Of a stretch of DNA of 38,708 nt, positions 1 through 38,708 are shown piece after piece. The DNA is from Desulfobulbaceae bacterium (lineage in GTDB: Bacteria > Desulfobacterota > Desulfobulbia > Desulfobulbales > VMSU01). The notes under the pieces are model-generated. The model was given only the letters and a program-made list of their open reading frames with translations, did no database searches and was not told where the DNA came from. A program made the position numbers and the translations under genes. The stretch covers positions 1 through 38,708 of the forward strand of contig VMSU01000106.1 of NCBI GenBank assembly GCA_013792005.1, in the 5' to 3' direction. Each line of letters begins with the position of its first letter. The stretch's first letter is position 1.

Positions 1-162
1 ATTTTGTGATTGAGGTGCGACCAAAGATGGCCCAAAGCCGGGATGCGTTATGGTAAATTGGTAATTGCCGCGTCCCTTATGACTAACCATAATTCTTTTA
101 ACCGTAAACCGATAACTGATTACCGTTAACCTGTGTAGTTACGAAAGCCGATAGCTTTTGGG
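1..162. repeat. Intergenic region with right half of a family A repeat
   Basis: No gene is visible downstream of the polA stop codon. Positions 101-142 hold a segment that reads ACCGTAAACC at its left end and GTAGTTAC at its right end. It matches 30256-30297 in about 35 of 42 positions and resembles 20659-20703. I read this as the right half of a palindromic intergenic repeat (family A). Its left half would lie near or before the window edge. No convincing rho-independent terminator for polA was seen. Confidence 0.5.
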
Positions 163-2838
163 TTATATTTTGGCCAGGTTGTCACTTGCCGCAATATTAA
201 CCAGCAGGGGAACGTTGAGGTCAAGAGCCTGTTCCATGGCTGCTTTGACTAAAGTAGTTGTTTGCTCAATTTCTTCGGTCGGGGTTTCGATAATGAGTTC
301 GTCATGGATCTGGAGGAGTATCTGTGAGTTGAGGCCATGGGCGACAAGGTCTTGATGGACCTTGATGGTGGCCAGTTTGATGATGTCGGCGGCAGTGCCT
401 TGGATGGGGGTGTTCAGCGCCGTCCGTTCCGCGAATTCGCGCATGGTCTTGTTGGGGCTGTTGATGTCAGGCAGATCCCGCCGCCGCCCGAGGAGAGTAG
501 TGACGAAGCCATCGACTCGAGCCTGGTTGATGATGGTGTCCATGAAGGTTTTTACACCGCTGAAGTGGGCGAAATAGCGGTCGATAAAAGTGGCTGCCTC
601 TTTACGGCTGATGCGGAGTTGTTCGGAGAGCCCGAAGGCGCTCATGCCGTAGACGATGCCGAAGTTGATGCTCTTGGCCACTCGTCGCATGTCGCCGGTG
701 ACTCGTTGCGGATCAATGCCGAAGATTTCGGCCGCAGTTTGACGGTGGATGTCGTCTCCAGTGCAAAAGGCGTGAACCAAGGCTGGATCTTTGGAGTAAT
801 GGGCCAGGACCCGCAGGTCGATCTGCGAGTAGTCAGCGGCCAGGAACCGGCAACCTGGCGCAGAGATGAAGGCGGCCCGGATACGTTGTCCCTCCGGGGT
901 GCGGATTGGAATGTTTTGCAGGTTAGGTTCGCTGCTGCTTAAGCGACCGGTGGCGGTCACCGCTTGGTTGAAGCTGGTATGGAGCCTTCCGGTGCGGGGA
1001 TGGACCATGGTTGGCAGTTTGTCGACATAGGTAGATTTCAGTTTGCTGATATTGCGGTGTTCAATGATCAGACGCGGTAGTTCGTGGATTGTGGAGAGCT
1101 TCTCCAGGACTGCGCTGTCAGTTGAGTAGCCGGTCTTGGTCTTGCGTCCATGGGGTAGCCCCAAGGTTTCAAACAGTATCTCTGCCAGCTGCTTTGGCGA
1201 GTTGATGTTGAATGGCCCGGCGATGCTTCTGATGCGATCTTCAAGGGTTTTGATCTGGGAGCCAAGCTCAGAGGACAGGGTTAGGAGCTGGCCGCTGTCG
1301 ATCAGGATGCCGGAGCGTTCCATTCCGGCGAGAATTGGGATCAGGGGCGTTTCGACGTGGTTAAACAGGGGCCAGAGCTTGAGGCTGTCGAGTTGGGGTT
1401 CAAAATGGCGCCAGAGTTTGGCGGAGGCGATGGCATCCTCGCATGAGTAGTCCTTGGCCATTTCAATGGCTACAAAGCGGAAGCAGTCCGGAAATTTGCT
1501 TGCCCCGGTGACCTCACTGAAGCTGGTCATCTTGATGTCGAGCAGTTCGGCACAGAGTGAGTCGAGTTTGTGGGAGCGGCGGGTTGGATCTACCAGATAT
1601 GAGGCGATCATGGTGTCCCACAGGGGGCCGCAAAGTTTTATCTGGTGATTGGCGAGAATGGCATAGTCGAATTTCAGGTTGTGCCCGATCTTTGGGAGTT
1701 TGGGGTTGGTCAGCAGGGCGTCGAGGGCCGCTTTGATCTGGGTGAGCGGCAGTTGGTTTGGACAGGCAGTTCCGGTCTCATCCTGGTGGGAGATGGGCAG
1801 ATACCAGGCCTCCTCTCCTGCTCCGCAGAGGGAGATACCGACCAGTTCGGCGGTCAAGGTGTCGAGGCCGGTGGTCTCTGTGTCAATGATCAGGTATGGG
1901 GTATGTTTCAGCGAGTTGACCATGGCTGTCAGTTTGTCGCTATTGCCAACCAGATGAAAGTGTTCGGTGGAGAGCGGCTTGATTTCTTTGTGCTCTGATA
2001 AGAGCCGGGAGAATTCGAGTTCGGTGAACAGTCGGGTTAGCTCCTCGGAGTTCGGTTCCGGTAGGAGATAGGCCTCAATGGCAGTGGGGACTGGTGTCTC
2101 TTTGTTCAGGACGATCAGATCTCGGGAAAGAAAGGCTGCCTCGCGGTTTGCCTTGAGCGTGTCACGCAATTTGGGACGTTTTACGGCATCGAGGTGTTCG
2201 AATATGCCATCCAGGGATGAAAATTCATTGATTAGTTGTTCAGCGGTCTTGGGGCCGATCCCGGCCACCCCTGGGATGTTGTCGGAGGAGTCCCCGATCA
2301 GGGCAAAGAGATCGGTGAGTTTAGCTGCTGGAACTTTGTATTTTGCTTGGACTGCGGCAGCGTCCATTACTCGGTCCTGCATCGGATCCCAGAGCGTAAT
2401 AGTGTCCGAGACCAGTTGCAGCAGGTCTTTATCGCCGGAGACAATGATCACTTGGTGTCCCTGGTTTGCTAGGTTATGGGCGCAGGTAGCGATCAGGTCA
2501 TCGGCCTCAACACCGGATTGTTCTAGAGTCAGAATTCTATAGGCCTCAACAATTGCCTTAATCGAAGGCAATTGCACGGCAAGGTCGTTCGGCATCGGTG
2601 GCCGGTTCGCCTTGTACTTATCGTAGAGGTGGTGGCGAAAGGTTGGTCCTTTGGCATCAAAAGCTACGGCAAGATAGCGGGGCGCCTTGTCGCGGAGAAC
2701 CCGGAGCAGGATATTGGTGAAGCCGAAAGTGGCGTTGGTTGGCAACCCCTGTTTGTTGGCAAGGGGTGGGATGGCATGGTAGCCCCTGTGGATATAGGCA
2801 TTGCCATCGATCAGGTAGATAGGATCAGAGTGAGTCAT
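163..2838 (-). CDS. polA: DNA polymerase I
   Basis: Template-directed DNA synthesis in repair and Okazaki-fragment processing (family A polymerase). The 891-aa product has all three domains. The N-terminal 5'-3' exonuclease/FEN domain starts at YLIDGNAYIHRG and includes GVEADDLIA and SGDKDLLQLV. A DEDD 3'-5' proofreading domain begins near residue 318 with IIDTETTGLD. The polymerase domain has DYSQIDLRVLAH, RRVAKSINFGIVYG and QIHDELIIE near the C-terminus. The DxE of the exonuclease site is intact, so proofreading is probably retained. The frame stays open upstream to 3018, but family homology starts at the methionine at 2838, so I use that start; its Shine-Dalgarno sequence is weak. It is transcribed divergently from the metallophosphoesterase gene. 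Length is normal for a three-domain Pol I. Confidence 0.97.
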   Translation of the reverse strand: MTHSDPIYLIDGNAYIHRGYHAIPPLANKQGLPTNATFGFTNILLRVLRDKAPRYLAVAFDAKGPTFRHHLYDKYKANRPPMPNDLAVQLPSIKAIVEAYRILTLEQSGVEADDLIATCAHNLANQGHQVIIVSGDKDLLQLVSDTITLWDPMQDRVMDAAAVQAKYKVPAAKLTDLFALIGDSSDNIPGVAGIGPKTAEQLINEFSSLDGIFEHLDAVKRPKLRDTLKANREAAFLSRDLIVLNKETPVPTAIEAYLLPEPNSEELTRLFTELEFSRLLSEHKEIKPLSTEHFHLVGNSDKLTAMVNSLKHTPYLIIDTETTGLDTLTAELVGISLCGAGEEAWYLPISHQDETGTACPNQLPLTQIKAALDALLTNPKLPKIGHNLKFDYAILANHQIKLCGPLWDTMIASYLVDPTRRSHKLDSLCAELLDIKMTSFSEVTGASKFPDCFRFVAIEMAKDYSCEDAIASAKLWRHFEPQLDSLKLWPLFNHVETPLIPILAGMERSGILIDSGQLLTLSSELGSQIKTLEDRIRSIAGPFNINSPKQLAEILFETLGLPHGRKTKTGYSTDSAVLEKLSTIHELPRLIIEHRNISKLKSTYVDKLPTMVHPRTGRLHTSFNQAVTATGRLSSSEPNLQNIPIRTPEGQRIRAAFISAPGCRFLAADYSQIDLRVLAHYSKDPALVHAFCTGDDIHRQTAAEIFGIDPQRVTGDMRRVAKSINFGIVYGMSAFGLSEQLRISRKEAATFIDRYFAHFSGVKTFMDTIINQARVDGFVTTLLGRRRDLPDINSPNKTMREFAERTALNTPIQGTAADIIKLATIKVHQDLVAHGLNSQILLQIHDELIIETPTEEIEQTTTLVKAAMEQALDLNVPLLVNIAASDNLAKI

Positions 2839-3016
2839 TGTGGTGTCGGAGTGGCCGGATTGAGAGTAGCAGAATGATGGCTGGTGACCGTGCAATGGAC
2901 GGAAGTTGCAAAATTTATGAATAATAGTCGGAACCAAGGCAATGGCAATATGTTTTTGTTCCACCCTGCAAAAAGCGATTGCCTGGATGTCGCTCACTAG
3001 GGTACCTCTATCGGTC

Positions 3017-3880
3017 ATGAAGATTAAACGATGGGTTTTTTTGCTGGTAGCGGCTCTGATGGCGCTCGTTGGCTATGCCTTGCTGGTAGAACCTAACCGC
3101 CTAGTTGTCCGGAGAGTGGTGATCAAGGATTCTGTCTTGGTTCAGGCCTGGCCGGGGCTTGCTATTGTCCATCTCTCCGATACGCACATCAGGCAGATGG
3201 GGGCAAAGGAGGGCATGCTGCTGGCAGCGATTAATGACCTTAATCCTGAACTGATCGTGATGAGTGGAGATTTCAACCAGTGGCAGGCGGATCCGGGGCC
3301 GGTACAGCAGTTTTTGGCTCAACTTTCCGCGCCGCTTGGCGTCTTTGGGGTGCTGGGCGATGCCGATCAGGTCGTAAATGGCCCGAAGGGGTGTGCCTTT
3401 TGTCATCCTGTGGGGCGGTATCACGAGCGTTTGGCCCGGCCAGTTATTTTGCGCAATGAAGTGAGGAGCATAGCGTATCGTGGTGGAACGATCACTATCG
3501 CAGGGGTTGAATGGGCGGAAGAGGGAAGTGGTGAGTGGCTGCGGCAGTTGTCGGCAAGTTCCGGTCGTAGCCAAGAACCGCTTTTGGTTCTCAGTCATTC
3601 CAGTCAGCTATGGACCGACACACCATTGGCTGGTCACTCTCTGTGGCTGAGTGGTGATACCCATGGCGGCCAGGTGTGGATGCCGGACTGGTTGTGGAAG
3701 ATGGTTCCCTATAAACCGGACCCACGGCATATGGGCGGGGTGTATGACAACGGACAGGGCGGCTGGCTGATAGTGAATCGGGGCATCGGCACGACCGCTC
3801 GTTTTCCCTTTCGGTTTGGTGTGCCGCCAGAGCTTCTGGTTATAACTTTTGCTGAGAGCGATGGGGGGATGGGCCGATGA
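3017..3880 (+). CDS. Membrane-anchored metallophosphoesterase (YaeI-like)
   Basis: Calcineurin-like phosphoesterase of 287 aa with an N-terminal signal anchor (residues about 5-24, WVFLLVAALMALVGYALL), so the catalytic domain probably faces the periplasm. Metal-binding motifs appear in order: LSDTH, MSGDFN, GVLGDADQV, LSHSS and SGDTHGGQ. Two depart from the textbook family: the usual GNHD block reads GDAD, and the usual GHTHGGQ reads GDTHGGQ, so metal coordination or substrate may differ. I chose the methionine at 3017 because it puts the hydrophobic anchor at the N-terminus; the frame is open back to 2942. The stop overlaps the next gene's start (ATGA), so the two are co-translated. Relatives in the YaeI/UDP-2,3-diacylglucosamine hydrolase-like group act on lipid phosphates; the substrate here is unknown. 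Confidence 0.8.
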   Translation: MKIKRWVFLLVAALMALVGYALLVEPNRLVVRRVVIKDSVLVQAWPGLAIVHLSDTHIRQMGAKEGMLLAAINDLNPELIVMSGDFNQWQADPGPVQQFLAQLSAPLGVFGVLGDADQVVNGPKGCAFCHPVGRYHERLARPVILRNEVRSIAYRGGTITIAGVEWAEEGSGEWLRQLSASSGRSQEPLLVLSHSSQLWTDTPLAGHSLWLSGDTHGGQVWMPDWLWKMVPYKPDPRHMGGVYDNGQGGWLIVNRGIGTTARFPFRFGVPPELLVITFAESDGGMGR

Positions 3881-4461
3881 AACGGGAGAGGTCTTTTCGA
3901 TCTGTTGCTCAAATCTGGTTCGTGCTCCTGCCTTTGCTGCTGCAGATAGCGTGTGAGCGGCCGGTTCCGTTGGAGCCGTTGGTCCTGAACGACTTTGAAT
4001 CACCGGCCGATCTGGAGCGGATAGCTTGGCGCTGTCGGACAACCTTCTCTTTGACTCAAGAGTTCAGCAGTCATGGTCACTCTGGCCTATGGATGACGCT
4101 GTACCCGGACCCCTATCCTGGGCTCTCTCTCTTCTTGACCCCTGAGGAGAAGCAATGGCGTGGGTATCGGTATCTGGCCTTGGAGGTGTTTAACCCCGGC
4201 AATAAACCGTTTTCTCTCGTCTATCGGATTGATGATCGGAAGAATCCTGACTATTCAGACCGGGTCAATGGCTCTTTTTCCCTTGAGCCTGGGCTGAATC
4301 GCTGGCGGCTGGATTTGTCGCACATGCAGACTTCTGGAAGCAAGCGGGAGCTGGATCTTGACCGGATTGATAAGCTTCTCTTCTTTCTCGTTGCCCCGTC
4401 CCAGCCGGTAGAGTTGGCCGTGGATAATATTCGCCTTGAGCCTGTGATTTTACCCAGATGA
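3877..4461 (+). CDS. Putative lipoprotein with carbohydrate-binding-like beta-sandwich
   Basis: 194 aa, family not firmly recognised. The N-terminus is a basic stretch followed by a hydrophobic segment ending in LLLQIACERP, which could be a lipobox with Cys28, although Gln at -3 is atypical. The remainder is rich in beta strands and aromatic residues: NDFESPADL, HSGLWMTLYPDPYPGLSLF, LNRWRLDLSHM and AVDNIRLEP. This pattern is typical of galactose-binding-like or CIA30-like sandwich domains that bind glycans. It overlaps the metallophosphoesterase gene by 4 bases, which suggests a shared envelope task. No catalytic motif is seen. The carbohydrate-binding idea rests on pattern only. Confidence 0.6.
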   Translation: MKRERSFRSVAQIWFVLLPLLLQIACERPVPLEPLVLNDFESPADLERIAWRCRTTFSLTQEFSSHGHSGLWMTLYPDPYPGLSLFLTPEEKQWRGYRYLALEVFNPGNKPFSLVYRIDDRKNPDYSDRVNGSFSLEPGLNRWRLDLSHMQTSGSKRELDLDRIDKLLFFLVAPSQPVELAVDNIRLEPVILPR

Positions 4462-4558
4462 AAATTCATCTTTTTTCCGTTTAAGGTTTTTCGAGGATGT
4501 GCCGATTAGATTTGTGAAGGTCAACTGGTGATCATCGAATGGTTATTAGAAAAAAGAT

Positions 4559-4585
4559 TAAAGTTTGTTTTTTAATTGTCGATAT
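4559..4585 (+). promoter_or_regulatory. Sigma-28 (FliA)-type promoter for flgM
   Basis: TAAA at 4559-4562, a spacer of exactly 15 bases, then GTCGATAT at 4578-4585. The flagellar class 3 consensus is TAAA-N15-GCCGATAA, so the -10 box matches at 6 of 8 positions with correct spacing. It lies 111 bases before the flgM start in an AT-rich leader. Sigma-28 control of flgM, the sigma-28 antagonist, is a known autoregulatory arrangement. Confidence 0.65.
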
Positions 4586-4696
4586 GATAATTAGAAATAA
4601 GTTAAATTAGGTTTCAGCTGCGATGGTGGCCCAGGATGGGCTAGTCGCCTTGGACAGACAAGGAATGTGTATGTTGCGCAGGCAGGGGGGGACGGT

Positions 4697-4999
4697 ATGA
4701 AGATCAGCGATTTTGTACCGCAGATAAAGACTGAAAGTAAAGTGCAAAAGACAAAGGGCAAAGCCCCTGTTAATTCACCTGCTGTTGCCGGTGGCGGTGA
4801 TAAAGTTCAACTGTCAGCCGGATCAATTGACGTGCAGAAAATGAAAATGATTATCCAGGATACCCCAGCTGTTCGAATGGACCGAGTGCAAGCCTTGAAA
4901 CAACAGATTGAACGTGGCGAATATCAGGTTGACCCCTATCGGGTTGCCGATAAGATGCTGATGAATCTTTTATCTGAAGGGGGCGTGCTGGATAAATAA
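4697..4999 (+). CDS. flgM: Anti-sigma-28 factor FlgM
   Basis: 100-aa negative regulator of flagellin synthesis. FlgM holds sigma-28 (FliA) inactive until the hook is finished, then leaves the cell through the flagellar export apparatus. The N-terminal half is polar, Lys/Pro/Gly-rich and probably disordered. The C-terminal half carries the FlgM pattern: DKVQLSAGS, then VRMDRVQALKQQIERGEYQV and DPYRVADKMLMNLL. The start at 4697 follows a G-rich Shine-Dalgarno (AGGGGGG). A sigma-28-like promoter lies upstream and a strong hairpin follows the stop. It converges on the fliW end of the flagellar operon. Confidence 0.93.
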   Translation: MKISDFVPQIKTESKVQKTKGKAPVNSPAVAGGGDKVQLSAGSIDVQKMKMIIQDTPAVRMDRVQALKQQIERGEYQVDPYRVADKMLMNLLSEGGVLDK

Positions 5000-5030
5000 T
5001 ATCCTGTGAGTCAATTCCTCTTCTCGTATC

Positions 5031-5069
5031 AAGAAAGGCGTTGTGATCTTTGATCGCAACGCCTTTCTT
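5031..5069. terminator. Hairpin terminator after flgM
   Basis: Nearly perfect stem: AAGAAAGGCGTTG at 5031-5043 pairs with CAACGCCTTTCTT at 5057-5069, extended by GATC/GATC around a short loop. It lies between convergent flgM and fliW and could stop transcription from either side. A T-run is poor on the plus strand (GTATTT). Confidence 0.7.
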
Positions 5070-5076
5070 GTATTTA

Positions 5077-5127
5077 GGAGCCGTTAAAGAATAACTTGTA
5101 CAATTTTGCTTGCTACTTTACGGCTCC
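5077..5127. terminator. Second hairpin between flgM and fliW
   Basis: GGAGCCGTTAAAG at 5077-5089 pairs with CTTTACGGCTCC at 5116-5127 with one bulge. The loop is about 26 bases. It is a likely terminator or 3'-end structure for the minus-strand flagellar transcript. The remaining bases to 5242 show no gene. Confidence 0.5.
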
Positions 5128-5242
5128 TTATGCCGTCTTGGCTATCCAAAATGACCACGTTATTTCTTTACAACGGCTTAGGCCATCGATGGTGGGTAAA
5201 TCAGGTTGGATTGGCGCTCTCACAGGGGAGAGGGGGCTTGTT

Positions 5243-5677
5243 TTATTCTAGTATGATCGGCCAGCATGGGCTGTATAAGGAGGGATCAAGGAGGATTTGC
5301 TTGGCGAGTTTTTGAGTTGGGTTGAGGATGACCGGGCCGAGGAGGTTTGCAGTCATTGCTTCTGGCTGGCCTTTGGGGATGGTTAGTATGACTAGAACCT
5401 CTAAGTCTCCTTCATTGTGAGCGTGTAGCTCCGTGTGCAGAGGTGAGGGAATGGCAGGGTGGTAGTTGGGATTAATGATAGCAGGCTGAATAACGACAAA
5501 AGCAAGGTCAGGGTTGTCTACTGCCTGGAGCCACCAGAAGACTGAGCCAGGGCCATGGGGGAGGAGTATGAAGTAGCGCTCCGCCGCAAAGCCTAAAAAA
5601 GGGGTCGTCATGGTGATAATTTTATCCTCTTCGATTTCGAGGCTGCCGAATCTGCTGGTCTGGATAGTTTTTGTCAT
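5243..5677 (-). CDS. fliW: Flagellar assembly factor FliW
   Basis: 144 aa. FliW binds flagellin and also inhibits CsrA, so free flagellin levels feed back on flagellin translation (established for Bacillus and Campylobacter). The family pattern is clear: TSRFGSLEIEEDKII, TPFLGFAAERYFIL, FWWLQAVDNPDLAFVV, then VLVILTIPKG and the ANLLGPVILNP block. It lies 43 bases downstream of csrA in the same direction, the usual partner arrangement. The start has no strong Shine-Dalgarno, so translational coupling to csrA is plausible. Confidence 0.93.
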   Translation of the reverse strand: MTKTIQTSRFGSLEIEEDKIITMTTPFLGFAAERYFILLPHGPGSVFWWLQAVDNPDLAFVVIQPAIINPNYHPAIPSPLHTELHAHNEGDLEVLVILTIPKGQPEAMTANLLGPVILNPTQKLAKQILLDPSLYSPCWPIILE

Positions 5678-5720
5678 GATTATGAGGTCCGGAGATGTGG
5701 CGCTGGAGCGGTGTCTGATG

Positions 5721-5981
5721 TTATTCGGACTGGCTATCCGGCGGAGTTGTTTTTTTTGCGCCCAGAAGTCTTGATATGCTGTCTAGGTCGGCTGGGGTCT
5801 CACTGGCAGCCTTGCGGTTTTCTTCCATAATGCGGGTGTAGACCTCTTCGCGGTGGACTGAGATAAGGTTTGGGGCCACCACACCCAGTTTGACCTGTCC
5901 GCCTTTTATTTCAAGAAGCCGTACGGTGATTTGATCACCGATAGCAATGGCCTCGCCAACTTTCCTGGTTAGAATCAGCAT
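5721..5981 (-). CDS. csrA: Carbon storage regulator CsrA
   Basis: 86-aa RNA-binding translational regulator that recognises GGA motifs in leader hairpins. [16 protein letters not shown] opens the protein and [17 protein letters not shown] completes the conserved core, including the RNA-contacting VHREE. It has a polar tail of about 25 residues (from [12 protein letters not shown]) that is longer than in E. coli CsrA (61 aa). Shine-Dalgarno GAGGAGAT lies 6-8 bases before the start. It is placed between flgL and fliW, as in many flagellated non-enteric bacteria, where it mainly controls flagellin mRNA. Confidence 0.96.
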
Positions 5982-6097
5982 ACGGAAAATCTCCTCGTCC
6001 GCCTGTTAGTGATCGTGATGTGCACGCTCCAGTCTGTGCGATTCTCCCCAGCGATGAGATGGGGACTCACAAAGGAAGCGACGGCATCATACTTCGC

Positions 6098-9000
6098 TCA
6101 CCGTAAATAATCAACCAGGCTGAGTTGCATGGTCTTGGCGGCAGCTGAGAGAGCGGCTTGATAGGCAGTCTCTTTGGCCTTAAGGTCCATGACTGCCTTG
6201 ATCATATCGGTATCTTGCACCTCGGAGAGGTTCTCCTTGGTGGCGATAGTCATGGTGCTGTAAATCTGGCTTTGAATGCTGATGCGATTAGCTCTAGCGC
6301 CGAAGTCAGAGACCTGGCGTGTCAGGTTTTCCATCAGGGTATCGAGGTCGGCAATGGATTTTTCGATGCCGTGACTCTGCATGAATTGGGAACTGACCCC
6401 GGTAGCCTTTAGAAAATTACTGCTGTCGTCGGAAAGTTCAAGGGTGTAGCGGGCCGTGTCGTTGGTTGTAATTATAAGTTTGCCGTCACTCCCCCACGAG
6501 GCGCTGAGGTTTGGGATGCCATTAATGCGGCTGGTCAAACTGTCTAGGGTGTCGACTGCAGGGTTCACAGCGATGGTGATTGATCTGGGGTGTGGGGGGT
6601 AGTAGTCGTGGTCAGTGACCGTTACGGTGAAGGCACCGCTTGAAAACAGGTCTTCTGACGGTAGCTGCGATTTTGGTTCCAGGCCGGTGCCTTTGCTGTT
6701 TAATAAGACTTTGGTGTCGCTGGCGGTATGAATGCCAGTGACTGCGGTGAAGTTCTGGCCCCGCAGGCTGTCTTCTAATGCCTTCAGGGTAGAGAAGATG
6801 GTAGTGTCCATAATCCCGGTCTTACCGTTTTCGCCGATGGTCATGGTGTTTGTCTTGCCGATTTTGATGGCCATGTCGTTGACCCGGTCCCCGGCGTAAC
6901 GGATGGTTCCTGTTCGGTTGTGGACGCTGAATACATCGATCTTGCCGTCACCTGCTGCGTCGTTGGGTTCGCCGCTAGTTGTTTCGCCGCCAGCCAAGCC
7001 AAGGGCTGCTAAGCCGGGCTCCTTGGGGTTGGTCGAGGGGGAGACCGTTTCGAGAATAAATTTCCGATCAGAACGCAATTGCAGTGTCCCAAAAGTGATT
7101 TGGTCGCGTATGCCGCCGGTTAAGTGGGTCACCGCTTCACCATTGGTTGAGGTCTCAATATGCAGGTTGCGTCCATCTATGGCGGTGAGGATGAGACTAC
7201 CATCCTGGCCTCGTGTTGCCTTGACTCCAGTATCGCTGCTCTTGGCGTTGATGGAGTCGAGGAGGGCATTATTCGTGTCTTTGCCGAGGATGGCGGTGGA
7301 AATCGGGATAATGTTGATTCCGTTGATCTTGAGATCACCATTGTTGAGGTATTTGGGGGTCGCCCCGAAGTTGATGGTTCCTGTGCCTGTGGCGGAACTT
7401 AAGCCCAGTTCCGTCAGCACGATATCGGATGGGGGCGCTGTTGCCGGGCTGGTGATAGTAAAGGCGCTGTCCGACTCAAAAGATATTTGACCGGCGTTGT
7501 TGATCCCGCTCACGTTATGGGTGCCGTTGGTCAGGCCACTCATGGCAGGAGCGCCGGCGAGAATGATGCTGTTTTCATTGCCTGCAACTGTATTTCTCAA
7601 AACGATTGAGTTGGTGATTCCACCATTGCTGCCATCGCCGACGAGGGCTGTAAGTCCAGTCTCGCTTGACTTGGCGTTGATGGCGGAGGCGATCTCCGAG
7701 GCGGTAGCCGCTGGAGAGACGCCGCCAGTAGTCAGTGAAATGCTGATGCCGTTAACACTGAAATTGATCGCTTGAGCGCCAGGCGCTGTCGCGGCTACCC
7801 CTGAGGTGTACAGGGTGGTAAGCCGGGCGTAAACCCCAGTGTTGGCGCTTTGTTGATTGATAGCTGTTTGGGCGTTGAAGGCCTTGTCCGGGTTTAAGCC
7901 GTTGGTGGGACCAGCGCCAGCGGCAATGGCCCCGATAATGGTACCATTGATGGCAAGCTCCCCCGCTGCGATACCATTGCTGGTAACTGATCCGGTCAGT
8001 CTCCTGTTTTCGGTCCCGCCGCTTACTGCGCCAAAGGCTGAAACGGATGCTGGTGAGACAACTGCGCTAACGCCAGTCTGGTCTTTGATGCTATTGATGG
8101 CAGATGCTTTGGCCTCGGCAGAGGCGTCGCTATAGGTATTTGAGAGGCCATCGCTTGACAGGGCGGGGACGGTAATGCCGTTGATTAACAGATCACCCGC
8201 GTTTAATGGATATCCATAGAGGAGCGTCCCGTCATTGGCGGTGTCGTAGTTGCCGACATTGCCTCCTCCTAGGCCAATCCGAGTCAAGATGGTGTCATCG
8301 TTGGAAGATGAGGTGATGGTGATAGCGCTTGATGATGACAAGGAAATAGCCCCGGTGTTGTGGGCGCTGTCGGCACCTTGGGAAAGGCCATTGGTCAAAC
8401 CGGTTATGGCCTCTTCGTTGGGAGGGCCGGTTCCGAGTCCGGTCAGGGTGATCGCTGACTCGTCCCCGGCGAGGGTGTTTTTGGGGGTGACGGCGTTGAT
8501 TGGTCCGCCATTGGTTCCGTCTCCTAAGACAGCAGTGACTCCGGTTGCATCGGCAACAGCGTTAATCTGTGAGATTGCTTCTTGAGCAGCCGCTGCCGGC
8601 CCACCTGTCGTTGCTGTGTAGTTAATTGAGACGCCGTTGATAGCAAAGTTGATGTTCTCGCCACCTGCGGCGCCTGCTGAGGCTACCCCGTAAATCTGGG
8701 TGGTAAGGCGAGCCGTGACAGCAGGAATAATCGGGGAGGTGGAAATCGCTGTTTTCAGCTTGCTTGCCCCCGCCATGTTGAGTCCGTTGGTGTTGCCGGC
8801 CCCGTTGAGATCCACCGCTCCGATATCGACCCCATTGATTAAGAGGTCGTTAGCTGCTAAATCGCTGACCGTGGTAGCGGATTCAACTGCGCCCCCGGTT
8901 AAGGCTTGAGGAAGTGGGGTGGGGGATGAGCCGTTAATCCAATACCCGTCCCCTTTGTCGATGATGAAGGGGGTTGGCTCACTTTCGGTGTATCCTTCAG

Positions 9001-9418
9001 TTCGGAAGCCGCCGAAGATGTATTTGCCGTTGATCTGAGTGTTGGCCAGATAGACAGCCTGTTCAAACATGTTTTTTACTTCTTCGGCAATCGCTTCCCG
9101 GTTGGCGGTAGTGTATGCGGGATCGGTGGCTTGGATGGCTAATGTTTTGGCGCGTAGAGCAAGCTCCTTCATTTGGGTCAGGGACGATTCTGCTGAGGTG
9201 ATGATGGTGTTGCCGTGCTGAATATTTTTGGTGTACTGATCCATCTCGACAATGGAGCTGCGGAAGCGCAGGGCGCTGACGAGATTGACCGGTTCGTCCG
9301 AGATCTTGCCCATTTGCATGCCGGAGGAGATCTGTTCGTTGACCTTGGCCATGTCGGTGGTGATCTTGGCCAGGTTGGTATTAATTTTAGAGTAGATGGT
9401 GTTTAAGGTTGTACGCAT
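6098..9418 (-). CDS. flgL: Flagellar hook-filament junction protein FlgL with giant insert
   Basis: Second hook-associated protein (HAP3), joining hook to filament. The N-terminal helical domain (about residues 1-145, MRTTLNTIYSKINTNLAKIT to KYIFGGFRT) and the C-terminal helical domain (about 1020-1106, ending MQLSLVDYLR) are typical. At 1106 aa it is more than twice the usual length. The extra sequence at about 188-770 holds two tandem super-repeats, 188-480 and 484-770. Each contains 'flagellin hook IN'-like units (LLINGVDIG, LAINGTIIG, LLINGITVP, LKINGINII) and an LGDGTNGG / VGDGSNGG block. Related modules occur in FlgK next door. Coding is continuous with no frameshift. It starts 4 bases after the flgK stop and has a weak Shine-Dalgarno, so translational coupling is likely. 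Confidence 0.93.
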   Translation of the reverse strand: MRTTLNTIYSKINTNLAKITTDMAKVNEQISSGMQMGKISDEPVNLVSALRFRSSIVEMDQYTKNIQHGNTIITSAESSLTQMKELALRAKTLAIQATDPAYTTANREAIAEEVKNMFEQAVYLANTQINGKYIFGGFRTEGYTESEPTPFIIDKGDGYWINGSSPTPLPQALTGGAVESATTVSDLAANDLLINGVDIGAVDLNGAGNTNGLNMAGASKLKTAISTSPIIPAVTARLTTQIYGVASAGAAGGENINFAINGVSINYTATTGGPAAAAQEAISQINAVADATGVTAVLGDGTNGGPINAVTPKNTLAGDESAITLTGLGTGPPNEEAITGLTNGLSQGADSAHNTGAISLSSSSAITITSSSNDDTILTRIGLGGGNVGNYDTANDGTLLYGYPLNAGDLLINGITVPALSSDGLSNTYSDASAEAKASAINSIKDQTGVSAVVSPASVSAFGAVSGGTENRRLTGSVTSNGIAAGELAINGTIIGAIAAGAGPTNGLNPDKAFNAQTAINQQSANTGVYARLTTLYTSGVAATAPGAQAINFSVNGISISLTTGGVSPAATASEIASAINAKSSETGLTALVGDGSNGGITNSIVLRNTVAGNENSIILAGAPAMSGLTNGTHNVSGINNAGQISFESDSAFTITSPATAPPSDIVLTELGLSSATGTGTINFGATPKYLNNGDLKINGINIIPISTAILGKDTNNALLDSINAKSSDTGVKATRGQDGSLILTAIDGRNLHIETSTNGEAVTHLTGGIRDQITFGTLQLRSDRKFILETVSPSTNPKEPGLAALGLAGGETTSGEPNDAAGDGKIDVFSVHNRTGTIRYAGDRVNDMAIKIGKTNTMTIGENGKTGIMDTTIFSTLKALEDSLRGQNFTAVTGIHTASDTKVLLNSKGTGLEPKSQLPSEDLFSSGAFTVTVTDHDYYPPHPRSITIAVNPAVDTLDSLTSRINGIPNLSASWGSDGKLIITTNDTARYTLELSDDSSNFLKATGVSSQFMQSHGIEKSIADLDTLMENLTRQVSDFGARANRISIQSQIYSTMTIATKENLSEVQDTDMIKAVMDLKAKETAYQAALSAAAKTMQLSLVDYLR

Positions 9419-9422
9419 GGCG

Positions 9423-12269
9423 TCACCGGGCGAGGGAGTCGAGCAGAGTTTTCAGCATCTCGTCCGAGGTCGAGATCAGCTTGGCTGCTGCGGAATAGGC
9501 GTGTTGATATTTGATGAGATTGGCCATCTCTTCGTCGAGAGATACTCCTGAGGTGGCATCCCTGAGTTCGTTCAATTGGTCATAGACTAGTTTATTGTAT
9601 TCCAGGTCTGAGTTGACGTTTCTGCCCTTGAGACCAATTTCGGCGATCAAGGAGTTGTAGAAGCCGTCTAGGGTGTCGGTGCCGGCGCCAAGGCCTTTGT
9701 AGGTAATGGTTTCATCCCTTTGGATGTTGGTGACCTTGAGGGCATTGCTGTTGTCACCGGCAAATATTTCACCGAATGAGTTCACTTGGCCCGCCGCCAG
9801 ATTATTTAGGTTACCTGAAATGGCCTGGTTGATGCCGATGGTGCTGGCGTTATGGCCGCTGAAGAAGGTGTTGATGCCGATAGCAGCCAGGAAATTTGAG
9901 GTGTCGTTGCCAAAGGCGAAGTTGTGGTTGTTGTCAGGTTTGAGGACCAGTTGATTGGAGACCACAGTGGCGTTGACCCACGGGATATTTTGGTTGGTGG
10001 CGTTCATGATGCTTTTGTTGATAGTGGTGGCGACATCATTTAAGCTATAGGCCCGGGTCAGATCAATGGAGACCGGTTGTGCCAGGGCCAGCGAGCCATC
10101 CTTGTTGTAGAGCCAGAGGTCGAAGCTGCCGCCATCGGTTGCGAGGGTATCTCCATAGTCGAGGCCCATAAGAGAGTTGGCGACTCCGTGATCCGAAAAG
10201 GTATAGCTCAGTTTGCCGTCGCCTGGGTTTTCGTCGGCATTGGCGACCCCGAGCTTGGTGAAGTCTGAGAATCCTAGGATCGTTGCTTCGGCGACGGAGA
10301 CTGAAGATACATGGAGGTCGTTGGTTTCACTGGTGAAAACAATTGAGTTTTGGGAACCTCCATTGGTGCCATCGCCTACCTTGGCCTTGGCACCGGTTGT
10401 GGCGGACCACTTATTGATCTCGGCCACAGCTTTTGTGGCCACGGTATTAGGGGGGTCTCCTGCCGCTACAGTGAAGGTAAGGCTTTTTCCATTCAGGTCA
10501 AAGGTGATGGTTGTGTTGGCGGTTGGAGTGGTGGCAGCTTGATTGCTGTAGGTGACAGTTCCTGCCCAGCCGAGTTCTGCCATGTTGGTGTCATCGGCTC
10601 CGCCATCGATGGCAATCGGACCGTTATTGCTAAAGAGGGAGAGTTCTCCGGTGTTGTGGGCGCTGTCAGCCTGATAGGTCCCGTCGGAGAGTCCGATCTT
10701 GGCTTCGGTAGCGGTGTCGCTCGCGCCACTGATGGTAATCGAAGATTCGTCCCCTTGATTACTGTTCTTGAGGATGATCGAGTTCAGCGCTCCCCCGTTG
10801 GCGCCGTTGCCTACCACTGCGGTGATTGTTACCTTGGGGATATTGGTCTGCGGAGATGTGAGGCCGGTATCGTTATTGTAGCTTGTGATGGCGGTATTGA
10901 TGGCATCGACAAGATGGTTGGCTAATGCCGCTGGGTCGGTATCGTCCGGAGGTCCGGAGATGCTGTCTACGGTATACGAGACGGCAACGCCATTGATGGT
11001 CAAATCGATGACGGAGGCGTTGTCGCCTGCTGCCATGGCGGTTACGGCCTTCCCCGGCACTTGAGTGGTCATTTTTGCCAAGACTCCAGCTGTGGCATTG
11101 TTGATGGCATTGGCCGCATTGGATGTCTTCCCCATGGCTAAACCGTATGTGTTCACGGAGCCATCAATTCTGCCAATACTGCGGCCATTGATTGTCAGGG
11201 ACCCTGCTGACAAAGTGTTGGCTGCTGTTCTGGCGTCGACTGTCGTGTGCAGTAGGGTGGCGTCTTTGGCGTACTCGGCGCTGGTCAGTTCGTCGGAGAA
11301 GCTGACGAGTCCAGCGCCTTGGCTGTGCTGTTGGTTGACCTCGCGGATGAGGGCGTTGGCCAGGGAGTTGATGCGCCCCAGGTAGTTGTTGGGATCTCCC
11401 TCAGCCAATTTCCCGTTGATTTCAAGGAGCCCGCCGATCGAGCCGCCTAAGGCCGCTTTACTGTTCAGGGTAGTCCGGGTGCTATTGCCGTTGGAGTCGA
11501 CGTTGACCCATTGCATAGCGTTGCCGGTCCAGTCCAGCTGCCAGGATTCGTTTTTGGTTACCATGGCGTGCCCGTCGCTCATGAGGACGGTATATGCCCC
11601 ATCTTTTGACTCGAAATGAGTAATGTCAATATACCCGCCCAGCTTGGTGAGGAGGTTGTCCCGGGTGTCTCTGAGGTCATTTTGCTGTTGTTGCGGGGTC
11701 TCCGATGAGGTGATTTTAGTGTTGATGTCGGCCAGTTGTTTGGCCAGAGAATTAACATCCTCGACCGCCGACTTCAAGGAGACGCTGGTGTCGAATTTGG
11801 TCTGGGTGAGTTCGGCGCTCATGCTCTGAAGTTGAGCGTTGAGCAGCTCGGCGTGTTGGACTACGGTGAGGCGGTTGGAGCTGAGTTCCGGGTTGTTGCT
11901 GAGTGATTGCCATGATTCCCAGAATTTGCCCAGTAGTTCGTTGACTGCCAGACCCGGAACTTCGTTAAAGGTGGTTTCAATAACGCGCAACGACTGTTGC
12001 TGGGTAGTAAGGTTGTTGATGGTGGCGTTCTGGTTCATCATGCGTTTAACCATGAACATATCGTACTGTCTGACAACAGATTCGCCGCGGACGCCGTTGC
12101 CAAAAAAGCCGATGCCGGTGGGTGTTGCAACGGAAGTGGCCAAGTCGAGCACTTGGCGGGAATAGCCAGGGGTGTTGACGTTGGCGACATTGTGCCCGGC
12201 AACGGTGATGGCAGCCTGGTGGGTCAGCAACGCCTCCTTGGCTATATTGAGGGTTCCGGCAATGGTCAT
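9423..12269 (-). CDS. flgK: Flagellar hook-associated protein FlgK with repeat-module insert
   Basis: First hook-filament junction protein (HAP1). The N-terminus has the rod/hook signature ITVAGHNVANVNTPGYSRQV. The C-terminus has LDEEMANLIKYQHAYSAAAK and a helical end. At 948 aa it exceeds the usual 450-650 aa. The surplus at about 354-660 is one full copy of the module also seen in FlgL: LTINGRSIG, LTINGVAVSY, VVGNGANGGALNSIILKN and ADSAHNTGELSLFS. A half copy follows with VGDGTNGGSQNSIVF. The insert lies in the surface-exposed region between the conserved ends. One base separates it from the flgN stop. Confidence 0.94.
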   Translation of the reverse strand: MTIAGTLNIAKEALLTHQAAITVAGHNVANVNTPGYSRQVLDLATSVATPTGIGFFGNGVRGESVVRQYDMFMVKRMMNQNATINNLTTQQQSLRVIETTFNEVPGLAVNELLGKFWESWQSLSNNPELSSNRLTVVQHAELLNAQLQSMSAELTQTKFDTSVSLKSAVEDVNSLAKQLADINTKITSSETPQQQQNDLRDTRDNLLTKLGGYIDITHFESKDGAYTVLMSDGHAMVTKNESWQLDWTGNAMQWVNVDSNGNSTRTTLNSKAALGGSIGGLLEINGKLAEGDPNNYLGRINSLANALIREVNQQHSQGAGLVSFSDELTSAEYAKDATLLHTTVDARTAANTLSAGSLTINGRSIGRIDGSVNTYGLAMGKTSNAANAINNATAGVLAKMTTQVPGKAVTAMAAGDNASVIDLTINGVAVSYTVDSISGPPDDTDPAALANHLVDAINTAITSYNNDTGLTSPQTNIPKVTITAVVGNGANGGALNSIILKNSNQGDESSITISGASDTATEAKIGLSDGTYQADSAHNTGELSLFSNNGPIAIDGGADDTNMAELGWAGTVTYSNQAATTPTANTTITFDLNGKSLTFTVAAGDPPNTVATKAVAEINKWSATTGAKAKVGDGTNGGSQNSIVFTSETNDLHVSSVSVAEATILGFSDFTKLGVANADENPGDGKLSYTFSDHGVANSLMGLDYGDTLATDGGSFDLWLYNKDGSLALAQPVSIDLTRAYSLNDVATTINKSIMNATNQNIPWVNATVVSNQLVLKPDNNHNFAFGNDTSNFLAAIGINTFFSGHNASTIGINQAISGNLNNLAAGQVNSFGEIFAGDNSNALKVTNIQRDETITYKGLGAGTDTLDGFYNSLIAEIGLKGRNVNSDLEYNKLVYDQLNELRDATSGVSLDEEMANLIKYQHAYSAAAKLISTSDEMLKTLLDSLAR

Positions 12270-12270
12270 G

Positions 12271-12762
12271 TCATGCCTCGCAGCTGATGCAGCTGGGGAG
12301 TGTCCGGCCGCGAGCCTGGGAACGGCCTGGGATGTGGTAGGTATGTTCTGGCTGGGCTGGTCGGGTCAATAGCGCGATAGCCTCACTTAGGCAGCTCAAG
12401 GTGTCCTCGGTGAAGCGCTTGTTGACTGTGTTGCTGGTCTTGATTTGTTGGCGGGTTTCGTTGATGCGTTCCTTGTATTGAGCGATCAGGCGCAGCTCTT
12501 CTGGGGGGATGTTTGCTTCGGCATGATCAGAGTTCTGCGTGGTCCAGGCTTTTTGCAGTGAGTTGTCCAGATAATGAATCTTGGCAAGCAGTGTGTCCTT
12601 GTGGCGACAGAGGCGGAAGAGTCCTTGGGTGTCCATGGCTTTCAGCGCCAGTCGTTCTTCATTGAGAGTGGCCAGGAGATTCTCGGAGAGAGAGAGGTTC
12701 AAAGCCAATTCTTCAACGAAATCGTGTCCTGTCGGAGTTTGGGGTATGCGTGCTGTTGTCAT
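12271..12762 (-). CDS. flgN: FlgN-family flagellar export chaperone
   Basis: 163 aa, predicted mostly helical. FlgN is the cytosolic chaperone that protects FlgK and FlgL before export. The evidence is a FlgN-like pattern (LNLSLSENLLATLNEERLAL, then a long amphipathic coiled region with YKERINETRQQIKTSN) and its position directly before flgK with a 1-base gap. The frame is open to 12801, but the ATG at 12762 follows a CAGGAA Shine-Dalgarno and begins MTTARIPQTP, so I chose it. Sequence conservation in this family is weak, so the call leans on context. Confidence 0.82.
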   Translation of the reverse strand: MTTARIPQTPTGHDFVEELALNLSLSENLLATLNEERLALKAMDTQGLFRLCRHKDTLLAKIHYLDNSLQKAWTTQNSDHAEANIPPEELRLIAQYKERINETRQQIKTSNTVNKRFTEDTLSCLSEAIALLTRPAQPEHTYHIPGRSQARGRTLPSCISCEA

Positions 12763-12778
12763 GTGAGTTCCTGATTTA

Positions 12779-12890
12779 TGGTAACTATCCAGCAGCACCA
12801 CATCTTGCGGCGATCGGCCCGGCTCACGTAGACTGGCTACGCATCGCCGGTCCGCTTACCGTAATCTGCGGCGCTGCTGAACAGTTACAG
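12779..12890. repeat. Palindromic intergenic repeat (family A-like)
   Basis: About 110 bases of imperfect inverted repeat between flgN and flgJ. GGTAACTATCCAGCAGC at 12780-12796 pairs with GCTGCTGAACAGTTACA at 12873-12889 (about 14 of 17 positions). The outer ends (GTAACT / AGTTAC) match the ends of the elements at 20540-20703 and 29977-30298. The core differs from those copies. In the flg transcript it would fold into a long hairpin. Confidence 0.5.
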
Positions 12891-12906
12891 TTACGAATAG
12901 TCACTT

Positions 12907-13269
12907 CTATTTCGGTAGGAGCTGGATAGTTACCTTTTTTGTTTCATTTGTTTCAATGGAAGTGGATAGCTGGCTGAAGAGGGCATCGGCAAGGCCCATT
13001 CCGTGGTTGCTCGTCACCTCCTGAGCCAGACTTTCATCGTACATTGATTGATACATATCTTGGGAGAAGCCGCTGTCGAGAAGTCCGCTCTTGGGTATGC
13101 TCTTGCGCATGGCGGTCAGCATCTGTTGCACTATGATCGCTTCAAAATTCTGGCAGGCCTTTTTTAGCTCGGCCTCTTTTTTCATATCGGCAGAATGGTT
13201 TGTTTTCTTAAGCGGTAAGGCGTTGCTGATCTTATTTGCAAGGGGGGGAGGTTGGTTTATCTGCATCAT
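12907..13269 (-). CDS. flgJ: FlgJ-type rod-binding protein (N-terminal domain only)
   Basis: 120 aa. This is the rod-cap/rod-assembly domain of FlgJ: ACQNFEAIIVQQMLTAMRKS followed by SGFSQDMYQSMYDESLAQEV and GMGLADALFSQL. The C-terminal muramidase domain found in enteric FlgJ is absent. That is usual in deltaproteobacteria, where a separate enzyme opens the peptidoglycan. The start is ATG-ATG after GAGG. It lies 14 bases downstream of flgI, in the same operon. Confidence 0.92.
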   Translation of the reverse strand: MMQINQPPPLANKISNALPLKKTNHSADMKKEAELKKACQNFEAIIVQQMLTAMRKSIPKSGLLDSGFSQDMYQSMYDESLAQEVTSNHGMGLADALFSQLSTSIETNETKKVTIQLLPK

Positions 13270-13283
13270 CTGGCCTCGATGTC

Positions 13284-14408
13284 TTAAATAATTGTCAGTT
13301 CTGCCTGCAGGGCGCCTGCAGCTTTGATCGCCTGAAAAATGGCAATCAGGTCGCGCGGGGCGGCCCCTACCGAATTTAGGGCGCGAACCAGTTCCGCTAG
13401 GGTTACTCCCGGAGAGAGCTTGACGAGTTTGTTGGTTTGAGGGGCACCACTTTTGGCGGCGATCTCTTCGGTGATTTTGCGGACCATGTCATCGGTTAAC
13501 GGTTGCCCCATCAAGTTGGCACCGACGGCCTGAGCGGGGTCAGCTGATATCTGGATGTTCAGCGCGCCATGGGAGAGGGCCAGTTGGCCGATGCGGACGT
13601 TCTCTCCCATGACGATGGTGCCAGTCCGTTCATCAACCACCACTTTGGCGATGGAGTCCGGATCGACTTCAAGATTCTCTAAGGCCGCCAGGAGTGAGAT
13701 CTCCTGTTCTTGGTAATCGCTAGGCACAGTGACCGAAACCGTGGCGCCATCAACTGTTTTGGCGAATGAGCTGCCAAGAACGTTATTTATGGCTTTGGCC
13801 AGACGGGAAACGGTTGTAAAGTCAGGAGAGTTCAGGCTGAAGATAATCGTATTCTTGCCGCCAAAGGAGACAGGGACTTCTTTTTCGACGGTGGCTCCTT
13901 CTGGAATTCGGGCAACGGTTAAGTGGTTGTCCTGGCCGCCGGCAGGAGTAGCGCCTGTGCCTTTAAAGCCGCCAATGCTGACCGGGCCTTGGGCAATAGC
14001 GTAGATTTGGTCGTCAAGACCTTTCAACGGGGTAGCCACCAGGGTTCCTCCCTGTAAGGAAGATGCATCTCCGAGAGAGGAGAGGGTGACATCGATAGTC
14101 TGTCCAGTCTTAATGAAGGGGGGGAGGGTGGCTGTGATCATCACCCCGGCCACATTTTTCACCTTGAGATCGTTTTCGTTGACCGTCATCCCGATATGTT
14201 TGAGCATGTTGGCAAGCCCTTGAGTGGTAAAGGCGGACTTGTTGCCATCGCCGGTGCCATTTAAGCCCACCACCAGGCCGTATCCTACCAGCTGGTTGTC
14301 CCGCACGCCTTTGACCGAGGCCAAGTCCTTGACTCGGACTGCCCAGGCTGAGGAGGCGCTCCAGATGATCAGAGTGGTGATGATGGCAAGTCTTGTTATG
14401 ATGTGCAT
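13284..14408 (-). CDS. flgI: Flagellar P-ring protein FlgI
   Basis: 374 aa, periplasmic P ring around the rod. A Sec signal peptide ends SSAWA before VRVKDLASVKGVRDNQLVGY. The family blocks GLVVGLNGTGDG, QGLANMLKHIGM, VDVTLSSLGDASSLQGGTL and the C-terminal VRALNSVGAAPRDLIAIFQA are present at normal length. A GGAG Shine-Dalgarno precedes the start. It has its own sigma-54 promoter at 14451-14466, so it heads the distal transcription unit flgI-J-N-K-L-csrA-fliW. Confidence 0.97.
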   Translation of the reverse strand: MHIITRLAIITTLIIWSASSAWAVRVKDLASVKGVRDNQLVGYGLVVGLNGTGDGNKSAFTTQGLANMLKHIGMTVNENDLKVKNVAGVMITATLPPFIKTGQTIDVTLSSLGDASSLQGGTLVATPLKGLDDQIYAIAQGPVSIGGFKGTGATPAGGQDNHLTVARIPEGATVEKEVPVSFGGKNTIIFSLNSPDFTTVSRLAKAINNVLGSSFAKTVDGATVSVTVPSDYQEQEISLLAALENLEVDPDSIAKVVVDERTGTIVMGENVRIGQLALSHGALNIQISADPAQAVGANLMGQPLTDDMVRKITEEIAAKSGAPQTNKLVKLSPGVTLAELVRALNSVGAAPRDLIAIFQAIKAAGALQAELTII

Positions 14409-14450
14409 GGAGGCTCCTTTGTCCTGATAGGTATGGTGCTAACGTGTATG

Positions 14451-14466
14451 AGCAATAGGCGTACCA
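14451..14466 (-). promoter_or_regulatory. Sigma-54 promoter upstream of flgI
   Basis: On the minus strand the bases read TGGTACGCCTATTGCT, matching TGGYRCR-N4-TTGCW at every defined position. The expected transcription start is about 14440, giving a leader of about 31 bases before the flgI ATG. The leader holds two GGA triplets (CAGGACAAAGGAG), one in the Shine-Dalgarno. Confidence 0.8.
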
Positions 14467-14577
14467 GGAATTGTTTTTTTTGATATTTATCTTTAAAAAC
14501 GTGATGTTATATTGTTTCTGAAGGGTATGTATGTTTTCAGGCGGGCAAAATGTGCCTAGTCGAGCAGCTCGCCGCTC

Positions 14578-15270
14578 TTAAAACGGCCAAACGACATCAA
14601 GGACGTTTGTCAGCCATCCCGGCTGTTGTTTGGAAGCCAAGGCGCCGGTGCCTGAGTATTCGATTCTGGCATCGGCGATATGAGAGGACAGTATCGAGTT
14701 GTCTTGTGAAATGTCGGTGGGTCTGACCATGCCCGAAATGATAATGTGCTGAGTTTCGTTGTTGATCCGAATTTCCCGGTAACCTTGAATTAACAGGTTT
14801 CCATCCATAGTGACATCGATTACCTTGGCGGAAATGGTGGCGGTGACCGTGCTGTCACGTTTGGTTTCACCTTTGCCCTGGAAACTGTTGGCCATGTCCG
14901 CATTCAAGCTGGTGAGTGAAGGGGTATGTGTGCCGCCTTTGGTCAAGAGGGACTGCTCGAAGCCGAAGAGCGACGAGATGCCGCCGGTCAGGCTCGAGTC
15001 CCTTGAGGTCTTGGTCTCGGCGGTCTTTTTGCCGCTGGAAGTTTCAACGATTTTCACCAGCACGATGTCGCCGATCTGGCGGGCGCGGTTATCCTGGTAA
15101 AGATTTTTGGACTTGGCCGAATAGATCGCCCCTTCACTTGGTTGGGGAATTTTTTCTTCCATCATCGGCAGGCTATTACGCTCCGGCATGACGGGTGGAG
15201 CCGTTGCTGTCCTGGTAACGCAGCCAGTGAGAGCTGTTAGAAAGATAAGCAAGAGGGCTGGTCGTTTCAT
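14578..15270 (-). CDS. flgH: Flagellar L-ring lipoprotein FlgH
   Basis: 230 aa, outer-membrane L ring. The lipoprotein signal peptide has lipobox LTGC (Cys17). Family blocks: NLYQDNRARQIGDIVLVKI, the repeated polar region with TVTATISAKVIDV, and DGNLLIQGYREIRINNETQ followed by SGMVRPTDI. Shine-Dalgarno AAGGAG precedes the start. It follows flgA by 42 bases. The presence of FlgH and FlgI shows a diderm cell with a real outer membrane. Bases 14467-14577 before the flgI promoter hold no gene. Confidence 0.97.
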   Translation of the reverse strand: MKRPALLLIFLTALTGCVTRTATAPPVMPERNSLPMMEEKIPQPSEGAIYSAKSKNLYQDNRARQIGDIVLVKIVETSSGKKTAETKTSRDSSLTGGISSLFGFEQSLLTKGGTHTPSLTSLNADMANSFQGKGETKRDSTVTATISAKVIDVTMDGNLLIQGYREIRINNETQHIIISGMVRPTDISQDNSILSSHIADARIEYSGTGALASKQQPGWLTNVLDVVWPF

Positions 15271-15312
15271 AGGGAACTCCTTGTGTGTCAGTTGTCAGGC
15301 ATTACCTGATTA

Positions 15313-16095
15313 TTAAAGATCGACCTGTACCGTATCTGCACCGATGACTCGAGCATAGATTTCTCGTCGGCTCATCAGGTTTTTTACTTTGATTAGATCT
15401 CCTTTGGCTCCGGCGCTTTGGACTCGGCCAGGCACAGAGATGGCAAGTGTCCCGCTGGCGGCTTGGATAGAGACGATGTCCCCCCGTTTGACGGTTTCCG
15501 GACTCTTCAGAAAGCGGCGATAGAGGACGGCCCCTGGTTGCAGGGTTGTCTTGAGTTCCTGACCAAGGACTTGCTCTGCATCGTCCGCAAGGTCCGGGCC
15601 GAGCATGGTAATGTTTCTGCGTACCCGTTCTACATCACCGGCTTCGATGATCGTGCGGCGGGAGAGAGTTTTTGTGGAGCAAACCACATTGCCATAGAGT
15701 TCGATCTTGCCGCTCAGCATCACTTGTTCTTTGGCTACGCCGGCTATTATTATGTTGACCACGATTGTTTTTCTGCCCAGTTGTTTGGGTTGGGTCTGGG
15801 AGACAACCTGGAACTCTTGGATGCCGGGAGGGAGGGTGATTGATTCAGGGTTTGCGGTAAAATTTGCGATCTCGATATCACCTGCAGGGAGAACACTGTT
15901 GCTGGTGGTGAGTTCGGTGAAGATGGCCAGGAGTTCCTTGGTCCCCAAGGTGGTCATTTCAGGAGCGGCCCAGGCTTGAAGCGCAACCAGGATAAAGGCT
16001 GTAGTGGCAGCGAGTATCCTCAGCGGGGCAATGAGAGATTGCCCCGGGCGGTGGGAGCGCCTGCTCGGTTTGGTTGGCATGTTGGCTGTGATCAT
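15313..16095 (-). CDS. flgA: Flagellar P-ring assembly chaperone FlgA
   Basis: 260 aa periplasmic chaperone for P-ring formation. There is an extended basic N-terminus, then a hydrophobic signal segment ending QAWA before APEMTTLG. The C-terminal SAF domain is recognisable: RTIIEAGDVERV, GQELKTTLQPGAVLYRRFLK, VKRGDIVSIQAASGTLAISV and GDLIKVKNLMSRREIYARV. The start at 16095 has no clear Shine-Dalgarno; an in-frame ATG at 16080 is possible. It lies between flgG and flgH as in many deltaproteobacteria. Confidence 0.92.
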   Translation of the reverse strand: MITANMPTKPSRRSHRPGQSLIAPLRILAATTAFILVALQAWAAPEMTTLGTKELLAIFTELTTSNSVLPAGDIEIANFTANPESITLPPGIQEFQVVSQTQPKQLGRKTIVVNIIIAGVAKEQVMLSGKIELYGNVVCSTKTLSRRTIIEAGDVERVRRNITMLGPDLADDAEQVLGQELKTTLQPGAVLYRRFLKSPETVKRGDIVSIQAASGTLAISVPGRVQSAGAKGDLIKVKNLMSRREIYARVIGADTVQVDL

Positions 16096-16155
16096 GATTG
16101 GATACCGGTTACATCAAAGACGTTATGAAACGGTTCAGAGGATTCGCCTTATAGT

Positions 16156-16938
16156 CTACCGCTTCAGGCTGTTGGCGATTTCCAGCAATTGGTCGGCGGT
16201 GGTGATCGCCCTGGAGTTGACCTCGTAGGCCCGCTGAGTGACGATCAAGTTGACCATCTCTTCAGTGACATTGACATTGGAGGTCTCAATGAAACGTTGG
16301 GCTAAGGTGCCGAGTCCGCTGCTTCCCGGGTTGGCCTCCGTAGGGGCGCCTGAAGCGTCGGTTTCTACGTAGAGATTACTGCCCAGGCTCTTGAGTCCTG
16401 CCGGATTGATGAAAGAGTGGAGGGTGAGTTGCACCGATCCTAAGGTTTGCTGGTCCTGGTCTTGGGCCACCAGTAAGCCGTTTTTGTCGATATTGAGAGA
16501 GGTGGCGCCGTTGGGAATGGCAAATTCCGGCTGCAGCCGGTCACCATTGGCGGTGACGACATAGCCCTCGGCATCGCGTTTGAAACTGCCGTCACGGGTG
16601 TAGTAGGGATTGCCATCGCGGATAATCTGAAAGAAACCATCGCCTTCAATGGCCATGTCCAGATCGTTGCCGGTTTCAGTGAAATCTCCTTGGGTGAAGA
16701 TCTTCTGAGTGGCGGTGACCCGGGTGCCGAGTCCGACCTGGACGCCGGTGGGAACCATGGCGCCACCGACGGTCTCTGCGCCCACCGAGCGCATGGATTG
16801 ATACATCAGATCTTCGAATTGGGTTCGACTTCGCTTGAACCCGCCGGTGTTGACGTTGGCCAGGTTGTTGGAAATGACATCCAGCTGAGTCTGCTGGCCG
16901 TTCATGCCGGTTCTGGCGGTGTATAAAGCGCGAATCAT
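16156..16938 (-). CDS. flgG: Distal rod protein FlgG
   Basis: 260 aa. Axial rod component exported by the flagellar type III apparatus. The N-terminus MIRALYTARTGMNGQQTQLD and ISNNLANVNTGGFKRSRTQF are diagnostic. EGDGFFQI and the C-terminal VNVTEEMVNLIVTQRAYEVN follow. Length matches the family. AAGGAG precedes the start. It is co-directional with flgF, 84 bases downstream of it. Confidence 0.97.
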   Translation of the reverse strand: MIRALYTARTGMNGQQTQLDVISNNLANVNTGGFKRSRTQFEDLMYQSMRSVGAETVGGAMVPTGVQVGLGTRVTATQKIFTQGDFTETGNDLDMAIEGDGFFQIIRDGNPYYTRDGSFKRDAEGYVVTANGDRLQPEFAIPNGATSLNIDKNGLLVAQDQDQQTLGSVQLTLHSFINPAGLKSLGSNLYVETDASGAPTEANPGSSGLGTLAQRFIETSNVNVTEEMVNLIVTQRAYEVNSRAITTADQLLEIANSLKR

Positions 16939-17022
16939 GATGATCTCCTTGGGGAAATTATTATAAGGCGGGGGGCCTGTTGTTCTTTTGTGCCGAGAGG
17001 GAAAGCGTCATTCTTGAGGGCA

Positions 17023-17751
17023 TTATGTCAATTTGCCGACTCGTGATGTTGACTGCTGATCTATCTCGTCGCTTGTCTGAATAGCTTTCTGTTGGCTTTG
17101 GTAGGCCCGTTGCAGATCAATCATTTCCGTCATTTGGGAGACGATATTGACGTTGGCCCCTTCAAGGTATCCCTGCTTGATATCAGGGGTCTCTATCGGT
17201 TGCTCTTGCGCTGCGCCTTCTTTGGGGCGGAAGAGGTTGGCGCCCTCTTTTTCCAGGGTGTTAAGGTCTGGAAAGGTGGCGAGGGAGAGGCGGTTGATTT
17301 GTTGGCCATTGGCGCTTATCAGGCCATCGCGCCCTACTTGGACGTTTTGATCGGTGAGCACAATGGGGCCGCCCTCGCCGAGGACCAGATTGCCGTCAAA
17401 GGTGCTGAGTTGGCCTTGGCTGTTTAAGGTGAAATTGCCGTTTCTGGTGTAACGGACCCCGGAAGGGGTCTGGATTTTAAAAAAGCCGTCGCCGCTGATG
17501 GCGAAATCAAGCGGGTTGTCTGTTTGCTTGGCGCTGCCTTGCTCGTGATTAGTCAAGAGTTTCAGTGCCTTGCCAACTCTTGGCCGGTGATCGGCCGCCG
17601 TGAACATCATCTCCCAGAAGGTGATGTCCTCTTTTTTGTAGCCAGCGGTATCTACGTTGGCGAGATTATTAGCAATCTGGTCCATTCGGCGTTCTTGGGC
17701 CAGCATGGTCTCAGTGCCTTCAGTCATACCCAGTCTGTTTTGTATATACAC
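17023..17751 (-). CDS. flgF: Proximal rod protein FlgF
   Basis: 242-aa rod protein: MDQIANNLANVDTAGYKKED near the N-terminus, ISGDGFFKIQTPSG in the middle, and GANVNIVSQMTEMIDLQRAYQS at the C-terminus. The start is a GTG at 17751, supported by AGGAGA about 6 bases upstream; the internal ATG at codon 9 would remove conserved N-terminal residues. It is the first gene behind the sigma-54 promoter at 17790-17805. Confidence 0.94.
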   Translation of the reverse strand: MYIQNRLGMTEGTETMLAQERRMDQIANNLANVDTAGYKKEDITFWEMMFTAADHRPRVGKALKLLTNHEQGSAKQTDNPLDFAISGDGFFKIQTPSGVRYTRNGNFTLNSQGQLSTFDGNLVLGEGGPIVLTDQNVQVGRDGLISANGQQINRLSLATFPDLNTLEKEGANLFRPKEGAAQEQPIETPDIKQGYLEGANVNIVSQMTEMIDLQRAYQSQQKAIQTSDEIDQQSTSRVGKLT

Positions 17752-17789
17752 GGGAGGTCTCCTGTTGAGGTGAGTTAGTCAGGGGAGTT

Positions 17790-17805
17790 TGCAACTAGCA
17801 TGCCA
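17790..17805 (-). promoter_or_regulatory. Sigma-54 promoter upstream of flgF
   Basis: Minus-strand bases TGGCATGCTAGTTGCA match the -24/-12 consensus TGGYRYR-N4-TTGCW with correct spacing. The predicted start is near 17780, leaving a leader of about 30 bases. It drives the rod/ring genes flgF-G-A-H. An upstream activator (FlgR/FleQ-like) would be needed; its gene is not in the window. Confidence 0.8.
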
Positions 17806-17884
17806 TTAAAAAGAGAGGGGTAGGGGCAGAGATTGCTTGGCGGTTATTTGAAGTTGTGGTAGAGAGCGGATCTTTTAGGGTCTA

Positions 17885-18070
17885 AGGGACTTGGAAAATA
17901 CCGATATACCATTTATCAGCTTAAGCATCCCGTCAGTCCGGTTCGGAGGGAGGGGCGGAGCAAACCAATGTTCCGTTCCTACCCCTATAGCTAAATTCCT
18001 GGATACCAGCTAGGAGCATGCTGGTATGACGGCAAAAGGAATGTGGTATTTTAAGAAATTCCAAGTCCCT
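17885..18070. repeat. Family C intergenic repeat, copy 1
   Basis: 186 bases bounded by a perfect 12-base inverted repeat: AGGGACTTGGAA at 17885-17896 and TTCCAAGTCCCT at 18059-18070. The core at 17999-18035 (CTGGATACCAGCTAGG...) recurs inverted at 37256-37292 with 1 mismatch in 37. It lies upstream of the flgF promoter. No ORF inside looks real. The rest of 17752-18200 shows no gene. Confidence 0.8.
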
Positions 18071-18200
18071 AAGGGGTGTTGGGGTAATGAATCGGATTAG
18101 TTTGACTCAGGGTCTGTGTCGTGTTTCCGGAGATGGCACTGCCAGATAGGGGTGGAGGATAGGAAGGAGAGTGGCGGAAAAAATTACCTAGCGGGAGGTT

Positions 18201-18503
18201 TCAGCGTTTCGGCGGGGTATAGCTTTGATTGGTGCGGTACACGAAGGCCAGGATTTCTGCCACCAGGACATAGGTTTCCGCGGGGATTTCCTGATTCAGG
18301 TTGAGGTGGGAGAGAATTTCGACGAGATCTGCGTTGGCTTGGATGGGGATGCCATGCTCTTTGGCGAGGGTGATAATCTTATCGGCTAGTACCCCTGTGC
18401 CTTTGCCGACCAGTCGAGGGGCAGCATCCTGCTGTTGATCGTATTTGATGGCAACGGCTTTTTTTTGAGGCTTTGTCTTGCTGGACGTTTTTTTTTGAGG
18501 CAT
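18201..18503 (-). CDS. Stand-alone FlhB C-terminal-domain-like protein
   Basis: 100 aa, related to the cytoplasmic C-terminal domain of FlhB/YscU export switch proteins: AVAIKYD, AAPRLVGKGTGVLADKIITL, AKEHGIPIQANADLVEIL and AETYVLVAEILAFVYR. There are no membrane segments and no NPTH self-cleavage site; the homology begins just after where that site would be, resembling the cleaved FlhB C-terminal fragment. A Lys-rich N-terminus (about 25 residues) precedes it. Small FlhB-like proteins (FhlB/FlhX types) can replace the cleaved fragment in substrate switching in some bacteria. The frame is open to 18602, but I start at the ATG at 18503, where the basic tail begins. It is co-directional with the flg operon but separated by a repeat. 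Confidence 0.82.
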   Translation of the reverse strand: MPQKKTSSKTKPQKKAVAIKYDQQQDAAPRLVGKGTGVLADKIITLAKEHGIPIQANADLVEILSHLNLNQEIPAETYVLVAEILAFVYRTNQSYTPPKR

Positions 18504-18713
18504 AGTGAAACTCGTGAGCAGAGGGGAATCTGTAAGGTTGTGCCTCAGCACTATCAATAGTAATGAGTAATATGAGATTTGGTGAGCCTTTGCAACCGCC
18601 ATTTTGGGTAAAGGTTCACCTTAATCGCTTAGGGACACAATAGGTAATTAATATACCATCAAAACGTAGTTCCATTCTGTCATGACTGCAAGATGTTGTC
18701 GGGAGTGACGATC

Positions 18714-19460
18714 ATGATACCACGCAATATGAGTGACAACCAACCGAAGGCCGTGATTCTGTTAAGTGGCGGCCTTGATTCGACAACGGTCCTGGCCATG
18801 GCCAAACAGCAGGGGTATCGCTGTTATTGCTTAAGCTTTGCCTATGGACAGCGGCAGTCCATCGAGCTTGAACGGGCGAGAGAGAATGCGGCCCGCTACC
18901 AGGCTGAGCAGCATCTGGTGCTGGAGATAGGTCTAGGGGCAATTGGCGGTTCTGCCCTGACTGCAGACATCCCGGTGCCTAAGAATGTAAGGGCAGGTCA
19001 TGATAGGCCCCTAAGGTCGGAAGCTATTCCTGTTACCTATGTTCCTGGCCGAAATACGATTTTTTTGGCCTATGCCATGGCATGGGCCGAAGTGCTTGGC
19101 GCGTGGGATATCTTTATCGGGGTCAATGCCATGGACTATAGCGGATACCCAGACTGTCGCCCGGAGTATCTGGATGCATTCGCTCGTCTGGCCGATCTCG
19201 GGACCAAGGCCGGGGTCCTCGGCAGAGGAAAATTTGTTATTCATGCTCCGCTCCTGCGGATGAGCAAGCGGGAGATCGTGCAAACTGGCATGGCCTTGGG
19301 CGTTGATTATCAGAGGACGCATAGTTGTTATGATCCCAGCCCGGAAGGTCTGGCTTGCGGGGTTTGTGATTCATGTCAGCTGCGCCGGAAAGGGTTTGTG
19401 GAGGCAGGATTGGAAGATCCTGCCCCGTATCAGAAAAATCAGGGAGGTGTTTGTGGGTGA
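18714..19460 (+). CDS. queC: 7-cyano-7-deazaguanine synthase QueC
   Basis: 248 aa. Converts 7-carboxy-7-deazaguanine to preQ0 with ATP and ammonia in queuosine tRNA biosynthesis. The PP-loop is [34 protein letters not shown] is conserved, and the C-terminal zinc site is [14 protein letters not shown] with an upstream Cys in [11 protein letters not shown] chose the ATG at 18714 because GGGAG lies 8 bases before it; an in-frame ATG at 18729 is also possible. No preQ1 riboswitch was recognised in the 210-base leader. It overlaps the next gene by 8 bases. Confidence 0.96.
19441..19447 (+). promoter_or_regulatory. Shine-Dalgarno fixing the GTG start of the GH3 gene
   Basis: AGGGAGG inside the 3' end of queC, 5 bases before GTG at 19453. 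It decides the start of the downstream gene, whose frame is otherwise open far into queC. Confidence 0.65.
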
Positions 19461-20463
19461 TGCAATAGATCAGCGGCCAGGCCCAGGCCATCTGTTAATG
19501 ATTGGTATTCCAGGGTTTGAGCTTGATGATTCGACCCGGGCCTTGATTTGTGAGGATGGCGTTCATAATTTTATTTTATTCCGGCGAAATGTCAGTGACC
19601 GGCAGCAGTTGTCTCTCCTGTGTCGGCAATTGCGAGAGACGTGTGTTCGGCAGGGATTGCCCCGTCCCTTGATTGCCATTGATCAGGAGGGTGGGCAGGT
19701 GGCCCGTTTACCTCCGCCTTTTACTCTTTTTGATGAGCCTCGTTCCCTGGCCGAGAGTTCCGATTGTCAAGCACGCCTCCTTCACTATGCCGTTACCTGT
19801 GCGGAGGAGCTGATTTCGGTTGGAATCAACTTCAATCTGGCCCCGGTCTTAGATGTGTGCCCTGTTGGAAAGGGATTGTTCATGGAGCGCCGTTGTCTGG
19901 GGGATGATCCTCAGCGGGTGGCAGAGCTTGGTGCTCTCGTGGTCGGGGGATTGCAGTCGGCAGGTGTCGCAGCCTGTGCCAAGCATTTTCCAGGGTTGGG
20001 TTCGGCGCTGCTTGATCCGCACTTGGATCTTCCGGTCGTTGACTTGTCGGTCGAGCGATTGATGGCACATGATTTGGTACCTTTTGTTGAGGCAATTGAT
20101 GCTGGAGTGGCCGCGGTGATGACTTCCCATGCCGTGTATTCGGCCATGGACGGGTCTTTACCTGGGACGTTGTCCCGCCGTGTGATTCATGAGGTGTTGC
20201 GGGAGCGATGCGGGTATGATGGGTTGATCATTACCGATGATATGGAGATGGGGGCGATAGAAAAGTTTATGGCGTTTCCGGATGCAGTGGTCAAGGCCTT
20301 TCTTGCCGGCGCTGATTTGGTACTGATCTGCCATGATCATCAGAAGATTCGTAATGCCTTGACGTCGTTGGGGAAAATTTTGAGTGATGGGACAGAAGAA
20401 CGAGCCAGGGTGAAGGACTCATTACGGAGGCAGGATGCCATCCTGGCTCGGATTGCCGGGTAA
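19453..20463 (+). CDS. nagZ: Glycoside hydrolase family 3, beta-N-acetylhexosaminidase (NagZ-like)
   Basis: 336 aa. NagZ enzymes release N-acetylglucosamine from peptidoglycan fragments during cell-wall recycling. Seen: [63 protein letters not shown] and [13 protein letters not shown], whose Asp is the GH3 nucleophile. The usual KHFPGHG motif reads KHFPGLG, but the downstream Asp-x-His (DPH) that forms the NagZ acid/base dyad is kept, so activity is plausible. Start is GTG at 19453 with a strong Shine-Dalgarno, overlapping queC by 8 bases. No signal peptide, consistent with a cytosolic enzyme. Confidence 0.9.
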
Positions 20464-20539
20464 GAGTATTTGATTTTTAATCCATGTTGAGAAACAAACT
20501 GGTAAACACTGATACCTTTGTGTATTATTAAAGAAAATG

Positions 20540-20703
20540 GGTCACTATCCAGGTTGATGGTGATCAGTTAGCGGTTTACGGTTAACAGACATCACAGATG
20601 TCATGAATCATTCTATGTTGCTGATTCTGTGAGTGGTCAGCCATTATGTAGAAATCACTAACCGTTAACTGACAACCGTAAACCGGGAAGCTGAGCAGTT
20701 ACG
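20540..20703. repeat. Family A palindromic intergenic repeat
   Basis: An inverted-repeat element in the 371-base gap 20464-20834. The left arm contains GTTAGCGGTTTACGGTTAAC (20567-20586). The right arm holds ACCGTTAACTGACAACCGTA (20661-20680) and ends AGCAGTTACG. The arms are related in inverted orientation, and the outer ends read GTCACT / AGTTAC. Similar arms occur at 101-142 and 29977-30298. Between this repeat and the next gene (20704-20834) there is only a leader with the direct repeat GCGCCGGTG. Confidence 0.6.
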
Positions 20704-20834
20704 AGTTGTTTTTGTGTGAATGTGATGCAGTGCCGCGTTGCGGTAGGGGCTGAGGGTGTCTGCCCTGTGGTGCGCCGGTGTCGCTGTGAAGACAGAGCGC
20801 CGGTGCTTGTTGATAACATCAATGGAGGGTTTCT

Positions 20835-21368
20835 ATGGAGCTTCAAGTAGAAGGCCGAAATGTCGAGATCAGAAAGTCTTGGCAAGAAAAGATTGACGAA
20901 GAAAAGGCCCGGCTCGACCGTCACCACCCAGGATTGGTGCACAATCTGCGGGTCACTGTTCTTGGAACGGCCTCCCATAAGGAGGGTGGCTATGAACTTC
21001 AGGTGGTGGCTTCCGTGCCCAACGATACCGTGGTGGTGAAGAGGAAGGGGGAGAACATCAAGGCGGTGCTCGGTGATGCCTTCGATACCTTGGGCTTACA
21101 GCTGAAGGAGCTGCAGCGTAAGCGTCGTCAGACGGTTAAGGTTGGTGATAGCGCCCAGGAGAGTGGTATTATTGAGGGGGTAGTGAAGAAATTGGTGCCC
21201 CATGAGTCATACGGATTCATTACTGCCCTGGACGGTCGGGAGGTTTATTTTCATGAGAATGCCCTGAAGGATCTGAAGATGGATCAGATGAACGAGGGAG
21301 ACATCGTGAAGTTTGGCGAGTCTGATGGCGATAAGGGGCCATGCGCCTCATGGGTTAGATCCGTGTAG
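20835..21368 (+). CDS. HPF/RaiA (S30AE) domain fused to a cold-shock domain
   Basis: 177 aa in two parts. Residues 1-100 resemble the ribosome hibernation factor fold (MELQVEGRNVEIRKSWQEKI through VLGDAFDTLGLQLKELQRKRR). Residues about 110-177 form a cold-shock OB fold: GIIEGVVKKLVPHESYGFIT with RNP-like SYGFI and VYFHENAL. HPF/RaiA proteins occupy the 30S mRNA/tRNA channel in stationary phase; a cold-shock domain binds single-stranded RNA. The fusion suggests a ribosome-associated stress factor. Strong Shine-Dalgarno GGAGGG. It is monocistronic, with its own terminator. The long HPF C-terminal dimerisation domain is absent. Confidence 0.88.
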   Translation: MELQVEGRNVEIRKSWQEKIDEEKARLDRHHPGLVHNLRVTVLGTASHKEGGYELQVVASVPNDTVVVKRKGENIKAVLGDAFDTLGLQLKELQRKRRQTVKVGDSAQESGIIEGVVKKLVPHESYGFITALDGREVYFHENALKDLKMDQMNEGDIVKFGESDGDKGPCASWVRSV

Positions 21369-21400
21369 ACGCTTCTTTGTAAGACAGTAATATTTATCAC

Positions 21401-21436
21401 GAGCCCACAGGGGGAACCTCTGTGGGCTCCTATTTT
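21401..21436 (+). terminator. Rho-independent terminator
   Basis: GAGCCCACAG...CTGTGGGCTC hairpin (21401-21429, with the AGG/CCT pairs closing a short loop) followed by a T-rich run at 21432-21436. It ends the HPF/cold-shock transcript. Confidence 0.88.
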
Positions 21437-21453
21437 TGGCACAGTCATATTTT

Positions 21454-21533
21454 GATGGCGTCGCAAAAAGCCCGATCTACTGCGTTGCAGCGCACTTTTG
21501 CTTAGCCATCCCGTGACTTTTTGCAAGACCATC
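21454..21533. repeat. Family B palindromic repeat, short copy
   Basis: 80 bases with inverted ends: GATGGCGTCGCAAAAAG at 21454-21470 and CTTTTTGCAAGACCATC at 21517-21533 (14 of 17 pairs). Both halves match the longer copy at 30104-30254, which is inverted. It lies between the terminator and nadA. Confidence 0.78.
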
Positions 21534-21601
21534 ATATTTTGTGTGTTACCAGAAAAAATACCGGCGCGTTTGCCCGGAAGGACAGTGTGAGGCGGTAACC
21601 T

Positions 21602-22696
21602 ATGCAACCAGTGAATCAAGTCGATATCGGCCCTGAGTACCGTGAGGAAAGGGAAGAGGTTTTAGCCGCCAGGATTGCGGCTAAAAAGCGTGAGTTGGGA
21701 GATGATCTACTTATCCTTTGTCACCATTATCAACAGGACGCAATTTTTACCTTTGCCCATGAGACTGGCGATTCGCTCAAGCTCGCCAAAAAGGCGGCTG
21801 AAGCCGATGGCAAGCGTTTTATTGTGTTCTGCGGGGTGCATTTCATGGCCGAGTCGGCAGATATACTGACCTCAGATCGTCAAGTCGTTATTCTGCCTGA
21901 TCTGACCGCCGGTTGCTCTATGGCGGACATGGCAAGCAGGCAAGGCGTTGAGGAGGCCTGGCAGGAGTTGGCGTCTGTAACCGATACCAAGTTGATTACC
22001 CCGGTGACCTACGTGAATTCCTCGGCCAGGTTGAAGGCCTTTGTCGGGGAGCAGGGTGGGTCGGTCTGCACCTCTTCAAATGCTGAACGTGTACTGACCT
22101 GGGCTTTGGGGCGCGGGGAAAAGGTATTTTTCTTTCCGGATGAGCATCTTGGCCGTAATTCAGCCCATGCGTTGGGCATTCCTGCTGAAGAAATTGTGCT
22201 GTGGCGCCGGGAGGAGCCTTTGGGCGGCAATACTGCGGAGGCCCTCAGGAAGGCCAAAGTTATTCTCTGGGACGGCTACTGCACGGTACATATGCAGTTT
22301 TCTGAAGCTCAGATCAGGACGCTGCGCCAGGAAGACCCGAAGGTTAAGGTGATTGTCCATCCTGAGTGCCGCCAAGAGGTGGTGCTGGCGGCAGACCAGT
22401 ATGGGTCCACTGAGATGATTATCAGAGCAGTGGCCGACTCGCCAGTTGGATCCAGTTGGGCGGTGGGGACTGAGGTCAATCTGGTGAAGCGTCTGGCGCA
22501 GCAGTATCCGGATAAGAAGATTCGGTCGGTCTCACCGGTGGAGTGTCTGTGCTCGACCATGTACCGGATTGATCCAGCCCATCTGTTGTGGACGCTTGAT
22601 CATCTGGCCGCAGGGCGGGTGGTCAATCAGATTACGGTTGACGAGGCGACAGCGCTGCAAGCCAAAAAGGCCTTGGATCGGATGCTGACGATTTGA
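21602..22696 (+). CDS. nadA: Quinolinate synthase NadA
   Basis: 364 aa [4Fe-4S] enzyme that condenses iminoaspartate with dihydroxyacetone phosphate to quinolinate in de novo NAD synthesis. Conserved blocks: LILCHHYQQDAI, FCGVHFMAESADIL, PDLTAGCSMADMA, VTYVNSSARLKAFVG, FFPDEHLGRN, IVHPECRQEVV and SPVECLCSTMYRI. The cluster-ligating cysteines (GCSMA, PEC and the C-terminal CLCSTM) are present. GAGGCGG precedes the start. nadB and nadC are not adjacent. Confidence 0.97.
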   Translation: MQPVNQVDIGPEYREEREEVLAARIAAKKRELGDDLLILCHHYQQDAIFTFAHETGDSLKLAKKAAEADGKRFIVFCGVHFMAESADILTSDRQVVILPDLTAGCSMADMASRQGVEEAWQELASVTDTKLITPVTYVNSSARLKAFVGEQGGSVCTSSNAERVLTWALGRGEKVFFFPDEHLGRNSAHALGIPAEEIVLWRREEPLGGNTAEALRKAKVILWDGYCTVHMQFSEAQIRTLRQEDPKVKVIVHPECRQEVVLAADQYGSTEMIIRAVADSPVGSSWAVGTEVNLVKRLAQQYPDKKIRSVSPVECLCSTMYRIDPAHLLWTLDHLAAGRVVNQITVDEATALQAKKALDRMLTI

Positions 22697-22732
22697 GATG
22701 GAGTGAGGGCTTGGTGAAGTGTAAGTGTCATG

Positions 22733-22799
22733 GCCCTTCGGCTCCGCTTAAGGAACGAAGCAATACCATAACATCGTTCCCTGAGCGGAGCCGAAGGGC
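22733..22799. repeat. Inverted repeat between convergent genes
   Basis: GCCCTTCGGCTCCGCT at 22733-22748 pairs perfectly with GCGGAGCCGAAGGGC at 22785-22799, with further pairing inward (GGAACGA / TCGTTCC). It separates convergent nadA and the phosphatase gene and probably acts as a bidirectional terminator. This sequence type is a widespread intergenic palindrome in proteobacterial genomes. Confidence 0.75.
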
Positions 22800-22832
22800 A
22801 CGCGTATATTGCAGTGTTCCCCCTCTAGTCAA

Positions 22833-23507
22833 TTAAGCTCCTAATGATTCTCCTGGAGGCCAGAACTGGTCGCTGCTCACTTGAATGAACTCAAGGTCCG
22901 GCAGAACAAGGCAGGTGAGCTGGCCACCGTAGACAGCGCCAGTGTCGATTCCGATTCGGTGATGCTCGATTCGGGGCTCATTGAGAGGGGTGTGGCCATA
23001 GATCACCGGTTTGCCGAAATCGTAGTCACTGGCAAAAAATTCATCTCTGGCCCAGAGTAACCAGGACTTTGGCTGCAGGGCTAGGGGACGCGACGGCATC
23101 AGTCCGGCGTGGACGTAAATGGCATCTTTATTTTGCCAGAACGGTAGAAGATAGCGGAAAAAATCTTCGTGCTCCTGTGGGAGGATCAGTCGCTCGCGGC
23201 TGTGAGGATTGAGGCCGTAGCTTACCAGAGTCTGGGCTCCGCCAACGGCAAGAAAAGGAGACTCAGCCCTACCCTCCATAAAGTTTAGCAGCATCTGCTC
23301 ATGGTTGCCCAGGAGGGTGATCACCGGGAGTTTTTTGCGGATTGCCAAGATCATCTCGACCACCTGGCGTGACTCTGGTCCACGGTCGATGTAGTCCCCG
23401 AGAAAGACCACAGTGTCATCTCCGGATACAGGAGAGATTTTACTCCACAACTCCTTGAAGGCCTGGTAGCAGCCGTGGATGTCTCCGATCACGTATGTTT
23501 TTGCCAT
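22833..23507 (-). CDS. PPP-family metallophosphatase (serine/threonine phosphatase or Ap4A hydrolase-like)
   Basis: 224 aa with the complete PPP signature: YVIGDIHGCYQAF, FLGDYIDRGPESR, LLGNHEQMLL, YVHAGLMPS and YGHTPL followed by GIDTGAVYGG. All metal ligands are intact. Bacterial members are protein phosphatases (PrpA/PrpB type) or dinucleoside-tetraphosphate hydrolases; the motifs alone do not separate these. It lies 19 bases downstream of the TPR lipoprotein gene, so it may be co-transcribed with it. Shine-Dalgarno is weak. Confidence 0.88.
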   Translation of the reverse strand: MAKTYVIGDIHGCYQAFKELWSKISPVSGDDTVVFLGDYIDRGPESRQVVEMILAIRKKLPVITLLGNHEQMLLNFMEGRAESPFLAVGGAQTLVSYGLNPHSRERLILPQEHEDFFRYLLPFWQNKDAIYVHAGLMPSRPLALQPKSWLLWARDEFFASDYDFGKPVIYGHTPLNEPRIEHHRIGIDTGAVYGGQLTCLVLPDLEFIQVSSDQFWPPGESLGA

Positions 23508-23526
23508 GATAGATGGTGAGAGCAGG

Positions 23527-25800
23527 CTATCTTATGGTATCGAGCAATGCTTTGGCCGCGTCTTTTTCTGGAAAATTTGGCGAGTGTAACGCTTTATTTA
23601 ATGCTTCCCGAGCTTGATCAAGCTTGCCATCCCCTTTTAAGGCCATGGCCATGTGATAATTGAAGGTTGGATTCTGAGGCTCGGCGTCAAGGGCCTGTTG
23701 AAACTGACTTGCCGCCAGGCTGTATGATTTTCGTTGGAGATGGATGAATCCCAAGGTGTCGCTGACGCTGGCCTCTTCCGGCAGTTCGCTCTTGGCGACC
23801 ATGGCCAGGCGAAGGGCCTCTCCCTGGTCAGCTTGTGGGTCTTGGCTCATCAGCCAAGCCAGATTGTTGGCGGCAACACCGAGCTTGGGGTTGATTTCTA
23901 AGGCCTGGCGGTAGGATTGTTGGGCTGCTGCACTGTCACCGCTCTGCTCCTGTAAGGTGCCTAATGCCATGATGGCGGGAACAAATTTCGGTTGGGTCTT
24001 GAGGAGATTTTGATACTCGCTGATCGCCTCTTGGGCGCGGTTGGTGACGACCATGATCTTGGCAATCTGCATCGAGGGTTGGGGAGCGTCGGGGGTAAGT
24101 TTCTGGACAGACTGTAGGGTCGTGATGGCTTCGGGGTAGAGTTTTTGTTCAGCCTGCAGGGTGCCAAGAAGCATTAAGTGGCCTGGGGTGTTTGGTGCGG
24201 CTTCCACCTGTTGCGCTACCCGCTCCAGAGCGCTGGCCTGATCTTTATTTTGGATGAGGATGGCCACAAGTATGGCCAAGGCCTGGCTGTGATCGGGGTT
24301 CAACTTGAGAATGCTCTCGAGATCATCCTTGGCTGTATCTGTTTGTTTGAGCGCAAGGGCGCAACGAGCCCTGTTGAGTAGGACCTCCGAGTTGTTGGGC
24401 AAAGTCTTTCCCATCTCGGAGTAGAGCTTGAAGGCTTTTTTGTAGTCTTTCGAGCCATAGAGGCTCTGGCCAATGATAATAGCCGCCCGGAAATTATTAG
24501 GTCTTAATCGCAAGGCTATGCCCGCTTCTTTGCCAGCGTTTTCGAAGTCATTGTTCAGTAATAGATGCTGGGCCATGAGTGCGTGGGCGTCAGAGTTGTT
24601 TGGTGATAGGCGCACTGCCTCGGTTGCCGCTTTTTGGGAGAGTTCGAACTCTCTTAAATCCAGATGGGCGAGGCCCTTCTGGTAGTATGCTTCGCCCCAT
24701 TCCGGTTGTTCTTTGATCAGGGGGTCCAGGAGGGCCAGGGCCTCTTGTTGCTTGTCGTCTCTGATCAATAACTTGGCCTGGACCAGGTTGGCTCGGCCAT
24801 GTTTGGGGTTGGCTTTAAGAATCGTATCGACTTCGGCCTTGGCCTTGTCATAGAGCTGGCGATCAAAATAGAGGTCAGCGAGCATCGCTTGGACATTCGT
24901 TGGTTGGGCCGATTTGCCAAGGGCTTCCTTGAGTTGTGCCTCGGCTTCGTCGTATTTTCGCTGTTGTTTGTAGATGTCGGCCTGGAGGAGATTGAAGTCC
25001 GGATTTTTTGGGTCTTTCTCGATGCCTTGGGCAATGATCTCTTGCGCCTTGTCGGCACTGTTGTTCTGCAGGTAGAACGAGGCTAAGGAGAAATAGGGGC
25101 CTGCGGAGGCGGGAAATTTATCCTTCATGGCCTTGAGCTGCGTTTCGGCCTGATCTGTCTGTTTGCGGCTGATATAAAAGCTGGCCAAGGCCTGATGGAA
25201 GGAGATGTTGTCCGGTTCAAGTTCGATAGCCTTGCGCAAGGCCTGCTCCGCCTCATCCAGTTTGTCGAGAGCAGCGTAGACCTTGGCGCGGGTCAGGTAG
25301 AGTCTGGCCATGTCCGGTGATTGGGCGATGGCATCGTTGATCGCCTTGTCGGCCTCATCAAGCTTTTTGTCGGTAAGGTCGAGATTGGCCTTAAGCGCCA
25401 GTCCTTCGGTATGGGCAGGATCTTTTGCCAGTAGATTATTCAACTGTTCGCGACTCTTTTCCGGTTGCCGGGCGAGGAAGAGGATTTCAGCGCTCTTGAG
25501 CAAGGCATCCAGGTTGTCGGGGTTGAGGGTGGCGGCACGGGTCAACTCGTTTAAGGCGTTGGCCGGTTCCTGGGTTTCGAGGTAGAGGAGGCCAAGCTGA
25601 TAGCGGGCCTCAGCGTATTTGGGATCAATCTGGATGGCGTTTTTGAATTCCAGGACAGCGGCTTTGGGGTTGTCTTGTTTGACATACTCCATGCCCTTGT
25701 CGAAATGGGTAACTTTTTCTTTCTCTTTGTCTTTACAGCCGGTGAGCAGGGAAAAGAGAATGAGGAGACTACAGAGAAAGGGAAGGTATTTTTTCGACAA
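23527..25800 (-). CDS. TPR-repeat lipoprotein, PrsT-like (XrtA/PEP-CTERM system)
   Basis: 757 aa when started at TTG 25800. A lipoprotein signal peptide (YLPFLCSLLILFSLLTGC) is followed by about 20 tetratricopeptide repeats with the usual A-x-Y/F and P spacing (for example AAVLEFKNAIQIDPKYAEAR and EAEQALRKAIELEPDN). It is probably an outer-membrane-attached scaffold facing the periplasm. A similar TPR lipoprotein (PrsT family) accompanies XrtA/PEP-CTERM EPS loci, and this gene is divergent from such a locus, which supports that name without proving it. The frame is open to an ATG at 25872, but AGGAG lies 7 bases before the TTG and gives a clean signal peptide. Confidence 0.85.
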   Translation of the reverse strand: MSKKYLPFLCSLLILFSLLTGCKDKEKEKVTHFDKGMEYVKQDNPKAAVLEFKNAIQIDPKYAEARYQLGLLYLETQEPANALNELTRAATLNPDNLDALLKSAEILFLARQPEKSREQLNNLLAKDPAHTEGLALKANLDLTDKKLDEADKAINDAIAQSPDMARLYLTRAKVYAALDKLDEAEQALRKAIELEPDNISFHQALASFYISRKQTDQAETQLKAMKDKFPASAGPYFSLASFYLQNNSADKAQEIIAQGIEKDPKNPDFNLLQADIYKQQRKYDEAEAQLKEALGKSAQPTNVQAMLADLYFDRQLYDKAKAEVDTILKANPKHGRANLVQAKLLIRDDKQQEALALLDPLIKEQPEWGEAYYQKGLAHLDLREFELSQKAATEAVRLSPNNSDAHALMAQHLLLNNDFENAGKEAGIALRLRPNNFRAAIIIGQSLYGSKDYKKAFKLYSEMGKTLPNNSEVLLNRARCALALKQTDTAKDDLESILKLNPDHSQALAILVAILIQNKDQASALERVAQQVEAAPNTPGHLMLLGTLQAEQKLYPEAITTLQSVQKLTPDAPQPSMQIAKIMVVTNRAQEAISEYQNLLKTQPKFVPAIMALGTLQEQSGDSAAAQQSYRQALEINPKLGVAANNLAWLMSQDPQADQGEALRLAMVAKSELPEEASVSDTLGFIHLQRKSYSLAASQFQQALDAEPQNPTFNYHMAMALKGDGKLDQAREALNKALHSPNFPEKDAAKALLDTIR

Positions 25801-26189
25801 TGTCGTACTCCTGTAATTGGTTGATTCTTGAAAGGTGGAATGAATTTTGGGTGGCCCGAAAAAATTAAGCAAGAGCTAGTTTAGGTTTTTAATATGTCAG
25901 ATGGGCAGTAAAAAAACAACAGGTTTGTTTGGTTGCACTTCTGTGGCAGAGGGCGTGTTAAAAAATGTTAACCCGGTATATTTTATTGCAAAAAAAAGAA
26001 ATCCCACCTAGGCTATAATACGGTGGTGCTAGGCGTCCATGCTTTTTGGGGTGTTAAGGGAAGCTTGCTTCAGAAGAGGTGGGCATGTCTCGTAGAATTT
26101 TAGTTAGGTTAGAGACCATCAAGAATGTTGTGACTGGGCATGGTAGTGGAGTGTGGTGAGCGTGACGCTGAAAATGAGGAGACGATATC
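25801..26189. other. Divergent intergenic region between TPR lipoprotein and EPS export genes
   Basis: 388 bases, AT-rich, no gene. AGGAG (minus strand, 25808-25812) is the Shine-Dalgarno of the TPR gene. TATAAT at 26014-26019 could be a -10 box but has no -35 at proper spacing. GTTAAAAAATGTTAAC at 25957-25972 is a short dyad that could be an operator. The promoters of both directions should lie here. Confidence 0.45.
25808..25812 (-). promoter_or_regulatory. Shine-Dalgarno fixing a TTG start
   Basis: Minus-strand AGGAG, 7 bases before TTG at 25800. It favours the TTG over the upstream ATG at 25872 as the start of the TPR lipoprotein, because it puts the lipoprotein signal sequence at the very N-terminus. 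Confidence 0.65.
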
Positions 26190-26804
26190 ATGGTTAGATT
26201 GGCACAAGTGGCGTTGAGAGGGTTGTTTGGGGTTGGGATTTTTTTTATCCTCTTGTCGTTGGTATGGGTGGGAGAAGCTTTGGCAGGTGAGGGAAGCCCC
26301 GCATCCGGTGGTGAGGCTCAATCCGAGTATGTTATCGGTCTTGGCGATCAGCTGCAGATAATGGTATGGAAGGAGCCAGAGCTTGCTCAGTCCATGTCGG
26401 TTCGTATTGATGGTCGGATATCGCTGCCGTTAGTTGGTGATGTGGAAGCGGCAGGTAAGACGATCCGTGAATTGAAGAAAGTACTGGAAGAAAAATACGG
26501 GGCTGTGATCGCCGAGCCGGCAGTGTCGGTGATGCTGGTTCAGAGCAAGAGCTGGCGGTACTATATTATCGGCCAGATCAAGCAACCTGGTGAATTTCCT
26601 ATTGATTTTCCTATCACCGTGCTTCAGGCTTTAGCCAAGAGCGGCGGTTTTCTGGAGTGGGCCAAGACTGATCGGATCTCAATTGTTCGGCATGAGGGTG
26701 GAAAAGAGACTATTGTCCCCTTCAATTATGAGGCCTTGGTCAATGGCCAGAATCTGCCGCAGAACGCTCTGGTTAAGCCGGGCGATACCATTATCGTGCC
26801 ATGA
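26190..26804 (+). CDS. Polysaccharide export protein, Wza-like (XrtA-system type)
   Basis: 204 aa periplasmic/outer-membrane polysaccharide export protein. An N-terminal signal peptide ends near GEALAGEG. The export domain follows (YVIGLGDQLQIMVWKEPELA, VRIDGRISLPLVGDVEAAGKT), then a SLBB-like part (YYIIGQIKQPGEFPIDFPIT, ALAKSGGFLEWAKTDRI, LVKPGDTIIVP). It is shorter than Wza and fits the PEP-CTERM-associated exporter family. No lipobox Cys is evident. GAGGAG precedes the start. It is the first gene of the EPS operon. Confidence 0.93.
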   Translation: MVRLAQVALRGLFGVGIFFILLSLVWVGEALAGEGSPASGGEAQSEYVIGLGDQLQIMVWKEPELAQSMSVRIDGRISLPLVGDVEAAGKTIRELKKVLEEKYGAVIAEPAVSVMLVQSKSWRYYIIGQIKQPGEFPIDFPITVLQALAKSGGFLEWAKTDRISIVRHEGGKETIVPFNYEALVNGQNLPQNALVKPGDTIIVP

Positions 26805-26858
26805 TTTAGTGCTGGTGGCTTGCCGTGAACTACATCTATTTTTCAGGATAAGCGAATC

Positions 26859-28340
26859 ATGAAAATGAATGCTTACATGTTTCGAGTTGTTATGGTCCAA
26901 AGAGTTGGAGTTGTTGCCTTGGTTGTGGCATTGAATACAATTGTTACGCCGGAGTATTCCATTGCCCGGCAGAATATTTTGACCGGTGCTATGGCGGTTG
27001 GTTCCAACTACGACTCCAATGTGTATAAATCTGATAATTATCGAAAAGGGGAATGGAAGAGTCTGCTGGCTCCTCAGTTTACCCTTACTTCCAAAGGGTT
27101 GACTGATAGCTTGGCTCTGACTTATGCCCCTAACTTTGGCTACAATTTTCGCCGTGAAGATGATGAGATGGTCCATGCTTTGTCATTGCTTGCCGACAAG
27201 GGGCTGTCGTCTCGGTGGCGGGTAAAGGTGAACGGTGATTATACCAATAGTGATACCTTGCGCTTTGAGACAGATCAAAAGAACTTGAATGTTACACAGA
27301 ATTTTATTCGAGCGGATGCACCGACCCAGGCCGATATTGTCCGAATATTGTTTCCGGAGTTGTCCTGGGACCCGACCATTCATTTGGGTTATGTTGTTTC
27401 TCAGTTTCAAAAGCGTTATGACGCCGTAAGTGCTTCAGAACGACAACAGGTTGATCGATTGTTGTTTGAGGGTAGTGGTGGCAGGCAACGGTATTGGACG
27501 TCATCAATGGCTGTAGTCTCAGAGTATGAGTTTGCCGAAAAGAGTCTTTTGTCCTTAGGTTATCGTTTTGCCAGCCAGGATAGCAAGAGCGGTAACTTGA
27601 CCGATCATGTCGAGCAGGCGCCAAGTGTTTTGATCGCTTATCAGTTTAACCCTCAGTGGCGTGCGGAATTGGGGTATGATCTGACCTTTAACACCTATGA
27701 CACTTCGGACGACAGCACTGCCAATCGCCCCCATCTGCAGGTAGACTTTCAGATCTCCCCCAGGAATCTGGTGTTTTGGAATTATACCTACCAGCAGATT
27801 ATCTTCGATGGGACTCAGAGTGACATCACGGACCAGAGTGTCGATCTTGGTTGGAAACATAGTTTTGATCAGCGGACGGCGCTTACGGCAGGCCTTGGCA
27901 CTGCGTATTTAAGTCGCGATCTTTCGGTAGATGAACGCGAGTATAGTTTGGATCTTGGTTTGAGCCGAACCTTTGAAAAAGGGGTCCTTGCCGTAACTGG
28001 TAATGTGGTTACTGCCGAGGATGACCAGGTTGGGGGATGGGATAAGTCTCGGCGTTCATGGGAACTTGGCAGCAATATGAGCTACGCGTTGAGACAGAAT
28101 TTATCGTCAAACGGCCACGTTTCCTATGGACAGTGGCGTTCTTGGTCATTGAACACCCAGAACAACTATGATCAGCTTCAGGCAGGCGCGGGGTTGAGTT
28201 ATGGTTTGAATCGTTGGTTCACTCTGTCTCTTGATTATAATTACTCTTTGTTTGACACGGCCGAGGCTTTATTGGATGATTACACTGAACATTTGGTTTC
28301 GATCAAGCTTTTAGCCGCTAAGGAATTGTGGCGCTGGTAG
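26859..28340 (+). CDS. XrtA-system outer-membrane beta-barrel protein
   Basis: 493 aa. A hydrophobic N-terminus (VGVVALVVALNTIV) is followed by many alternating amphipathic beta strands with aromatic girdles (ALTYAPNFGYNFRR, LSLGYRFASQDSKS, LVFWNYTYQQIIF, LSLDYNYSLFDTAE). It ends in an aromatic residue (KELWRW), as expected of an outer-membrane barrel. It matches the PEP-CTERM-associated hypothetical barrel family by length, pattern and position behind the export gene. It probably forms or supports the EPS exit pore, since the Wza-like protein is short. Confidence 0.85.
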   Translation: MKMNAYMFRVVMVQRVGVVALVVALNTIVTPEYSIARQNILTGAMAVGSNYDSNVYKSDNYRKGEWKSLLAPQFTLTSKGLTDSLALTYAPNFGYNFRREDDEMVHALSLLADKGLSSRWRVKVNGDYTNSDTLRFETDQKNLNVTQNFIRADAPTQADIVRILFPELSWDPTIHLGYVVSQFQKRYDAVSASERQQVDRLLFEGSGGRQRYWTSSMAVVSEYEFAEKSLLSLGYRFASQDSKSGNLTDHVEQAPSVLIAYQFNPQWRAELGYDLTFNTYDTSDDSTANRPHLQVDFQISPRNLVFWNYTYQQIIFDGTQSDITDQSVDLGWKHSFDQRTALTAGLGTAYLSRDLSVDEREYSLDLGLSRTFEKGVLAVTGNVVTAEDDQVGGWDKSRRSWELGSNMSYALRQNLSSNGHVSYGQWRSWSLNTQNNYDQLQAGAGLSYGLNRWFTLSLDYNYSLFDTAEALLDDYTEHLVSIKLLAAKELWRW

Positions 28341-28357
28341 GGCAATAAGGAGCAGGA

Positions 28358-29971
28358 ATGGAACAGCAGCAAAGGCAACAGATAAAAAAATATATTGATC
28401 TGATCGTCCGGCGGAACAGGATTATTATCTCATGTGCTTTGGTGGGGATTGTCATCGGTCTTGGTGTCTATCTCAAGATGCCGAAGGTTTACGAGTCGAC
28501 GGCCCTGTTGATTTATCAGCGGGCCAAGATTGATTCCGGTAATAAAGCGACATTACGGCCAGGGGATGTCGCTACCGAGATTCAGGAGATGGTTGCGACC
28601 TTGAGTCAACAGGTCACCAGTCGGACCAGTTTGGAGGCAATGGTAAAGCAATTTAGTCTCTATCCGGAGATGTTACAGAAGTTGCCCATGGAGGATGTGG
28701 TTGACCTGATGCGGAAGAGGGACATCTCTATTAATGTTGGCAGTAAGGGGCAAGGGGATGTTTTTAGAGTATCCTATGCTGGAAGCAATCCTAAAAAGGT
28801 TTCCCAAGTGGCTAATGCCCTAGCCGCTCGTTTTATTGAAGAGAATTTACGCTATCGGGAGGAGAGAGCATCGGAGACCTCGGCCTATGTCGGGGATGAG
28901 TTGGAGCTTTCCAAAAAGAATCTCGACCAAAAAGAAGAGATCATGCGGGATTATAAGTTGAAGTATTATAATGAGATGCCGCAACAGTTCGATGCCAACT
29001 CGGCCCGTTTGATCGCCCTGCAGACCCAATTTCAAAGTAACCGGAACAGTATCCAGGACTTAGCGCGAACTAAGGTACTGATTCAAGAGCAGATCACTCT
29101 CCGTAAGGAGGCTTTGTCGCAGATGAATTATATATCGTCACGGCAGGGAGAAGCGGTGAAGCAGAACGGAGCTATGGTTGGAGGCCCGCTTGCTGAATTG
29201 GCCCAGGCTCGGCAGCAATTAGCGGATCTTCAGCTCCGCTATACCGAGACCCACCCTGAGGTAAAGCGGATGCAAAAGAAAGTGACCGCACTGGAAGAGA
29301 GCTCGGCCGGATTGGCGCAAGGAGCAGGAACTGAGGCGGCCGGTGGGACTGGTGTCAGCCAAGGGGCTATGATCCGTGACAATCAAATTGATGAGTTGAT
29401 TCTGCAATTCAAAAAAGTAGATCTGGACATCATGAGTTTGAATCAAGAAAGTGAGGGGCTCAAGAAACAGATAGCTCAATATGAACAGTGGTTGAGCATG
29501 ACGCCGGTTAGAGAGGCGGAGTGGACTGCCTTGACCCGTGATTATCAGCAATTGAGTGAAAATTATCAAAAGCTTGTTGCCAGGAATCTGGATGCCGGGG
29601 CTGCGGAAAGCCTGGAGCGTCGGCAAAAGGGAAGTCAATTCAAGATTGTTGACTCGGCGTACCTGCCGGAGAAACCAACCCGTCCGGATTTTAAGAAGAT
29701 CATGCTCATGGCCTTGGGGGTGGGAGTGGGTGTAGGTTGCGCCCTTGCCTTTCTGCTTGAGATGCGAGACTCTTCGTTTCGGGATGTCTCAGAAATTGAA
29801 TCCTATCTGCAGCTACCAGTTGTGTGCGCTATTCCCCTGGTTGAAAATGATATGGATATCAGGGCCAAACGACGCAAGGCTATCCTTTGGTGGACGCTGG
29901 TAGCGGTGTTGCTGCTTGGTATCCTGGGGGGGATGGCCTACCTCTACAAGACAGGTCGGATTATTGTCTGA
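28358..29971 (+). CDS. XrtA-system polysaccharide chain-length determinant
   Basis: 537 aa Wzz/GumC-type inner-membrane co-polymerase. TM1 at about 20-38 (IIISCALVGIVIGLGVYL), TM2 near 448-465 (MALGVGVGVGCALAFLLEM) and an extra C-terminal TM (ILWWTLVAVLLLGILGGMAYL). A coiled-coil periplasmic domain lies between them (ELSKKNLDQKEEIMRDYKL, ADLQLRYTETHPEVKRMQKK). The proline-rich segment YLPEKPTRPDF before TM2 is typical. The third TM fits the PEP-CTERM subfamily. AGGAG precedes the start. It works with the tyrosine kinase gene downstream. Confidence 0.93.
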   Translation: MEQQQRQQIKKYIDLIVRRNRIIISCALVGIVIGLGVYLKMPKVYESTALLIYQRAKIDSGNKATLRPGDVATEIQEMVATLSQQVTSRTSLEAMVKQFSLYPEMLQKLPMEDVVDLMRKRDISINVGSKGQGDVFRVSYAGSNPKKVSQVANALAARFIEENLRYREERASETSAYVGDELELSKKNLDQKEEIMRDYKLKYYNEMPQQFDANSARLIALQTQFQSNRNSIQDLARTKVLIQEQITLRKEALSQMNYISSRQGEAVKQNGAMVGGPLAELAQARQQLADLQLRYTETHPEVKRMQKKVTALEESSAGLAQGAGTEAAGGTGVSQGAMIRDNQIDELILQFKKVDLDIMSLNQESEGLKKQIAQYEQWLSMTPVREAEWTALTRDYQQLSENYQKLVARNLDAGAAESLERRQKGSQFKIVDSAYLPEKPTRPDFKKIMLMALGVGVGVGCALAFLLEMRDSSFRDVSEIESYLQLPVVCAIPLVENDMDIRAKRRKAILWWTLVAVLLLGILGGMAYLYKTGRIIV

Positions 29972-29976
29972 TGCGC

Positions 29977-30298
29977 CGTAACTGCTTAGAAGGTTTTCGG
30001 TTTGCGGTTGACAGTTGACGGGGAGTGATCCTATCAATAGCGGATGGCACACTAATATCAAGTATCATAAGATGAATCATAGCTAGTTGATTCTTTTGAC
30101 CGTGACAATCTCGCAAAAAGTCCGGGGATGGCTAAGCAAAAGGTGCGATATACAAGGCGCGAGGTGTGTTTTGTGAGTGAGGCCATACATATGGTATGCC
30201 GAACGAGCAAAACCGCCACGCAACGCAGTAGATCGGACTTTTTGCGACGCCATCAACTGTAAACCGGTAACTGAGCACCGCTAACCTAGGTAGTTACC
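29977..30298. repeat. Family A repeat containing a nested family B repeat
   Basis: This 322-base element fills the 330-base gap 29972-30301 inside the EPS operon. The outer arms are family A in inverted orientation: CGTAACTGCTTAG...GGTTTGCGGTTGACAG on the left, AAACCGGTAACTGAG...GGTAGTTACC on the right. Nested inside is family B at 30104-30254 (CTCGCAAAAAGTCCGG... to ...GGACTTTTTGCGACGCCATC), which matches 21454-21533 in inverted orientation with about 65 extra internal bases. No gene inside. It may form a strong RNA structure between the chain-length and ATPase genes. Confidence 0.7.
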
Positions 30299-30301
30299 TT
30301 T

Positions 30302-31321
30302 ATGTATGAAAATTACTACGGACTGACCAGTAAAGCCTTTGACTTGATCCCTGACCCGGACAAAGTTTACATGAGCGAGGCTCACGAGGAGGCCTTGGCG
30401 ATTCTTCGTTACGGGGTAATCGACCGTAAGGGATTTCTGTTGTTGACCGGTGGGGTCGGTACCGGAAAGACGACTCTGCTGCAACTTCTGGTAAAATCGT
30501 TAGACGCCAAGGTGCATCTTTGCTTGATCGCCAACCCCACCCTCTCCCTCAACGATTTTTATTACTATCTGGCAGCTAAATACGGTCTGCGTGAGTATGA
30601 GGGTAACAAGGCGAAATTTCTGCTCGATTTTGCCGATTTTCTTAAGCAATGCCGCGAGAACAAGGAACGGGTTCTTCTGATTATTGATGAAGCCCATGTC
30701 CTTCCGGTGGAGCTTCTGGAGGAGATTCGGCTGCTTTCGAACCAGGAGTATCAAGATTTCGGGGTGATGAGTGTTTTTTTGGTTGGCCAGCCGGAGTTGA
30801 ATGAGCGATTGGGTGATGCGCGACTTTTGCCCCTACGGCAACGGATTGGCATCCGGTTTCACCTCCAGCCGTTTGCTGAAGAGGAAACGAAACGCTACAT
30901 TCTCTTTCGCCTTGCTAAAGCCGGGGTTCAACGGGGGGATATCTTTAGTGACAATGCGATCCGTCTTATTCATACCGAAGGACATGGGGTGCCCCGTTTA
31001 ATCAATGTGCTCTGCGATCAGGCAATGCTTGCCGGTTTTGCAGAAGGAAAGCCGGTGATTGATGTCGCCATTATCAGGGATTGTGTGCGGGAGATTCGTA
31101 TACCAGGGGAGCAGATGTCTTTTTCCCCCTCAACGACTGTGGGGGTACCCTTGGTGGCGGAAAAGCCTAAACGTTCCGGTTTGTACCTTTGGGTGATTGC
31201 AGGACTTATTATCTTCATGGCAGGGGGCGCAGGCGCTCTTTATCTGTTTGAGCCGGAGATGTGCTTTAACTGGCTACAGCAGTTTGGGGATTTAAGGGAA
31301 ATCCTGAATTTTGGAAGGTAG
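30302..31321 (+). CDS. XrtA-system-associated ATPase (ExeA/GspA-like)
   Basis: 339 aa AAA-type ATPase. N-terminus MYENYYGLTSKAFDLIPDPD is typical of ExeA-like proteins. Walker A GGVGTGKTTLL (about 50-60), Walker B VLLIIDEAHVLPVELLEEIR, sensor-like LVGQPELNERL and the AAA lid with RLINVLCDQAMLAGFAEG. A single C-terminal TM (YLWVIAGLIIFMAGGAGALY) anchors it in the inner membrane; the peptidoglycan-binding domain of ExeA is missing. Such genes are constant neighbours of XrtA EPS loci, with uncertain function. It begins directly after the repeat and has only TAGGTAG as ribosome-binding site, partly made by the repeat end. Confidence 0.92.
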   Translation: MYENYYGLTSKAFDLIPDPDKVYMSEAHEEALAILRYGVIDRKGFLLLTGGVGTGKTTLLQLLVKSLDAKVHLCLIANPTLSLNDFYYYLAAKYGLREYEGNKAKFLLDFADFLKQCRENKERVLLIIDEAHVLPVELLEEIRLLSNQEYQDFGVMSVFLVGQPELNERLGDARLLPLRQRIGIRFHLQPFAEEETKRYILFRLAKAGVQRGDIFSDNAIRLIHTEGHGVPRLINVLCDQAMLAGFAEGKPVIDVAIIRDCVREIRIPGEQMSFSPSTTVGVPLVAEKPKRSGLYLWVIAGLIIFMAGGAGALYLFEPEMCFNWLQQFGDLREILNFGR

Positions 31322-31381
31322 TAATATGAAGAACTAACGTGTTGGCTTGGGTCATGAAAGTATAATTATTGGAGAGCATGC

Positions 31382-32317
31382 GTGGGAAAAGTATTTAAGG
31401 CGTTACATAAAGCGCTGGGGGATGAGCACCAGGACAGTGTCCCTGTGAGCGAAAGAATGGCGCATGAGGAAGTGCATTTGCCTGGGGAGAGATCATCGGA
31501 GTCAGCAGCCACAACTGTTGAGCCACATATCCCAGCAGTAAAAGCACAGGAGGGCCACGCTCATGTTACGCCGTCTCATCAGGCAATTACTGGAGTTGAT
31601 GGCTGGGATGAGAAATTGAAGGCCTTCTCTGAACCTTTTTCCCCCTTGGCAGAGAATTTCAGGCTTCTGCGGACGCAGATACTCCACCCTCCCTCGGGTA
31701 GCCCGTTGCGAAAGATTTTAATCACCAGCACTGTCCCTGGAGTCGGCAAGAGCTTTGTTTGCGCGAATCTCGGAGTCTCCTTGGCCCAAGGCCTTGATCA
31801 ACATGCATTGATGGTTGATTGCGATCTCAGACGATCGCGGCTGGCCACTCTCTTTAACGTCAACGGGACGAGAGGGTTGGTCAATTATCTCCAGCAAGGG
31901 GAAGATCTTGGTGGGTTAATCGTCAAGACCGGGATGCGAAAGCTCTCGCTTATTCCTAGCGGACCAAGGCCTGCGAACCCTGCCGAGCTTTTGGGGTCTG
32001 CCAAAGTCGAGGCGATGTTTGCAGAGTTGGAAAGTCGTTATGATGATCGATTCATTCTTATCGATACCCCTCCCTCAGTGGTGGCCTCGGAAACGGCAGT
32101 TTTAGCCAAGCATGTGGATGGGGTTATTCTTGTCGTGCGTTGGGGGATGGGGGATAGGGAAACAATCAAGCAATTGGTGGAATCGTTAGGAGCTGAAAAG
32201 ATCATTGGTGTTGTCTTTAATGGTTACCAGGCGAATAAGCTGAGTGCCAAGATGTCGGGTTACGATGAGTACGGTTACTATGCCGCGGGTTATGCCGAAT
32301 ACTCAACCAAAGGATGA
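31382..32317 (+). CDS. XrtA-system tyrosine-protein kinase (BY-kinase)
   Basis: 311 aa cytoplasmic BY-kinase. A linker of about 80 residues leads to FRLLRTQI, then Walker A TSTVPGVGKSFVCANLG, Walker A' ALMVDCDLRRSR and Walker B RFILIDTPPS. The C-terminal tyrosine cluster (YDEYGYYAAGYAEY) is the autophosphorylation site that controls chain-length determinant oligomerisation and EPS polymerisation. Start GTG at 31382 is preceded by GGAGA. The activator TM domain is in the separate chain-length protein. Usual length for the family. Confidence 0.94.
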   Translation: MGKVFKALHKALGDEHQDSVPVSERMAHEEVHLPGERSSESAATTVEPHIPAVKAQEGHAHVTPSHQAITGVDGWDEKLKAFSEPFSPLAENFRLLRTQILHPPSGSPLRKILITSTVPGVGKSFVCANLGVSLAQGLDQHALMVDCDLRRSRLATLFNVNGTRGLVNYLQQGEDLGGLIVKTGMRKLSLIPSGPRPANPAELLGSAKVEAMFAELESRYDDRFILIDTPPSVVASETAVLAKHVDGVILVVRWGMGDRETIKQLVESLGAEKIIGVVFNGYQANKLSAKMSGYDEYGYYAAGYAEYSTKG

Positions 32318-32384
32318 TACAGGAACAGAGAGCTTAATCTATCAGCTACACTTGGCGAGGGCTTTGGCTTAATGCCTTTGACTT

Positions 32385-32513
32385 AAGGGACTCAGCAATT
32401 AATGATATACTGTTTGCCAAGTCTCGAATCATCCATCATATTTTTAGCTGGCATCTAGCGAGGAGCATGGATGACAGCATAGCTAGACAGCATTTTTATA
32501 ATTCCTAAGTGCC
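32385..32513. repeat. Family C intergenic repeat, degenerate copy
   Basis: In the 247-base gap between the kinase and sugar-transferase genes. The left end AAGGGACTCAGC...GATATACTGTTT and right end TATAATTCCTAAGTGCC resemble the ends of copy 1 at 17885-18070. The core CTGGCATCTAGCGAGGAGC resembles the CTGGATACCAGCTAGGAGC core. Degenerate enough that direct alignment is needed. Confidence 0.5.
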
Positions 32514-32564
32514 ATAGGTCTATTTGGCATTTTATGCAGGCATGACATTTCGGGTTGCCTGTTC

Positions 32565-34004
32565 ATGGGCATTTTCCTTGTTAGGACCAGGAAAGGCCCC
32601 AATTCTGCTATCAACGCAATGCCATATATCTCAGGTAAATATTATCCGGTTCGGCGGATCGTTTTTTTTCTCACTGAAGGGGTATTGATCTTTTCGGCGC
32701 TGGTGTTGATGCATTTGGTCTTTTTGGGCCAAGAGCAGTTTATCGACGCGGTTACTGTCAGCGTATTGCGGTCCGGCTTAGTCGCGGTAATTTTTCAGCT
32801 CAGTCTGTATTTTTTTGATCTGTATGATTTGAATGTCTACTCTTCGTTTGCCGATACGGCTACTCGGATGACTCAGGCCTTCGGTTTTGGTTGTATAGTG
32901 TTGTCCGGGCTGTATTATTTGTTTCCCGTAGTGATCATCCCCCTCAGTATTTTTTGGGCCGGTTATTTTGTTATCTGTGGAGCCTTGGCTGCCTGGCGGT
33001 TTTTTTATGTGATTGCCTTGGGGCGCCGTTTTTTTGCCCAACCCATTATTATATTGGGGTGTGGGGACTTGGCCGGATGCATTGTTCATGAGGTCGTGGA
33101 TAGCCTTGATTCGGGGTATAAGATTGTCGCCATCGTCGGGGGGGGAGAACCACAGTATGATCTGCACCGGATCCCGTTTTTTCGATTGGGTGAACGGAAG
33201 CTTGATGATTTATGTGGTGAGTATCAAGCGGAGATGGTGATCGTGGCGCTTGAGGATAGGCGTGGGACCATGCCTGTCGAAGAGTTGATTGAGTGTAAGC
33301 TAGACGGCGTCGACATTGAGGCTGGCATTGGATTTTATGAGGAGCTTGCCAGTAAGCTGATGGTGGAAAAGGTCAATCCTGACTGGATTATTTTTTCGCA
33401 AGGGTTTACTATTGGTCGTATGAATAAAGTCGGAAAGCGGTTTTTTGATTTGGCGCTTTCTGCTGTAGGTTTGATTCTGGCGAGTCCATTGATGTTGCTC
33501 AGTGCCATTGTCATCAAACTCGAATCGCCTGGGGCGATATTTTACACCCAAGATCGGGTCGGCGAGCGTGGAGAGACATTTCAGGTAATCAAGTTTCGTT
33601 CAATGTGTCAGGATGCCGAGAAAGACGGGGCTGTCTGGGCCAAAAAAAATGATAGTCGGGTGACCAGATTCGGCAACTTGATCCGAAAACTCCGGATTGA
33701 TGAGATCCCGCAGCTGTTTAATGTGTTGAAGGGGGAGATGAGTCTAGTCGGACCCCGGCCAGAGCGCCCTGTGTTTGTTAAGGAGTTGGCAAAGAAGATT
33801 CCTTACTACGCACTTCGCCACAACATTAAACCAGGCGTAACCGGTTGGGCTCAGGTCTGTTATCCCTATGGGGCCTCCGAAGAAGACGCCTTACGTAAAT
33901 TAGAGTATGATCTGTATTACTTAAAGAATTTGTCTCTGATTATGGACCTGTGGATTGTTTTTAAAACGGTGAAGACAGTTTTGTTTCAGAAGGGGGCCCG
34001 GTAG
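32565..34004 (+). CDS. Undecaprenyl-phosphate sugar transferase (exosortase-system type, EpsB-like)
   Basis: 479 aa polyisoprenyl-phosphate hexose-1-phosphate transferase that starts EPS repeat-unit synthesis. Several N-terminal membrane segments, a Rossmann-like middle ([20 protein letters not shown]), then the catalytic part from about residue 285: [59 protein letters not shown] and [19 protein letters not shown]. Two starts are possible: ATG 32565, or ATG 32619 ([14 protein letters not shown]), which fits the family N-terminus better. Neither has a good Shine-Dalgarno. Confidence 0.93.
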
Positions 34005-34384
34005 TTCTTCTTTGGCACATTTGTTCTGAAACTGTGCATATACGTATTTTCTCGTCATACTATGCTTTCAGCCGGAACCCAGACCACTGTGACGCACTGG
34101 ACCCCAGCTAAAATCATCTCCGTCAAGCGAGGAATGAACTGAGTGCTGGGGTGACGAAATGTTGGGTGAGGTGTCCATTTGTCGTTAATCAGATAAAGTA
34201 CTCGACAGTCAAAAGTTCTCTCGTCATGCCGGGCTTGACCCGGCATCCAGAAAACGTAACTAATTAAAATAAAACCTGATTCTAGCTTTAGTAGATGTAG
34301 CGTGAGCAACATGTTTTTTGTTGCGCACGCGGGTCAAAATTTTGGTGATTGTTTACGAATTCATCAAATTTAAGGAATCCGACA
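34005..34384. repeat. Intergenic region with palindromic repeats
   Basis: 380 bases with no gene. ATGCCGGGCTTGACCCGGCAT at 34226-34246 is a perfect small hairpin of a common proteobacterial repeat type. Segment 34055-34165 (CGTCATACTATGC... to ...GGGGTGACG) looks like another decayed copy of a CTGG-ACCAG type repeat. The Shine-Dalgarno AAGGAA of the next gene is at its right end. Confidence 0.5.
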
Positions 34385-34579
34385 ATGAATACGGCAGAAA
34401 TTATTTATAATCAGGTAAAAACATTACCAGAATCTATGGCCAGAGAGGTGCTTGATTTTGTCGGATACCTTAAGGGGAAACAGGAGTATCCAAGGCCTGA
34501 TGATTTAATGCTGGCTCAAGAGAGTGTGTTATTACACATCTGGGACAATACCGAGGATGAGGTATGGAAGGATGTTTGA
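34385..34579 (+). CDS. DUF2281/MazE-like antitoxin
   Basis: 64 aa. MNTAEIIYNQVKTLPESMAREVLDFVGYLKGK is the helical DUF2281-like part, and HIWDNTEDEVWKDV is the acidic tail common in small antitoxins. AAGGAA lies 9 bases before ATG 34385; the open frame extends upstream to 34349 without a ribosome site. It overlaps the toxin gene start by 8 bases, the classic type II toxin-antitoxin arrangement. Confidence 0.85.
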   Translation: MNTAEIIYNQVKTLPESMAREVLDFVGYLKGKQEYPRPDDLMLAQESVLLHIWDNTEDEVWKDV

Positions 34580-34904
34580 GACTGGAAGTATTGTGCTGAT
34601 ACCGTTTCCATTCTCTGATCTGAAAAGTAGCAAGAAGCGTCCCATTTTAATGCGTACCGTTCCTGACAGCAATGGTGATTTTATCGCCTTGGCCGTGACT
34701 TCAAAGGGCTATCATCCGGGTGCAGTAGAGTTGACTGCAGAATGTTTACAGTTCGGCACATTACCCTGCCAGAGTTGGATCCGAACTGAAAAGGTTTTCA
34801 CACTGGCACAAAGTCTGATAGTGAAAATCGCGGGCAAAGTAAAGGGTGAAATTATCGAACAAGCGATAACAGGACTATGTGATAGTCTGGGAGATAAGCA
34901 ATGA
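34572..34904 (+). CDS. PemK/MazF-family toxin (type II mRNA interferase)
   Basis: 110 aa. GSIVLIPFPFSDLKSSKKRP is the PemK/MazF N-terminal strand pair, followed by DFIALAVTSKGYHPGAVELT, SWIRTEKVFTLAQSLI and a C-terminal helix (EIIEQAITGLCDSLG). MazF enzymes cut mRNA at short motifs. I chose ATG 34572, preceded by GGAAGG, rather than the upstream in-frame ATG at 34524. It sits between the sugar transferase and deacetylase genes, an unusual place for a toxin-antitoxin pair and a sign of insertion in the EPS locus. Confidence 0.87.
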   Translation: MFETGSIVLIPFPFSDLKSSKKRPILMRTVPDSNGDFIALAVTSKGYHPGAVELTAECLQFGTLPCQSWIRTEKVFTLAQSLIVKIAGKVKGEIIEQAITGLCDSLGDKQ

Positions 34905-34962
34905 TGATCGTGGGTGCTTCCCTGGGTATCTTACTCTACCACCTTGCAGGGTTTTTCTGTTG

Positions 34963-35793
34963 ATGCACTCACAGCCAATAATAAATTATCTTACAATCGA
35001 TGTTGAAGACTACTATCAGGTGTCGGCCTTTGACGATGTTGTTGATCCTGCCGCCTGGGATGGTATGCCGTCCAGGGTCGAGCGTAATACTCAGGTCATT
35101 CTTGATATCCTTGATGGGCATCAGGTCAAGGCGACCTTTTTCATCGTCGGGTGGATCGCCGAACGGTATCCAGCCTTGGTGCAAAGTATTGTCGATCGCG
35201 GCCATGATATTGGGTGTCATAGTTATCGCCACCGCCGGATCTATACCTTAACGCCGCAAGAGTTTCGAGAAGACACCAAAAAGGCGAAAGATATCCTGGA
35301 GGCAATCAGTGGCCGTGAAGTTGTAAGCTACCGGGCGCCAAGTTACTCCATTACCAGGAAATCCCTTTGGGCACTGGACATCTTGGAAGAACTTGGTTTT
35401 AAGTATGACTCAAGCATTTTTCCGATCCGGCATGATATCTACGGCATCCCCGACGCACCGCGTTTTAAGTACAAGCTGCCGGACCATGAGATGATAGAAT
35501 TTCCCATTTCAACAGCCAAGGTCTTTGGCCGTAACATCCCGGCGGCAGGAGGTGGTTATTTTAGACTTTTTCCCTATTGGCTGACCAAGATTTTGTTGAC
35601 GAAGATCAATAGAGATGAGCAACAACCCTTTGTTTTTTATCTGCATCCCTGGGAGGTTGATCCAGGGCAACCAAGAATTCATGCCGCAAAGCCCTTGTCA
35701 AAATTTCGGCACTATAACAATTTAAATAAGACCGCTATTCGCTTTGATCGGTTATTGTGTGATTTTTTGTTCGCTCCCTTGGCATGTTGCTAA
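34963..35793 (+). CDS. XrtA-system polysaccharide deacetylase, copy 1
   Basis: 276 aa NodB-type deacetylase with C-terminal DUF3473. Metal/catalytic motifs: LTIDVEDYYQVSAF (Asp-Glu-Asp), ATFFIVGWIAERYP, HDIGCHSYRHRRIY (His-x3-His), SYRAPSYSI and the DUF3473 part FVFYLHPWEVDPGQPR with HYNNLNKTAIRFDRLL. It probably deacetylates N-acetyl-sugars in the EPS. I start at ATG 34963, which gives the family N-terminus; an open frame runs back to 34879. The last residues (CDFLFAPLACC) differ from what I expect of the family, so the 3' end may be recombined. Positions 34991-35531 are duplicated at 38168-38708. Confidence 0.9.
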   Translation: MHSQPIINYLTIDVEDYYQVSAFDDVVDPAAWDGMPSRVERNTQVILDILDGHQVKATFFIVGWIAERYPALVQSIVDRGHDIGCHSYRHRRIYTLTPQEFREDTKKAKDILEAISGREVVSYRAPSYSITRKSLWALDILEELGFKYDSSIFPIRHDIYGIPDAPRFKYKLPDHEMIEFPISTAKVFGRNIPAAGGGYFRLFPYWLTKILLTKINRDEQQPFVFYLHPWEVDPGQPRIHAAKPLSKFRHYNNLNKTAIRFDRLLCDFLFAPLACC

Positions 35794-35837
35794 AGAAAGA
35801 GGTTCGTTCTCCCTTTGCCGTTTCTGGTTGATCTTGA

Positions 35838-36350
35838 ATGAAGATTAGTTCCAATATGCGGGATCTTGGCTCCCTAGTCCACGCCAAGGGTTGGATTAAG
35901 GTGTTCGTGGATCATTACGGCGATGCTGCGCGGATGGGTCTAATTCATAAAGATGATAAAGTGATAGAGTGCGGAATTATTCTGATGACCGGCAAGCGGG
36001 TTTGTATCCCTTGGGCTTCAACTCTGCGTGAATACAATACCTTGTATCTCAACATGCTTCTCAACTGGAACTTTTTGAAGTATGCTGCGGACTCAGGGCA
36101 TGATTACTTTGACTTTGGTCGTTCGACCCTAGCAGAAGGGACATAAAAATTTAAGGCCCAGTGGGGGGCCGAGTCTCAGGCATTGTATTGGCATACCGTG
36201 CATCTTGCTGGCCAGCCTGCAAAAAGTGCCAATGGGGTATGTACATCATCCAACGGCAAACGCGAGCACTTGGCAGCTCTCTGGGCATGGCTCCCACTCT
36301 GGGTAGCAAATTTCTTGGGATCAGGCTTGCTGCGTCATATCAGTCTGTGA
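35838..36350 (+). pseudogene. FemAB-family (XrtA-associated) gene, 5'-truncated with in-frame stop
   Basis: Reading frame 35838-36350 encodes only the C-terminal half, about 170 aa, of a GNAT-fold FemAB protein (family about 330-350 aa): ARMGLIHKDDKVIECGIILM, WASTLREYNTLYLNMLLNW and DYFDFGRSTLAEGT. A TAA at 36144-36146 interrupts exactly where the family has Tyr in GTYKFK. The same frame resumes with KFKAQWGAESQALYWH and ends GSGLLRHISL. The N-terminal half is missing, with stop codons directly upstream of 35838. FemAB genes normally follow the deacetylase in XrtA loci, so this is a decayed partner. No function is likely. Confidence 0.85.
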
Positions 36351-36384
36351 GTTTTATGACATCAATCCGCCGGAGAGTGAACCT

Positions 36385-36804
36385 ATGACGGAAGACGTTC
36401 GCTGGCAACAGCGGTTCAATAATTTCAACAAGGCCTTTCATGAACTCGAGGAAAGCATTGACCTTGCCGGTCAACGACCGCTCTCCAAACTGGAAAAGCA
36501 GGGGGTTATTCAGGGCTTTGAATACACTCACGAGCTCGCGTGGAATCTCCTGAAAGACTACCTCGAATACCAAGGGCATGTGGGACTGATCGGCTCCCGC
36601 GACACGACGCGTGAGGCTTTCAAGCGGGGGCTCATCGGGAACGGTGAGATCTGGATGGAGATGATCACCTCCCGCAACCTGACCTCCCACGCCTACGACC
36701 AAGACATTGCAGACAAAGTTTACGCAGCGGTATTCTCCCGTTTCTTCCAGGAATTCCAGGCGCTCTCTGCTGAATTCTCCCAGCGCTGTGTCCAGGCGGA
36801 GTGA
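36385..36804 (+). CDS. HEPN toxin-like protein, HI0074 family (nucleotidyltransferase substrate-binding)
   Basis: 139 aa, all-helical. LEKQGVIQGFEYTHELAWNL and KDYLEYQG, then DTTREAFKRGLI and the HEPN active-site motif RNLTSH (Arg-x4-His) in ITSRNLTSHAYDQD. HEPN proteins of this type are RNases in MNT/HEPN toxin-antitoxin pairs. GGAGAG precedes the start. The stop overlaps the MNT partner start by one base. Confidence 0.9.
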   Translation: MTEDVRWQQRFNNFNKAFHELEESIDLAGQRPLSKLEKQGVIQGFEYTHELAWNLLKDYLEYQGHVGLIGSRDTTREAFKRGLIGNGEIWMEMITSRNLTSHAYDQDIADKVYAAVFSRFFQEFQALSAEFSQRCVQAE

Positions 36805-37136
36805 TGGAGTTCGGTCTTTCGGAAAACGTTTGCGCCATTATTCGTGCGGTTTTGGCACGTTACCCCGTCATCGAACAGGCAATCATGTATGGCTCCCGTG
36901 CGAAAGGAACCTACAAGAATGGCTCGGACATCGACCTGACCCTCGTAGGAGACAGGCTGGACTACCAGACCCTAGTCTCGGTGGCCTCGGAGCTTGATAA
37001 CTCTGACATCCCGCATACCGTTGATCTGTCGATTTTGGCACAGATAGAGAATCCCGTGTTGTGCGCACGCATTGTCCGGGTGGGTAAGGTATTTTATCAG
37101 CGTGGCAGCATGGTTGATAGGTTCAGAAACGTTTGA
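36804..37136 (+). CDS. MNT-type nucleotidyltransferase antitoxin (pair 1)
   Basis: 110 aa minimal nucleotidyltransferase. The signature GS-x10-DxD is complete: MYGSRAKGTYKNGSDIDLTL. The third catalytic Asp may be in VDLSIL. MNT proteins neutralise the HEPN toxin by AMPylating or adenylylating it in studied cases (HepT/MntA). Start ATG 36804 overlaps the HEPN stop (TGATG); GTG 36801 is also in frame. Confidence 0.9.
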   Translation: MEFGLSENVCAIIRAVLARYPVIEQAIMYGSRAKGTYKNGSDIDLTLVGDRLDYQTLVSVASELDNSDIPHTVDLSILAQIENPVLCARIVRVGKVFYQRGSMVDRFRNV

Positions 37137-37220
37137 TGAGTTGGGATGGCAAGTGAAGAAAATCAGGAGATATGTACGCTGGATACCAGCGAGAACCATG
37201 TTGCCAAGACGGCAAATATC

Positions 37221-37379
37221 AGAGACTTGGAATTTATTAAAGTACCATCTTCCTGTTGCCGTCATACCAGCATGCCCCTAGCTGGTATCCAGAAATTGAG
37301 CTGGATTCCGGCTAGAACCATGCTGGAATGACGAGATGCGATAGCTTGATAAACGGTATATCAGTATTTTCCAAGTCCC
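37221..37379. repeat. Family C intergenic repeat, copy 2 (inverted relative to copy 1)
   Basis: 159 bases between the two HEPN/MNT pairs (37137-37418). AGAGACTTGGAA at left and TTTTCCAAGTCCC at right. The right end GGTATATCAGTATTTTCC matches copy 1's left end in inverted orientation with one difference. Core 37256-37292 equals the copy 1 core inverted, 36 of 37. A partial extra core lies at 37177-37206. Confidence 0.78.
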
Positions 37380-37418
37380 GCAACGGCACTTTTCTTAAAG
37401 GACTATTCACTTACGGCC

Positions 37419-37832
37419 ATGACAGGCAAGAAAGAAATCGACATCGGCAAGACTATTGTCTATTGGCTCGAAAGCGCAATATACGATATGGATACAGGTT
37501 CGTCACTTATGCGTTCCAGGCGATATCCGTATGCCCTTTTTTTTGGGCATCTTGCCCTAGAAAAGCTTCTCAAGGCTCTAGTTGTTAAGCATACAGGCGA
37601 CCATGCGCCGTTTTCGCATTCACTTATTATCCTTGCAGGGCGCACAGGGCTTGATTTGCCCGAGGCAATATTGGATCAACTGGCCGAATTTATGGAATTT
37701 CACACAGAGGCGCGGTATCCGGATGTAAAGATGGAATTTTATCAGAAATGTACGCCGGAATTCGCAAGAGATAAATTTCGCGCAATCAAAAAGGTCTATG
37801 TATGGTTACGGAAAAAGTCAGGGATATCGTGA
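37419..37832 (+). CDS. HEPN-domain protein (pair 2)
   Basis: 137 aa helical HEPN domain of the PF05168 type: WLESAIYDMDTGSSLMRSRR, YALFFGHLALEKLLKALVVK, HAPFSHSLIILA and FHTEARYPD near the C-terminus. The strict Arg-x4-6-His motif of nuclease HEPNs is not evident, so the activity is unclear. It is unrelated in sequence to the HEPN gene at 36385. It overlaps its MNT partner by 31 bases. Shine-Dalgarno weak. Partners of this type form toxin-antitoxin pairs or modification modules. Confidence 0.88.
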   Translation: MTGKKEIDIGKTIVYWLESAIYDMDTGSSLMRSRRYPYALFFGHLALEKLLKALVVKHTGDHAPFSHSLIILAGRTGLDLPEAILDQLAEFMEFHTEARYPDVKMEFYQKCTPEFARDKFRAIKKVYVWLRKKSGIS

Positions 37833-38119
37833 GAAGATTTATAGCAGTCATTGAGGCGAAAGGGATCCACGTTGATAAGGTTTTCGTCTATGGCTCGGTG
37901 GCGCGGGGAAAACAAACAGCAGACAGCGATCTCGATGTGGCTATTGTGTCATCTGATTTCGGTAAAAATCGATACAGCGAGGGCGCTATGCTCAATAAAC
38001 TCGCCTGGCGAATCGATTTTCGGTTGCATCCCGTGCCGCTCGCTACCGAATCTTATGAGCGTGACACTTGGATTCCTCTGGTTCATGAAATCCGGGCGAA
38101 CGGCATCTTGATTGCTTAA
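37802..38119 (+). CDS. MNT-type nucleotidyltransferase antitoxin (pair 2)
   Basis: 105 aa. GS-x10-DxD is intact in VYGSVARGKQTADSDLDVAI, with a third acidic residue in WRIDFRL. Start ATG 37802 overlaps the HEPN gene's last 31 bases. The C-terminal IPLVHEIRANGILIA is common to this subfamily. It differs clearly from the MNT at 36804, so the two pairs were acquired separately. Confidence 0.9.
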   Translation: MVTEKVRDIVRRFIAVIEAKGIHVDKVFVYGSVARGKQTADSDLDVAIVSSDFGKNRYSEGAMLNKLAWRIDFRLHPVPLATESYERDTWIPLVHEIRANGILIA

Positions 38120-38163
38120 CCTGACTATTATTTCGGCACTATTTGTGGCCGCGTATATTATGA

Positions 38164-38708
38164 TATCTTACAATCGATGTTGAAGACTACTATCAGGTGT
38201 CGGCCTTTGACGATGTTGTCGATCCTGCCGCCTGGGATGGTATGCCGTCCAGGGTCGAGCGTAATACTCAAGTTATTCTTGATATCCTTGATGGGCATCA
38301 GGTCAAGGCAACCTTTTTCATTGTCGGCTGGATAGCCGAACGTTATCCAGCCTTGGTACAAAGTATTGTCAATGGCGGCCATGATATTGGGTGCCATAGT
38401 TATCGCCACCGCCGGATATATACCTTAACGCCGCAAGAATTTCGAGAAGACACCAAAAAGGCGAAAGATATCCTGGAGGCAATCAGTGGCCGTGAAATTG
38501 TAAGCTACCGGGCGCCAAGTTACTCCATCACCAGAAAATCCCTCTGGGCACTGGACATCTTGGAAGAACTTGGTTTTAAGTATGATTCAAGTATTTTCCC
38601 GATCCGGCATGATATCTACGGTATCCCGGATGCCCCGCGTTTTAAGTACAAGCTGCCGGACCATGAGATGATAGAATTTCCCATTTCAACAGCCAAGGTC
38701 TTTGGCCG
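38164..38708 (+). CDS. XrtA-system polysaccharide deacetylase, copy 2 (5'-truncated, runs off window)
   Basis: Same frame as copy 1 from LTIDVEDYYQV onward, continuing past the window end. 38168-38708 aligns to 34991-35531 without gaps: about 25 differences in 541 bases (about 95% identity), with only three amino-acid changes (Asp to Asn, Arg to Gly, Val to Ile). The first ~8 codons of copy 1 are replaced, and a TGA at 38161-38163 stops the frame just before it, so no normal start exists. The first in-frame GTG is within CAGGTGTCGG, after the catalytic Asp of DVED. It is probably the displaced original or a non-translated remnant. Catalytic HSYRH is retained. Confidence 0.8.

Follow-up and report, generated by a model that had tools for sequence, protein, structure and literature searches.

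A probable flagellar outer-domain module common to the hook-filament junction proteins FlgK and FlgL of Desulfobulbales: single in FlgK, variable in number in FlgL

The flgK-flgL locus and its common module

Why should two adjacent genes for hook-filament junction proteins both carry large inserts of one family? The question is raised by a 38,708-nucleotide stretch of DNA (the window) from a Desulfobulbales MAG (genome G000), in which a flagellar cluster lies on the minus strand in the order flgI, flgJ-like, flgN-like, flgK, flgL, csrA-like, and fliW. Thus, flgL directly follows flgK, with flgI and the flgJ- and flgN-like genes upstream and the csrA-like gene and fliW downstream. Both reading frames are intact, and their coordinates and lengths (Table 1) are exactly those of the initial annotation. 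FlgL was identified by TIGR02550 (190.4 bits; curated cut-off, 127.2) and the presence of Flagellin_N and Flagellin_C, and FlgK by TIGR02492 (340 bits; cut-off, 170.75) together with PF22638 (FlgK_D1), PF00460 (Flg_bb_rod), and PF06429 (Flg_bbr_C).

Table 1. Features of the flgK-flgL locus, in window positions, and M-bearing giant proteins of relatives, in positions of their own loci
Feature	Position	Strand	Remarks
flgL	6098..9418	-	1106 aa, predicted hook-filament junction protein; TIGR02550, Flagellin_N, Flagellin_C
FlgL N-terminal D0/D1 helices, residues 1-173	8900..9418	-	Flagellin_N; conserved in all relatives
FlgL module M1, residues 177-402	8213..8890	-	sequence comparison; AlphaFold pLDDT 92.9
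FlgL IN1 domain, residues 403-472	8003..8212	-	found also in module-free FlgL of relatives
FlgL module M2, residues 473-690	7349..8002	-	inserted between IN1 and IN2
FlgL IN2 and tail, residues 691-830	6929..7348	-	core outer domain, weakly M-like; best Flagellin_IN stretch 695-746
FlgL further outer beta region, residues 831-1000	6419..6928	-	kept in all aligned order members
FlgL C-terminal D1/D0 helix, residues 1001-1106	6101..6418	-	Flagellin_C; helix 1010-1105
flgK	9423..12269	-	948 aa, predicted hook-filament junction protein; TIGR02492, FlgK_D1, Flg_bb_rod, Flg_bbr_C
FlgK conserved N-terminal D0/D1, residues 1-340	11250..12269	-	family matches and alignment with relatives
FlgK full module M, residues 344-575	10545..11240	-	FlgK-type along whole length
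FlgK half module (second half of M), residues 576-690	10200..10544	-	M match
FlgK conserved C-terminus, residues 861-948	9426..9689	-	Flg_bbr_C
Giant predicted surface protein L035	3552-10973	-	one M
Giant predicted surface protein L045	3828-9527	+	one M
Giant predicted surface protein L241	1-3834	+	one M

The two super-repeats first noticed in FlgL are real: residues 183 to 482 and 479 to 760 align with 116 of 276 positions identical (42%), and the self-alignment score of 412 compares with a shuffled mean of 81 (SD, 12; z = 28). The similarity claimed between the inserts of the two proteins also held, with FlgK 344 to 570 matching FlgL 178 to 385 at 36% identity (E = 5e-23) and FlgL 480 to 650 at 35% (E = 3e-17), while the FlgK half unit (571 to 690) scored z = 10.5 against FlgL. 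What did not hold was the repeat of about 290 residues as a single unit. With profiles built from the window copies and then refined on relatives, it was split into a module of ca. 220 residues common to both proteins, here called M, and an IN domain of ca. 70 residues that occurs also in the FlgL of relatives without modules. The unit boundaries differ slightly from those first given (Table 1).

In FlgL of the window, a short IN domain thus comes after each of the two copies of M, in the order D0/D1, M1, IN1, M2, IN2 and tail, outer region, and D1/D0. FlgK has, between D0/D1 and the rest of the protein, a full copy followed by the second half of M. The short FlgL proteins of relatives (620 to 690 aa) retain IN1, IN2, and the outer region, which places M1 ahead of IN1, and M2 between the two IN domains. 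The core stretch from IN1 to the tail after IN2 is itself weakly M-like (18 to 47 bits), and an origin of M as a duplicate of the FlgL core domain would fit, a point on which the trees do not decide. As regards the known family Flagellin_IN (PF07196), the whole FlgL passes with 53.7 bits in five stretches, the best of them in core IN2; M1 alone falls below the gathering score (16.9 versus 22.7 bits), and the Pfam search gave no Flagellin_IN match in FlgK.

The inserts are not an assembly artefact, because two-module FlgL proteins recur in relatives at 46 to 60% identity and M is found in both FlgL and FlgK of G013, a genome closed in one contig. A recent tandem duplication was likewise rejected: full-length modules within one protein are at most 59% identical, and no pair of modules in the window exceeds 45%.

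Predicted fold of M and comparison with known outer domains

M was modeled by AlphaFold with a mean pLDDT of 92.9 (85.3 for full-length FlgL), and it is best explained as two alpha/beta IN-like halves that would fold as one unit. The closest PDB structures were the D2/D3 outer domains of flagellins (Pseudomonas 8erm, Campylobacter and Helicobacter FlaA, and Sphingomonas 2zbi), followed by D2-D3 of FliD and Campylobacter FlgL. Foldseek E values against the flagellin outer domains ranged from 8e-6 to 6e-4, but TM-scores were low (0.26 to 0.35) and about half of M superposes on solved outer domains at 4 to 5 Å (ca. 122 columns), so that the link to flagellin D2/D3 rests on E values and half-domain superpositions. 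The models thus point to membership of M in the outer-domain class, short of proven membership in flagellin D2/D3. Like these, M would be an outer domain of an axial protein; unlike flagellin D2/D3, it sits in junction proteins, and the flagellins of the window genome gave no match to it.

Among known junctions, that of Campylobacter (FlgL of 750 to 950 aa and FlgK with a divergent D2; PMC5691160, PDB 9gsx) shares with the one described here an enlarged FlgL with extra outer domains and junction proteins that diverge beside an enlarged hook protein. Here, however, the number of copies of one module in FlgL varies from 0 to about 5 among close relatives, and the FlgL module is related in sequence to that of FlgK. 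A similar outer domain in both proteins has been described in the D2 of Xanthomonas FlgL, which was placed at the outer face of the ring, and that of Burkholderia FlgK, for which quasi-homotypic packing was proposed (PMC6155364). These D2 domains are beta-sandwiches matched by structure over ca. 80 residues, whereas M has ca. 220 residues in two IN-like halves, is matched by sequence, and is repeated.

Distribution of M in the order

M was found in 69 of 219 genomes of Desulfobulbales, and the relatives, sulfur-cycle bacteria represented by MAGs and isolates of this order, bear Desulfobulbaceae and Desulfurivibrionaceae names. Among 395 genomes sampled from the phylum, every strong match fell within Desulfobulbales; of two weak matches elsewhere, one was in a flagellin. 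M is nearly confined to this order. A weaker M-like domain (45 to 52 bits) appeared in the hook protein FlgE of L242, L243, and L244, from another family of the order. One genome (G024) has two complete flgK-flgL pairs (L058 and L059), and both of its FlgL carry a single module. Elsewhere in the phylum (L125, L130, L131, and L132), FlgK of 1263 to 1461 aa stands beside FlgL of 313 to 536 aa, without M, which is the reverse pattern of expansion. In relative G017, a flagellin of 1158 aa (L049:190-3663, minus strand) carries several IN-type repeats.

M also occurs outside the flagellum, once in each of three giant proteins predicted to lie at the cell surface. Two of these, L035 (2474 aa) and L045 (1900 aa), have DUF4347; the third, L241, measures at least 1278 aa. 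In L035 and L045, judging the sequence by eye, M seems to be placed inside another repeat unit, so that it looks like an insertable domain. Its presence in such proteins speaks for a module that binds glycans or surfaces and would make the junction adhesive. This we consider improbable, given that none of 59 modules matched a lectin or carbohydrate-binding family in Pfam and that none of the best fold matches is lectin or carbohydrate binding by name; with the same Pfam result, the glycan-binding junction of the initial annotation loses its footing.

One copy in FlgK, a variable number in FlgL

The two proteins differ in how they carry the module. In every genome read of the M-bearing group, FlgK carries a single full M, to which the second half copy is added in the window's family and in a few lineages besides. 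The number in FlgL runs from 0 to about 5; in a survey of 56 genomes, in which the number was assigned by length class, there were 24 FlgL with no module, 17 with one, nine with two, five with three, and one with four. On the FlgK-core tree of these 56 genomes, the FlgL module number requires at least 25 changes, compared with a shuffled mean of 27.5 and minimum of 23. Changes are thus about as many as with chance labeling, and the number carries little phylogenetic signal. Nor does the FlgK half module track the FlgL module number in phylogenetically independent pairs. A coordinated expansion of the two proteins, one of the two origins first suggested for the common module, is therefore not supported, FlgK having always one full module and FlgL 0 to about 5.

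The variation extends to close relatives, pairs of which differ by whole modules. In L096, L094, L102, and L072, the DNA flanking the locus is about 84 to 93% identical, while FlgL measures 652, 883, 651, and 1232 aa, respectively. Between L079 (FlgL of 1118 aa) and L086 (937 aa), the flanks are 85 to 91% identical and the modules differ, being alignable only in part. In the literature covered, which included few subscription papers, we found no report of FlgL modules in Desulfobulbales.

Exchange between flgK and flgL

The other origin first suggested was gene conversion, and an ongoing process of this kind between the adjacent genes could keep the modules alike. For the window genome this is very unlikely. 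In trees of full modules, all FlgK modules form one clade (support 100/100, and 99* in a second tree), and those of FlgL fall into several position lineages. The FlgK module of the window is of FlgK type all along, with a best FlgK match of 67 to 88% per stretch versus a best FlgL match of 38 to 61%, and permutation tests gave no FlgL-like tract between own-type flanks (p = 0.56 and 0.075); the low identity among the window modules given above also counts against conversion. Clade, stretch matches, and permutation tests together led us to reject conversion in the window genome at the present resolution.

The idea survives in three relatives, L094, L102, and L113, whose FlgK has a clear FlgL-type tract. 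Their FlgK modules have FlgK-type ends and a FlgL-type middle of ca. 110 residues (model positions about 59 to 173), with a permutation p of 5e-5 in each, which is the floor of the test. When a tree was built from the second half of M, the FlgK of L102 and L113 fell inside the FlgL group (98* support). Of the informative sites in L094 FlgK, 52/59 are FlgL-like inside the tract versus 1/37 outside, and nucleotides 1194 to 1578 of its flgK (385 nt) share 74% identity with the flgL of the same genome. The flgK of L102 matches that of L096 at 90% and 83% on either side of the tract, with no match in between. These sequences clearly record an exchange between two flagellar genes, outside the window genome. 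On the core tree, L113 does not lie with L094 and L102, so that the tract has probably also moved horizontally.

When 58 FlgK modules were scanned systematically, no further solid case emerged. A signal in G006 FlgK (p = 0.0005) was rejected, as each scored stretch matched FlgK better than FlgL, and a possible tract in the opposite direction, from FlgK to FlgL, in L081 was weak (p = 0.025 and 0.25). The same literature held no report on conversion between FlgK and FlgL.

Hook protein and flagellins of the window genome

FlgE of the window genome has 951 aa (L063; G000:C191:3086-5938), and in some relatives it has ca. 780 to 830 aa, without about residues 475 to 633. The main flagellin, encoded beside fliD, has 807 aa (G000:C184; L251:171-2591); it contains a long repetitive AGSVI/GST region with a beta-solenoid-like look, the repeats being of another kind than M. 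There are also a second, incomplete flagellin frame of the 807-aa type (G000:C184 and G000:C193; L251 and L252) and a flagellin of 280 aa; a thin filament, as the latter would imply, was rejected with the 807-aa protein as the main flagellin. A second FlgE-like hook protein, with a 705-aa frame (G000:C64:1865-3727), suggests a second flagellar or hook type.

In Campylobacter, FlgK has been proposed to change with an enlarged hook (PMC5691160), and by this precedent the outer domains of FlgK and FlgL could have expanded together with FlgE. The FlgK half module does co-occur with a long FlgE (>900 aa), in 10/13 versus 10/45 genomes (Fisher p = 0.0005, from counts independent of the tree), and G002, of the window's genus, lacks all three enlargements (FlgL, 668; FlgK, 853; FlgE, 782). 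However, accounting for phylogeny leaves only five to six supported independent pairs and no significance, the FlgL module number does not follow the FlgK half modules, and a short FlgE stands alongside a two-module FlgL in G010 and G016. Structural coevolution of the three proteins seems rather unlikely.

A probably exposed module with different fates in the two proteins

Taking the evidence as a whole, the best explanation (probability of roughly 0.7) is that M is an exposed domain of the flagellin D2/D3 kind, ancient in both junction proteins, fixed in FlgK, and variable in FlgL. That the module is common to both and lies in their variable, presumably exposed part agrees with the initial annotation. 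M would have entered both proteins before the M-carrying Desulfobulbales families diverged, and since then, as the trees show, the FlgK and FlgL versions have evolved mostly apart. In FlgK, a single copy became fixed; in FlgL, copies before IN1 and between IN1 and IN2 have come, gone, and been exchanged among relatives, leaving D0/D1 untouched. dN/dS was 0.13 to 0.30 in the modules versus 0.04 to 0.14 in the D0/D1 parts, values that indicate purifying selection on M.

In the assembled flagellum, the FlgK and FlgL rings would carry M outward. With both FlgE and the main flagellin enlarged, M most likely continues the outer layer of the flagellum across the junction, from large hook protein to large flagellin. 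The thick junction of the initial annotation is thus plausible, the same genome encoding an FlgE of 951 aa and a main flagellin of 807 aa. A role in ring packing may be proposed for the fixed FlgK copy, although fixation alone is no proof of it; the likeness of FlgL D2 to FlgK D2 has been noted, and packing between them suggested, elsewhere (PMC6155364). Because the FlgL modules are often absent, a working junction presumably cannot depend on them as a rule, and they would most likely be a changeable surface, dispensable and open to diversification. Such a surface might, for instance, help the cell to escape phages that bind its flagella or to move in viscous media; flagellin outer domains can dimerize and change motility in viscous settings (PMC8931119).

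A more radical proposal, which we regard as possible but doubtful, is that the Desulfobulbales junction is a hypervariable surface organ, in which M, as an insertable module known also from giant surface proteins, would be shuffled into and out of FlgL and occasionally moved into FlgK, at rates resembling those of flagellin surface domains, under diversifying pressure on the exposed junction, e.g., from phage attachment.

With module numbers this variable, the length of FlgL is of little use as a family marker in Desulfobulbales. Outer domains of flagellin are hypervariable, and it is for flagellin that such variability is usually discussed; here a low-copy protein, FlgL, differs between close relatives by large modules that are gained, lost, and swapped. 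In the Salmonella junction, FlgL was modeled as 11 copies (PMC12221982). The flagellar surface would thus be more variable at the junction than expected, and in one instance the DNA itself records an exchange between different flagellar genes.
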